In this document: in pieces, positions 1 through 64,000 of the stretch
Position numbering within the stretch: the stretch's first letter is position 1
Layout: each line of letters begins with the position of its first letter
DNA from: Panorpa germanica
Lineage: Eukaryota; Arthropoda; Insecta; Mecoptera; Panorpidae
Length of the DNA: 64,000 nucleotides
Direction: 5' to 3'
NCBI GenBank assembly: GCA_963678705.1
Contig: OY783220.1
Location: forward strand, 558,001 to 622,000
Program-made: the position numbers and the translations under genes
Notes under the pieces: generated by a model
The model's input: only the letters and a program-made list of their open reading frames with translations
What the model was told of the DNA's origin: nothing
Database searches by the model: none

Positions 1-774
1 GTCTCTTTAACTGCTGTGTTCCCTGTATATTACACCGCACATTCAGCTGATCCACCATCGACGAAATGAAATATATTTGCAGAAATTGATGCGGTTCATC
101 TGGTGTTGGCACCATTGCACCATGCAAATGATATATTTGTCCTTGTATCTGTAATTGCAAACAATCATTTGTTGAAGAATACGGTGTAACTTCTGATCGT
201 GTGATGGTGTAGTGTGTCGTGTATATGTAGTTGTTATGTGTTGCAATTCATTGTGTTGGTGTGAGTGATTGGTTATGTGTGTTGTATCTTTTACCTTGCA
301 AGTCGGCATGAAGCCGCCTTCTCGAATGATATTAGCTCCAAAGGAAGTCATGCGAAAGCAGTTATTGTATTCAAGGATGTGTTGAAGAAAATGGCTGGAA
401 TCGGGATCACTTCCATCGAACAATGGTTTCAGTGGCTGTGGTGGTGTAAGTAATGGATCCAGTTTGACTTTTCCACTTGCGCAGCACAATCCAGCCGTTT
501 CTCTTTTGAACTTTAACGCATTGCAATATCGGCATATAGTCGTCGTTGGTCCAATATCTAAATTTTCATCATCACTGTAGTTCGCAGTGGAATCATATTG
601 GAATGCCAAGCGATTGTATGATGCCAATGATCTTCGTGTGCTCACGCGTTGTCTCATTTAGGCATTTTCTCTTATTATATTTTGTCTTTCTTCGCTTAAG
701 TTGTGTGAATACACTTGTTGCAGGCTTGCATGTCTTGTGCGGCGGCCGATGTTCGCACGTCGTCCTCTAGGCAT
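1..774 (-). pseudogene. Helitron replicase N-terminal region, copy A (broken)
   Basis: Same coding remnant as in copy B (2171-3318), read from the ATG at 774 on the minus strand. It contains the cysteine pairs CRYCNA and LCCASGKV and the block YNNCFRMTSFGA, typical of the N-terminal domain of Helitron Rep/helicase proteins. The early stop after about 38 codons is present here too, so the damage predates the duplication. The intron-like GT...AG segment is also shared. The reading frame runs off the window start. Confidence 0.7.
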
Positions 775-1300
775 ATTAGACTATGGACAGAGTGGTGAAT
801 GTAACCTGAAATGCACGATCCACATAATTTACACAGTTCAACTTACCACCTTAAAGACAAATGCCTGCTGTTGAAATTGAATAAAAATTTGCACAATACA
901 CGTGATTGATTTGATGGTTTCCAATTGAAATGTTAGGAAACGAATAACTTATTTTTTTAACTTTTTTTTACAATTTCACAGTGAACACAATACCGGTTTG
1001 TCACATGAAATTAACTGAGCAGAGAACAATGAGTAGCTGTCAAACAATCTCTCACGCACCGGCGCCATCTACTTAAAATATTGGTTTGTATCTATGCTAT
1101 GTATCAGAGATGGCGCTGTATGTGAAAAAAGATTTTCCCGCTTTTCTGTTAAAATTTTTCCTGAATTCCTAAATTTTCTTTGCTATAAACCTCACGGAGC
1201 CCGAGACCTTTCCAACGAATGCAAAACCGTGGAAATCGGTTCGTGCGTTCTGGAGTTATAACATCAGGAAGGAAAACCTGACTTATTTTTATATAGTAGA
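1..1300 (-). mobile_element. Helitron copy A (5' part; cut by window start)
   Basis: Mirror image of the plus-strand Helitron at 1645-3363: position x pairs with 2945-x across about 1.3 kb without an indel. I saw one base difference, in a GAATTC-containing stretch near 1170. The 5' terminus reads TCTACTATATAAAA on the minus strand and starts at 1300, with an A just outside it, as expected for Helitron insertion between A and T. The 3' end lies beyond the window start. The two copies face each other head to head. Confidence 0.8.
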
Positions 1301-1644
1301 TAAAATAAAATAACTTTTTTTATTTAACCATACATGTTCTTTACTTTTTATATTTTAACCAAAGCTTCTTTTTTTATAATAAACCAAACATATTATTATT
1401 ATTTTTATATATGGACTATGAAAATTACCTACAGATCAAGACGCCTAAGAACTCTCCCTTTGCTCTCAGAAATAATCGCATAGATTCAGTGACCACTATT
1501 ACCCGCTAAGAATGACTGTCATTACCCCAAAAATCGATAATGGTTTTTTTGATTGATCAGTAGAAACGTAAAGAACTTTCATGAAATCCAACGAGCCCAT
1601 AGGATACACTAATATGTGGGTAAAAATTGACAATTAGAAAGATA
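1301..1644. other. Spacer at the centre of the Helitron palindrome
   Basis: About 344 bp of AT-rich DNA between the two facing Helitron 5' ends. Apart from two symmetric bases at each edge it is not part of the inverted repeat. No ORF or RNA gene is seen. Confidence 0.6.
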
Positions 1645-2170
1645 TCTACTATATAAAAATAAGTCAGGTTTTCCTTCCTGATGTTATAACTCCAGAACGC
1701 ACGAACCGATTTCCACGGTTTTGCATTCGTTGGAAAGGTCTCGGGCTCCGTGAGGTTTATAGCAAAGAAAATTTAAGAATTCAGGAAAAATTTTAACAGA
1801 AAAGCGGGAAAATCTTTTTTCACATACAGCGCCATCTCTGATACATAGCATAGATACAAACCAATATTTTAAGTAGATGGCGCCGGTGCGTGAGAGATTG
1901 TTTGACAGCTACTCATTGTTCTCTGCTCAGTTAATTTCATGTGACAAACCGGTATTGTGTTCACTGTGAAATTGTAAAAAAAAGTTAAAAAAATAAGTTA
2001 TTCGTTTCCTAACATTTCAATTGGAAACCATCAAATCAATCACGTGTATTGTGCAAATTTTTATTCAATTTCAACAGCAGGCATTTGTCTTTAAGGTGGT
2101 AAGTTGAACTGTGTAAATTATGTGGATCGTGCATTTCAGGTTACATTCACCACTCTGTCCATAGTCTAAT

Positions 2171-3318
2171 ATGCCTAGAGGACGACGTGCGAACATCGGC
2201 CGCCGCACAAGACATGCAAGCCTGCAACAAGTGTATTCACACAACTTAAGCGAAGAAAGACAAAATATAATAAGAGAAAATGCCTAAATGAGACAACGCG
2301 TGAGCACACGAAGATCATTGGCATCATACAATCGCTTGGCATTCCAATATGATTCCACTGCGAACTACAGTGATGATGAAAATTTAGATATTGGACCAAC
2401 GACGACTATATGCCGATATTGCAATGCGTTAAAGTTCAAAAGAGAAACGGCTGGATTGTGCTGCGCAAGTGGAAAAGTCAAACTGGATCCATTACTTACA
2501 CCACCACAGCCACTGAAACCATTGTTCGATGGAAGTGATCCCGATTCCAGCCATTTTCTTCAACACATCCTTGAATACAATAACTGCTTTCGCATGACTT
2601 CCTTTGGAGCTAATATCATTCGAGAAGGCGGCTTCATGCCGACTTGCAAGGTAAAAGATACAACACACATAACCAATCACTCACACCAACACAATGAATT
2701 GCAACACATAACAACTACATATACACGACACACTACACCATCACACGATCAGAAGTTACACCGTATTCTTCAACAAATGATTGTTTGCAATTACAGATAC
2801 AAGGACAAATATATCATTTGCATGGTGCAATGGTGCCAACACCAGATGAACCGCATCAATTTCTGCAAATATATTTCATTTCGTCGATGGTGGATCAGCT
2901 GAATGTGCGGTGTAATATACAGGGAACACAGCAGTTAAAGAGACGAATTATTGAACAGTTGCAAGCATTTTTTCACGCTAATAATGCTGTGGTTAATATA
3001 TTCAAAACAGCATTGGAACGAATGCCATCGGATACGCACAAATTTGTCATAAGAGCGGATTGTACCCCAACAGGTTAACATGTGCGAAGATTCAATGCAC
3101 CCACCGTTAATGATGTTGCTGCAATTATTGTTGGCGATCCAACTAAATCGCGAGACATTGTCGTTCAGCGAAGAAGCAATATCATGCATCGTGTAAACGA
3201 GACACATCGTTTGTACGATGCGTTACATTATCCAATCATTTATAGGCAAGGGCAAGACGGATACGACATCACGTTGAAGATGGTCGATCCAATTACAGGT
3301 ACAATATTCACACACTAA
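2171..3318 (+). pseudogene. Helitron replicase/helicase N-terminal domain, degraded
   Basis: The ATG at 2171 opens an Arg-rich N-terminus (MPRGRRANIGRRTRHASLQQ). An in-frame TAA at 2285-2287 breaks it and the frame resumes with MRQRVSTRRS. Conserved Helitron_like_N blocks follow: CRYCNALKF, GLCCASGKVKL, HFLQHILEYNNCFRMTSFGA. After PTCK comes a 146-bp GT...AG segment (2651-2796) in phase 0 that reads as an intron. The protein continues with IQGQIYHLHG, LERMPSDTHKFVIRAD and DIVVQRRSNIMHRVNETHR. A second stop, TAA, sits at 3076-3078. The Rep catalytic region and helicase are absent. Damage is two nonsense codons plus a C-terminal deletion. Confidence 0.82.
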
Positions 3319-3334
3319 AACGAAGCCATCTGAT

Positions 3335-3363
3335 GGCGAAACGTAGTTCGCCGGGTTTGCTAG
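3335..3363 (+). other. Helitron 3' terminal hairpin and CTAG end
   Basis: GGCGAA (3335-3340) pairs with TTCGCC (3347-3352) across the loop ACGTAG. Eleven bases later comes terminal CTAG, then T. This is the usual Helitron 3' signature, a short GC-rich stem just before CTRR. Confidence 0.85.
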
Positions 3364-4175
3364 TTAAATATAAACCTAATATATAAAAATCATTTTAGAA
3401 TTAAAAAGCTGTGTTAATTTACTATCTAGACATATCTTAACACCATTTGTAACATTATGGAATGCAATAAAGTATTAAGAATTGAGTAATTTCGAATAAA
3501 CAGTAATACCCCAATTACGGTTAATGGCGGTCAACGAAGGGTTTTAAAAATCGATGGAAAAATAAAAAGCGCTTAATAGATTGATAATCTGTATCGTATT
3601 TATCTAAAGTCTACTAAATAAGCTATGTAAAAAGTCAGGTACTTTTACCCTAAGTCCTTAAAATATGAAAATATTTCAATTACTGCTTAAGTGACCGCCA
3701 TAAAATTCTTATTATAAAAGTCCGTTAATTTGTTATGTAGATTCAACACATGCGTTTTAAATATGTACTTTTAATCAGAACCTTTATTACGTATTCAATT
3801 AGTACTGACAGCCGCTTTAAATATTATTGGTTCATTGTAAAAGGAGACTAACGAAGGCAAAGCACAAAGCGCATGGAGTAGTGCTCTACACTATGCGGTT
3901 AACAAGAAACGTATTCAATATATCTGACTGAATTTAGGACTCTCACACTGCAACCACTTTCTTCAGACGTATGACTTCTTCAGTAGTGTGTAGTCGTGTT
4001 AGCACACTTTATAATGAGTAAATATTTATTAATACACCGCTGTATTTATTTTATACGTCTAGATATAAAAACTACCATCTTTTTGCTGTTTCAGAGATCC
4101 ATACCATGGATCCATATATACACGTTCGTACATATGTGAGATATGGTAAGAACTATTGTGTTTAATATTACATTA
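3364..4175. other. No gene seen between Helitron B and Gypsy-1
   Basis: AT-rich DNA with stops in all frames. I see no coding sequence, RNA gene or recognisable repeat. Confidence 0.5.
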
Positions 4176-4179
4176 GGAG

Positions 4180-5019
4180 TGTAACCCAACCCCCTTATAT
4201 CTACTACTATCTATATATGGTGGTAGTTACTTATTTTATGAGAACGATTATACGATCTTCTCAAACGGGGGTTCTTTCATGGAGATCTGGTTCTCCTTGA
4301 GTCGGATGACGTAAGCTAATGCTAATTGTGGAGGCTTCTTTATCATTTAGGACTTATATACTTCATCTAATCATATTACATAAATATATTAGGTTTTACT
4401 TACTTTTTGTGCTTTCTGCAGGCTGCTTCCTCTGCTTTTGACAATCACTTTAATTTAACGCGACCGTTAATTCTAAGTACTTTATATAATTAAAACAATG
4501 TAATCATTAACACTATTTTCTTTATTATTCAAAAACTTAATTAATACAAATCTTAGTAACTTTAATAATCTTTGGGGCAACTATGACGACTGACTTAAAC
4601 CCGACCTAGTGATCTGATGGAAATGACCCCCTCTCCTTTCTTAAACTAGGTTTATATAGCTTAAAACCCTTTGTTTCAAAAGATGACCTCATTTAAACTT
4701 ATTCTGTCATCATGGCTTTGGTTTTGAGTTTGGTTTTAATATAAACATTATTTCAAACTACACGTGCCTTACGCACAAAAGAAGTTAGTTAATATTTCTC
4801 TTAAAAGTTATTGTAAATACTATGTCAGCAGTTTTGAGTATAATATTAATATGCGGACATGGTTCTATCGATAAAGCAATACTTAATGTAAATAATGTTC
4901 GCGACTGTAAGGCGACTAAAACTATTAAAAATACTTTGAATGTGAACCTTCCAATGGTTCCTAAATAGTTAGTTAAAATATATTATCAATAATTAATGAA
5001 TCTATATGGGACTGTTACA
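4180..5019 (-). repeat. Gypsy-1 3' LTR
   Basis: 840-bp long terminal repeat, bounded by TGTAAC and GTTACA with GGAG just outside at 4176-4179. It shares long blocks with the 910-bp LTRs of Gypsy-2. Confidence 0.93.
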
Positions 5020-7160
5020 TTACTCCCCATTTTTAAATTAAAATTTATAATCCAATGATTATAATTTTATTAGCCTTTCCCGTATTTTTAGATTCATTCA
5101 TAATTGAAACCTTAATAAAATAAATATAATTTAAAATTTAAATCAATAAATCAATCATATATAGTCGTTGATAATTAAAATAATTCTTCTTTATCTGCTT
5201 TATGTAGGTGATTTTGTTCTCATAGTTTCATAACAATATGCGAGTAACTTTGATAAATAAGTGAATACTTTTCTTCGTTTCGAATACGCTCTGCCTCGGT
5301 TTGTTTTCGAATGCGTCCTTGTCCTACTGCTTCACGACTTAGCATAGGTTTCATATTTCATATAAACAATACTGATAGTTTTTAATGGTCCGTAGTATTT
5401 GTAAATTCTCGTTCTGTTTACAATACTTGTAGATTAATACACACATGATATATGTTTTCTTCTTAAGTGATTACTGCTTCACTTAGACCCTCAATTTCTT
5501 CTGGATTATTCACGGACTTCGTCATTTCGTATTGTTTTTCTTCATCTTTCAATTTGCATCGATTTCATCGGAATCTTCATCTAACTAACGACTTGCATTC
5601 TGGTAGTTTCTCTCGTACATTCGATCATTGACTCGTTCAAGTATTCACAATTATTACCTTAGTCTTACGCATTATGAAAATCAACTACTAGTCTCATCCT
5701 TCAGTTCCTCGTTGTTGTAAATGCTGCAATTTATACCCTTACGTAATTATCTTAATTATAAATTCATTTTCTGTCTTCTTTTCTATAATTTCTTACAATT
5801 GACATAACAAATTTGGCTCTTATATAGCTCTTTTACTAATAATTCGATTAACTTTACTTAGAAGTTATAGTCATTACAAAATATGAATTTATTTCATAAC
5901 ATATCTTAATTTCTAGTTATTTTAATTATATTTTAAACATAACATGTAAATATCTTACGGCATGTGTTTCTTTTTTTTTTAATATCATCAATCTCTTCTT
6001 ATTACTTTTTTTTTCCTTTGATCGTTATATATATGTTTTCCAACTTTGCAATATTTATGCCATAAATTATTTTCATACCTCTTACAAACTACTGTTAATT
6101 CTACATAACAATGAAATTTAATGTAAACATATTTTTTTCTTTAATTAAAATACAAATTTAACTTTTCTCTTAAATTTAGATTCAATATTCCATACTTTAG
6201 TTTATTCTTTTATTAACGAATATTTTAAAGAACTTATTCTCATTTACTGTATTTTTTCCTATTTAACAAATTTATTATATTTAGTTTTCAAATCAAAACA
6301 TTATTCTAACATGTTTATATCAAAAATTTATTCTTAAATCTATTTATTAGTTTTCAAACAACAAAATCTTAACTTGATGGATATTTTACTCACATATAGT
6401 CAAGGTAAACATAATTTTTAAACTTCAACACTTGTTACTTGAATTTAAAACAACTTTTTATATTCGCATGAATTAATACATGTGTTTCACAAAATAAAAT
6501 TTCTTTTCTTCTATATTATATTATATCTCAATCTAATTTAACAATACAAGTGTTCAAATTTTCAATGAATACCTCTTATCAATTTTCAAATCTTCTTCTT
6601 TCCTTATTAAAATTTTCAAAACGATCTGTGAACAGAAAAACATTTTAATTTATTCAATATTTATGATATAAAATCTTCAATTAAGTCATCTTATTCTGCT
6701 TGCTACATTCATCATGTATCTTGTCCATCTGAAATTATATAGCATTAGTATATCTCAATAAAAAAAATTATTACTCTTTAAACGTTATTGTTACTCATGT
6801 TTCGTACATCTGTAACTTCTGGTCTAGTCTGTTTATTATTAAGTACCCTTATCTAATTTATGTTCTCAAACCCTCTGTTAAAAATCAAATTTATTATCAC
6901 TTATATACTCAAGTGTTAATTTCTTCTATGACCTTTCTGACTCGAATTTCAATACATCTGTTACAAATAACTTTAGTACCTAATTATATGTTTATTTTCT
7001 CAACTCATGACCTTTCTGTTTTTATGATTCTTTTACTCGTAAAATATTAAAGTACCATATTAGTCCTCATTTAACAACTACTTAAACAATAAAATAATCC
7101 CTTTTTCAAATTGACCTTAACTAATTTATATCCTATTGAAACTCTGACAGTTATAATTAG
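5020..7160 (-). other. Gypsy-1 3' noncoding region with polypurine tract
   Basis: No long ORF lies between the integrase stop and the 3' LTR. A purine-rich tract (AAAAATGGGGAGTAA on the minus strand, 5020-5034) abuts the LTR and would prime plus-strand synthesis. The region is homologous to 24431-26521 of Gypsy-2. A short conserved frame on the minus strand around 5230-5350 includes EAVGQGRIRKQT and AERIRNEEKYSLIYQS and may be a relic of a third ORF. Confidence 0.65.
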
Positions 7161-8534
7161 TTATATTCTACTATTCGATATCCACGGTTGTTTTGGTGCA
7201 ACGCATCGGCTGCGCAAAGAGTAACTATGCCCAATTGTATCTTCAACTGGATTTTCTATCTCTATATCAATATTCTCTATATTGTCATTATTATCAATAT
7301 TCGTGTCTATCTCGATTATTTCTTCTATCTCATCTGATATCTCATTATTCGTATCACTAGTATAACCAAAATTCAATAAATTACCGAAACCTGTATTTAG
7401 ATTCGTACCATTTTCTTCATCTTCAGATTCACTTTCTGAATGAACTTCATTATTTCCTGAGAATACCTCAGCTGTATTACCTTTAAATTTCTTGAGGCGA
7501 TTAACATGCACTCGTTCTTCCCGTTTTCCATAAATTTCCTTTATTAAAAAGTTTACTTCGCTGGTTCTATCAATAATTCTATAAGGACCTCGCCATACTT
7601 TTCCAAGTTTTCTACTTAATCCCGGTGTGTGCGTCATATGTTTCAATAGCACATGATCACCTATTTTAAATTTTACCGGTTCCGACTTTTTATTATATTG
7701 TTTAGCTTGTCTATCTTTTGCGGTTTCTAACCTTTCTGTACATAACTTAAAAGCGTTCTTTAATCTTAAAATTAATTCGGCGGCATAATTATCATCGAGG
7801 TCGTATCTAACTCTTTCAGGTTTTAATACTTCACCATATGGTAATACCATATCACGACCATGCATTAGAAAAAATGGTGTTTCTTGTGTCGAACTATGTA
7901 TAGCTGCATTGTATGCCATGACAGCGTAGTTTAAGCAGGAATCCCAATTCCTTTGATCAGAATCCACGAAATGTGACAAATAGTCTTTTAATATACGATG
8001 ACAACGCTCTAAACTTCCGTTTGTCGAAGGAGAATACGCTGATGTTGAAAGTTGCGTAATGTCTAGTCTTTTACAAACGTTTCTAAATAATTCGGACAAA
8101 AAGTTAGTTCCTCTATCTGTCAATAAAGCTTTAGGAGTACCATAACGTGCTATGACTTGTTCACAAAATACCTTTGCTACTGTTTCTGCAGACTGATCAG
8201 GTATTGCAAACGCTTGCAAGTATTTTGAGAATGCACATTGAACTGTTAAAATGTACTTCATTCCTGAATTACTGAGTACTAATGGTCCTACAATATCTAG
8301 TGAAATTCTTTCAAATGGATAAGTAAGCGGTTTAAATTTCTGTAACGGTGCTCGTTTTAAATGAGGTGAAGTTTTTCTCATTTGACAACTTAAACATTCT
8401 TCACAATATCTTTTTATGTCTTGTCTCATTGCTGGCCATACAAAATGTTTCTTTATTATCTGTAGTGTCCCTTCAAATGCCCTATGCCCTGCTGAAGGCG
8501 TATTGTGAAACATATATAATATATTCGGTACCAT
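7161..8534 (-). CDS. pol: Gypsy-1 integrase (pol C-terminal part)
   Basis: The integrase inserts the cDNA into the genome. The order seen from the first Met is as follows. A zinc-binding HHCC module has His10, His17, Cys47 and Cys50 in context MFHNTPSAGHRAF...CEECLSC. The RNase-H-fold catalytic core has the DDE triad at Asp80 (ISLDIVGPL), Asp140 (LLTDRGTNF) and Glu176 (PSTNGSLE). The GPY/F module is WRGPYRI (about 315-320), with RVHVNRLKKF after it. A Glu/Asp/Asn-rich tail of about 100 residues ends in SYSLRSR, like the YNLR-type tails of some Gypsy polyproteins. The frame is open a few codons upstream of this Met but is offset from the RNase H frame by an indel near 8548, so as written it could not be made as part of Gag-Pol. 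Confidence 0.92.
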   Translation of the reverse strand: MVPNILYMFHNTPSAGHRAFEGTLQIIKKHFVWPAMRQDIKRYCEECLSCQMRKTSPHLKRAPLQKFKPLTYPFERISLDIVGPLVLSNSGMKYILTVQCAFSKYLQAFAIPDQSAETVAKVFCEQVIARYGTPKALLTDRGTNFLSELFRNVCKRLDITQLSTSAYSPSTNGSLERCHRILKDYLSHFVDSDQRNWDSCLNYAVMAYNAAIHSSTQETPFFLMHGRDMVLPYGEVLKPERVRYDLDDNYAAELILRLKNAFKLCTERLETAKDRQAKQYNKKSEPVKFKIGDHVLLKHMTHTPGLSRKLGKVWRGPYRIIDRTSEVNFLIKEIYGKREERVHVNRLKKFKGNTAEVFSGNNEVHSESESEDEENGTNLNTGFGNLLNFGYTSDTNNEISDEIEEIIEIDTNIDNNDNIENIDIEIENPVEDTIGHSYSLRSRCVAPKQPWISNSRI

Positions 8535-8548
8535 TCGTGTTGGTGCTA

Positions 8549-9253
8549 CTACACAGTCATTTCTATCTGTTTTTTCATTACTTTTCTTATACAGTATACC
8601 CTGTCATCTAAATAATAATCATTTTTCTCCCCATACTTAGTTTGTGTTATTAATTGTTTAATATGGGAATCACTAGCTTGTTCATTTTTAATTTGACACC
8701 AATCCCAATATGGAACTTCTTCAGCTGCTACGGCTGCAATACTTTCTGTTTCTATTCTACTTAATGCATCGACATTACCGTGTTTTACCCCTGGCCTATA
8801 AATAATTTCAAAATCGTAATCTGCTAAAGTTAAAGCCCACCGTGCTAATCTACTTTTCATTGGATCTTTCATAGTCATTAACCAACGTAATGATCGGTGA
8901 TCTGTTTGAATCTTAAATTTCTTACCATATAAATACGTACGAAAATGTGATAAACTCCATAAAATCGCTAAACATTCCCTTTCTGTGGTTGAGTAATTTT
9001 TCTCACATTTATTTAATTTACGAGAAGCGTATGCGACAGGACGTTCTACTCCATCCTGAACTTGGCTTAGGATTGCGCCTAATGCAATTCCTGATGCATC
9101 TGTCCCTAATATAAATTCTTGACTAAAATCTGGGTAAGCTAAGACTGGCTCAGAACATAACGCGTTTTTTAATGCTTCAAAACTTTTCTCTTGTTCAGGT
9201 CCCCAAATAAATGTCTCATTTTTACAAGTTAGTTTTGTTAGGCTTGATGATAA
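8549..9253 (-). pseudogene. pol: Gypsy-1 RNase H segment of pol, isolated by stop and frameshift
   Basis: This stretch is in the same frame as the RT segment upstream and is separated from it only by TAA at 9254-9256. Recognisable pieces are the start of the RNase H domain (ILGTDASGIALGAILSQ), CEKNYSTTERECLAILW, FKIQTDHRSLRWL and the RNase H end DYDFEIIYRPGVKHGNVDALSR, followed by the linker to integrase. The frame ends in TAG TAG at about 8546-8551, where a small indel shifts it relative to the integrase frame. Normally this domain removes the RNA strand from the RNA:DNA hybrid. In this copy it lies downstream of a stop codon. Confidence 0.85.
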
Positions 9254-12067
9254 TTATGAAAAATTCTTTATAAATCGTCTATAAAATGAAGCTAACCCTA
9301 TAAAAGATCGGATTTGTTTAACTGTTTTCGGACGCGGATAGTTTCTAATTACTTCCGTTTTTTCTGGATCTGCCTTTACACCATCACTAGAAATAATATG
9401 ACCAAGATATTGCGTTTCTTTATTCATAAATTCACATTTGCTAGGCTTCAATGTCAAACTTGCTTCTCTCAAGCGATCGAAAACCTCTTTAATTCTCTGG
9501 ATATGTGAATCTACATCATCGTTACTAAATATTATAATATCATCTAGGTAAACTAAACAATGTACTCCGGTTAAACCCGCTAACACTGCATACATAAGTC
9601 TCTGAAATGTAGCAGGAGCTGATACTAAACCAAACGGCATAACATTAAATTGAAGGTGTAAATCAGGTGTCGAAAATGCTGTTAATTCTTTAGAATTTTC
9701 GTCCATTTCAATTTGCCAAAATCCCGATGCTAAATCTAATTTGGTAAATAAACTTGCTTTGCCTAATTTATCAAGAGTGTCTACTAAGTGTGGTAATGGA
9801 AAGTAATCTCTTTTTGTTATCGCGTTAAGACCCCTGTAATCTATGCAAACTCTAACCTTGTTTTTCCCATTTGCTGCTTTCTTATTTACAAGAACAACAT
9901 TACTGGACCACGGTGACATTGATGGTTCTACTATGCCATCTTCAAGCATTTGATCTATCTGTTCTCTCAGTACCTGTAACTGTGCATGCGGAACTCTATA
10001 TGGTTGTTTAGTTATAGGAGGAACATCTTGAATTATTATCTTATGTTTAACTATCGAGGTAGTCTTCAATTCTTGACCCTCTGTTAAGAATATGTCGACA
10101 TATTCGTAAATTAGATTTTCCATTTTACTTTGGTCTCTAGCACTTAAATGATTTAACTTTATTTTACTAAAAAGTTCCGTTATTCTCTGTGTTTTATTTA
10201 TATCATCATTCTTATGACTTTTCTGCTTCCACTGATTTGTAACTTCATGTATAATTTTATCTTCTTTAGCTGTTAAATTATTATACCCTATTTCATCAAA
10301 TAACTCTATATTTTCAAACCCTGTGTTTGTTTCTGCTGAACGTACAGCACTAATTAAAATATTTTTATTACGTTGCCGGACGTGTTCTCTTAATAATTCA
10401 ACTGTTTCAGTATATTCGTTATCATATGGCTCTATTATACCTATCTTAGTATTTATTGGTATATTTATACTCTTTTGCGTAACATTGGTTATTCTACATA
10501 TTAACCTACCCTTACATATTGAATTTACACTTCTTGCTACTAATACTCCATCTATACTCAATTCTGGGTTAAAAATCCCATGACCTTCCTTAATGTCTTT
10601 TTGAACTGCGTGAACATTTATTGTGCATCGGGGCGGTAACGTTTCTTGACCTAGTAACCTAACACTATACCGATTACTACTACACGTGTGTGCGTCTGTT
10701 CGCTTTCGAGTGGTTTCAGATTTCTCATTCATAGTTATGTTTATTTTTTCAGCTCGCTCAGCTGTGTGTATTCTTTTTAACCACCTTGTTTGTAAATTCT
10801 TCCATTTCTTTACTTGTTCTTGGGCTTTTATATACTTTCCGTCAATGTTACCTTTTAAATCTTTATCATTTTCATTTATTAAACAGTTCATATACCTTTT
10901 TTCATCTTTTTCCGATTCGCCATCATAGAATGCTATCTTTATTTTACTTTCAGAAAATATATATTCAATCATTTTACTCACTATTGTAAAATCTAATTTA
11001 TCTAGCCCACATGCTATGTATGGTAATGCAATAAATTTCACTTTATTTTCTAACATATGATCCCGTAATTTAATTATTGACGAATATAAATCTGCGTAGA
11101 GAGGTTTCTCGTTACTCCTCTTCTTTGTTACTAAATAATATATAAAACGATTTTCATCTTTTAATATAGCTAATCCACCCTTTTTCTGTTTCTGCTTCAA
11201 AAGCTGCTCAACTCTACCAAATCTATCTTTAAATTCAACTGCTATTCCTTGTGACATACGTAAATCTGAGGCTACACAATGACCCAATGCATACTTGCTA
11301 GATGCATTAAACAAATCTCCCTTATTAAAATTTATTTTGCACAACGTCTCTATCGTTGGAAATCTACTAATTTTCCATTTTAGAAAATCATCAAAACTTT
11401 TATAGTCATGCCCTATCTTATCAATTCGCTGATTATTTATTTCTCTTTTTACGTCAATATTTTCTGTTTCAGTACAACCTATATTTCTACCTTTTCTATT
11501 CTTTTCTACGATTTTCCCTGACTTTGATATTATACGCTTTTGCTTTCTAATGATACCCTTTATATTTTCTCTAATCATATTATTTATATTTAAATTATCT
11601 CTCTGAAAATCATGTACAGTATTACGATTAATGTCGTAAATAACGTTTCTGTATATTAAAATACCCTTTCCAAAATCTACAATTATCCCAAATTTACGAA
11701 GAAAGTCTAACCCAATTATACCTGTCCAATTTTCCATATTTTCTACAATTTCAAAATCAAAAGTCACATTATCCCCAAATAAATCTAACTTTAATCTGCT
11801 TTTACCAAGTGTATGTATTTTATTATTTTGTGCATCTCGCAAGATATTTTGCGATTCTGTAATTTTTTCTGTTTTTAAACATTCTTTAGTTAGTAGGCTG
11901 GCGCCTGCACCACTATCTATAAGAACATTGCAATTTTGACCATTAATTACTAAATTAAGAAACCATTGATTATCATGAAATGCCGGTACATACGACTCTG
12001 TAAGATTACCCTTTTTACTTATTGAATGGCTTCTACGTCTCGGGTAGTGAGTGAAGCCATCAATCCG
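9254..12067 (-). CDS. pol: Gypsy-1 Pol: protease, TARG1-like macro domain, reverse transcriptase
   Basis: The frame is open from the gag overlap at 12067, in -1 relative to gag; the first Met is at 11842, inside the protease. (1) The aspartic protease has its active site at LIDSGAGASLL (Asp codon 11915-11917) and a second half GIIGLDFLRKFG. (2) A macro domain lies at about residues 170-306 from that Met (10925-11335), with KGDLF, GHCVASDLRMSQGIAVEF, YYLVTKKR and ACGLDKL. It matches the single-domain hydrolase TARG1/OARD1 throughout. The two residues used by TARG1 for catalysis, Lys in TKKR and Asp in CGLD, are present (Lys240, Asp281). (3) A usual pre-RT spacer follows (about 390-480). (4) RT has VRVCIDYRGLN, FTKLDLASGFWQI, MPFGLVSAPATFQ and catalytic YLDD at 765-768. 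The segment stops at TAA (9254-9256) just after RT, where family members continue into RNase H. A macro domain between protease and RT is not normal Gypsy architecture. Its suggested role, removing ADP-ribose added by host PARPs, is inference. Confidence 0.93.
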   Translation of the reverse strand, partial: RIDGFTHYPRRRSHSISKKGNLTESYVPAFHDNQWFLNLVINGQNCNVLIDSGAGASLLTKECLKTEKITESQNILRDAQNNKIHTLGKSRLKLDLFGDNVTFDFEIVENMENWTGIIGLDFLRKFGIIVDFGKGILIYRNVIYDINRNTVHDFQRDNLNINNMIRENIKGIIRKQKRIISKSGKIVEKNRKGRNIGCTETENIDVKREINNQRIDKIGHDYKSFDDFLKWKISRFPTIETLCKINFNKGDLFNASSKYALGHCVASDLRMSQGIAVEFKDRFGRVEQLLKQKQKKGGLAILKDENRFIYYLVTKKRSNEKPLYADLYSSIIKLRDHMLENKVKFIALPYIACGLDKLDFTIVSKMIEYIFSESKIKIAFYDGESEKDEKRYMNCLINENDKDLKGNIDGKYIKAQEQVKKWKNLQTRWLKRIHTAERAEKINITMNEKSETTRKRTDAHTCSSNRYSVRLLGQETLPPRCTINVHAVQKDIKEGHGIFNPELSIDGVLVARSVNSICKGRLICRITNVTQKSINIPINTKIGIIEPYDNEYTETVELLREHVRQRNKNILISAVRSAETNTGFENIELFDEIGYNNLTAKEDKIIHEVTNQWKQKSHKNDDINKTQRITELFSKIKLNHLSARDQSKMENLIYEYVDIFLTEGQELKTTSIVKHKIIIQDVPPITKQPYRVPHAQLQVLREQIDQMLEDGIVEPSMSPWSSNVVLVNKKAANGKNKVRVCIDYRGLNAITKRDYFPLPHLVDTLDKLGKASLFTKLDLASGFWQIEMDENSKELTAFSTPDLHLQFNVMPFGLVSAPATFQRLMYAVLAGLTGVHCLVYLDDIIIFSNDDVDSHIQRIKEVFDRLREASLTLKPSKCEFMNKETQYLGHIISSDGVKADPEKTEVIRNYPRPKTVKQIRSFIGLASFYRRFIKNFS

Positions 12068-13131
12068 TTTAAATTACCCTCATAATTATTGGACGCGCGT
12101 AAATTTCTTTCTTCTACTTCGCTTGGCTTATTTTCGATGCTGCGAATATTTCTATTACTTTGGAAAGTAACTTGTCGCTGATTTCTCGCAGGACTACGGC
12201 TATCATTAAATTCTTGCAGGACTCTAACTCTACCTAATCGGTCATTACTTTGATTACGGTTTTCATACCTATTTGAACTGCGATTTCTTTGAAATCGATC
12301 TCTTACTTCCCTTTGAGGACGACTACGACAATCCCTCTGAAAATGTCCTACTCTGTTACAATTGTAACATCTTACTCCATCTCTTTGCCTATTATTTAAC
12401 CTTCGGCTTTGTGAACCGTTACGCGAGTTGCTAGGTCGCATAGACGATTGATTATTTTGAGATGCGCGATTTACATAATAGTGGTCGGTTCTATTTATTC
12501 GGTTTGTACCACCTGTAGCAATCTCTGCTACGTAGCCTTGCTTCGATGAGACTAAATCATCGGTTTCTACCCTTTCCGCAATTTCAACGGCACTATTAAA
12601 ACTCTTGGGATCCGCGGCCCAAATAAACTTAGAATATCTCGGCGATATCCCTTCTTTAAATCTTTTTAAAACGGCTACTTGCAACTCAACTGTGAGCTTC
12701 TTTTCTTGCTCTTTATCAATTGCTTCTGGTACACATTTTGAACCTAATGCCCATAACCTTTGTGAAAACTCATAGACAGTCTCGCCCTGTCTTTGTTTAC
12801 AACCCCCGAACTCAATTTCTGCTTGTCTCAGAGCAGATGGCCCTTTTCTGCTATATCTAGACAATAATGCATTACGAATACTCATATAACTACGGTTCTC
12901 ACTTTGAACCTCCGAATTAGACAAAAGATATTCAGCTACATCAGGCGACACTTTCGCAAATACGGTAACTGATTGCACCTTATCGGTCCAATCCAACAAC
13001 TCTGCCATTTGATTCACCGCATTTAAAAATGTTGCTATGCTACCTGTACCGTCAAAGAATGGTATATAATTCAATCCTTTTAATTTAGGAATTTCTGGGG
13101 CAATATCTACGTTTGGTTCATTAGTTGTCAT
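12019..13131 (-). CDS. gag: Gypsy-1 Gag (capsid and nucleocapsid)
   Basis: 370 residues. A retrotransposon capsid region (about 20-190) includes FEFSQR-type helices (LRQAEIEFGGCKQRQGETVY). A basic, Asn/Arg/Ser-rich nucleocapsid follows, with one CCHC zinc knuckle CYNCNRVGHFQRDC at 255-268 that would bind the genomic RNA. The protein assembles virus-like particles in the cytoplasm. The start ATG at 13131 is preceded by a long untranslated leader. The end overlaps pol by about 49 nt, with the frameshift heptamer inside. The frame is intact. Confidence 0.93.
   Translation of the reverse strand: MTTNEPNVDIAPEIPKLKGLNYIPFFDGTGSIATFLNAVNQMAELLDWTDKVQSVTVFAKVSPDVAEYLLSNSEVQSENRSYMSIRNALLSRYSRKGPSALRQAEIEFGGCKQRQGETVYEFSQRLWALGSKCVPEAIDKEQEKKLTVELQVAVLKRFKEGISPRYSKFIWAADPKSFNSAVEIAERVETDDLVSSKQGYVAEIATGGTNRINRTDHYYVNRASQNNQSSMRPSNSRNGSQSRRLNNRQRDGVRCYNCNRVGHFQRDCRSRPQREVRDRFQRNRSSNRYENRNQSNDRLGRVRVLQEFNDSRSPARNQRQVTFQSNRNIRSIENKPSEVEERNLRASNNYEGNLNGLMASLTTRDVEAIQ
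12067..12073 (-). promoter_or_regulatory. -1 ribosomal frameshift heptamer T TTA AAC
   Basis: In the gag frame the sequence reads AAT TTA AAC GGA, giving the canonical slippery heptamer U UUA AAC. It lies 16 codons before the gag stop and directly after the last upstream stop in the -1 (pol) frame. From here pol is open through the protease active site. I did not fold the downstream RNA for a pseudoknot or stem. Confidence 0.8.
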
Positions 13132-14224
13132 TTTAACTATTTGGAATAAACTTTAAATCAAATAAAAACCTTTAGTAAGCTTCAATAAACTACTACAAAT
13201 ATTTTAAAATCTATTTTTTTTTTAAAAGTAAACAATATCTTACACGGCCTTAGTTATTTTAACAAAACTGTACTCTTGTGATTTACTTTTTGAAACGAAA
13301 TGGAACGTCTAGTTGTTTATATATACATGAAAATAAACAAACAAATTATTTTTAAGTAGGTAAAACAAAATGCTAGTATATTTAATATAGACTGTTTTTA
13401 GAACAATAAAAACCCAAATAAAAATTATGACAAACAGTATTTATGACAAAAGTATATTACCGAATTGTAAATTGATAAAATAATTTTTAATTATTAGTGA
13501 AATAAAATCAAATAAACTATTTTATGTAATACTCAATATTTTCTCATATAATCTAAAAATAAATTCAAAATAATTTCAAATAAGTTGTGTTACAAATTTT
13601 TTAATCGTTCCAATCACTTAATAAAATTACGACAAAACAAAAACTACTTATTTTTTCAATTCCTGTTACAATGACTCTAAACTTTATACTTTATAAAAAC
13701 GTGCCACTTTACTTGTGAATTACAAAAACTATTTTAAAAAATATCCCTTATTTAGTTACGGTTAAAACAAAATATTCAACTTTAACAAGTTATGGTTTAG
13801 AAAAATTATCTACTGTTTAGTTCCTTAAATTTATTCCCTTTTACAAAAACTTAAAATACCCCACTCTTTGATTATTTAAATTTCCCCTTTTCTTTAATTA
13901 TGCTGATATCTTTTCTTTTTCTAATTATTAATATGCAGTTGCTAGTTGCAATTAATAAACTATATTTCTTTTTTTTTTCCAATTAATCCTTTTTATCCTT
14001 TTTTCCCAGTTACTACAATTTATTCCTTTTTTTCACAATTAATAAAACTTATTTTTATTTCTTTTTCCCAGTTACTAAGATTATCCCTTTATTTTCTCAA
14101 ATTAAATTTTCCACTTAATGCCTTTTTTCCCAATTACTCAAATTTCTGCCTTTTTTAACATCCCACAATTTTAATACCTTTTTTTAACGTATCTCTCTTT
14201 TAAAATAGATCTCTTTTTTATACA
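13132..14224 (-). other. Gypsy-1 5' leader
   Basis: About 1.1 kb of AT-rich untranslated leader between primer-binding site and gag. It contains repeated pyrimidine-rich blocks (on the plus strand TTCCCAGTTACTA and relatives, 13985-14150) that match the 44-bp tandem repeats in the Gypsy-2 leader. No ORF of its own. Confidence 0.7.
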
Positions 14225-14241
14225 CCCCACACCTGACACCA
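14225..14241 (-). promoter_or_regulatory. Gypsy-1 primer-binding site (tRNA-Leu-like)
   Basis: TGGTGTCAGGTGTGGGG starts three bases after the 5' LTR end. TGG complements the tRNA CCA end. TGTCAG resembles the complement of insect tRNA-Leu acceptor ends; the exact tRNA is not proven. The same 17 bases occur in Gypsy-2. Confidence 0.7.
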
Positions 14242-14244
14242 AAA

Positions 14245-15084
14245 TGTAACCCTACCCCCTTATATCTACTACTATCTATATATGGTGGTAGTTACTTATT
14301 TTATGAGAACGATTATACGATCTTCTCAAACGGGGGTTCTTTCATGGAGATCTGGTTCTCCTTGAGTCGGATGACCTAAGCTAATGCTAATTGTGGAGGC
14401 TTCTTTATCATTTAGGACTTATATACTTCATCTAATCATATTACATAAATATATTAGGTTTTACTTACTTTTTGTGCTTTCTGCAGGCTGCTTCCTCTGC
14501 TTTTGACAATCACTTTAATTTAACGCGACCGTTAATTCTAAGTACTTTATATAATTAAAACAATGTAATCATTAACACTATTTTCTTTATTATTCAAAAA
14601 CTTAATTAATACAAATCTTAGTAACTTTAATAATCTTTGGGGCAACTATGACGACTGACTTAAACCCGACCTAGTGATCTGATGGAAATGACCCCCTCTC
14701 CTTTCTTAAACTAGGTTTATATAGCTTAAAACCCTTTGTTTCAAAAGATGACCTCATTTAAACCTATTCCGTCATCATGGCTTTGGTTTTGAGTTTGGTT
14801 TTAATATAAACATTATTTCAAACTACACGTGCCTTACGCACAAAAGAAGTTAGTTAATATTTCTCTTAAAAGTTATTGTAAATACTATGTCAGCAGTTTT
14901 GAGTATAATATTAATATGCGGACATGGTTCTATCGATAAAGCAATACTTAATGTAAATAATGTTCGCGACTGTAAGGCGACTAAAACTATTAAAAATACT
15001 TTGTATGTGAACCTTCCAATGGTTCCTAAATAGTTAGTTAAAATATATTATCAATAATTAATGAATCTATATGGGACTGTTACA
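14245..15084 (-). repeat. Gypsy-1 5' LTR
   Basis: 840 bp, same ends as the copy at 4180-5019, followed by target duplication GGAG at 15085-15088. Confidence 0.93.
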
Positions 15085-15088
15085 GGAG

Positions 15089-16084
15089 TAAAACAAGCTG
15101 AGATAAGAAATCGATAAAGATATATATATTATTTTTTGTTGTTATTTTAGTTTACTTAACGTCAGTCTATTTCTGATGCAGAGTCCTATCACCGACGATC
15201 ACCTACTATGTTTGCAGTGTTTATGATGTAGTGGTCTCATATATGTGAGCTACACCGCTGCCTAATAAGTTATATATACATATATATATATATATAGATC
15301 CCTCAGTGCGAACACTATATTTTTCGAGTCATAGTCCACTGGGTCTTTGAGGGAACAGTTGAGTTATTCGAGTTTCCTAAGTTTTCAAAAAATCTGAAAA
15401 TATTCTGGATTACTTCTTGAAGTGTTCAGACTTCCAGACTACATGATCCAAAAGTTGCCAAAGTCCAAAGTTTAAAACCGTTGTTAATAAAAATTGAAAA
15501 TTAGTAAAAAACGCGGAAAAAACAGAATATTGTTAAAAAATTCGTAACTTTATATAGTACAAATATTAAGAAAAACGGTTGTAGACTTTTATACCTTAGA
15601 CTATAAGTTTTGGAAAGAATGTAGTGTCTTTGGCGTGTGCTCCAAAAAGTTGAATTATTTGTGCACCTTAAAGTGGGGAATATTTTCCGGATTCGGGCAT
15701 GTCATAATAAACAGAACATTGAGCTCAAAATAAGTTTTTATTGTTGAAAATACAAAAGTTATGAAATAATAATTAATAATAAGTAAAGTGAAATTACGAT
15801 GCGCAACTGGGACAAAAGTGGCTACAATAATTATCGCAAACCACTCGATACACCGCACGATCCACAAGAATACATTGTTTTTTTTGTTTTCCTTCCAAGT
15901 GCAAAGAGAACAATGTTTTCAATTTTCAAGTTTACCCGTTGAATGGTCACTCATTTTAAAGAACTTATTGTATAGTAAAAAGAAGAACTAATAAAAAATC
16001 AATCTATATCTAAATCTAAATCTATTACATAATACATTTATTTTAACCATGAGAAAACTGTAAAACATAACGAAAAAAGAAAAA
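15089..16084. other. Spacer with a TA microsatellite
   Basis: No gene seen. A (TA)n tract lies at about 15271-15296. The short ORFs around 15655-15990 have no recognisable similarity. Confidence 0.5.
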
Positions 16085-16290
16085 AAAAAGTGCATTTGTA
16101 CACTGACCCTCTTAGGGAACAGATGCAAATTTCACTGGTTCGCCTTTGCAAGTAACCTGCCAGATCCCTATTGACTAGGACTCTCCTAACTTAATATCAG
16201 CCACACTCGGGGTATATAACTGTGGTTGGGGGATCGAACCTGAAGACATAGCAGTCGAGCGTCAATGCTCTCGTCCACTGTGTCGTCATA
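16085..16290 (-). mobile_element. tRNA-type SINE
   Basis: On the minus strand an A-box-like stretch (GACACAGTGGACGAG, about 16273-16287) is followed about 35 nt later by a good B box, AGGTTCGATCC (16231-16241). A roughly 140-bp tRNA-unrelated body and a T-rich end near 16074-16090 follow. The arrangement is an internal RNA polymerase III promoter. A second head of the same family lies in the Gypsy-2 leader (21371-21440). Confidence 0.65.
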
Positions 16291-18149
16291 TATACAAATA
16301 TATAATAAGCAATTGTATTCCCATAGTACAGAGATGTATTAATAACCATTGAATTAGAAGGTTCATCTCATGATAAGTCTACTAATGCGCAACAACTGGA
16401 ATACACCTAATTCAAAAGGTCGGCGTCGCAAGTAGTCGCTTTGTAGTGTAACAGAGACACTAATTGTTGCTTCTATTGAGACTAACTGTAATAATTATTG
16501 CAACAACAATTACATTAAATTAATTCTAATATCATTTGTGATATAATCTGTACAGGACTGTATTTTCCACATTAGTGACACAGCTATGAAAATCGTCAAG
16601 CATAAAATAATTAAGATAAATGACTTGTATTTAATTACAAACAGACACAGTGATTAATAATTTCACTGGCTCGACATACTCATACACTGGTACTTGCTCC
16701 TCTCCTTATTTGTTGACTGTTTCGTATTCGCATTGGTGACAACTGAATAATGTCAAACGCAGGTTCGCAGGGCACACGAGCTTTCAAAGACTACACGCAC
16801 GATACATCTAGGATGGACGGGGGTTGTTGGGTGTAGATGATGAACAGGGGAATAAGAGGAGAGGGCTCTTGTGTTGACAGATGCCACAGTAAAACAAATG
16901 CCCTGTAGAAACATCAAGAGTAATGCCATTTCTTGTGATATACTCGTATATGTACCCGTTCTATTCGGTTTACCTGCGTTTCATGTTACATGTCACATCA
17001 ATTTAGTTATAAGTTGACTTTTCTATTTGATGTAATCTTTCATGTTGTGTATTTTGTTTCTTTTGTAAGATGCGTTGTTTATTTTTCAGTCGTGTTATGT
17101 CGTCTACTAAATAAAACTACAAAGAATAATATATTATGGTTATCTTGTACTACGTTAAATCATATTAAAACAAAAGTAAATTACTACTAGATAGAATTGA
17201 AGTTAATATGAGAGCATCAAATGTGGTTATTCATAAATTACGTCACACAAATTTTATTATTTTTTAACCCCCATCGTTCCCATTGTCACTCTTTTTTAGA
17301 CATTGCGTACCCATAATCCAATGACTCCTCCTCCCCCATGCCACATTTTGTCAAATAATATTCTTTAAGTCCGGTACAGACTACTGCGACTCCAGCATGC
17401 GACATTCATTTAACTCTGCTACACTCTACGAAGCGTCAAAACACTAAGTTCTTTTCTCTTTATTAATTCCCAGTAGAAATGAATCTTGAAATTAGAGTTT
17501 ATAAAGCTATCTTTGCAAGGCATTAGCTAGTTTTAAGCTTATTAATTTAGGTTGGTGCAAAATTAAGTGTGTAGGATTAGCTAGTACCAATTGGAAAACG
17601 CATGTATTTTACTCTTTCAGCAAGTTTGCGCTACGTTTATAAAATGAGCATAGCAAATTTCATAAAACTGTAAGAAAATAAGCTATTAGATTGCTAATTT
17701 TAATGCTTAATTATTCGTTTAGATTTGTGTTCTATATTATTCTAGTAGCAGCCTTGCAGTTAGCTTGTATACCAAGCCTTGTACACCAAGCATAAATAAC
17801 GCTACTTTCAAGTTTCAAACCTGCACTCCAAGACATATTTCTACCTGGGATTTCTTTGTTATATTTATTTACCAACTGCTGCGGTAAAACCAAATCCTTT
17901 ATAGACTAGATCGAACATATTATTTGCGTTTGCGTTATCTTAGTTTGCATTATATTAATATACCATATATGAGATTGAGCTTTAAAAAAATTAAGTAATT
18001 GAAATTTACTGTCTCTTTTCTGATCCCAAACCCAAATGTAAAGAATTTTTCTGAATTTTATTACTTAACTTATTACTTTTTTCTAAACATACAAAGTAAT
18101 AAATGAATTCTTAAGAACTGCAAAGGATACGGATGTATTATGTACGATG
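16291..18149. other. Noncoding spacer
   Basis: No supported gene. At about 17546-17565 the sequence TTAGGTTGGTGCAAAATTAA resembles a mariner terminal repeat, but no partner repeat or transposase was found. Confidence 0.4.
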
Positions 18150-18435
18150 TTATCATAGAGATATAAGAATAGAGTGCGCGAAGTGTACGCCCGCGTGTAA
18201 GAGGAAGCGATAAAAGCAAAGAGAGAAATAGCTGCCGAGTGTCATATCTGTCTCTTTCTAGCCGAACCGCTGCTGCTGGCTTGGTTGATTGGCGGTGAGG
18301 TAGAGGGTAATCAAGCAAACAGACGCAGTGCTCGGCTAGAAAGAGACACAGACAGCTATCTCTCTTTTTGCATTTATTGCAGTATCTTGCAGCTCTCAGC
18401 CTCTTGCACACTCTATTCTTATACCTCTATGGATG
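18150..18435. repeat. Foldback element / imperfect hairpin
   Basis: The left arm CATAGAGATATAAGAATAGA (18155-18174) is mirrored by the right arm around 18410-18431 (TCTATTCTTATACCTCTATG). An inner pair TCTTTCTAGCCGA (18251-18263) and TCGGCTAGAAAGA (18332-18344) is complementary. The arms are diverged and centre near 18295. Open frames on both strands here are by-products of the symmetry. Confidence 0.65.
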
Positions 18436-19703
18436 TTACACTAGTGTACACTTCTTCCAACAAATGTTGGATGTCACGCTAGTGTGTACGGAACTTTACA
18501 TACATATACTATGTAAAGCTGAGCATTTTCCAAACAGAATAATTTAAAATATTTAAATGAACCAAAGTGCATATTTATATACCTAACTAGGGTCATATAT
18601 CTTGTAAACACGATGCTCTTCACGGCTCCCATCAACACGGCAATTGCATACTCAAGCTCTGAGCTCTCAGCTCCCGGCGATGCTTCTTATTTATGCATGC
18701 AGTCGAGCTGTGTAATAAATGAGATGTATTGCTCTAACCGAAAATACGTAAACTATAAAACCCTCATACTAATAGTTCCAAACAAAATAAATAATCGCCT
18801 ATATGTAAAATGCATTAACCAAAAGGGTACAAGGGTAGTTCAAAACTTGTAACTTTTACCGTTTTCGGTAAAAAAAACATCCGACTCCGACTTCTGTGAA
18901 ATGTGTGTTCTGTGCTTTACAAAGTATATTTAAGGTGTCTCTAACACAACATAAGTTATTATTTAAGTAAATGATTTTACCTAATATGCAATATTTTGTG
19001 ACCTGTTTTGTGACTGATTTTTGAAAAGTTAATCTACCCTTTTGCACATAAGTATAGTCATAATAATTCATAAGAACACTACGATAACAGCTTTACGTAA
19101 TTTACAACACTTTGTGACTCATTTTTATATATTTTAAAAAATAAGTATACCTTCTTGCCCATTAACCTAATTATAAAACTTTCTAAGATTCTTAGGAGGT
19201 TTATAAAATTTTAAGTGAAGTCTAAAAAATCTTATTGATTATATCAATAAAACTCATTTAATCTATTTATTTTAAATACCCATACTCGTGTTGTAATTTA
19301 GTGCTAGTTTTAAGTGCTAATAACTGTTCAAAGTTGACTCAAATAAATTAAGGGATTAAAGACTTTTATAATAGCTGTAAAGTAGAACCCATTTAGATTA
19401 AATATTATTAGGTTTTCTTAAGAGAAATATTATATGAATGTAATGTAACATTCATATTTAGTAATTTATGGTATTCGAAATAATTCAAAATTTGAGTTGA
19501 AATTAATAATAAAATGACTTTATGATTTTACTTTATTAAAAATTTACTTTATTATGTATTAAGAGCGGATCCATTTTATGCAGTCCAAATTAATCTTACA
19601 GCCACATTCAATTTAGTATAATGATTTTAAAGACTGAGTTGAGGTCTCCTTTTTGAAGGTACAGTTATCCATTTTTCTCATACACTAACTTGGGTTGTGA
19701 ACA
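18436..19703. other. Noncoding spacer before Gypsy-2
   Basis: AT-rich, with only short frames that have no recognisable content. Confidence 0.45.
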
Positions 19704-19707
19704 ATAT

Positions 19708-20617
19708 TGTAACAGTCCCATATAGATTCATTAATTATTGATAATATATTTTAACTAACTATTTAGGAACCATTGGTAGGTTCACATACAAAGTATTTTT
19801 AATAGTTTTAGGCGTCTAAATGTCGTGAACATTATTTACATTAAGTATAGCTTTATCGATAGGACCATGTCTCATATTAGTGTTATACTCAAAACTGCTG
19901 ACTTAGTATTTACAATAACTTTTAAGAGAAATATTAACTAACTTCCTTGGTGCATAGGCACGTGCAGATACAAATAATGTTTATATTAAAACCAAACTCA
20001 AAAACCAAAGCTATGATGACGGAATAAGTTTAAATGAGGTCATCTTTTGAAACAAAGACCTTTAAACTATATAAGCTTAGAAATAGAAAGGAGAGGGGGT
20101 CAGTCCATTCAGATCAATCAGCCAGTTAGTACGTCGAGACCCAATCGAAAGGTCTGTCTATACAGACCCCGTCAAATAAGGGAGTAGCGCCCCTTAGTCG
20201 GTGGTTCGGGTATTAGTCAGTCGCTTTGATATAATAATGATAAAGTTACTAAGATTTGTATTAATTAAGTTTTGAATAATAAAAGAAAATAGTGTTAATG
20301 AAACCCTTGTTTTAATTGTAAAAGTACTTAGAGTTAACGGTCGCGTCGCGTTAAATTAAAGTGATTGTCAAAAGCAGAGGAAGCTGCCTGCAGAAAGTAC
20401 AAAAAGTAAGTAAAACCTAATATATTTATGTAATATGATTAGATGAGGTAATAAGTCCTGATAGAGATATAAGTCTCCACAATTAGCTTGGTCATCCGAC
20501 TCAAGGAGATCCAGATCTCTAAAAGAATCTTCGCTTGAGACGATTGTAAAATCGCTCTCATAAAATAAGTAACTACCACCATATATAGATTAGAAGATAT
20601 AAGGGGGTAGGGTTACA
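19708..20617 (+). repeat. Gypsy-2 5' LTR
   Basis: 910 bp, TGTAAC...GTTACA. It differs from the 840-bp Gypsy-1 LTR by an extra block (around 20100-20220) and scattered changes. Confidence 0.92.
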
Positions 20618-20620
20618 TTT

Positions 20621-20637
20621 TGGTGTCAGGTGTGGGG
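20621..20637 (+). promoter_or_regulatory. Gypsy-2 primer-binding site
   Basis: TGGTGTCAGGTGTGGGG, three bases after the LTR, identical to that of Gypsy-1 (tRNA-Leu-like). Confidence 0.7.
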
Positions 20638-22024
20638 TCAATTAAAAGAAAAAGAAAGGTGTTGTAAAAGAGAGGTATTGAAAATTGTGGGGTCGTTTAA
20701 AAAGAGGTGCATTAAAAGAGAGATACGTTAAAATACGAAAATACGTGAGATACGAAAATTGTGGGGTGTATTGAAAAGAGGTGTATTAAAAGAGAAATAT
20801 GTTAAAAGAGAGGTATTGAATTTGTGGGGTCATTTAAAAGAAAAAGGGTATAGAAATTGTAAGGTATTTTAAAAGAGAGATATATTAAAAGAGAGATATT
20901 TAAAATTGTGGGATGTTTTAATAAAGGGATATTAAAAAGGCAGAAATTTGACTAATTGGAAAAAGGCATTAAGTGGAAAATTTAATTTGAGAAAATAAAG
21001 GGATAATCTTAGTAACTGGGAAAAAGAAATAAGAATAAGTTTTATTAATTGTGAAAAACGGAATAAATTGTAGTAACGGGGAAAAAGAAATATTATGAAA
21101 AAAGGAATAAATTGTAGTAACTGGGAAAAAGAAATATTATGAAAAAAGGAATAAATTGTAGTAACTGGGAAAAAGAAATATTGTGGAAAAAGGAATAAAT
21201 TGTAGTAACTGGAAAAAAAGGATAAAATTGTATTAACTGGGATAAAGAAATATAGGTTATTAATTGCAACTAGCAACTGCATATTAATAATTAAAAAAGG
21301 AATATAGTTTATTAATTGCAACTAGCAACTGCAGATTAATAATTAGAAAAGAAAAGATATAAGAATAATTGTGACGATACAGTACATTAAAGCTTGACGC
21401 TGGTTTCTGTGTCTTCAGGTTCGATTCCTGAATCAGTTTATATTCATGTGTAATATATAGGGGTTTGGTAATTATCATCTTATATTGTTTATGGACATAT
21501 ATGTAGTGAACGTATGCCTCATATATGTAATAGAAATAGTATGCCTATAGAAAAAGAATAATTGGAAAAGAAAAAGTTTAAATAATTGCAAAGGGAATAA
21601 TTTAACAAGGGTCAAATAGATTTGAACAAGTTTATTAAAGAAAGTTTATTAAAGAAAAAGGAAAGATTTTAAAATGTCAAATAGTACTGCAGTTATGTAT
21701 TTAAATTTCGGAGAAAGATATCAGTGTTGTATAACATTTAAGAGAGTAATAAATATGTGTGATTTATTAGGGTCACATAGTAAAGGTTCAGTTGGTTATA
21801 GCTACAGAAATATAACAAAGATTATGAATATTACGAGTATGTAAAAGAAACAGATTTGGACAACGATGTTTATATAAAGACTTGGAACGTAAATAAGGTA
21901 ATTAAAGAGTATTGATTGAATTTAACATGATTATTATAAAAACGGTAATATTTTGAAATGATTTTTGTAGAATGGTAATTAAATATAACAAGAAATAATA
22001 GATTGATTTACGGGTATTAAAAAA
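20638..22024 (+). other. Gypsy-2 leader with purine-rich tandem repeats
   Basis: Repeats of GTATTAAAAGAGAGATA type run from about 20640 to 20935. From 21060 to about 21230 there are four copies of a 44-bp unit beginning GGAATAAATTGTAGTAACTG. At 21255-21350 a 56-bp unit containing TTGCAACTAGCAACTGCA is duplicated, against a single copy in Gypsy-1. No ORF precedes the ATG at 22025. Confidence 0.75.
21371..21440 (+). repeat. SINE head fragment inside the Gypsy-2 leader
   Basis: GTGACGATACAGTAC...GCTTGACGCT...GTGTCTTCAGGTTCGATTCC aligns with the head of the SINE at 16085-16290. The B box and T-arm (TCAGG/CCTGA around TTCGATT) are clear at 21415-21432. It is absent from the Gypsy-1 leader, so it was gained on this lineage or lost on the other. 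Confidence 0.55.
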
Positions 22025-23380
22025 ATGGATAATTTAATAGATAGATTTAAAAAGTTGGAAGAAGGTTTACAGTTTTTACGGGAATTTGAAGAAAAAGATA
22101 GTATTACGTTATTTTTGAATCAGTTAGAGGGAATATCAGATGCTTTTAGTTGGAATAATAAAGAAAGGGTTTTTGCATTATCTGTAAAGTTGAACGCAAG
22201 GGTTCTAGAATTTCTACATGTTGTTTTAACTCGAACAGAATTAAAGGATTATGAAAAAATTAAGATAGAATTACTTAACAAATACAATTGTCGTAGACCT
22301 GCTGAGTTAATGAAAGCAGAATTTGATTTTAATTCTTGTAAACAAAACCATGGAGAGTCAGTTTTTAATTTTTCAGAAAGAGTAGCAGAATTAGCTAGAA
22401 AAACAATTAATATCAGTTTTGAACAAAGTATACGAGAATTACAATTAATGGAATTACAGCATAAGATTTTAAACAGATTTATATTGGGCTTACGTAACAG
22501 CTATTCTAGATTTGTTGATTACGAAAATCCAAAAACATTGGTCGAAGCCTTAACTTTAGCAGAATATATAGAATTAAAAGAAAACCGAAGTACTTTAGGT
22601 AACAAATATGTACAAGACAGCGTAAATTTTGATAGATTTGATAATGTTGAAAGCGAGGATACAAACTCTAATAAGTTTAGTATAGGACTAGACGAACTAA
22701 ACGAAAGTTCAACAGTAATTAAAATTGATACAGATGACGTAAATACATCGATAGAATTATACAGTGACAGGACAGATTTAGTCCATAGAAAGGGTACGAA
22801 CGAATTAGTTACCGAAGAAAATAATTTACAGGCAAATAATGATATTGAAGTAGAATTTGAACAAAATAGCATTGTTAACGGGTTAGTAGAAACATGTTGG
22901 GATAGTAATGGCTTAAATAAGGATAGAATAGAAGTAGATAAACTATGTGAGAATATACACGAAAGTATAATTGATAAAGAGTTAGAAAAAATAGATTCTA
23001 GCCGCGATGATAAAGATTTATTCAGTGAGGGCACTATAAACGAAATAATTATTGATGAAAAGAGAATTGGAAAAAATGTAAAAGATGTAAGGGAATCTGT
23101 AACAGATAGAATAGTTGCGAACACTATGAGCTTAAGCCTAGAAGAAAACAAACATGTTGAGAGAGATAATATCGCCATTGTTTTAAGAAAAAGAGAGTAT
23201 AATTTGCAAAGTAAACTGATTGATTTATTAATGATGAGTAATTTTAAAAGATTAATTTTGGGAATTTTCGCACTTATTAAGTTAAGCATTTATTTCATGA
23301 TTCTAATTAAGACGATGTTCAAGGAAACATTAGTGGTAAGCGTTAAACAGATTAATTTGCCGTTAGACATTAGAGAATAA
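22025..23380 (+). CDS. gag: Divergent Gag-like protein with acidic middle and C-terminal hydrophobic segment
   Basis: 451 residues, intact. Residues about 20-185 align with the Gypsy-1 capsid: LMKAEFDFNSCKQNHGESVF here matches LRQAEIEFGGCKQRQGETVY there, but overall divergence is large. There is no CCHC zinc knuckle and no basic nucleocapsid. Residues about 200-385 are rich in Asp, Glu, Asn and Ser. Residues 408-430 (RLILGIFALIKLSIYFMILI) look like a membrane-spanning helix with a short tail. How it would bind RNA is unclear. The tail may derive from a deleted third ORF (Env-like) fused to Gag when pol was lost; that is inference. It is the only protein the element encodes. Confidence 0.82.
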   Translation: MDNLIDRFKKLEEGLQFLREFEEKDSITLFLNQLEGISDAFSWNNKERVFALSVKLNARVLEFLHVVLTRTELKDYEKIKIELLNKYNCRRPAELMKAEFDFNSCKQNHGESVFNFSERVAELARKTINISFEQSIRELQLMELQHKILNRFILGLRNSYSRFVDYENPKTLVEALTLAEYIELKENRSTLGNKYVQDSVNFDRFDNVESEDTNSNKFSIGLDELNESSTVIKIDTDDVNTSIELYSDRTDLVHRKGTNELVTEENNLQANNDIEVEFEQNSIVNGLVETCWDSNGLNKDRIEVDKLCENIHESIIDKELEKIDSSRDDKDLFSEGTINEIIIDEKRIGKNVKDVRESVTDRIVANTMSLSLEENKHVERDNIAIVLRKREYNLQSKLIDLLMMSNFKRLILGIFALIKLSIYFMILIKTMFKETLVVSVKQINLPLDIRE

Positions 23381-24430
23381 CAGAGAGTATTTTAACTAGA
23401 AAAATCGGATAAAGATGATTGTTAATTGAACTAAAGTTGCATAGAATAAGAACATTTAAATGTTAGAATAGATCATAAGTATCATTTTATAAAGTAACAA
23501 TAAGAAATTTTGGAAATAGAAAGGATAATTTTAACAGTAAACGTATTCTAGGGTGTCGAGATAGTTTTGTTTAAGAGTTACACAGTTGAGCTATTAAAAT
23601 GATTTTTTTTTCTGAATATAAAGTAGTGTAGCATTGTTGTTATAGACGTATGATTTTAAAAAGATTTGATATGAGTGCTAGTTAGAAATTAAAGAGAATC
23701 GATTGTATTCGAGATTTGCTATGAGTTATTTATTGACTATGAGATATTTGAATACTGAAATAATGATGAAAATAAAGTATATGGAACTATTGAGTTATCG
23801 CCGAAAATGGAAATCGGTATGAACGGTTTAAAGGAAACCAAGAAGTATATGGAACTATTGAGTTATCGCCGAAAATGGAAATCGGTATGAACGGTTTAAA
23901 GGAAACCAAAAGTATGGAACTATTGAGTTATCGCCGAAAACGGAAATCGGTATGAACGGTTTAAAGGGAACCAAGAAATTGAATAAGAAAAAGTTATGAA
24001 GTACTAAAAGGAGTACATGAGCTACGGATAAGTAGATATTTATTGAATATGTAATAATGATTAGTTGCAAATCGACGTTGATGAAATAAAGTACACTCAA
24101 ATTTGAAAGAAGTAAAACAATTCGAAAAGTAATAAAGCATACGTTTAGCAAAACAAACATTAACATAATGAGTATAGATACAAGTAAAAGTAGACATTTT
24201 TCACACACTCTAGTAATATATTATGATACATTAAGATTTAGGTAGGTAGTAGATTAGGATTTTGAGAAATTTAAGAAAAAAAAGTAAATAATGGGTTAAA
24301 GTGTAAAGAAAACTTGAGAATTAAATAGAACGGTAGATAACGATATCAAAGGGTTAAGAAACATAATAAATGAACAGCACAATTTGAATAATGTGTAAGA
24401 GTATAGAATTTGAATAAAAATATAAACTTT
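23381..24430 (+). other. Gypsy-2 noncoding stretch with a 3-copy tandem repeat
   Basis: Three copies of a 65-68 bp unit (ATGGAACTATTGAGTTATCG...) start at 23781, 23849 and 23914 and end near 23978. The rest is AT-rich with no ORF. It sits where pol would be in Gypsy-1. Confidence 0.75.
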
Positions 24431-26521
24431 TGTTACAGACATAAAGTAGGTTAAGGTCAATTTAAAAAAGGGATTATTTAATCGTTAAAATAGTTAAATG
24501 AGACTAATATAGTACTTTAATATTTTACGAGAAAAAGAAACATAAAAACAGAAAGGTCATGAGTTGAGAAAATAAACATATAATTAGGTACTAAAGTTAT
24601 TTGTAACAGATGTATTGAAATTCGAGTCAGAAAGGTCATAGAAGAAATTAACACTTGAGGATATGAGTGATAATAAATTTGATTTTTAACAGAAGGATTT
24701 GAGAACATAAATTAGATAAGGGTACAATAATAAACAAGCTAGACCAGAAATTACAGATGTACGAAACATGAGTAACAATAACGTTTAAAGGATAATTATT
24801 TTTATGTTTTTATTGAGATATACTAATGCTATATAATTTCAGATGACAAGATACATGATGAATACAGCAAACAGGATGAGATGACTATTGAAGATATTGA
24901 ATAAATTAAAATGTTTTTCTGTTCACAGATCGTTTTGAAAACTTTAATAAGGAAAGAAGAAGATTTGAAAATTGATAAGAGGTATTCATTGAAAATTTGA
25001 ACACTTGTATTGTTAAATTGCATTGAGATATGATATAATATAGAGAAAAAGAAATTTTATTTTGTGGATCACATGTATTACTACATGCGAATATAAAAAG
25101 TTGTTTTAAATTCAAGTAACAAGTGTTGAAGTTTAATAATTATGTTTACCTTGATTATAGTATTTGAGTAAAGTATCTATAAAATTAAGATTTTGTTGTT
25201 TAAAAAATAATAAATAGAGTTAAGAATAATTTTTGATATAACCATGTTAGAGTAATGTTTTGATTTGGAAAAAAATAAATATAATAAATTTGTTAAATGG
25301 GAAAAATACAGTAAATAAGAATAAGTTCATTAAAATATTCATTAATAAAAGAATAAACTAAAGTATGGAATATTAATTCTAAATTTAAGAGAAAAGTTAA
25401 ATTTGTATTTGAATTAAAAGGAAAAAATATGTTTACATTAAATTTCATTATTTTGAAGAATTAACAGTAGTTTGTAAAAGATGTGAAAATAATTTATGGC
25501 ATAAATATTGCAAAGTTGGAAAACATATATATAACAATCAAAGAAAAAAAATAATAAGATTAAAGTCAAAAGAGATTGATGATGCCGTAAGATATTTACA
25601 TGTTATGTTTAAAATATAATTAAAATAACTAGAAATCAAGATATGTTATGAAATAAATTCATATTTTGTAATGACTATAACTTCTAAGAAAAGTTAATCG
25701 AATTATAAGTAAAAGAGCTATACGAGAGCCAAATTTGTTATGTCAATTGTAAGAAATTATAGAAAAGAAGACAGAAAATGAATTTATAATTAAGATAATT
25801 ACGTAAGGGTATAAATTGCAGCATTTACAACAACGAAGAACTGAAGGATGAGACCAGTAGTTGATTTTCATAATGCGTAAGACTAAGGTAATAAGTGTGA
25901 ATACTTGAACGAGTCAATGATCGAATGTACGAGAGGAACTACCAGAATGCAAGACGTTATGAGATGAAGATTCCGATGAAATCGATGCAAATTGAAAGAT
26001 GAAGAAAACAATACGAAATGACGAAGTCCGTGAATAATCGAGAAGAAATGAAGGGTCTAAGTGAAGCAGTAATCACTTAAGAAGAAAACATATATGATGT
26101 GTGTATTAATCTACAAGTATTGTAAACAGAACGAGAATTTACAAATACTACGGACATTAAAAACTATCAGTATTGGTTATGCAACCTACGGAAATATGAA
26201 GCCAGATGCGAAGCAGTAGGACAAGGTCGCATTCGAAAACAAACCAAGGCAGAGCGTATTCGAAACGAAGAAAAGTATTCACTTATTTATCAAAGTTGAT
26301 CGCTTATTGAAATGAAACTACGAGAATGAAATCTACCTACATAAAGCAGATAAAGAAGAATTATTTTAATTATCAACGACTATATATATTGATTTATTGA
26401 TTTAAATTTTAAATTGCATTTATTTTTAAGGTTTCAATTATGAATGAATCTAAAAATACGGGAAAGACTAATAAAATTATAATCATTGGATTATAGATTT
26501 TAATTTAAAAACGGGAAGCAA
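24431..26521 (+). other. Gypsy-2 3' noncoding region and polypurine tract
   Basis: Homologous to the complement of 5020-7160 of Gypsy-1, for example around 24900-25020 against 6540-6640. It ends in the purine tract AAAAACGGGAAGCAA at 26507-26521. The short frame EAVGQGRIRKQT / AERIRNEEKYSLIYQS is readable near 26205-26300, as in Gypsy-1. Confidence 0.65.
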
Positions 26522-26619
26522 TGTAACAGTCCCATATAGGTTCATTAATTATTGATAATATATTTTAACTAACTATTTAGGAACCATTGGTAGGTTCACA
26601 TACAAAGTATTTTTAATAG

Positions 26620-26896
26620 AGTTATGTTATTGCTAGTTATGTTATTAGTAAATAACAATAGTTAAAATAGTATATACTTTATTTATATTGATAAATAAAG
26701 CTTCTCTACAATTATCTACCTTTTATTAATAAATATTATCTCCTCGATGGAGTATAACTAAAGTACTTAAAACAACTGAATTAATTAATTAGTAAAACAA
26801 ATTGATTTAAGACAATTTGATTTAAATATTATTTGGTTACTTAGATAATATATTTATTATCTTGTTTAAGCATGATATTAGGGTCACTTGATAACT
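26620..26896 (-). repeat. Gypsy-3 3' LTR
   Basis: 277 bp, AGTTAT...ATAACT. The adjacent purine tract AAGGATGGAGG (minus strand, 26897-26907) is the expected plus-strand primer. Confidence 0.92.
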
Positions 26897-26950
26897 CCTC
26901 CATCCTTAGAGAGAAAAATAGAGAAATTTCGTGAAGGTGTCTCGATTTTT

Positions 26951-28858
26951 CTAGATGTAGTCGTCACTTCTGTTTCCTGATAAGAGTCCTGCAGCAATAG
27001 TATTTGTATTGGTTTTTCTCGGTGAAATTTGCTTTACATGAACATCTTTGATTTTATTGGTGACTGCATCGGAAATGGCTAATACTTTATTATCTTTGAT
27101 TGCTGTTACTTTATGTGGTCCTGTTTGTGGATTCGTTATCTTCCCTCTTTTTCTATCAATTCTTCCAATGTATACTTCTTGAATGTGTTTGTTCATATAG
27201 TCCCAATAGTATTTTTTTCTGATTATTTCTTCAATCATATTTTCCTCTAGTTTGTTGAAAATTGTTATACTTATATCATTTTGTTCATATGTTGGCTTAT
27301 CATAGTATTTTTCTTTTCTGTGAACATTTATCCACATAGTGTGTGCCTCTTTTTCTGAATCTTTTAGCTTTTCCGATAAGCACTTAGTTTTGTTTTCCTT
27401 TTCAATTTTTCGTTTTATTTTAAATTTTTTAATTTTCTTATTTTCTGCTTTTTCTTGCTTTATACTGTATGACTTTTCTACCTCGGAATATTGCATATTT
27501 TGTTTTCCTGGTTTTTCTTGTTTCATGTTTTGTTGTTTCTCTATTTCAATATCTTGTATAGTTTGCTTTTCTGCTACTTGGTTGATTCTTTGTTGATTTT
27601 TTACTTTGAAATCTTGAAAGTTTTGATTTTTTGTTTGTTGATTAACCTTTTGTTTATTTGGTATTTCAAAATGTTGTATTTCTTGATTCTTTGTTTCTTG
27701 TTTGACATTTTGCAGATTTTCTACTTTGAAATCTTGCATGTTCTCATCTTCTGTGTCTTGTTTGACGTTTACTTCAACAATTGAATTTTCATCGGTTTTT
27801 ATTTTAATAAATGTTTTAACATCTTTTTCGTTTACTTCTGAATTCCAAACTTCATCTGTAGTGTTTTCACTCTGTACTTTGATTTCAGTATTATACAGAT
27901 CCAATTTATTTGAATTCTGTGTATTTATTCCTGATGTAGTATCCATGGGCGTCCAATGCTTCTTAATTGGTTTATTAGGGTGTCGGTTCCATACGTTGCT
28001 CTGTTTGGAGAACATTGTTTCCGATTTTTGCTGGATAGTAGGGTTTGGTGCCCGCCAATTCTGTTGTTGCGGTTGTTGGAAATTGCTTTGTCTCCATGGT
28101 CTTTCACTATTAAAACCGGATGAGTGGGAAATATTAAATTTTTCCGATTGATTAGAGTAGTGGAATGTTCTTTGTGTCATTCTGACTGGTTGTTGTACCA
28201 TATTATTATTCATATTTTCTTCTTGTCTTTGCCAATTCCTATCGTTCTGTTCTTCCGTTACAATAGAGATTGCTTGTTCCAGTGTAGTGGGTGCTCTGGT
28301 TCTCAAGAATGATCCAAAAGGTTCCCTTAGGCCTGCTTTAAAAGATTTTAGAGCCACTTCGTCGTACATTTTTGTCTTCATATTTCTTTCTTCTATTGCT
28401 CCATTGCATTTTTGATTAGCATATAATAATGCTCTCAATTTTCTACATTTTTCGTAGAATTCAAGGAATGTTTCATTCCTCTGCCTTATTTCCATCAGTT
28501 CTCGCAGTAATGACATCTCATCTCTAGGGTCGCAAAATGCTTGTGTCAATGTCATTTTAATTTCTGCCCAGCTCTGTATGTCCCTTCCTTCTATTAGTGA
28601 GGCAGCTTTTCCAGTTAATTTTGCCCGAATCGCTTCTATTAAAGCGACGTTGTCGAAGCAATCTACTTTATTTTTATTGAAAAATTGTCCTAGTAACAAT
28701 TCGCTTGTTCTGATGTAGTCCGGTAAGCCTTCGGATCTACCATCATACTCTTTTATCATTCCCAAATATTGTTGGAAATTATTATTAGTTGACGTTGTCA
28801 TTTTTTCTTTTTTATTTATATTCAATTGTGTAAAAAGGTAATTCAATTGATCTACCAT
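26951..28858 (-). CDS. gag: Gag fused in frame to integrase GPY/F tail
   Basis: 635 residues, uninterrupted. The Met at residue 20 (28801) begins MTTSTNNNFQQY and may be the true start. Residues about 25-205 are a Gypsy-type capsid (SLLRELMEIRQRNETFLEFY, KSFKAGLREPFGSFLRTRAP). Residues 205-300 are Gln/Asn-rich. Residues 372-475 contain five degenerate 20-21-residue repeats of pattern QDFKVEN-QQ-(V/I)-KQE-KNQ, then a Lys-rich stretch. Residues about 560-615 (VYIGRIDRKRGKI, QTGPHKVTAI, KDVHVKQISP) match the GPY/F module at the C-terminus of Gypsy integrases. There is no zinc knuckle, protease, RT or DDE core. An in-frame deletion joining gag to the end of pol explains it. Whether the fusion still forms particles or targets integration is unknown. 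Confidence 0.85.
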   Translation of the reverse strand: MVDQLNYLFTQLNINKKEKMTTSTNNNFQQYLGMIKEYDGRSEGLPDYIRTSELLLGQFFNKNKVDCFDNVALIEAIRAKLTGKAASLIEGRDIQSWAEIKMTLTQAFCDPRDEMSLLRELMEIRQRNETFLEFYEKCRKLRALLYANQKCNGAIEERNMKTKMYDEVALKSFKAGLREPFGSFLRTRAPTTLEQAISIVTEEQNDRNWQRQEENMNNNMVQQPVRMTQRTFHYSNQSEKFNISHSSGFNSERPWRQSNFQQPQQQNWRAPNPTIQQKSETMFSKQSNVWNRHPNKPIKKHWTPMDTTSGINTQNSNKLDLYNTEIKVQSENTTDEVWNSEVNEKDVKTFIKIKTDENSIVEVNVKQDTEDENMQDFKVENLQNVKQETKNQEIQHFEIPNKQKVNQQTKNQNFQDFKVKNQQRINQVAEKQTIQDIEIEKQQNMKQEKPGKQNMQYSEVEKSYSIKQEKAENKKIKKFKIKRKIEKENKTKCLSEKLKDSEKEAHTMWINVHRKEKYYDKPTYEQNDISITIFNKLEENMIEEIIRKKYYWDYMNKHIQEVYIGRIDRKRGKITNPQTGPHKVTAIKDNKVLAISDAVTNKIKDVHVKQISPRKTNTNTIAAGLLSGNRSDDYI

Positions 28859-29045
28859 ATATTAATAGATGAACCTTTAATCTTCTTGTAGTCCTTTGTC
28901 CTTGGTCCTTAGTTATCAGTTCACTTCACTATATTTAACACAGCTTATTTTTAATTTTATTTAATTTTTGAATCTTCTTCCCTGGGGTGAGTAGATTTGT
29001 TCTTTTCCGTCACGATGCTTTGGTTTTATCTCCGCCGCTAGACGA

Positions 29046-29056
29046 CGACTGCGCCA
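29046..29056 (-). promoter_or_regulatory. Gypsy-3 primer-binding site (tRNA-Ser type)
   Basis: TGGCGCAGTCG begins with the last base of the 5' LTR, the overlap seen in 17.6/297-type elements. It complements a tRNA 3' end CGACTGCGCCA. Confidence 0.8.
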
Positions 29057-29332
29057 GTTATGTTATTGCTAGTTATGTTATTAGTAAATAACAATAGTTA
29101 AAATAGTATATACTTTATTTATATTGATAAATAAAGCTTCTCTACAATTATCTACCTTTTATTAATAAATATTATCTCCTCGATGGAGTATAACTAAAGT
29201 ACTTAAAACAACTGAATTAATTAATTAGTAAAACAAATTGATTTAAGACAATTTGATTTAAATATTATTTGGTTACTTAGATAATATATTTATTATCTTG
29301 TTTAAGCATGATATTAGGGTCACTTGATAACT
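29056..29332 (-). repeat. Gypsy-3 5' LTR
   Basis: 277 bp, read as identical to 26620-26896. Outside it lies ATAG (29333-29336). Confidence 0.92.
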
Positions 29333-30152
29333 ATAGTTTTAGGCGTCTAAATGTCGTGAACATTATTTACATTAAGTATAGCTTTATCGATAGGACCATG
29401 TCTCATATTAGTGTTATACTCAAAACTGCTGACTTAGTATTTACAATAACTTTTAAGAGAAATATTAACTAACTTCCTTGGTGCATAGGCACGTGCAGAT
29501 ACAAATAATGTTTATATTAAAACCAAACTCAAAAACCAAAGCTATGATGACGGAATAAGTTTAAATGAGGTCATCTTTTGAAACAAAGACCTTTAAACTA
29601 TATAAGCTTAGAAATAGAAAGGAGAGGGGGTCAGTCCATTCAGATCAATCAGCCAGTTAGTACGTCGAGACCCAATCGAAAGGTCTGTCTATACAGACCC
29701 CGTCAAATAAGGGAGTAGCGCCCCTTAGTCGGTGGTTCGGGTATTAGTCAGTCGCTTTGATATAATAATGATAAAGTTACTAAGATTTGTATTAATTAAG
29801 TTTTGAATAATAAAAGAAAATAGTGTTAATGAAACCCTTGTTTTAATTGTAAAAGTACTTAGAGTTAACGGTCGCGTCGCGTTAAATTAAAGTGATTGTC
29901 AAAAGCAGAGGAAGCTGCCTGCAGAAAGTACAAAAAGTAAGTAAAACCTAATATATTTATGTAATATGATTAGATGAGGTAATAAGTCCTGATAGAGATA
30001 TAAGTCTCCACAATTAGCTTGGTCATCCGACTCAAGGAGATCCAGATCTCTAAAAGAATCTTCGCTTGAGACGATTGTAAAATCGCTCTCATAAAATAAG
30101 TAACTACCACCATATATAGATTAGAAGATATAAGGGGGTAGGGTTACAATAT

Positions 30153-30850
30153 CTTAAATTCTAGAATTATCTATTATTTGTTACGATAAAGTTAGAATAT
30201 CAAGATCTTAAATGTAATCGTTTTAAATAGCCTCAATATTAACGAAGATAAATAATTAAAAAATCATTTAAAGAACCAGGATAATTAAAGAGGCGAAACT
30301 CTATGAAATATTAAAGAAATTTTTAATGTCTTGACCATTCTTACAGCCCACTTCTTGGTGAAATATTATTTGATTTATATTATTTAAATAAAGGATGGAC
30401 TTAAAAAATAAACAACGCTGGTGCAAGAAAATTCTGTAACATCGCTATGTATCCGCTTGTGTTAACGGTAAGAGCACGGTTTCTCTGATCTTTTTAAAAA
30501 AATGAACCAATGACTTCTCTAGCTGATAATGCAGCCCATACAGGAACTTTAGGTGAGTGTAAAACCCAACTGAAAAATAATTCCGCTTTTTTTTACACGG
30601 GGTTTAAATTCTGTATACTAAAACTTACCTTAGACATACTTCGGATAAATTCATATAAGTTTATATGCAGTACTTCACTCAGCCAAGACCTGATTTATGC
30701 TGTTGTATTTATGTCTTGTCAAATTAATGGACGTTTAAAGAGAATCAGCGACAAGATACTGCTTCCAAAGAGATACGCCAACAACAGTACTCACCCTCTG
30801 ATCCATAATAAACCGGAATGGCTATGTAAATCTTAGAACACGTAGCGCAA
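30153..30850. other. No supported gene
   Basis: A 108-codon frame at 30510-30836 has no recognisable domain and partly overlaps the mariner relic on the other strand. I see no reason to call it. Confidence 0.4.
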
Positions 30851-30859
30851 TTTTTAGTT

Positions 30860-31390
30860 TTTTTGTGATTAAGTTCTGTGAATCTGGTGACCTGGATACC
30901 ACCGGTTTCTAGCTCATCACCAGTCACAATTGATTTTGAAAAGTTTTCATTACATCGAGCAAATTTAAAGTTTATTTTGGAAATGCTCAATTCGGTACAA
31001 TTTTTGATCACCTGTTAATTGATGTGGCTTGAAATTTAATTTCCGTAGACCACTTTATTCAGTTAAAATGCGATGAAATATTGTTTTAGTTCCATTTTCA
31101 TTAATATCACGTAAGATTTCTTGCAGACATTTACTAAATCACTTACTTTTTCAACGTTTCTTCAGTAATGACTTCACATGGTCGACCTGAATGTTCAACA
31201 TTATTACCATCTTCTCTAACATTTTTGATTCTTTGGTACCACTCAAAAAGTTGTGTTTTGAATAAACAATTATCACCATAAGCATTTTAAATGTAGCTGT
31301 TGTAAATGTTTCTGTAGCTGATTTACCGTTCTTAAAACAGAATATAATATTTATTCTTTGTACTTTATACATTTTTCGACCGAAACACAA
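30860..31390 (-). pseudogene. Tc1/mariner transposase relic (N-terminal half)
   Basis: Pieces in shifted frames on the minus strand follow mariner order. QRINIIFCFKNGKSATETF and WYQRIKNVREDGNNVEHSGR are the HTH DNA-binding region (31160-31370). ILRDINENGT lies near 31090. FHRILTE and SGLRKLNFKPHQLTG follow near 31000-31070. SIVTGDE at about 30920 corresponds to the first catalytic Asp motif. Several stops and frameshifts; dead. Confidence 0.72.
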
Positions 31391-31399
31391 AAATAGCTA

Positions 31400-32394
31400 T
31401 CACGTTGTATTTTTATTTATACTGAAGGTAATGTCATGAAATTTTTACAGATTGTTGGACAATTGTTGGATTGTTGTACAAAGGTCCACAGAACAAAAGA
31501 ACTATTATTATTAATAGTTGCCAAACAAATATTAAACTAGTGCTTATTATGGTACAGAAGGTGTATGATATTTGTAGAATTAATTCCATACCGTGTCCAT
31601 ATTCAACTATATGCTGAAAAAATCTCTCTGTGGCGCGGTGAATTTTGTAGAAATCTTCAGAATTTTTTCCACGTAGAATTAAAACCAGTGGTGTGTGCAT
31701 GTTCATATTATTCCACGTGTTACAGAATTCACACTTGTGTCCGTGCATAATTATTCCTCAATGAGGTCTAGTTCTGAGTGCTTTTGGTGCTTCAAGTGCT
31801 CTACGTTTTCCGGCTCTCTCGAAGTACTGGGTCGGCCGGATTGTGATTGAGTTAATGTGAATCACAAATGTGAATCAATTATGTTGTTGGAACTTGATTT
31901 GCGTTCCGGACATTGTAATGAGAAGAATATTGTCGTCACTTCATTTTTATTTTACTTTTTTATCATAAACATTGAATAACGTATCGCTAATACTATCCAG
32001 TCGTCTCAGCTGCTCAAAGACCTACTCTACAGACCCTTAGTTCAGTGTATTAAGTCGACACTGGCAACGCATAGACTTACTATTAATAGTTAAAGGGTCA
32101 TAAGTTCGCACCTCATATCTCTATAGAAGCTAGTTTACAACCATATGTAAAATAAGATTATTTTACATGACAGACCTAATTATAGAACCGTGCATGCCAG
32201 AAAAAGTAATTTGCAGTTTATTATTACGCAGAACATATATTTCCTAAAATGGCATTTTTACGATTATGGTTTTTTCGCCTGTGCATATGAATATGAATGA
32301 TTCAAAATGTGAATGATACTCATACAGAGGTAGCTTGATCATTGGTGAGTGTAAATGTAGTATATCAGGGTTAGAAAACATTTTTGTGTGTCAG
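31400..32394. other. No supported gene
   Basis: A 104-codon minus-strand frame at 31434-31748 is partly hydrophobic but I recognise no family. Confidence 0.4.
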
Positions 32395-32450
32395 ATTCGA
32401 AAATGTACAAATAATATTCGTATACGAATATTATTTGTACATTTTCGAAT
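32395..32450. repeat. 56-bp perfect palindrome
   Basis: The left arm (32395-32422, starting ATTCGAAAATGTACAAATAA) is followed with no spacer by its exact reverse complement. The axis is between 32422 and 32423 (CGTA|TACG). It could extrude a cruciform. Confidence 0.9.
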
Positions 32451-33434
32451 TCTATAGAATTGGGTTGTGAGCCTATTTTTTTAGGATTCGATTTCTCAAA
32501 TCTTTATTGAAATAATGGTTAATTATTGATGATTAAATGATTGATTGACTAATGTTGATGTTTTAACCGAACACTTCGTTACTTCGGAGATCAAACCTCA
32601 AAAGACCGGTACCAGTTACCTTTCAAGATATAGCGTACCACTGACTCTGTAATATTATTCCAGACTGTGTCTACATCTATGAATGGTATTTACATAAAGA
32701 CATTGTTTATATGTAACATGACGAGTACAGAGCATTGTCTTTGTAATGTATCTTATATTTAATTTCCAACAGTATCCTAATGAAAATTGACTTTAAATTG
32801 TTGTCGTGCCAATTATATTTTTATAACAGTCAACCGTGTTACGCGGGCCATAACTTCGCCATTTCTGCAGTATATGTATTTTATGGCATGCACAATGGAA
32901 ACACATCAACAAGACAAATTGTTATTATGTATGAAATTCATGGGTTCCGGTTTCCCGGTTCCACGTTTTCTCTTGGCTTTGTTGCGGAAATATCATTATA
33001 ATCAGATTGCTTTTCGTCGAGGTATTGTTACTACCTATGAATATAGTTTAATTTTATTTTAGTAAAATAATATGAATGAAAATCCACGTTCTTGATTCTA
33101 TGCCAAATGCATTGAAGTACACATCAAATGAAAATCTTCAAATTGCAATCGTCTGATTTTTATATTTACTTGAAGTTATCAAATTGGTTATTGTATCACC
33201 TTAATATGTTAAGTAGATCGAATGTTGCTGAACCTGTTTATTAGACATTGGTTGCATACTAAGAATCAGAGGCCTTAGGGGCGGCAAACAGGATAACCGC
33301 CCGGGGCCTCGCACCCTCACAACCCAAGTAGAAAAATTCCATACTATATATGTATTTAAATCCCTGCATATATCTTTTAAGACATTAATGTACCTTTGTT
33401 TAGGTGTTCCAATTTTCAAAAAAAAAAATTTTTT
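32451..33434. other. Noncoding, start of a GC-richer repeat patch
   Basis: No gene. The phrase GCCCGGGGCCTCGCA occurs at about 33299 and again near 33652, embedded in repeat-derived DNA related in composition to the hAT-like MITE at 34263. Confidence 0.4.
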
Positions 33435-33555
33435 TTTTCTAATTCCTAAACAAAATGAGATAATTTTTTTTTTCTTTTTTTTCTTGTGTAGTCATGAGCA
33501 GGATCATCCTCTGGTGCCGGCTTATCGTTGAATATTGGGACACCCTGTATAAAAT
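33435..33555. repeat. Dispersed repeat, second copy at 60020-60136
   Basis: Both copies contain CTAAACAAAATGAGATAATT, a T/C-rich run, GTGTAGT(C), a CTCTGGTGCC block, CGTTGAATAT and end GACACCCTGTATA or AACACCCTGTATA. Copy spacing is preserved. No coding content; a MITE-like or LINE-tail origin is possible. Confidence 0.65.
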
Positions 33556-34262
33556 TTTAAAACTCTACATTTAAAACTCGTCAAACATTCTTATTTTCAA
33601 TTCTCTGCAATTCAAAGATCTGCCACTCGGGGCCTTGCAAAATTATGCCGCCCGGGGCCTCGCAAAGATCTGTCGCCTGCGGGCCCGCAATGGCTAAGGC
33701 CGTCACTGCTAAGAATGTTACTAATGAATTGCTTAGCGTGTCCAAAATGGCCGAGTGCCACATTTTATAAAAGCACTGTTTTGAACAATGAAAAATCCGC
33801 ATGGAGCGGTGTAGTAATAGTGAAGGGGTGTGTATTCAAATAAATACTAATTAAACATTTATAAATTTAAATTATATATATAAATGTATTATAATATACA
33901 TAAATTAAAAAGTTTTATAGCATCAGTGTTAGTATTTTATATCTTCACTTCATATATATCATACTACGTAGATACTTTTTTGTGTTTTTCTCCTAACTAT
34001 TTATTTTTTCAACTGCTCACCACGATATCTCGAGAACGCCTCGTTCATATTTTATTTATTTTTTTAACAATTTCTTATTAATTTTTTAATTAATGTCAAA
34101 ATGTGCAAATTAAACTTTCACAAAATGAATTAACAAAGGAAAGAATGAAGAAGTAATGGACACCCCAACTTCACCTTACATTTTGTTATTTTACGGACAA
34201 AGATTTCATACTTTGTACCACGCAACAGACATGATATGACAAAAATTTGTTCCAATCATAGT

Positions 34263-34443
34263 CAGGCCCGCATTTGAGGGAGGGAAGGCGAGGCTACTGC
34301 CTCGGGGCCTGCACAATAGATATCAAAGCACTAAATTTTTGAAAGATTTGACGGAAAAGAATTGTTCCTTTTATTCGGAAAATAATTAGGGGCCATCTCT
34401 CCTTCATTGCCCCAGGGCCGCCACACCTCTAAATTCGGCCCTG
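34263..34443. mobile_element. hAT-like MITE with 8-bp target duplication
   Basis: The ends CAGGCCCGCATTTGAG and (reverse) CAGGGCCGAATTTAGAG form imperfect terminal inverted repeats. An exact 8-bp duplication ATCATAGT lies at 34255-34262 and 34444-34451. 181 bp with no coding capacity. A partial copy lies at 61680-61817. Confidence 0.85.
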
Positions 34444-34451
34444 ATCATAGT

Positions 34452-36134
34452 AGATTACTTTATAGATCTAGATCACATTATATATTTTTCTTTTTAAACA
34501 CCTAGCTATAACTAACATATTTACGCTCTGCATAACTTCCATCAGAGAGTTACAAGAAATATAAAAATATACATCTTTTAAAATTTTTTAGTGTGTCCTT
34601 GTTTTGTTATTACAATATTTGTTAATACTCTTGTATATTTGGTAGAAATGGGAAGCGTTAGTCATGATTGAAATCAGCCATTAGTGCTTTAACCGCTCTG
34701 GTACTATGTAGGAGTAGTTGAATATTTTGATATTTTATTTTCCAGCGTCTAAAGTGTAAAGTCTAAAGTGTTGCGCGACCGTAACTGAGTTTTGTACCGC
34801 AGTGTCAACATACTCCTACTTCGTTGTGTAATTTACGAACCTGCTGACATATAAAATGATAAATGCAATTTATTCACAAACACAAACGCCCCTGCTTGCA
34901 TTACGGTAGATTGGCTTATTACAAATTTCAATATTGCCAAGGGCCAAAAATTCATACATATTATGTGTTCCTAATAATGTTTGTATTTTGTAAAATTATG
35001 TTCTACATTAGATATATTTATGTATAAAAGTTCATGTAACATCATACATTTAACATCATAATATGTAAAATACTTAAATTAGACTTGACCCACTTTGTCC
35101 TGAACACACCAAGAAACGATTTTAAGGGATTGATATTAATATGTCTGATTCTACACTCAAAAACATATTACATTTCCGTATAAATAAGAATAGAATGTAT
35201 TATTCGCACAACAAAACACCCTCCTTTCACAATTTATGGTTAGTTCGTGAGTTAGTGTCCAATCCGGCGCTTTATTGTTATATTTCCGATGATTATCCTA
35301 AAGAATACATGGCCTATCGGACGCTATTACTTTGTTAATCTATCGATATTTTATTACTGGTGTTTGTATAAAACTGCGTGGCACTAATAATATATTAGGG
35401 AAGTTTACTAGCAGTAAGGTTTGCAAGTTAAGCACAAAGAGCCAGAGAAAGAATTTTATGTTCATGAGATGGGGTAGCTTTCAATTTATAACATTATTCT
35501 TTTGCTCTATTTCTAAGTCCAGTTCTTTCGTTTAATACTTTCTTCTTATTAAATATATTTCAGCATCAGTTAAGATATTTCATTGTACAGAAAAATCGAA
35601 TAAAAATAACTGAGATGATCACTAGCGTAACGAGGGTATGAAGCGCCTGTGGCAAGTGTCTAACTTGCGCTTCCCTGTAACTAGCTCAATAATGACTTTC
35701 TTTTCTTATAAACGTGTAAATTAAAGAAAATTAAAGAAGGTAGGTTACTTGTTATTAAAAATCCCATGAGAGCTAAAAAATAAAAGTCATTTTCTCCAAA
35801 AAATAAAGAAATCCATACTTGTTCCTAAAAATAAAAAATAAAAAAATAAAAATATGTAACTGACCCCTTTGTTATGCGCCAATAGACTTGATACCATCTC
35901 CGGAGTTGTGTCCGTGGCGGGCCTTTTAGTCGCTACGCCCTCGTACGTGGATGATATTTCTAAAATGGGTAAATGGTAAATAATATAGTAATTTTAGCTT
36001 AAATAATACATTAGATAGATCTTATAGAATAAATTTAAATGTCACTGTTAATTATTATTTATTTGTACTAGAAATATTCTTTGTTGAGGTTCAACTCATA
36101 TAATTATTCTGGTACAACCAATGATACCGAAGGT
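34452..36134. other. No supported gene
   Basis: AT-rich. A few frames of about 65 codons (35141-35535) look like chance. Confidence 0.4.
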
Positions 36135-36142
36135 ACTTATCG

Positions 36143-37199
36143 TAGTGGTTCTCAAAGTGTAGGGCACGACCCACATGGAGGGCGCAATGAAGGCTCAGGG
36201 AGGGGCCCAAAGCTTGGTTGAAAAATTAATTAAATTTACTTACAAAATAATAAAGCAAACTTTTTATACAAAATACAGAAAAAAGATGCAAATCTTCTGG
36301 ACTGAAAAGGTGAAAAGCTTGTAATGAAGCTAAGTTTGTACGAGGGCGGTCTGAAAAATGACAATTTGGAGCTATTTCCTAATCTTAAAATTATGATTGA
36401 AGAAATGGATCTCAAAACTATTCCAACCAAAGCAAAGAAAAGCTTTCTTAAACACTTAGAAATCCTCAAATCTCGTTTTGAAAAATATTTTAATGAGAAC
36501 TTGGATGGTTTGGCATGGATTCAAAACCCGTTCATCATTTTTTACCATCAGTCGATGAGTGCTTCCTCAACATCAACATCACCCTCAAGGAAAAAGAAAA
36601 TCTCATTGACCTCCAAGGTGACACTGGGCTTGAAATGAAGTTTAAAAAATCTTCTCTCACATCCTTTTGGATTGGTGTACAAAAGGAACACCCAATTTTG
36701 AGTCAAAGGGCATTGAAAATACTCACTCCTTTCGCTACCACTTATTCTTGTGAAACTTGTGAAGGTTTTCTGCTCTAGCTGCCTTGAAGAGTAAATATCG
36801 CTCAAGACTGGGAGTGACCAAGGAACTCAGAGTAGCGTTATCAGAATTGACACCGCGTTTCAAGAAACTATGCGCAGAAAAAAAACAAGCACGTCCTTCA
36901 CACTAAAGCTCTTTTTACTATTATTGCTTTGAGTTACAAATAACAATTATGTACAATAGTAGCTAAAATAATTAAATAAATTGTAATTCTTTGTATAGAA
37001 TTTGTTGTTTGATTACGATGACACCTATTGCCCCATTAGAGTATGCATAGAATGTGCAAAACTTAACCACATCAAAATTGACTGTAAAATGTGAAATGCG
37101 ACTCCCTTATAATATATAGTACGGTTACATGTAGGGGGGGGAGGCGGCTTACAGCTGGATTATAAAGGGGGCTCGAAGTAAAAAGTTTGAGAACCGCTG
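36143..37199 (+). mobile_element. hAT transposon remnant (Charlie/ZBED5-like)
   Basis: The left end TAGTGGTTCTCAAAGTGTAG and right end (reverse) CAGCGGTTCTCAAACTTTTT form the inverted repeats typical of Charlie-type hATs. The flanks ACTTATCG (36135-36142) and GCTTATCG (37200-37207) are an 8-bp duplication with one mismatch. The 1.06-kb body keeps only the transposase C-terminus. Confidence 0.85.
36320..36906 (+). pseudogene. hAT transposase C-terminal region, frameshifted
   Basis: In one frame, LFPNLKIMIEEMDLKTIPTK then FLKHLEILKSRFEKYF. After a shift, LSSLTSFWIGVQKEHPILSQ-type sequence and RALKILTPFATTYSCE. After a second shift, LAALKSKYRSRLGVTKELRVALSELTPRF ending at TAA 36904-36906 (shown by pieces only). 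The order matches ZBED5/SCAND3-like hAT transposases and their dimerisation domain. N-terminal zinc finger and catalytic core are missing; at least two frameshifts. Confidence 0.82.
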
Positions 37200-37207
37200 G
37201 CTTATCG

Positions 37208-38720
37208 AATGACAATTACGCCGTGTCGTCGTGTATAGAGGTATATATTATATAAAGTTGTCGTATATGTTGAGGTAAATATAAAAAATACTATTTTGTT
37301 ATAAAACTATAGGATTTTTCAATAAGAGCGGGTCAACTTAGTATCATCTCATTTTATTTATTATATTATTTACGAACAATAAAATTCCATGCTAAATAGA
37401 TAAGACCAACAACTATCATAAGATTAAACAGAATATATTTCCATATTTGAAATACTAATTAGTAAGAAACTTAAGATCCATATATCACTTTTATGGAGTA
37501 TATATCACATTTGTTTTCTTATTTGTTCGTTTACTATATGTTACTATTCATTCTTTGTTTTTTCGTCCATACTTAATTTTATGTATTGTGTTTAGCTATA
37601 AGAACAATAATTTATTCACATTCATATGGAAAAGTGTATCAAGTTTCTAGCTTAAAAAAATATGTTTTTCTTGTTGGATCACTACTTTTGGAATTTAAGT
37701 TGACAAATTTAAGTCATTTTAGTTGACAATCCAACTTAGTGTTGTAATTCAAAATGTTTTAGATTAATGTCACTGGAAATAGAAAACTAACAAATTTTTC
37801 GTTATTTTCTATCATGTCGAAGAACGGGTTGTTAGCCATTGGTCAGTGAATCTCCTGATTTATTAGACAGCCCATGTCACATGTTACCTATATACCAATA
37901 GGGCTGTAGAGTGTGAATGCACTCCTTTTGAATGTTTCATAAAGACCTCTGAAGGATCCGTTAAAACTAATGATTTAACGTACTCTAGGAGAGAATGGGG
38001 TAGGAAGAAAACTTTCTGCACGTGATTTATGATCCTGCTTGTCATGTGAATTCAGGAAGTCTGACGTCTCCTTTCGAAAAGAATCTTCTCAAATGAACTG
38101 AAGATACGTTCAACACATCAACACAATCCGTGAATTCAGTTTGAATTGTCAAGTCCTCGATGGTTGAAGTTATAACCATTGCACGATGAGTTCTATTTGT
38201 ATTAAAATCTAGTAATTTATGTAAGTTTTAAAACTCACGGTCTCAATTAAGACCGTAATTGTTTATTACAATTTTCTTCATATTAAAAACAGATTTTTGT
38301 AATTTGTCTTTTTCCTTACAATGAAATATCGGTAAAAATATTTCCGGATGTTTAGTCCTATCTCTGACAACTTTCTACAATTTCAATAGTTTCTTTTACT
38401 ACTATACTTTACCAAAAAAATATCATTAATACATTTTATTAGATAAAAAGTACCTTTGGATTCATTAATAAATCAGAGTCATTTTTAATAAATTTAATAT
38501 TTTAACAATCAAATAATGTAATAGAAGTAATGTAATACGGTCAAGCAAGCAATTTGTTAATTGCAAGTCAGTTATAGGAAAAATTACAGTAAAAAATAAT
38601 CATAAATACTTATTACTAAATGATGTCCATAAAGGACAAAACCCCATAAAAACTGCAAATATTTATAATTAATAATTAAAACATTAATACATTTCACTGG
38701 TAACTTTAAGATATAGTAAA
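37208..38720. other. No supported gene
   Basis: AT-rich, no convincing frame, RNA gene or repeat. Confidence 0.4.
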
Positions 38721-38903
38721 TCAAATTGAACATCTCTTAAAGATGATAAAGAAACGTAAAGTACGAGTTAAATGCCGTCTCTCGAAGTGATACCAGTGAA
38801 AATGTGTTACTTTTGTTGTGGATGACACTCTAGCCTTCAAAATGAACCACATGGAGTAGTCTATCGAATTTAAGTCTGGAGAGTAAGGAGGCCACTGTTG
38901 CAA
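38721..38903 (-). pseudogene. Mariner-like transposase fragment (C-terminal)
   Basis: The minus-strand frame contains WPPYSPDLNSIDYSMWFILK, the conserved segment around the last catalytic Asp of Tc1/mariner transposases. It is interrupted at its upstream side by the LINE fragment at 38918-39293. Confidence 0.75.
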
Positions 38904-38917
38904 ACAAATGAAGTTAT

Positions 38918-39293
38918 TTATTTTTTTTAAATATAGTTTTTCGGGCTTCCCAGGCACGTAGCCTTTTATCGCCCCTAATATTGTTCTGCTTCTTCTTATA
39001 CGTTATATCCAGACAACAAGAATGATCTATTCATGGCTACAGCAGTTATAAATTTCGGTTTCTCAATCAAAAAGGCGGTGTTAACAGGAAGCGTCTGCGA
39101 AGTCTGTAGCACCGCCCTTTGGAGATCATTTCTTGCCATTGCTGTATTTTTACATTGCCACAGAATGTGGTCAGGGTCTGTCTCCTCTTCACCACATTAG
39201 CATTTAGAGTTTGGAATGATTTTGTTTCTTGCTAGATGTTTCGGAGCTCCAGTATGATTCATTCTTAGTCTTGAGGTCATTGTTATTAATCCC
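38918..39293 (-). mobile_element. LINE 3' fragment inserted in the mariner relic
   Basis: An exact 14-bp target duplication ACAAATGAAGTTAT lies at 38904-38917 and 39294-39307. On the minus strand the fragment encodes MTSRLRMNHTGAPKHLARNK, CGEEETDPDHILWQCKNTAM and PKFITAVAMNRSFLL, a LINE C-terminus with a Cys/His pattern. A short 3' UTR (GGGAAGCCCG) and an A-rich tail follow. 5'-truncated, dead on arrival. Confidence 0.85.
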
Positions 39294-39307
39294 ACAAATG
39301 AAGTTAT

Positions 39308-40239
39308 GAAAATTGAGACCAAGCATTAATCTGTCAGAAATATATCGTTGTAGGTCGTACATGAATAGAAATATTCCAAATGAAATTAATACACATTCAT
39401 ACTTCGTACAATTCCATCACCTGAGCTAGAGGTATCGAACCTGTACCTATTTTTCAATAAATGCAAAAATGCACATATTTTTAGTATTGAGTTTATACAT
39501 TAAATAAATTAATTAATAATTGACTTCATTTACTGCGTATAAATATGTTCAATAATTCAATAAGTATTCAATTATTACCGGTGTTATTATTATAACCGTT
39601 CGACGATGGCTTCGTTTTTTTGCGGGAAGGTGGTGCAGGATGGTGAGTGGCGTTTCGTTTCGATCCATACTAAACCTCTCTATCTATAACAGTAATTGAA
39701 TTTAACGAAATCCCTTTAACGCTGTGCAAATTGAGTTTTTAAACCAATCAATCTATAAAACATTGGCTGATACGAAGCAAGTCGGAATGTAGACGATAGC
39801 AATAACTCCATCTGTCTGCTTAGTATGGAAATATATATTAGACTGCAGCTTACTGAAAGTAATAGAAGCACTTGAGTGACAAATATATTTACGAATACTC
39901 TTACCTTAGGGTGTTTTTTTATTTTCTCACCTTATACTCGTGCATATTTCTTTTTCTCTTTAACTTTTATTCAAAAGTAAAATGTTTTAGAAATCAGAGC
40001 ATTTAAGTGAGAAAATAAGTGAAACAAAATTCAAAGCGTTGCACCAAAATCAATCTTTACTTCAATTTATAAATTGCTTTAAGAATAAACCTTATCTTTA
40101 AGAGACGATATAGTTACCAGATGTAGAAACTTTTCAATCATTTACAGAATTAAAGTTGTCGACAATCACTATCTCTGGCAACACTTTCCTTTTTTTATTT
40201 GATTTCTATAGATTATTACAACCTGTCCTATTTAAAAAT
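39308..40239. other. Noncoding; possible continuation of the mariner relic
   Basis: The sequence just after the LINE should continue the mariner copy, but I cannot read more transposase with confidence. No other feature. Confidence 0.35.
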
Positions 40240-41041
40240 TAGGTGTCTTGCCCGGGGTGTGCACATCGACTCATCCCTCAATTTCAATAGATCCTAGATT
40301 CTGATTGGTTGGTTAATAGATCCTTTCGAGGACCTTTTCTTCTTAGGAGGTACTTTTTTTTTAGCCTGCGTACTACCGAATTATTGGACATTAGACAGCT
40401 GGCCAAATTGTTTGGCTGTTCAAGTATTCTCTCTTTGTATGCTTTGATTCTAAGTACTACTTCATCATTAACTGTTATTAGGTACAAACCACGGTGCATT
40501 CGTGAAAATCCTTAGCATTTTAGATTGGAATCTTTAGATTATTGGAAATATTAGAGGTAGATACAATACCACATAGTTGAATACCATATGACTTTACCGG
40601 TTTAAGTATGGATTTCTAGAACAGGAGGTTGTTTTCACTGCTCAGTTGTGAATTCCGTCCTAACAGCTAATACATCTTCCGCAGTTGTATGCGTAACTAC
40701 TTTCTCTTTGTAAGTATAAGCTTCTTCCAAGTAAGCGTCCTGTCTAAGTGTATTCCCAAGTACCTCACATGGTCAGCCTGCGGTATATTGACATTGTTTA
40801 ATGTGATACTTGGGCAGTTGCCCTGTCTAGTTGTGAACGTGATATGTATTGATTTTGCTTCGCTGGCTTTGATTCTCCAGTCCTTCATACATGAAGATAG
40901 TTTGTCCAGATTTTTCTGTAGTATAGTCGTTGCATTAGGTGGATCATTATGCGACGTCAAGATTGCCGGATCGCCAGCAAAAGTTGCCGTCATAACTGAA
41001 CTTTCCACATGTAAGTCTGCTGTGGATAATAGATAAGGCAA
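40240..41041 (-). pseudogene. Jockey-type LINE reverse transcriptase, 3' part
   Basis: 40697-41041 reads as the RT palm and thumb: LLSTADLHVESSVMTATFAG, ITFTTRQGNCPSITLNNVNI, HVRYLGIHLDRTLTWKK. The catalytic FADD motif is FAGD here, so the first Asp is lost. After a degraded stretch with stops (SYGIQL-like pieces), 40284-40499 gives the C-terminal part (VVLRIKAYKERILEQPNNLA, NSVVRRLKKK). The order and wording match Jockey elements. Not functional. Confidence 0.82.
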
Positions 41042-41135
41042 TACTTTTAATTGTTAACCTTAACAGTTTACTTAAATTATCAATGTTTGTTGTCAATTAT
41101 TACTCTCCGTTTCAATATTTGTCACAATTGACAAT

Positions 41136-41930
41136 TGTTACGAATTTGCGGGCGTCTGAGCATACAAAAATTACAGTTGTGAAATATTATTCAAAATCAG
41201 CAGAAAAGGTTGCGCATCCCTGTACAAATATCTCGTCATTGCGATAACAACGCGTGTTCCTGGAGATAAACATATACAACTGCATGCCATGCACTTGTGT
41301 TATTGTTTACGATTGATCTTTCTAGAACCAAATACTACGCGTGTTGAGTGGAACGTCATAGAAATAGTCAGGAGGTCAAAACGGCGTATTTGGATAATTA
41401 TAAAAATATTCTGGAAAGTCAAAGTTGTCGAGACCAGGGGTATTCTACTGCGTAAACCGCTGCTATAAAAGGAGCAGAGCATCGCGTCGCAAGTCAGTCC
41501 GCAAGCAAGAGTCAGTCCGCGATAGAGAGTCAGTCCGCAAGCAAGAGTCAGTCCGCGGGAATAGTTCAGTCAACAACAGTCAGTCTGCAAAGAATAAGTA
41601 AAATAATAAACAGTTATTATAAATAGTTGTTTTGTGTGAATAAATAAAGTCTGTGAAAGTGTTAATCCTTCTTATTATTTTAATTGTGGCTATTCATTAA
41701 TTTAAAAGTTATAACGCGACTAAATAATAAAAATAATTACTCCGCTCGGTGATTAGAAAGAACCCCTAGTCGCAGGCGTAATACGGCGTATATTTAGAAG
41801 GTTCGAGAATCCTAATCACCCTTCCTTTAATCCTCGCTCGCTCATACAAATTTTGTACATTTGGCGTCATAGAAGGTTCCAGAGCCAGACTCCCTTTATC
41901 CCCCTTTCACGCCCTTACAAGTTTGTAACA
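41136..41930 (+). repeat. Single LTR with primer-binding site (truncated LTR element)
   Basis: TGTTACGAATTTGCGG (41136) to GTTTGTAACA (41930), with inverted termini TGTTAC/GTAACA. Two bases later TGGTGTTAGGAGC looks like a primer-binding site, so this is a 5' LTR whose internal part is lost soon after (by about 42000). A TATA box (TATAAAA, 41464-41470), polyadenylation signal AATAAA (about 41643) and four copies of GTCAGTCCGC (41490-41556) fit an LTR promoter/R region. No matching second LTR or target duplication was found. Confidence 0.7.
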
Positions 41931-41936
41931 TTTGGT

Positions 41937-44470
41937 GTTAGGAGCTGAAGAGGATAGTTGCTACGTGCACATAAGCTGTCTCGTCACGCCCAGTAAAATT
42001 GTAACAATATATTACTTCTAAATAGAAATACAACATTTATTGATATCTTGTAAAATATATACAGCCATCTGAGAAAAAACATAGTATCGTATGACAATTA
42101 CCCTTCTTTGATTACGAATCGGAAGATTAAAGAAGTGGCAGCGATAAAAAGATTCCTTTTTTTGTCAGGATATAAAATATATAAATAAAAATTATGAAGA
42201 GGAACAAAACAACTAATTGCCTAATAAATTATGAACAAAAGCAAACAATGACAAGTTGGTACGACAGATATTTCAATCAAAATTCAGATCAACAAAATAT
42301 AAAAGACCTAGGTAAATATGACCAACCAGAACAATCAGTTATCAATATAAAGTACAATTACATATCGGTTAAACATATAACCTTTTTCTCCACATCAGGT
42401 AGTGACTACAAACGGCATCGAAATAACTAAACTAAATAGAATATTTGTTTATTCCAACAAACCGAAAACAACAAATGCGGCTACCGGTCTAATTGTGATC
42501 GGATAGAATAAAGAGGTTATCATTAAAGAAACCCTATACTTTTTTTTATTAATAATTATATCACGGGCTTCCTAGGACCACGATCATTAACGCCTATACT
42601 TAAATTAGTTTTATTTTGTAACTAAATATGTAAATATCGAATATTTTAAAAAATACAAAAAAATCTTTCTTTTCCTGTTTTCTAACTAATTTTTTTTTTT
42701 AATAGGAACAAAAAGAATGAACGTAGGGAATATGTATTTGAATTGAACAAAATATAAACAAGTTGTTTGTGAGAACTGTTTGGAATTGTATTAGTCGAAA
42801 AATCTGATCTTAATTAAAATTATTTTGTTTCAGATGAGAAAACTTTTGAAAAACGCTGTTATGGAGGAATTACGAATCTTAAATATATCGTAAGTATTTT
42901 CTTATTAAACTCCTTTGCACTGCGACACCAAATTTGAACTTTCTAGAACAAACAGTAACTTTTAAATGAATGAAACTGAAAACATAGTAGTCTCGATAGT
43001 GTTCAAAAAAGTACGTCTGCCGATTTTTTTCTTATTTATGATTTTATGGAAAGATTAATCGTAATGCAATTACGATATAAAATTATTGCTATTAACGGAA
43101 TTTATACAAATTTGTGCATGACCATTTTATTTTATTTTATTAAAAAATGTTATTTAATATGTATATAATTTTAAACAATAATTGAAAAAATATCAGTGCA
43201 TATAGGGTGCGTTCACAACTTTCTTTCACACAATATTCTTTGAGGCGTTCCACATGGTGACCAGGGTCGTTGTGGTCGCGACGAAAACGTCTCTAATGAC
43301 GTCATTAATTTTGCTCATGCCAAGCTCACAACGACTCAGCTATTGATCATAACGATCATAATTTTTTTTAAATTGTATTCCATTCTTCATCTGAACTAGA
43401 TTAAGTAGTTTCTGACAATTATGCAACTGTCGCCATAAAAGACATTTTGATTATATATTCAAACTTAAATTATTTAAGTAGTGGAACGCACCCGTAAAAT
43501 AATAACTAAAATTATTGGCGGTAATTATTAAAAAGCGCGGCAAGTTTAAGTTTCTTAGCTGGTGGTGGAAATATTCTTCTAAATAGTCATCGAAAAACTA
43601 ACTAAAACTGGTTGAAATTTAACTGGAGGATTTTGAATGCACAGGTTTTTTTTACAAAAGAAGCACGTGACTACCATACGTCGAAAAGAAAGATGTATGA
43701 ATATACTGTTGTGATACGGAATGATTCCTGTTCTGTTCATCAATGTTATGAGCCGAATTCGATCCCGGGTCTCTCATTTAGGACACGGGTACATTAGTAG
43801 TAATGAACTCATTTTTAATTGAAGACATGACAAGTTTGGTGACAAGCATTGGTCATTTGTACAAAATAGTGTTATCTATAGCATTCCTAACCCTATTCAT
43901 TTGATACAGACAGTATTGCTGGGTACTGCTTAGCTGTACCACAGCAATACCTATATGAACTGGGCTATTTACATAGTACATTAAATAGTACTGCTAGAAG
44001 TGTGACATTATGGATAAATAATATGCCTAGTATATAAACCTCAACACATTCGACCATTGTGTTTTTTATGTCATTTTATCATGTTTTCTTCTCTTTTCTC
44101 TTTTAATTTATTGAGCTTTTACTTATTCAGCCTTCTTGCCATTCTAAAATACATAAATAGCACATTCTATAATATATAAAACTACTTCAAACTATAAATC
44201 GTATTTAGATCTATACATATTTAAACTTATACAATTTTAGTTACATCTTCATTTGCTTAATCTAAGTTATAATAAATTATAAATTTTATTTAATATGAAT
44301 TTTAGTGTTTAAGAAATATAATACATAATATCCTATGTTTAGTACTTTGTAGATTCTATCAATTCCATTAGCATATATAAATTCAATTACTTATCACGAT
44401 AATTGGCATCATAGTAGATTCGCATGAATTATTTCATATGAAGTCGATTACCGGCTTTTTAAGTTTACAC
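41937..44470. other. Mostly noncoding; LINE tail remnant and a hairpin
   Basis: 42540-42605 (minus strand) resembles the LINE 3' UTR at 38918-38975 (AGGAAGCCCG then an A-rich tail). GTATTGCTGGGTAC...GTACCACAGCAATAC at 43913-43950 forms a hairpin. A 54-nt exon-like block flanked by TTTCAG and GTAAGT lies at 42835-42888, with no partner exon identified. Confidence 0.4.
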
Positions 44471-44486
44471 CCTAGTACCATGTGAT

Positions 44487-45767
44487 CTATAACACCCTCC
44501 CACCACAGATGCAATGAGAAGATTGTATTATTCTTATTTTCGCTAGGTGTGATGGAACTTTGCAATGACCTGATCTTAGTCGGCATATTGTAGAAATGAA
44601 TTTTCTGGATAAATTTTTATTGAACAACATATCATCTTTAATTTTATTGTTGAAATGGAAGAATGTTTTACCTGTTGTTTGACTTGCCTCCGTATACATC
44701 ATTTGCCGGTTCATAAATGAGTTTTCCTTAATGATAATTTTCATATCATTTATGGAAAGTTTTAAGTCAATTAACTTACCGTCGATACAAGCTTCCTTCG
44801 CTAATTTGTCTGCAGTTTCGTTGCCTAAAATTTCAAAATGACCTGGTACCCATAAAAATTTTATGTTTACTCCATTCTCTTTAAGTTAACAATTTTTTTT
44901 TTTTATTTTACAGTTTTTAATATTATTGCTGTTATATACACTATATGCATCTGTAACTATTAATATGTTTGACTCTTTAGTATTTTTAATAATCTTTATC
45001 GTTTTCATTATAGCTAGAAGTTCAGCATTGAATGACCTTGATATATTGTTTAACTTTAACTTATATTATTTGTTTGTTGTAGAGTTGTATAAGCGGATCC
45101 ATCTGTATACCATATATCCCATTTTATGTTTTCTGTGCATATAAAATTCATATACCGTTGATACATTATAGTAGATATTGTTGTCTTTCTTATTGAAATA
45201 TTTAATTTCGGTATCTATTTGAATAGTTTTTATTTTATAGGATGATTTAAAGTAGGGCATGATCTTAAAACTTTTTATAAGTATATTTTCGTAATGGTTG
45301 TAGCTTATTAAAAGAAGAGCTACAGAGTTGTATAATCTCCACCCTTTTTTTCATTTTACTATTTACAGATCCATCTGTAAACCATTCCATTTTACGTTTT
45401 CTGTGCATATAAAATTCATATACTATAGCATTGTTGTCCTTCTTATTGAAATATTGAATTTCAGTATCTATTTTGACAGTTTTGATTTGATAGGGTGATT
45501 TAAAGACGGATATCCATATCCGTCTTCTAATTTTTAGAGGTGGCATGTTGGTTCCAGGTTAAGAATCTGTATAGGGGTAGAACCTTTGTTTTGCACTGTG
45601 TCTAACTTTTTTAGTCTTGTATTACTTGTAATGCAAAGTAATGAACGAGTAGAGTCGTCAAAATATGGGGTCTGACAATGGTTTTGTAAATGTTTGGTAG
45701 AGTTAGACGATGGCATCTCTAGCTGCATCCTGCTAGACATCTCATTACATTTATTCCTTTGTGACAT
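44487..45767 (-). pseudogene. LINE C-terminal part with RNase H, internally duplicated
   Basis: On the minus strand: post-RT region (LLCITSNTRLKKLDTVQNKG, LNLEPTCHLPPLKIRR), RNase H start (KMEWFTDGS, 45360-45390), SFNAELLAIMKTIKI near 45020, and RNase H end (FLWVPGHFEILGNETADKLA, 44790-44870). A tail follows with ISTICRLRSGHCKVPSHLAK and a Cys motif. About 175 bp is present twice (45080-45255 and 45340-45515, both with IDTEI-YFNKKDNN and VYEFYMHRK), a diverged tandem duplication that splits the RNase H domain. Stops and shifts throughout. Confidence 0.72.
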
Positions 45768-45929
45768 TTTGTGATAATTGTGTTGATTTCTTTGAACTAT
45801 GTGCTTTTTGAGTCAAACCAAACAACCAGTAACTTAACGTTACTTGTAACAGTTAAACATTTATATTTCATAAAAATTCTTGGACTTCGATCTGAGTTAT
45901 GGCTGGTAAAAAATATTACTTTCATTAGT

Positions 45930-46790
45930 AAAGACCTCTAAATTTGTATCATTTAAAGTAGATAAAGCATTGGAAATTAATGAAAATATGAACAATAATA
46001 AAATTATAATAATTAAGGATTCTTTAAGTGTTTTAAAAAATTTGTGATAACAAATGACAACAAATTAATAATAACAAATGAAATAATGATATTTTGAAAT
46101 GCAAAATTAAGGAGATGTATTTCAATATAATAAATAAGAATAATACCATAAAATTTACGTGGATACCAGGACATTGTGGAATAAGAGGAAACGAAATTGC
46201 GGATAAATTGGCAAAGGAATCAATAAATTTGGAAATTGAGATGAAAGTGAAATTACCTTCATATGAAATTTTAAATATAATCAAAAAATTAAACTTCAAT
46301 TTGAGAAACACAGATTTCATTAACAAAAGTCAGTTAAAAGGAAGAGATTATTATATGTTTTATCCAAATTTAAGTAAGAAGACATGGTTAAGAAAAGAGT
46401 CTCGCAAAATTATATCAACTATAATCAGAATCAAAAGTTCCAAAACTCCAATTGCAAAACTCCAGCTCACCTGTACAAAATTAATATTAAATCTTATGAT
46501 AGATGTCAATGTGGTGAAGAATGAACTTTGGATCATATTATATTTGAATGCATAAATTATAGTTTAGAAAGATCAATATTGAATAGTGATATATTAGATG
46601 TGATTAAAACTTTTCCAGTTAATACTAAATTTTTGTTAAGTGATTCAAAATTAATTAGTGAATTATTGAAATATTTAGAAATTTGTAAAATTGAATTATA
46701 AATTGTAAAATATATATAAAAAATGTTTGATGGTGGCTATGACGAATAAAAGTCAAGGCAAATAAATAAAAAAATATAAAAAAAATAAAG
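45930..46790 (+). mobile_element. LINE 3' fragment (RNase H end and tail), opposite strand
   Basis: On the plus strand: IIIIKDSLSVLKNL, then FTWIPGHCGIRGNEIADKLA (46155-46215), LRKESRKIISTIIRIKSSKT and, after a frameshift near 46490, CQCGEE, TLDHIIFECINYSLERSIL and a stop near 46700. An A-rich tail ends near 46790. It lies between the RT and RNase H parts of the minus-strand LINE, so it inserted into it. The exact 5' junction is unclear. Confidence 0.75.
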
Positions 46791-46829
46791 TAGATTCTAG
46801 CATCTTAATTTTCTTATTTAGCATCTTAA

Positions 46830-47702
46830 TTTTCTATAGTAAAATTTTCGTAGAATTATCCGCCATCTTTAGTTTATATATTGAACAGTAGAGGAGAGAA
46901 TATCGTACCTTGCGGCAATCTTAAAGAGCTCACTTGAGATCCTAATAATATGTTGTTGAGTTTTATAAAAACTTCTCTTGGCTGGTAATAATTTAGAGTT
47001 CACTTTATAATTTTTGCAGATAGACCAATCTCTGTCATGTTGTTTTCTAGAGTTATAAGATTTACATTATCATACGCCGATTTGATGTGTAGAAAGGCTG
47101 CGACCATGTAATGGTTGTTACTGTATACCCTTATATACCCTGTATGTCCAAGTTTTATATATTTTAGCTATTTTGGGTGTTGTTTCCATTTCTGTAGGCA
47201 AATTGAAGGTCAGGCAATTTTTGCTAATGTTCCAGATACCAATCAAATCTGTTTTTGATGATAGATTCCATTGTTTTTGTGATACATGAAAGTAGAGTGA
47301 TATGCCTGTATGATTCTGCTGAGTTTGGATCTTTATTCGGTTGTAATATTGGTACTACAATGTGTTTTTCCAATCGTCGGGTATAGTTTGAGTGTTGAAT
47401 ATACTATTAAAGATTTGTGTTAGAAGTGATTTAGCTATTGGAGGTAATAATTGTATCATTTTGTAGTTATATCTGTCGAAACCGGTACTAGTATTATTGT
47501 TATGATTTAGAGAGTAATAAAGGTTATCTATGAGGATAGAATTGTCCAAAATTGGGTGATTTTTGTTTTTAACGAAATCATCCAACCAATTATTATTATC
47601 ACTATATTGTTTGGTGCTGTAGTTCACTTTTCTTATATTTTCCCAATTAGTTTTGGAGGTAGTATTGGGATGTAAATTCTCCCAGAATTTTTGCCACTTC
47701 AT
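46830..47702 (-). pseudogene. LINE reverse transcriptase segment, degraded
   Basis: 47355-47702 gives the N-terminal RT approach (MKWQKFWENLHPNTT, LIDNLYYSLNHNNNTSTGFD, IFNTQTIPDDWKNTL). Downstream in shifted frames come VPILQPNKDPNSAESYRHI, TLLSCITKTMESIIKNR, FLHIKSAYDNV (palm motif A region) and LPQGTIFSPLLFNI. It belongs with the endonuclease at 47920-48341 and the RNase H at 44487-45767 as one element about 3.9 kb long. Confidence 0.78.
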
Positions 47703-47919
47703 TTTTTCCCGGCTCTGAAATATATTTTGGTATGAGCTGGTTGTTTCTTAAATGCAAGGAATGTTTCAATATTAAACTGTTTGTAAAAGTTAGTTAAAAC
47801 TAGTCATCTTTTAGCGATCATTATCCGTAAAGAAGTTCTACATTTGTTTCACTGATTTAGTCTTTAGATTATTTATTCTCAATTCTGTATGGCTGGAGAT
47901 TGTTATCCAATCAGCTTTT

Positions 47920-48341
47920 TTAAAAGTTATGCCGCATGATATTTTCCCTGTTCACAACACTATTGTTGTCACCAAAGCAATACATTATAGGGTAGTGATC
48001 ACTTCCTACATTATCTGTTAGTATCCTCCAAGAGTGAATATGTTTGACAATAGAAGGGGATACCATTGTTAAATTTAAGATACTATCTTGTCCTTGGGTT
48101 TCTAACTTTAGTTTGATTATCATTATTCAATATAACTAAATTTTAATTCTCAATATAAATGTAAGCAGCTCCCTTCCTTCGTAATTTTGTCCTGGGATAA
48201 AGGGTCCCACACTTGATGTAATGAGTTAAAGTCTGCAGCAAAAATTATGGGTAAAGTTACTCTACTCGTATGTTTATCTATTTCATCCTGGGATCCTCTG
48301 TCTGTAGAAGTAGAGGAAATAAATTGTGACTTGTTTTCCAT
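47920..48341 (-). pseudogene. LINE apurinic-type endonuclease segment, degraded
   Basis: The upstream piece has IIFAADFNSLHQVWDPL, the GDFN-type catalytic motif with Gly changed. The downstream piece has SILNLTMVSPSIVKHIHSW and NVGSDHYPIMYCF, the SDH motif. The two are in different frames. These are the endonuclease hallmarks of LINEs that nick the target for target-primed reverse transcription. The 5' end is missing beyond about 48350. Confidence 0.75.
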
Positions 48342-48359
48342 AGATTGATTTAAATTTTC

Positions 48360-51300
48360 TATGTTATTTGATCTCGAGAGATTCGTTCTATCTGTTAGGG
48401 CAGTGGTGGCGGACCTATTTATGTGCGCGTGCCAGAAAATTACAAATATTACTTATCGCGTTGCTGGAGTACCGGATAGATTTTAATTAGGAAAAGTTGA
48501 TAAAAATATAGGTATTTCAGAATTTTATTTAGACTATTTCAAAAATTAATATACAAAAACATGTTACCTTGAAACTTCATATTAACAATCTGTGGATGTA
48601 CAAATAAATTAAATATAAAAGAAATTACCAACGCTACAAAATACGTAATAATATTAACAAAACGTACAAAAGAAAAAGGAAACTATGCAAAAATAAGAAT
48701 ATATTACCAGTATCCAGTATTCCAGTTAATCTCTTAAATCGACAAACTTTTGTTTCCATATGGAACTGGATTGAAAATAAATCAATTGGATCTCAACATC
48801 TAAATACAGCCGTTTCAACTATTTTTATTTATATTATTGTAGAACATATTAAGTTTTTTGTGTGAAAATTTGAAGTCGATTGGAATAAAACTGTCGGAGA
48901 TATAATTTTAAGTCTTCACGTCTGGTCCGGTTTTGTCTTTCTTTGAAATTTTTAATCGCATTTTTCTCACACTTAGCTTTTTCAGAGTCGGTGTCCTCTC
49001 TAGCACAAAATCTACTGCACCGATCCTTTTGAAATTTTGCATACTCTTTCTTTACATAAATTCCGAGCTAGCGCTGTCGAGTTTTTTTTTTTATTTTAAA
49101 GTATTTTAAAATAACAACGTTTCTGATTTTTTTCATGAAAAATAGATATTTTCACTTCTAAGTGCTGTAAAAAAATGAAAAATCAATAAAACTGGTTATT
49201 GGGAGTTGATGTTGTTTATTTTATCCTGTTTTTCTCTTTCCGGACAGTTTTTGTCAGTAGCTTCATGTGTGCCTTTACAATTTAAGCATATATGTTTCCG
49301 TTTTTCAATCAGTGTCTTTATGTTCCGCACTTCCACAGTGCGATAAGGGACCATATCTTAAACATTTATAGCATTGAACAGATGGAAGTATATATGGTAC
49401 ACATGTTTTTGTTACTCTCCAAATATATATGTACGCAGGTAATTGCAAACCGTCAAAAATACTTTTACAATGTTAGGTACTAGGCACATATTTAACTGTA
49501 TATTCCACAACTCTCTTTCTGTGTAGTCGTTGTACTCTCTTTACCTTAAAAGGTGTAAATTCTATGTTATTCAGTAATTTTTCTTCTGTACAATCTAGAT
49601 CCACACTTTTAACAATACCGCTTTTGTTGTCCAGAAGTGGTGTACAGTGCAGTACTCTATGTACTCAGTACTCATTGTGCAGTACACTGCACAATGTCTT
49701 TGTTTTTCGCCACTTTTTTAATGTCTATGGCATCTTTCTTTTCGCTAAACTGACAAATTAATTAACCCAGTTTTAAATAACTAAAAGTACGATTTAATTC
49801 ATTTTTTATGTTTTTTGTAATCATGACCTTGTACGCTGAATACTATTTGCATCACTTACTGTGTTATCACATGTCAAGTTTTGTTCATCTAGATGTAGGT
49901 TTGACACATTAACTGGGGCTCCAGCCCCGGCCATATTGGTTTGTAACCAGTACTCAAAAGATGAATATGATACACTTCACTTGAAATTAATAAAACAGTA
50001 AACAGAAAGTTATTTTAATTTATATTAATTATAAACTTGCTTATAAACACTTGTAGTAAACAATATTCGGCTACACGCTTCGAGCGTTGTCGCTTGACTT
50101 TGATCAAGTTTTCGTGAAAACCATTTTTGTAGTAAACATTTTTATCAATTTTTGTTATACAAGTTTTGTAGTCCTAAGACCAATAGAATCGAAAATATTT
50201 CGGAAAAACCTAGCAAGTGCTTCGATCTGGACTTTTCATGTACTTATTTATTACGTTAAAATGAACAAGAAAAACATTTAGAACTATTGCAATACATTAT
50301 TTTTAAGAATGAGTGTATTCTTTGGCTAATTGTCCTGGATTACTATTTTTTTAATTTTTTTAAAGTAATTGGTCTTGTCGCCTCCTGGTGATATTTGACA
50401 AGGACGAGTACGGTAATATATTTATATACAAAGCAAAATAAATAAATATACATAAAACTTTAATCTCTCATGATAAAATGCTAATGGACCCCCTTTAAGC
50501 GACGGCATAGAAAATGTAACATAAGCGATTTTTAAAAAATATTTTACTTATGTTTATAAGAAAAGTACTAACTGCATGCAGAACCGGCCCAAAAAAGAAC
50601 GACTCGAAAAAGAGCAATTCATACAAATAAATTATAATTTATTGCATTTTACTCTATACTACATTGGACAAATAAAAAATGAATATAGAATAATATTTAT
50701 TATAATTAAAAATTATTATAATGTAAAACGTTATTTTGTATCCACCTGTAAAAAAAACTGTGCTTCAATAATATTTTTTTCTGGGGGTAATAATATTGTG
50801 TGAAAGTAGAGTATGTTCTAACAAACTAAGCACTTGTTTGCCAATTTATTATTTAAATGTAGGTAATAAATGCTTCTATTAAAAAAAAGTGTTGTCGGCT
50901 TTCCCTAATAACGGCTTTGTAAATATTTTTAGCATAATTTGAATATTTTATAACGAAAATGACAAAACAATAAAATACAAAAAAGGGGGCAAAAAAAATG
51001 AAAATATTTTACAAGGTGAGGCTAGAGCGAGCGCACCAGTTGAACTGGTCTCGGTTCGGCTCTGACTACAGGAGTAGGAAGGAAAAGCTTTATAGAAACG
51101 AAACTTTAAAAAGAAATATAAAGTTCAAAATCAGACAGGAGTCTCATCTTGACAAATGACTACTATATAGAACGGTCGTTTATCACCAAGCTTGTCTGTC
51201 TCGTGTTCGGTGTCTCAATGTTCTTTAGACCTACTTTAAGCTGTTTTGTCAGCCCTTGCAAGCTATGGCACAGGGAAAAGACGCCGATGAGATGTGAAAT

Positions 51301-51590
51301 ACGGTACCCTGAGACAGTGCCACTCTGAAAGATCATTATGTTTTAAAGCTGGCTTCAATTTCACTCATTGATATATAATGCACAGCCTCTGCATACAAAT
51401 TTTACCAAAAATGTGTCTTTTGTTTACTAAGTAATCTGTTACTTTCACTAATGTCGAGTTACTTCGACTGATGGTGAGTGAGACTGATTGGCCGCATAGG
51501 ATAGTGGGTTGCATTAAATATGTTAATTAAATTTTATATAGATATTACTTTTTTTTAAGTTTTATGTTACTTAAAAAAGTAAAATTTAAA
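48360..51590. other. No supported gene
   Basis: AT-rich. Contains a short near-perfect palindrome CATTGTGCAGT-AC-ACTGCACAATG at 49672-49695. Low-complexity T tracts are frequent. No coding frame is convincing. Confidence 0.4.
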
Positions 51591-51597
51591 TAATTAA

Positions 51598-52291
51598 CTA
51601 GCTGACCCGGCAAACGTTGTTTTGCCATATATGTTATTTCTAGGAAATATTTTTTTTTAAGAAATATTTTAAAAAAATAGCTAACACTATAAGTATGACA
51701 TTATAATTCAAAGAGGAATGAAGCGTTGTAGACAATTAAAGTATACTTTATTTATTAAAATGATACGTATAACAGTCACTGCTACGATCGAGACACAAAT
51801 AAAACCAAAAAAAAAATGGACGAAAACTGTATAGTGAGTGAGAGAAAGGAAGCCGGCTTCGTTCTCACCCCTACTCCATGATGTTTGCTGGTTCAAAAGT
51901 GACAACGGGAGACACCTGGTGCGGATAACTGATTGGTTGATAGAACTATACATGAAAATTATACTATACTACAATTATTATATTCGATTGCCATCTTGTG
52001 GATCTGTGGATGGAACAGAATAATATAAAAATGGCGATTAAAAATCAGGGGTTGATCGTATAAGGGTGAAAATTTAGAAATAAATGTATTTTTCAATGCT
52101 GAATCATGAAAGAATAAAAATAAATAATTTTGTCCAAAAATTTTGGGGTGGACCACCCTTAACATTTAGGGGAATAAAAAATAGATGTTACCGATTCTCA
52201 GACCCACCCGATAAGCACACAAAATTTTATCAAAATCGGTTTAGCCATTTCGGAGGAGTTTGGGAACAAACCGAGAATTTTATATATTAGA
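51598..52291 (-). mobile_element. Short non-autonomous Helitron
   Basis: On the minus strand the 5' end is TCTAATATATAAAATTCTCG (52291 downward). The 3' end is GGCAAA-loop-TTTGCC followed by GGGTCAGCTAG, ending at 51598, with T outside. 694 bp with no transposase. The 5' end resembles that of the Helitrons at 1-3363 (TCTACTATATAAAA), so the families are related. Confidence 0.85.
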
Positions 52292-52668
52292 TTTCATTTA
52301 ATTAATTTTTCTAATTACTTTGGTTATTGCATTTAACATGTTTTAATTATGGATTAAACTACATATTTTCAATGTTCTACGAAAAATGATTATAACCAGA
52401 TTTGATCAATGGTATCAAAAAAACGATTACAACATAGAAACGGTACGTGTTCCTAATAAAGAACAACTAGAAGAAGAGAAATGAAGAGGTTAGAACATTT
52501 TAGTTTTGAGTTTCTGATTGTCATTACGTTGAGATACATTTAATCTAGATAAAATTGAATCTGTGCTTAATGTAGGTAATAATCTTCTTTATAAGTTATT
52601 TTTATCAATTATTTTCTAATAAATTATTTTCTTTATTAGTTGTTTGGCAAAATGCAAAAATGTACGGT

Positions 52669-53267
52669 TGGAGGCGCCGGGCATCGATCCCGGTACCTCT
52701 CACATGCTAAGCGAGTGCGAGTAATATACTACACTGGGTATAGTATGATTTCGTTAAAATCTTCCTCCACTCCTGGAGACTTTGCGATACCAGCCTCATA
52801 TGAGGCCATAAACTCGCGCAAATGTGGCTACAGAAATTACATCTGTTTGTGTAACACGGACGGTTGTAGGAAGTCAGGTACCTTGGATAAGGGGAGATAC
52901 CCCTATTAGATATGAATCACTGAAGTGTGCTCGCCTGGAATGGTAGTATAAATACTACCGGTAGTATGACGCGGTGACACCGAACACTGCGCACCATTGG
53001 CTAGGGAAGTGCAATGTCAACGAAAACCCCATACGCATACCCCGCAGCCTAACAGTTCAACTACGGGCACCACACCGGCCGAACTGCGACTACGTCACCA
53101 CAACCACGACTTGGTCCCAGGAGATTGACCTCCCCACAGAGTGTCTCCCATCCAAGTCATGGCTGCCCACAGTGATGCTTAACCCCAGTGATCGAACGAG
53201 AACTGGTGGGTTCAACATGGTATGGCCGTTGACTAAGCGAGCGCTCTACCATCTGAGCTACGCCCCC
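52669..53267 (-). pseudogene. tRNA-Ala(AGC) gene interrupted inside the anticodon
   Basis: The 5' half (53267-53233) reads GGGGGCGTAGCTCAGATGGT then AGAGCGCTCGCTTAG. The 3' half (52706-52669) reads CATGTGAGAGGTACCGGGAT then CGATGCCCGGCGCCTCCA. Together they give full acceptor (one G-U pair), D, anticodon and T arms, A and B boxes, and anticodon AGC. The insertion at 52716-53232 sits between anticodon positions 35 and 36, flanked by a 9-bp duplication CTAAGCGAG (52707-52715 and 53233-53241). A normal tRNA intron sits after position 37, so this is not one. Both halves look undamaged, suggesting a recent event. Confidence 0.88.
52716..53232 (-). mobile_element. 5S rRNA-derived SINE-like insertion in tRNA-Ala
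   Basis: On the minus strand the 517-bp insert begins TCAACGGCCATACCATGTTG. Down to about 53131 it follows 5S rRNA: CAGTTCTCGTTCGATCACTG, GTTAAGCATCACTGTGGGC, GACTTGGATGGGAGAC, the positions of the 5S internal promoter (A box, intermediate element, C box). About 415 bp of unrelated body follows, and then the tRNA resumes after the 9-bp target duplication. A 5S-derived head with body and target duplication is the plan of SINE3-class elements. No LINE-like tail match was identified. Orientation is the same as the tRNA gene. Confidence 0.8.
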
Positions 53268-53269
53268 GT

Positions 53270-53810
53270 TGTATGCTGAGTAAGACTATTAAAAATCGGA
53301 GCAAAGTTAATGAATCCGATACATATGTACGTACTTTCTATTTTTAAAATATGTATTGTAATCGTGTTACAACCTGTTATATTTAATGCCAGCAAGCAAT
53401 GACCAGCAAAATTTGTTAGCAGCATACTCATACTCGGAACAGTGGGACTCGTTAGCGTACAACACTAACCTTCACTAACAATTTTTGGGCCGTACAAGGC
53501 GCATAATTCACGAGTGTCTGCTGAATTTGCATGAGGATTGAAGCTAGCATTAAAGAACCTTATTCAAGTGCTATACATCACTGGTGCTAGTCACACATTA
53601 ATTTTTATCTTTAAGGTAGTGTTTCACTAACCTTCTGATTCAAAAGTATAGACCGTGCACTACGAATTCCCGATGCGGTTAGTCCCAGTTGAAAACTTTA
53701 GTGAATCTACAGTCTCACTGCTCTCACATACAACCAAATAGCATCAATACGTATTTGTACAGTAGTAATACTGAAATGATCATTAGGCAGTCACTAGATA
53801 CAGTCAGTTA
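53270..53810. other. No supported gene
   Basis: Unremarkable spacer between the tRNA-Ala locus and a LINE fragment. Confidence 0.4.
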
Positions 53811-53814
53811 TGGT

Positions 53815-54200
53815 CTAAAAGAATGCCGCAATACATAGAGAAACAGAGAGGTAAAGAAAAGAAAGTGATTGCTTGGTTTAGACTAGCGAATGAAGAAAGA
53901 GGCAGTAGATAAACTGGAGTACAGAGGAACAGAAACGATGTAGGATGTGTGTTAAGGAAGTAGAAAAATTAGGCATATTAAGAGTTTGTATAGAGAGAAG
54001 TTGCAAAGTAAAGTAGACCTGATAGAGATCTTATACGGGAAGAAGAAGAGAATTAAATGTATGAATGAAGTTAAGAGTAATCGAACTAAAATAAAGGACA
54101 ATGGAGATGAAGCTTGTTGTATACTGTTAAGATAGTTGTAAAATATTTTATGTAATAAAATGAAATGTAGTCTGTGAATTTAAGGAGGCACAATGTAATG
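53815..54200 (+). pseudogene. LINE C-terminal fragment (relative of 55248-57937)
   Basis: The plus strand reads MPQYIEKQRGKEKKVIAWFR, LANEERGS and then RCRMCVKEVEKLG after a shift, parallel to VPQYLIEKDIKHIRRTARFR, LGNEEKGN and KCRMCGAEDETLEHI in the nearby LINE. Several stops. The direction is opposite to the larger LINE. Confidence 0.6.
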
Positions 54201-54214
54201 CCTAACGGTACAAA

Positions 54215-55231
54215 TTTTAAATTAATAAATACTTAAAGATACAGAAATGATCGTGACAAGAACGCTGACTCTTCCGACGCATTTAGTTTTCGATTAGTGG
54301 TTTTATTATATAAAACCTAAGACATTGCCCCTATAACCAAATAGTTCGACTCTGAAAAGTTTAAAAATAAAATTTTGTAGTGTCGGTAAAGTTTTTCCGG
54401 CTGTGACCTTGAGGGATTGTGGCTGTGTTTAGGGGTTATATACAGTTAATATTTTCAAAAAAAAAAAAATTTCATTTCATTTTCGTAATACATATATTTA
54501 AGTACACACACAGAAAATTTCAAGTAAATCCGACGATTATTTTTGAAGTTATATAAGTTGAAAAAAAAAAATTTGTACTCTATTCGAAACTTTAAAAGCG
54601 TTTTTCTCAAAATGTTGTTTTCAAAAACGGTGACCAAGATTACTCGGAAACTGCTGAAACGATCAGTCTCAAATTTCAACACAAGCTTCTTAAGTACATT
54701 TTTTAAAAATTAATCGAAGGTTTTATCTCACCGATAATTATTTTTTTTTTGTATAAACAATTTAAGTCCAAAAATCGATTTTTTTTTTGAGAAGCTGCCA
54801 TTTTGTCAAAAAAAATTATTTTGCATAATCCTTCGAATTATTTCTAGATTTTTAATTTTAGATGATCCAGTCCAGAGCTATAGTGGTCACCGCAAGATGC
54901 CTTTTTTCAGAGGAGCTCCTGGAGATCAGCTATAGCAGCTTCCAAATTATTATTTTTGCAAATATAAAAATATTTAAATACAGTTAAAAGTCACCATAAC
55001 ATGTGCACAAATTTTTACATTAATACAACTAATAGTCTTCTCAGAATTTTTTTTTTTAAAATCGCTGTATATCACCGCTTAATCTCCAAACACTTAATGT
55101 ACACAAATATACTATCGTGTGTGATTTATGATTTATATTTCCAATTCTGTCAATGCAAAAAGTCAGTAAATTATACACTGATTATTATATTATGATTACC
55201 ATAACGTATATGGTATTGTACGCTTTGGTAT
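54215..55231. other. Noncoding, low-complexity rich
   Basis: Poly-A/poly-T runs and AT-rich DNA (54400-54830). The stretch around 54870-54950 looks like a dispersed repeat by composition, but no second copy is in the window. Confidence 0.4.
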
Positions 55232-55353
55232 AACTTTTATATTAATTTTTATTATTTATATATTAATTGTGTATGCCTTTCGGCTTTACAATCTACAGTA
55301 TTATATTTATAATACATTTCATTCCTATATACATTCCAAACTTAAAACTAAAC

Positions 55354-56069
55354 TTAAAATAAACTTAAAATCTTCTCGACTTTTACTACTTCCAAAAGTG
55401 CTTTCTGCTTCTTCTTCTTTTGACCCTCTCTATTATTCTCCACCAGCTTATTACCACCAGTTTGTTCTCCTGTTTTTCCTTTCCTTCTTACTATTTCCGC
55501 CATCCACCTCTTTCCTTCACTGCCTCCCTTTAATAGCTGGCCAATATTCCTTTCGCTTGCTACTTTTTCCTTACACTCAAACTTAATGTGCTCCAGTGTT
55601 TCATCCTCCGCTCCACACATTCTACACTTTCTTTCCTCACTCTTTTCCCAGTATCTGTTTCCTTTTTCCTCATTTCCCAATCTAAACCTTGCTGTTCTTC
55701 TTATGTGTTTTATGTCTTTTTCTATAAGGTACTGAGGCACATTATTTTCCCATAACCTCTTATATCTTTTATTGTAGTTACTTTTTTCTATTTTTCCCAT
55801 TCTCTCCTGCTGCTGTGTCTCCTTATCCCTTCTCCTTAGCTCCTCTGCCACACTTGCGCCACCTTCTCTTCTCCTCTCTGCCTCCTCGATCGCCATTCCA
55901 TTCCTTTCAAAGTATTCTTTTCTCTTTTTTGGACCTCCTCCCCCCCCCCATTCTTTATGTAATCCTCTCTTATTTTCTTTAAGATTTTGCTTTCCGCTCT
56001 GTTCAATTTCTCCTCGTATTTTACCGCTCTTTCCCCTGTTTTAATTCGTATCTTATCCCTCTTTAGCTC
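55354..56069 (-). pseudogene. LINE C-terminal region after the stop, frameshifted
   Basis: After the TAG the pol frame stays open for about 40 codons (ELKRDKIRIKTGERAVKYEE). It then continues in another frame through a run of ten G (55940-55949): EYFERNGMAIEEAERRREGG, HIRRTARFRLGNEEKGNRYW, and a Cys/His motif CRMCGAEDETLEHIKFEC. It ends at a stop at 55354. The frameshift may be at the homopolymer or just before it. Confidence 0.78.
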
Positions 56070-57923
56070 CTACATCACCATGTATCCTGGCGTGCACCTG
56101 TCCAGCCCTAGTACCCATTTCATGTATCTCACCTGTATTCTTTCCAACTTTTCTTGTTCCTTCCACCCCCAAACCTCTGCTCCATACGACATCATACTGG
56201 CTATCAGTCTCTCATATATCCATATTCTCTTTTGTATGTCCCCCCCAAATACCTTTTCCCCTAGTCCCCATACCCGTCGCATTGCTTGCTCTGCCTTCTT
56301 TGCCACCTCCCTTATATGCGCCTCTTCTCCATTATTCTTTTTAAAAGTGTAGCCCAGATATTTAAATTCTTCAACTTCCTCAATGTCCTCTGTCTTGTAT
56401 TTCCACCTTTTATGTCTCCTTTTTCCACCCCCTTTTTTAAATACCATAATTTTTGTCTTTTCCACGTTTAACTCTAGTCCTTTTCTGTCTATATACCTCC
56501 CTAGCCGGTGTGCCATCTCCTGCAGCTCTCCTTCCCTTTTTGCCAACAGGACTATATCGTCAGCGTATGCTAAAGTCCATATCTTGTAGTGCCTTCCTAT
56601 TAGCACCCCCCCATCTTGTCCTCTTTCCATTACCCCCTCCAAGTCTGCTGTATATATCGCAAATAAAATGGGGCTCAGAGGACAACCTTGCCTCAACCTC
56701 TTGTCTGTCCAGAATTCTTCTGATTCTTCACCCCCAACTCTTATTCTCATTCTTGTTTCTTCGTAAATTCCTTCAATACATTCCATTATGTTCTCATCTA
56801 TTTTTTTCTTTCTCATGTACTTCCACAATTTCTGTCTGTCGACCATGTCAAACGCCGCTTTAAGGTCGATGAACATTGCATATATCTGTCCTCCTTTTTC
56901 ACTTAGCTCTTTTTCAACTAAATGGTTCAGTGCGTATATATTGTCTAAAGTCCCTCGTCCCTTTCTAAAGCCTGCTTGTGTCTCGGGAAGTATTTCTTTT
57001 ACTTTTACCTCTTCTTTCAGTCTTTCTCTCACAATCCCTGCATAAATCCTGTACCCTGTGTTCAGTAGTGTGATACCCCTGTAATTTTTGGCTTCATGTC
57101 TATTTCCCTTTTTATATATCGGCGTTATTACCCCTTCTCTCCAGCTGTCTGGCAGGTTTCCTCCTTTCCATATCTTGTTCATCGCTGTCAGTAATCCTTT
57201 CTCTATCCTTTCTTGCCCAGCTTTCCACGCCTCGTTCTTTAGTCCATCTCTACCTGGTGCTTTCTTTTCCTTGAGTTTTTGAATCTGTGTTTTTATTTCA
57301 CCTAATTTTATATCGTTTACTTTCTCCTTCTCTTTTATCCCCTTCTTTGTTTTCTCGTTTCTTTTCTTTCCTCCTAGTACTCCCATAAAGTGTTTCGTCC
57401 ACTCTTCCATTTTTATTTCCTTGCTTGGCTCTTTCCTTCGCTTTTTCTCCCTATTTATGTAATCCCATGCCTGCCTCTCCGTTGTTATATCTCTAATTTC
57501 TTTTTCTATTCCTATTTTGAACTCATTCTTTTTATCTTTTATCCTTTCGTTATACTCCCTTTGCTTCCTCTTGAAGTCTTCTTTACTTGCTTCTCCTTTC
57601 TTCCATCTCTTTAGTTCCCTTTTTACCTCTTTTTTCCATTCTTTACATTCTTTATCCCACCATTTGTTTTCTCCCGTTCTATCAGATATTCTCCACCTTT
57701 TACTTTGGGTGGCTTCCTTCATCCTCTCTTCAATTTCCTCCATCTCCTCCGTTTCTCCTTCTTCCTCGTATCTCCGTTCCAATTCCTCCATAAACTTCTT
57801 CCTTCCTTCCTCCGTCCAATCGCTGCCCTCTTTCCATTCGTTTCCTTTTCTTTCACCTCTCCTCGCCTCCAACTCCACCACCAGCGGTAGGTGATCCGAG
57901 TCCACCCTCTCTTCCACTTTCAT
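56070..57923 (-). CDS. LINE reverse transcriptase (partial polyprotein)
   Basis: 617 residues, no start of its own; the first Met is near the truncation point. SDHLPLVVEL (9-18) is the end of the endonuclease domain. A long, highly charged Lys/Glu linker follows (20-215). RT (about 260-520) has WREGVITPIYKKGNRHEAKN, YRGITLLNTGYRIYAGI, QAGFRKGRGTLDNIYALNHL, FIDLKAAFDMVDR, LRQGCPLSPILFAIY, catalytic YADD at 453-456 and FKYLGYTF. All catalytic motifs are intact. It ends at TAG (56070-56072), which interrupts a frame that continues in relatives. Clade not assigned. The C-terminal wording is like LINEs common in hymenopteran genomes. Confidence 0.9.
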   Translation of the reverse strand: MKVEERVDSDHLPLVVELEARRGERKGNEWKEGSDWTEEGRKKFMEELERRYEEEGETEEMEEIEERMKEATQSKRWRISDRTGENKWWDKECKEWKKEVKRELKRWKKGEASKEDFKRKQREYNERIKDKKNEFKIGIEKEIRDITTERQAWDYINREKKRRKEPSKEIKMEEWTKHFMGVLGGKKRNEKTKKGIKEKEKVNDIKLGEIKTQIQKLKEKKAPGRDGLKNEAWKAGQERIEKGLLTAMNKIWKGGNLPDSWREGVITPIYKKGNRHEAKNYRGITLLNTGYRIYAGIVRERLKEEVKVKEILPETQAGFRKGRGTLDNIYALNHLVEKELSEKGGQIYAMFIDLKAAFDMVDRQKLWKYMRKKKIDENIMECIEGIYEETRMRIRVGGEESEEFWTDKRLRQGCPLSPILFAIYTADLEGVMERGQDGGVLIGRHYKIWTLAYADDIVLLAKREGELQEMAHRLGRYIDRKGLELNVEKTKIMVFKKGGGKRRHKRWKYKTEDIEEVEEFKYLGYTFKKNNGEEAHIREVAKKAEQAMRRVWGLGEKVFGGDIQKRIWIYERLIASMMSYGAEVWGWKEQEKLERIQVRYMKWVLGLDRCTPGYMVM

Positions 57924-57953
57924 TCTATATTTAAATCAACTTTTATATTAATT

Positions 57954-58390
57954 AAATTATATCGTGACGTAATGAAATAATTAATTGGACAACAGCTATT
58001 TACGCCCTGTAGTTCTACTATACTTCTAAAAATGCTGTGATTAATTTCAAATTAAAATATTCACAAATTTATCCATTTTTTTTAATCCTCAATTTTAATT
58101 TTACACGACTCTTATCCTAAAATTGAGATGAGTGATAAGAATTGTAATCACTGAATGGTGATAATCACTGAATATTGATATTGATAATCACTAAATGGTG
58201 GGGAGAGTCCGTTTTCGTGAATCGCTTTTTGCTACTCTTGTTATTATTTCTGTTTTAGAAGGTATGCGTTTGTATTAGCATGTTAGTACATTTATATTTA
58301 GTGCAATAAGTGTAGCAGCTATTTGAGTTTCAATTCATTCATTAAATATAAACAACAACAAAAATTTCTTTTTTATAATTCAAATTTTCT
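57954..58390. other. Spacer with a small imperfect tandem repeat
   Basis: 58144-58203 holds three variants of (G)ATAATCACTGAATGGT. Otherwise nothing. Confidence 0.5.
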
Positions 58391-58396
58391 ATATGT

Positions 58397-58468
58397 GGCT
58401 CGTTGGTCTAGGGGTATGATTCTCGCTTAGGGTGCGAGAGGTCCCGGGTTCAAATCCCGGACGAGCCC
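58397..58468 (+). tRNA. tRNA-Pro (AGG)
   Basis: 72 nt, complete cloverleaf: acceptor GGCTCGT/ACGAGCC, anticodon loop TTAGGGT with anticodon AGG, T-arm CCGGG-TTCAAAT-CCCGG, discriminator C. No intron and no encoded CCA. A T8 run at about 58471 terminates RNA polymerase III. Confidence 0.96.
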
Positions 58469-58910
58469 ACTTTTTTTTAAATTTGTTACTAATTAATCAG
58501 CAGCTCAGCACGTAGTAATCAAATCAACCAAAACTAACAATCCCATACATACTAAACTAACCTAACCCATTTGACTTTTGAATGAAATTGTGGAAAAGAG
58601 AACTTTAAAAGTGGTAAATACGACACGGAATGAGTAGCGCGCTAGCTTCTTTATCTTTATCTTATCTTTAGAAAACTAGACCTCAGATAGCCAAGCCATC
58701 AGCTCAGTTCAGTTGCTGTCTCACAATTTTGTGACAGTGTCATTCATATGTTTTCGACCTGTTTAGTTTTCAGTCTCATCAAGAATTAATGAAATCGTTA
58801 CTTTATTACCATTGTTTTTATGCGCTGTGCACTGACGATAATTTGTAATGTTTAAAATTAATTAATCACACATTCACAGTTGATTTTTATTTATTAATCC
58901 AATATGTACT

Positions 58911-58978
58911 ATGTTAGATTCTAAGTGGGTGCGCCCTGATTCATCACCCGCAATGGACACCATTGAACCATTACTTAG
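58911..58978 (+). CDS. Exon 1 of an unidentified host protein gene
   Basis: The ATG at 58911 opens MLDSKWVRPDSSPAMDTIEP and LL, ending in AG before a GTAAAT donor at 58979 (phase 2). The next exon, at 62731, supplies the third base, so the frame joins cleanly as ...LLR-SEAEL. A second in-frame Met (MDTIEPLL) is an alternative start. I do not recognise the protein. Both exons have balanced, protein-like codon use unlike their AT-rich surroundings, and no transposon similarity. Upstream 58500-58910 is probably promoter and 5' UTR; no TATA box stands out. Confidence 0.6.
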
Positions 58979-59059
58979 GTAAATTCTAATTTTGTACAAG
59001 CTTGAAAATACCATTAATTAAGGTGATTGCGATTATATTTTCTTAGGAGATGTTATATA

Positions 59060-59132
59060 GTTTCCGTGGTGTAGTGGTTATCACATCCGCCTAACACGCG
59101 GAAGGCCCCCGGTTCGATCCCGGGCGGAAACA
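59060..59132 (+). tRNA. tRNA-Val (AAC), inside the host gene's intron 1
   Basis: 73 nt: acceptor GTTTCCG/CGGAAAC, D-arm GTGTAGTGGTTATCAC, anticodon loop CTAACAC with anticodon AAC, T-arm CCCGG-TTCGATC-CCGGG, discriminator A. A T-rich terminator follows at 59135. It lies 82 bp inside the predicted intron, on the same strand as the host gene. Confidence 0.96.
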
Positions 59133-60019
59133 ATTTTTTTTAATAGTTTTCTTTTAAAATATGGCTTCTGTCCTGTTGCATTAACCATAGTTATCTCATA
59201 ACTTAAGTGTACAACTATTTACTCTTAATTTTCTTTAACTGGCCATGTTAATTAACTTTTCCGATAACTATGGCCGGCTCTATATTTCCTAGAGTCTAAA
59301 AAACTTCGTCAAAGTTGAAATTGTTTCTACTTAGATTAACCATGGCCAACATGCGGCACAGTTGTGGCTGATCTTTTCGAGACTGCCCATGGTACTAGTT
59401 TACTATTACTGTCCATGTTACATTTTACTTTAATTTTTTGCCTGTTTTTATGTATTTAAAATAATAATAATGTTTGTTTAGTTTTGAGTAACGTTTTAGA
59501 TATATATATATATATATATATAAAATAAATTTTTTTCGAAAATTACGACCAATAATTTTCGACCACAATTTTTTAAATATTTCTGATTTTTTTCTTTGTA
59601 TCGGCAGCCTAAATAGCACTGCCATCTACCATTAAAAATCCTAGAATGTTAGTAGTTTTTACACAAAAATCAATTTTTACTTTCTGTCCACTTTAACTCA
59701 TCGTGGTGTAAAAATAAGTATGAACACTACCACGGTAAGTTTTTTTAAAAATCGGCGCAATACTTCAGGATTCCGAAATGGTATAATACTCCAGGAAAAC
59801 TAGCAATAAATAGAAATTATGCATACTATTTCTAAACAAGAACCATATTTCATAAATTGTTGTTGTTGATAGTTATCACTTTTACAATACCCATAAGAGG
59901 TTTTTTGTTGTTGAATGAATGAACAAATGGTACAAACAATTTTAAAGTAAAGTAAAAGTAGTGAAAGTAAAAATCTTTAAAAACTTTAGGGAAGAAAGGG
60001 TGGATAGCAGTGCTATTTT

Positions 60020-60136
60020 TATTTCTAATTTCTAAACAAAATGAGATAATTTTTTTCTTCTTTTTTTCTCGTGTAGTCTTGAGTAGGACCACGCTCTGGT
60101 GCCCGCTTTTCGTTGAATATAGGAACACCCTGTATA
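60020..60136. repeat. Dispersed repeat, second copy of 33435-33555
   Basis: Same ordered blocks as the first copy, ending AACACCCTGTATA. Several base changes and small indels show the two are old. Confidence 0.65.
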
Positions 60137-61679
60137 TGCATACTCCGCACTTTCTAAATTATAAAATTTAACTTTATCAATGTCTACAACTTGTGACAAT
60201 TTGTCAAAAATAAAATTCTTTTGCATTACTTAGCATACATTACTAACTCCGCGCACATTTTATGATTAAATTGTATGATAAATGTTTTTCTGCATTAATT
60301 AAAATAAAGCATTTAGTATAAATAGAAGCTTATTTTACAAAAACATTTGTTATATATATTTTGTATACAGTATAATAGAATCACTTATCATTATTACTTT
60401 ATCTAATTCGGCATTGTAACAATTTTATGCTATATAACCGTGAACGTTATGTACCATCTCATAAGCACAACCAATTGCAACGGTGTGAGCGAAACTAAAG
60501 ATGTGCTATAGCATATGTGACAACGTTCAGTCATATTGTACTAAAAATTTGTTGTAACAAATAATAATATATTTATCAGAGCTCCTTACTGTACGAAGGG
60601 CAACGAGTAAATGAGGGCATCTATTTAGTAAATGATGATTATTTATTACAGGCGTATTTTTAAACTTGAAGGCATGTCTATACATTAATTCGTCTAGCTT
60701 TCGCCATGTCATTACCCCATTTTAGGGGTAATGAGTAGAATGGGAAGAAAAAATATTTAACTCTGAGTAAAGTAAAAAAGTGATGATGTAATTAACGTCC
60801 TTGAGACAGGAAAACTCTCAGCTACATTACTTTTTAAAATCAAGAATCCATTTGGTGAAGAGAAACTTTTTTGCATAACTGTTACTTCACACTGCCTTAC
60901 TGTGAATAATAGTCCGGTCAATAACATTTAAAGTAACATTTAAAATAACAAAAAATCCCGGAGAGCCAAATATTGGTGGAGAGCTTGGGTTTACCATTAC
61001 AAATAAAGTTTTAAAAATCCCCATCGATGCTATGTGTGCTACAAAAGTTATTCGGGGTTAAAGGTCAAAATTTGAGGTTTTTTGGATTTTTCTCGAAAAC
61101 GGTAAGTTTTATCAAAAAAAAAAAACTTTAAACCAAAGTTGTAGATCTTAAAATTCTCTACAAAAATGGTCCTTATGATTTTTTTCCTAAGAGTTACCAT
61201 TCCTGAGATATCGCGATTCTAAGAGTCACATTATACATATGCACATATAAGCCACGTATATACATAATCAGGCACTTAAGACAAGTATAAATACCTATTT
61301 GTGTCTTTTTTATATATATTACACTATTCTGAAAACATTTATTCAAAAGATAGTCAGTCCCTAATTAAATCCCCTCTACCCACGTGGCCTTGAAAAACAT
61401 CTGGCTATTCTATTGTCCGTAGGTCTCGTTCATATACCTGTTTCTTTTAGTGCTAAAGGTAATATATTTTAATTATTGTTATTCTTTAAATTTAGTCTCT
61501 TAATTCTAAGCAAAAAAGATTCATTACATAATTGTTAATTAATTATTGATAATTATACGTTTTCATAGTACTGTTAGTACATTGTACTCCATAGTTTCAT
61601 AAATGCTCTCACCCGCTTAATCGCGTTTTTTATTCCTTCTTAGATAGAACCATGACTGTCACCAATCACACTTTAAATG

Positions 61680-61817
61680 CTCCCACAATAGAGATAAAAG
61701 CAATAAATTTTTGAAAGACTTGACGTAAAGAAAATGTTCCTTTTGTTCGGAAAATAGTTAAAGGCCTCCGATCCTTCGTTGCCCCCGGGCCTCCACACCT
61801 CCAAATCCGGCTCTGAG
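61680..61817. repeat. Partial hAT-like MITE, relative of 34263-34443
   Basis: Shares AATTTTTGAAAGA-TTGACG, TGTTCCTTTT-TTCGGAAAAT and the end CCTCCACACCTCCAAATCCGG with the complete copy. The left terminus is missing. Confidence 0.65.
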
Positions 61818-62730
61818 TATACACATATAACACTATTACCAGTTTTACTATTTATATAACGCCAATAATCTAACGCCTATTATCTGCTAGTATTCTACAG
61901 TTTGTATATATGTAGTGGTTTACAATTACCAAGGTAGAAAATTCTGCTATGCTAGCTTACCACAAGCTAATTTAATTTTCTTTATCATGTTCTCCCTGGT
62001 TAGCTAAAATTTAATTTTCAAAGTAACATCTCTTAACTTGAATCAATTTGTTATACTTCGAAGTACAAAATTTCATGTATCGGCATGTCTTAGCGAAGGT
62101 CAATCGTCAGAAATCTTAATGACGTAGCTGTGTTATATCTTTTGTAATATATACATAAAATATACATACCATAACAACATGAATATATATAAGAAAAATA
62201 GGAAAGGGTAAACACCAGGAAAAGAACACACGGGAAGAAGTGAAGCAAAATCGAATTAAATATTTTCGTTTGTTTTAGTTTTAGTTATCCTTTGTTGGTT
62301 TGGCTTAAGTTTACTTTATGTTAGAAGGACTTTACTTTATGTGTTGGATGAAATAGAAATTATATTATAACGACGAAAGGCAAAATTGTATTTAGTAAAA
62401 TATGCAATAATATGCGTCGATTCTCATGTAATTCGCCAGATCAACAAAATAAAATCATCCCAAATGTTTTTGTTTTAATTCGATATAAAATACTGTAGCT
62501 AACTTTGGGTAACCCTATACTTTCACGACTAATGCACTTAAAATGTCAGTCCCTTTAGAAAATAAAGTATGGTAATTAAACTTTAAAGTTAGAATTTCTT
62601 TCTGGTTATTAAAATAAATTAATATAGATTATAATTTTAATTTCGACCTTTTGCACATGCGCTATGCAACTTTAATTAATTTTTATAATAACGGTACAAT
62701 GTCATAATGTATTACTTTATTCTCTTACAG

Positions 62731-62887
62731 ATCTGAAGCAGAGCTGACATTTAATTTCTTCGGTGACAAGAAAGATGGCAACCGTGTAGCAGAAGCCATA
62801 ACGAAGATGACAAGAGGACGTCTGGGAAACTTGTCTCTGGTTCAAAACAACATGTCATACAACCAGAGGACTGCGTTGTTATTACAG
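62731..62887 (+). CDS. Exon 2 of the unidentified host protein gene
   Basis: 157 nt between a good acceptor (TTCTCTTACAG) and the donor GTGCGT at 62888. It reads (R)SEAELTFNFFGDKKDGNRVA, EAITKMTRGRLGNLSLVQNN, MSYNQRTALLLQ and ends in phase 0. The only open frame across the exon is the one that joins exon 1. I cannot name the family. It looks like a soluble, conserved-type sequence. Later exons lie beyond the window. Confidence 0.7.
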
Positions 62888-64000
62888 GTGCGTTATAGTC
62901 ATCATAGACGCAGTTAAGTTTACCCCATGTTTTGAAAACGAAATATAACTTAATTACTGTTATTTTAGACTTCAGTAGGTTATTGCCTCCGGGATTAGTT
63001 GTTGCTCGCTTTAATATTAAGCCTGCAACAACTTCGAATTAATGAATGAATAATTTGCATATTACTGCACACTATTTAGAAATATGGTGAACTAGGGCCT
63101 TTTCACATGGAAACCAGCAATTTGAGACATCCTACTTTTTCAGTAGGGTTTCTAATTTTCTATTTTTATGTTTAATAATATAGCACTGTATCAAACAAGT
63201 CTCTATTTCATACGTCAATTTTCATTTATCGTTCATATGGATGATTATCAAAGTGCCGCCTTCTTTTATAAGAGTTTTGCGCGAAACTGAGCTAAACTGG
63301 CAAACATACTGTTTTGTTGTAGAAGTTTAATTTGATAAAAAATACCTTCGCTGAACTTGGAACTGATTAGGATTTTAGTAAAAAGTACTTGTTTTTATTT
63401 TTTTATGCTTTTATAATACACACACAATTGAATACATATAATAAAACAATATAATTAATTCAATTTGCCCTTGTTGCTGGCTTGAGAGCTGTTAATAGAG
63501 TGAATTAAAAAACAAAGGAGCAAATCGAAATTACATTAAATAACAAAGAATATAATATTAGCATAAAAGAAATGAACAAATAGTCAAAATAGTACAATGT
63601 TTCTTTTAAACTAAAAAATACAAAAATACATTACATTAAAAGGGGGAAGTTGCTTTACCACATACAATACCCTTTATTTATACTTATGGCTATATTACAA
63701 TAATTTTTATTTATGCTAATTACTAATTATGATTCTTTTTTTGGAATCGACTGCGGAACCCACCATACGTCTCAGCCGAACATAGCCCCCAAAAACTTGA
63801 GTTATGACTAAAAGAAAGATAATTTCAGATAGGCTGGATTAAGCTGTGACTAAATACAGCAGGTGTATTGAATAACACTCCTCTATGTTTTAATTAGTCT
63901 CAATAGGTCACAGAGATAGCTAGAAGTTGATGCCGATGTAGATCGATTACAGTGAACATTTAGGAGTCACTTTGCCATCATATTGAAGATGCGTATAACT
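62888..64000 (+). other. Start of intron 2; no further exon seen
   Basis: AT-rich, stops in all frames, no clear exon up to the window end. Confidence 0.45.

What the first reader, a model, noticed from the sequence alone, without database searches (positions are those of the whole stretch)
10925..11335. A TARG1-like macro domain inside a Ty3/Gypsy pol, between protease and RT
Seen: KGDLF, GHCVASDLRMSQGIAVEF, YYLVTKKR, ACGLDKL, in frame with the protease upstream and RT downstream. Known: TARG1/OARD1 removes ADP-ribose from Asp/Glu using a Lys and an Asp. Both positions are kept (Lys240 in TKKR, Asp281 in CGLD). Macro domains of several RNA viruses reverse PARP-based host defence. Inference: the retrotransposon captured a host hydrolase gene and may use it against antiviral ADP-ribosylation of its particle or RNA. 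I know of no standard Gypsy lineage with this layout, but I cannot check the literature.
Basis: partly seen in the sequence, partly recalled or inferred. Interest (0 to 1): 0.92.

Follow-up and report, generated by a model that had tools for sequence, protein, structure and literature searches.

The report
ADP-ribose eraser inside retrotransposon polyproteins
Several families of jumping genes (Ty3/Gypsy retrotransposons) in one insect-like genome carry, inside their polymerase protein, a copy of a cellular enzyme domain (TARG1) that strips ADP-ribose tags, which hints that ADP-ribose tagging may be used against such elements.

Summary
In a Ty3/Gypsy element (window 4180-15084, minus strand; 840-bp LTRs with 5 differences), pol holds a TARG1/OARD1-type macro domain between protease and RT: 46% identity to human TARG1, E 8e-38, catalytic Lys84 and Asp125 kept. 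It is not a one-off. The genome has 53 matches at 90% or more identity (plus two fragments), eight in open frames of 1636-1638 aa, and six further families (B-G). The domain lies between protease and RT in A and F, after RNase H in B, C, D, E and G. Five families keep both residues; F lost both and G lost Asp125, yet frames stay open. Macro pN/pS is about 0.3 in the two families tested; the spacer after it is 0.92 in A and 0.57 in B. A relative (RT 58% to A) lacks the domain between protease and RT. The host has its own intron-bearing TARG1 gene, grouping with A's domain in one tree (92/89), unresolved in another. Best reading: captured ADP-ribosyl hydrolases, probably counteracting ADP-ribosylation of element protein or nucleic acid. 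Activity and target are not shown. My word searches listed no Gypsy element with a macro domain.

The parts
14245..15084 (-). 5' LTR of the element, 840 bp
   Evidence: 840 bp aligned to the other LTR, 99.4%, 5 mismatches, no gaps
4180..5019 (-). 3' LTR of the element, 840 bp
   Evidence: repeat also
4176..4179 (.). target-site duplication GGAG, first copy
   Evidence: read directly beside the LTR end
15085..15088 (.). target-site duplication GGAG, second copy
   Evidence: read directly beside the LTR end
12019..13152 (-). gag frame with CCHC zinc knuckle, overlapping the pol frame by 55 nt
   Evidence: open frame; zf-CCHC E 2.1e-6
9254..12073 (-). pol open frame, 939 aa: protease, macro domain, linker, RT; ends at an in-frame stop
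11624..11998 (-). aspartic protease region, active site DSGA at 11906-11917
   Evidence: Pfam gag-asp_proteas E 7.5e-6 (just under its cut-off) and RVP 21.5 bits (cut-off 20.7); coordinates
10919..11398 (-). TARG1-type macro domain; core 10919-11338, preceded by a short stretch that resembles the stretch before the domain in the host TARG1 gene
   Evidence: PDB phmmer E 8e-38; tblastn; permutation test of the extension
11123..11125 (-). codon for Lys317, equivalent of TARG1 Lys84
11000..11002 (-). codon for Asp358, equivalent of TARG1 Asp125
10274..10663 (-). linker segment between macro domain and RT, shared with family F
   Evidence: tblastn to family F, about 35%; in L082 only judged by eye, BLAST gave no hit
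9257..10033 (-). reverse transcriptase
   Evidence: RVT_1 E 4.9e-38
8549..9253 (-). RNase H, cut from RT by an in-frame stop in this copy
   Evidence: RT_RNaseH E 2.2e-42
7161..8603 (-). integrase (H2C2, core, p58-type C-terminus), in another frame in this copy
   Evidence: Integrase_H2C2 E 1.5e-18, rve 1.6e-12
5022..7160 (-). stretch between pol and 3' LTR without an env-sized frame
   Evidence: longest minus-strand stop-to-stop segment is 50 aa

Best explanation
The element is an LTR retrotransposon of the Ty3/Gypsy kind that has built a cellular TARG1-type ADP-ribosyl hydrolase domain into its polyprotein. Shown here: the domain is there, in frame, with the catalytic lysine and aspartate kept, in many copies and several families, and with fewer amino-acid changes than expected without selection. 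Inferred: it is made as part of Gag-Pol, cut out or kept in the particle, and hydrolyses ADP-ribose from aspartate or glutamate of element proteins and/or from phosphorylated ends of element RNA or cDNA. Inferred further: this undoes a host PARP-type modification that would otherwise hinder the element. The domain was probably taken from TARG1 mRNA (no introns), perhaps more than once, since it sits at two different places in pol.
For: TARG1 is by far the best match: 8e-38, profile 1e-50. Lys84 and Asp125 equivalents are kept in families A-E: K in 62 of 64 fetched loci, D in 63 of 64. pN/pS is 0.30 (95% 0.15-0.55; 28 of 30 loci open and gapless, 26 distinct) in A and 0.29 (0.16-0.51; 19 of 23, 17 distinct) in B; the spacer right after the domain is 0.92 (0.58-1.65) in A and 0.57 (0.26-1.01) in B. 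53 family-A rows at 90% or more plus two pieces on C95, eight with frames of 1636-1638 aa; 18 family-B rows with frames of exactly 1389 aa. Seven families, two places in pol. L082, upstream of an RT 58% identical to A's, has no macro domain between protease and RT. Host TARG1 gene with introns. A groups with host TARG1 at 92/89 when F and G are left out. From papers: TARG1 removes ADP-ribose from Glu/Asp and from thymidine in DNA, and K84A fails to rescue DarT toxicity (PMC8501950, passages); TARG1 acts on ADP-ribosylated phosphate ends of dsDNA and ssRNA (PMC11088682, passages).
Against: No activity, target or host modification was tested. Two families carry a domain that has lost catalytic residues (F: Lys84 to Arg and Asp125 to Cys in 7 of 7 loci; G: Asp125 to Thr in the one locus read). 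G is the most numerous family seen (150 of 557 candidates scored, all at 88-100%), so catalysis of this kind is not needed for success there. 78 of 102 other RT rows have no macro hit listed within 4 kb (capped lists), so many Gypsy elements here may do without it. The A copies used for pN/pS are the 30 best matches to this very domain, which favours conserved ones. In A, RT (0.09) and protease (0.17) are more constrained than the macro domain. With F and G in the tree (25 rows) the place of A, B, F, host and human TARG1 is unresolved. The single-sequence fold was poor (mean pLDDT 47.7).
Confidence: 0.55

Rival explanations
1. The domain is an active hydrolase but has a housekeeping use, not counter-defence: it clears ADP-ribose adducts, O-acetyl-ADP-ribose or related nucleotides that form at nicked cDNA or at the integration site, much as retroviral dUTPases (which I recall sit in similar places in pol) clean the nucleotide pool.
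For: The residues that would be needed are kept in A-E. Placement inside pol suggests a job in reverse transcription or integration. TARG1 protects cells from DNA ADP-ribosylation (PMC8501950, passages).
Against: Nothing here separates this from counter-defence. Occurrence in several families fits a strong, element-specific pressure somewhat better (inference).
Confidence: 0.25
2. The domain works mainly as a binder of ADP-ribose or nucleic acid, for instance guiding the particle or integrase to PARylated chromatin, or as a structural spacer of Pol; catalysis is secondary or lost.
For: F and G lack catalytic residues but keep open frames. In five of seven families the domain follows RNase H, and in four of these integrase was seen beyond it.
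Against: Five families keep both Lys and Asp across domains only 27-47% identical to each other, unexpected for a pure spacer. In F and G further positions conserved in TARG1 (Asp20, His32, Cys33) are changed too, so they may not bind ADP-ribose either (inference).
Confidence: 0.15
3. A chance passenger: a captured gene piece riding along without use.
For: Other Gypsy elements in the same genome lack it at the places read (L082, L083).
Against: pN/pS about 0.3 in two families while the spacer after the domain is 0.92 in A and 0.57 in B; frames kept in seven families with both catalytic residues kept in five.
Confidence: 0.05

Closest known systems
TARG1 / OARD1 / C6orf130 (macro-domain ADP-ribosyl hydrolase)
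   Same: 46% identity over the whole domain, catalytic Lys84 and Asp125 kept, Asp20, His32, Cys33 and Gly43 kept in the window's copy
   Different: Here it is an inner segment of a Gag-Pol polyprotein without introns; Gly121 is Ala in family A
Bacterial DarG macro domain (that 5m31 and 5m3i are DarG is recalled; their PDB labels are Appr-1-p processing domain protein and RNase III inhibitor)
   Same: Next best structural relative by profile (E 2.4e-7 and 4.4e-7); DarG also reverses a toxic ADP-ribosylation with a catalytic lysine (PMC8501950, passages)
   Different: Far weaker similarity; part of a bacterial toxin-antitoxin pair, not a transposon
Macro-domain reading frames in ray-finned fish Epsilon-like endogenous retroviruses (Basta et al. 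2009, cited in PMC4977317)
   Same: A retroelement that has taken up a macro-domain gene (one passage read)
   Different: Described there as additional reading frames in vertebrate retroviruses; the original paper was not held, so subtype and residues were not compared
Orchid Ty3/Gypsy elements with an AlkB-type m6A demethylase domain (PMC9289625)
   Same: Ty3/Gypsy elements with a captured enzyme that removes a modification; in vitro demethylase activity reported, and the authors propose host surveillance as the reason (abstract)
   Different: Another enzyme, in an additional reading frame of 25-kb plant elements
Retroviral dUTPase in pol (recalled, not looked up)
   Same: Captured cellular enzyme lying in or near the same slots of pol
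   Different: Different fold and chemistry

Membership tests
TARG1/OARD1 macro domain | Best sequence match to TARG1 among macro domains of solved structure, over the full domain | tested here: met
   PDB phmmer: five TARG1 sequences 7.6e-38 to 9.4e-38, next 0.24; profile about 1e-50 against 2.4e-7 for the next
TARG1/OARD1 macro domain | Catalytic Lys84 and Asp125 | tested here: met
   Window copy K317 and D358; both kept in A-E, both lost in F, Asp lost in G
TARG1/OARD1 macro domain | Macro fold | tested here: inconclusive
   Single-sequence model poor, mean pLDDT 47.7; fold follows only from sequence similarity
TARG1/OARD1 macro domain | Hydrolysis of ADP-ribosyl-Asp/Glu | not testable with these tools
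   Needs protein
Ty3/Gypsy LTR retrotransposon | Two LTRs with target-site duplication; order protease, RT, RNase H, integrase | tested here: met
   840-bp LTRs, 99.4% alike, GGAG duplication; Pfam order
Errantivirus / env-bearing Gypsy | env gene between pol and 3' LTR | tested here: not met
Macro-bearing fish endogenous retrovirus | Macro domain as an additional reading frame outside pol | tested here: not met
   Domain is in frame inside a Ty3/Gypsy-type pol

The most novel reading that the evidence does not exclude
Host ADP-ribosylation is a standing defence against LTR retrotransposons in this animal group, and Gypsy elements have answered it by capturing TARG1 from host mRNA on at least two occasions, placing the hydrolase at two different points of pol and keeping it under selection. 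The lineages that later lost the catalytic residues (F, G) escaped the defence in another way or turned the domain to a new use. The domain would then be the first known counter-defence enzyme of a Gypsy element against ADP-ribosylation.
Probability: 0.35. Interest if true: 0.93.

Novelty: new variant of a known kind. Interest (0 to 1): 0.78.

Why it matters
Macro domains are known as viral erasers of host ADP-ribosylation mainly from RNA viruses (recalled). Retrotransposons that carry TARG1 in pol, in several families and at two places, would point to ADP-ribosylation as a restriction of endogenous elements in animals. They also offer a natural set of versions with and without catalytic residues with which to test this.

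Tried and rejected
Rejected: an artefact of motif reading (sequence and profile searches agree); a host gene lying next to an element (the domain is inside one open frame with protease and RT); a single odd copy; absence of selection.

Led nowhere: protein database search (switched off, so this query could not be made); viral contigs with the single domain and with alignment A1 (16 and 72 pattern matches, none a relative); prokaryote genome contigs with A1 (no stretch conserved enough); structure from one sequence (too poor to use, no fold search made); telomere motif for naming the host (two matches against three of the reversed control). The number of captures stays open: with F and G left out, A+B as one clade is not rejected (p-AU 0.093), nor all element domains together (0.156), nor B with C-D-E (0.345), A with C-D-E (0.124), B with human (0.167) or B with host (0.094). 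L084 (spacer of the 51% RT group) has a doubtful weak likeness to TARG1 (E 0.04 against three short stretches) and was left undecided.

Papers: ten word searches. None of the listed titles and abstracts shows a Gypsy element with a macro domain; one search matched 675 papers and listed 12, and most listed papers were not opened. Only open-licence PubMed Central texts are searched.

Full report
What is there. The window's element lies on the minus strand between LTRs at 14245-15084 and 4180-5019 (840 bp, 5 mismatches), flanked by the duplication GGAG. It has gag (12019-13152), then pol in an overlapping frame (9254-12073), then RNase H and integrase. This copy is damaged: a stop ends the RT frame at 9254-9256 and the frame shifts between RNase H and integrase. 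Copies with long open pol frames exist elsewhere in the genome. No env-sized frame lies between pol and the 3' LTR in this copy.

The domain. Residues 246-385 of the pol frame are a TARG1/OARD1 macro domain. phmmer against solved structures gives TARG1 at 8e-38 and nothing else below 0.2. Pfam's Macro model alone misses it at its cut-off (16-18 bits against 22), which may be why such elements could escape annotation (inference). Lys317 and Asp358 match TARG1 Lys84 and Asp125. Lys84 is catalytic by mutation (PMC8501950, passages). The role of Asp125 is recalled: that paper's text has no 'D125' and the one that should state it was not held.

Other copies and families. With the domain as query, 150 of 591 candidates were scored. 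53 rows are at 90-100% identity (family A), with two more pieces on C95; eight rows lie in frames of 1636-1638 aa. L043 (64%) is a decayed relative of A. Family B rows are mostly at 40-48%, 18 of them in frames of exactly 1389 aa. Further rows fall into C, D, E, F and G at 28-36%. I fetched 40 more stretches and mapped domains. In A and F the order is protease, macro, linker, RT. In B, C, D, E and G it is RT, RNase H, macro; integrase was seen beyond it in B, D, E and G, and not in the stretch of C that I read. Pfam's Macro model rings weakly in A and B, reaches its cut-off in C (22.4 bits against 22), and is not reported at E 0.05 in D, E, F or G; those rest on the searches with A and human TARG1.

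Catalytic residues. Over fetched loci, Lys and Asp equivalents are K/D in A (30 of 31 each), B (23 of 23), C (2 of 2), D (5 of 5) and E (K 2 of 3, D 3 of 3). F has Arg and Cys in 7 of 7. G, one locus, has Lys and Thr. So F and G are probably not hydrolases of this kind. G is nonetheless very numerous: a G query scored 150 of 557 candidates, all at 88-100%, 94 by my count in frames of exactly 1652 aa.

Selection. pN/pS over open, gapless, distinct copies. Family A: protease 0.17 (18 of 30 loci used), spacer before the domain 0.50 (23), macro 0.30 (0.15-0.55; 28), spacer after it 0.92 (0.58-1.65; 25), linker 0.33 (17), RT 0.09 (18). Family B: RT 0.13 (17 of 23), RNase H 0.14 (19), spacer before 0.33 (19), macro 0.29 (0.16-0.51; 19), spacer after 0.57 (0.26-1.01; 19), integrase 0.25 (14). 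Copies with stops, gaps or short coverage in a piece were dropped for that piece. The A loci are the 30 best hits to this domain, the window's own among them, which biases the A value downwards. The B loci were picked by me across the ranking, plus the two best to human TARG1. Pairs share history, so intervals are rough.

Origin. The host's own TARG1 gene was found on contig C19 (L080, L081). It is broken by introns (splice points judged by eye), one right after the catalytic-lysine loop (..KKKSNG/KPTY..). The element domains read have none. Just before the domain, family A resembles the host gene's stretch (permutation p 5e-5; F 6e-4, C 1e-3, B 0.03; D 0.17, E 0.37, G 0.07). With F and G left out, A groups with the host gene at 92/89 and C, D and E together at 100/100. 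With all 25 rows, C-D-E holds (100/99) and the rest is unresolved. Nothing settles whether captures were one, two or three. By RT (19 rows) the families fall into A+F, B, and C+D+E+G. These groups fit the places in pol, except that B shares the slot after RNase H with C, D, E and G.

Elements without it. Upstream of an RT 58% identical to A's (C18:507571, frame 1439 aa) the fetched stretch L082 has a protease (34% to A's, E 2e-23) and, by eye only, a linker-like stretch, but no macro domain between protease and RT; its other slot was not read. In another RT group the spacer before integrase (L083) has none; its protease-RT slot was not read. Comparing hand-copied positions, 11 of 102 non-A RT rows had a macro hit within 4 kb, and 24 of 102 once hits of the F and G searches were added. 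All lists are capped, so this is a lower bound.

How it most likely works. Shown: presence, frame, residues, copies, constraint. Inferred: expression with Pol, release or packaging, hydrolysis of ADP-ribose on element protein or nucleic acid, benefit against host PARPs. TARG1 acts on protein Glu/Asp and on phosphate ends of DNA and RNA (PMC8501950 and PMC11088682, passages), so either target is possible. SIRT6 mono-ADP-ribosylation of KAP1 silences L1 in mammals (PMC4695847, passages), one precedent for ADP-ribosylation acting on retrotransposons, though on chromatin.

Known or new. A review notes macro-domain reading frames in fish Epsilon-like endogenous retroviruses (PMC4977317, one passage). 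Orchid Ty3/Gypsy elements carry an RNA demethylase active in vitro (PMC9289625, abstract and two passages; the word macro does not occur in its main text). Ten word searches listed no Ty3/Gypsy element with a macro domain. I rate this a new variant of a known kind: an LTR element with a captured enzyme.

Limits. No public collection of eukaryote genomes or transposon families could be searched, so how widespread this is remains unknown.

Noticed in passing
window 19705 to beyond 29632: A second LTR element on the plus strand whose LTR resembles family A's (93-95%, inverted match). One LTR copy is at about 19708-20101; the other seems split, 26522-26624 and on from 29333, by the nested insert of the next item. 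It has a 457-aa gag-like frame at 22007-23380 and no RT found: perhaps a non-autonomous relative.
   Followed up: partly
window 26620-29332: Nested there, a shortened relative of family D with two identical 277-bp repeats; its 636-aa minus-strand frame (26951-28861) runs from gag into scraps resembling D's macro domain and integrase end (by eye).
   Followed up: partly
window 43-657 and 2288-2902: Two identical 204-aa frames in opposite orientation about 1.6 kb apart, so an inverted duplication.
   Followed up: no
G000:C5:16555248, 16561609, 16567970: Three family-B matches spaced exactly 6361 bases apart, apparently a tandem array of element units.
   Followed up: no
G000 family G (e.g. C5:3926752): A very large family with many 1652-aa frames that keeps a catalytically divergent macro-like domain.
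   Followed up: partly
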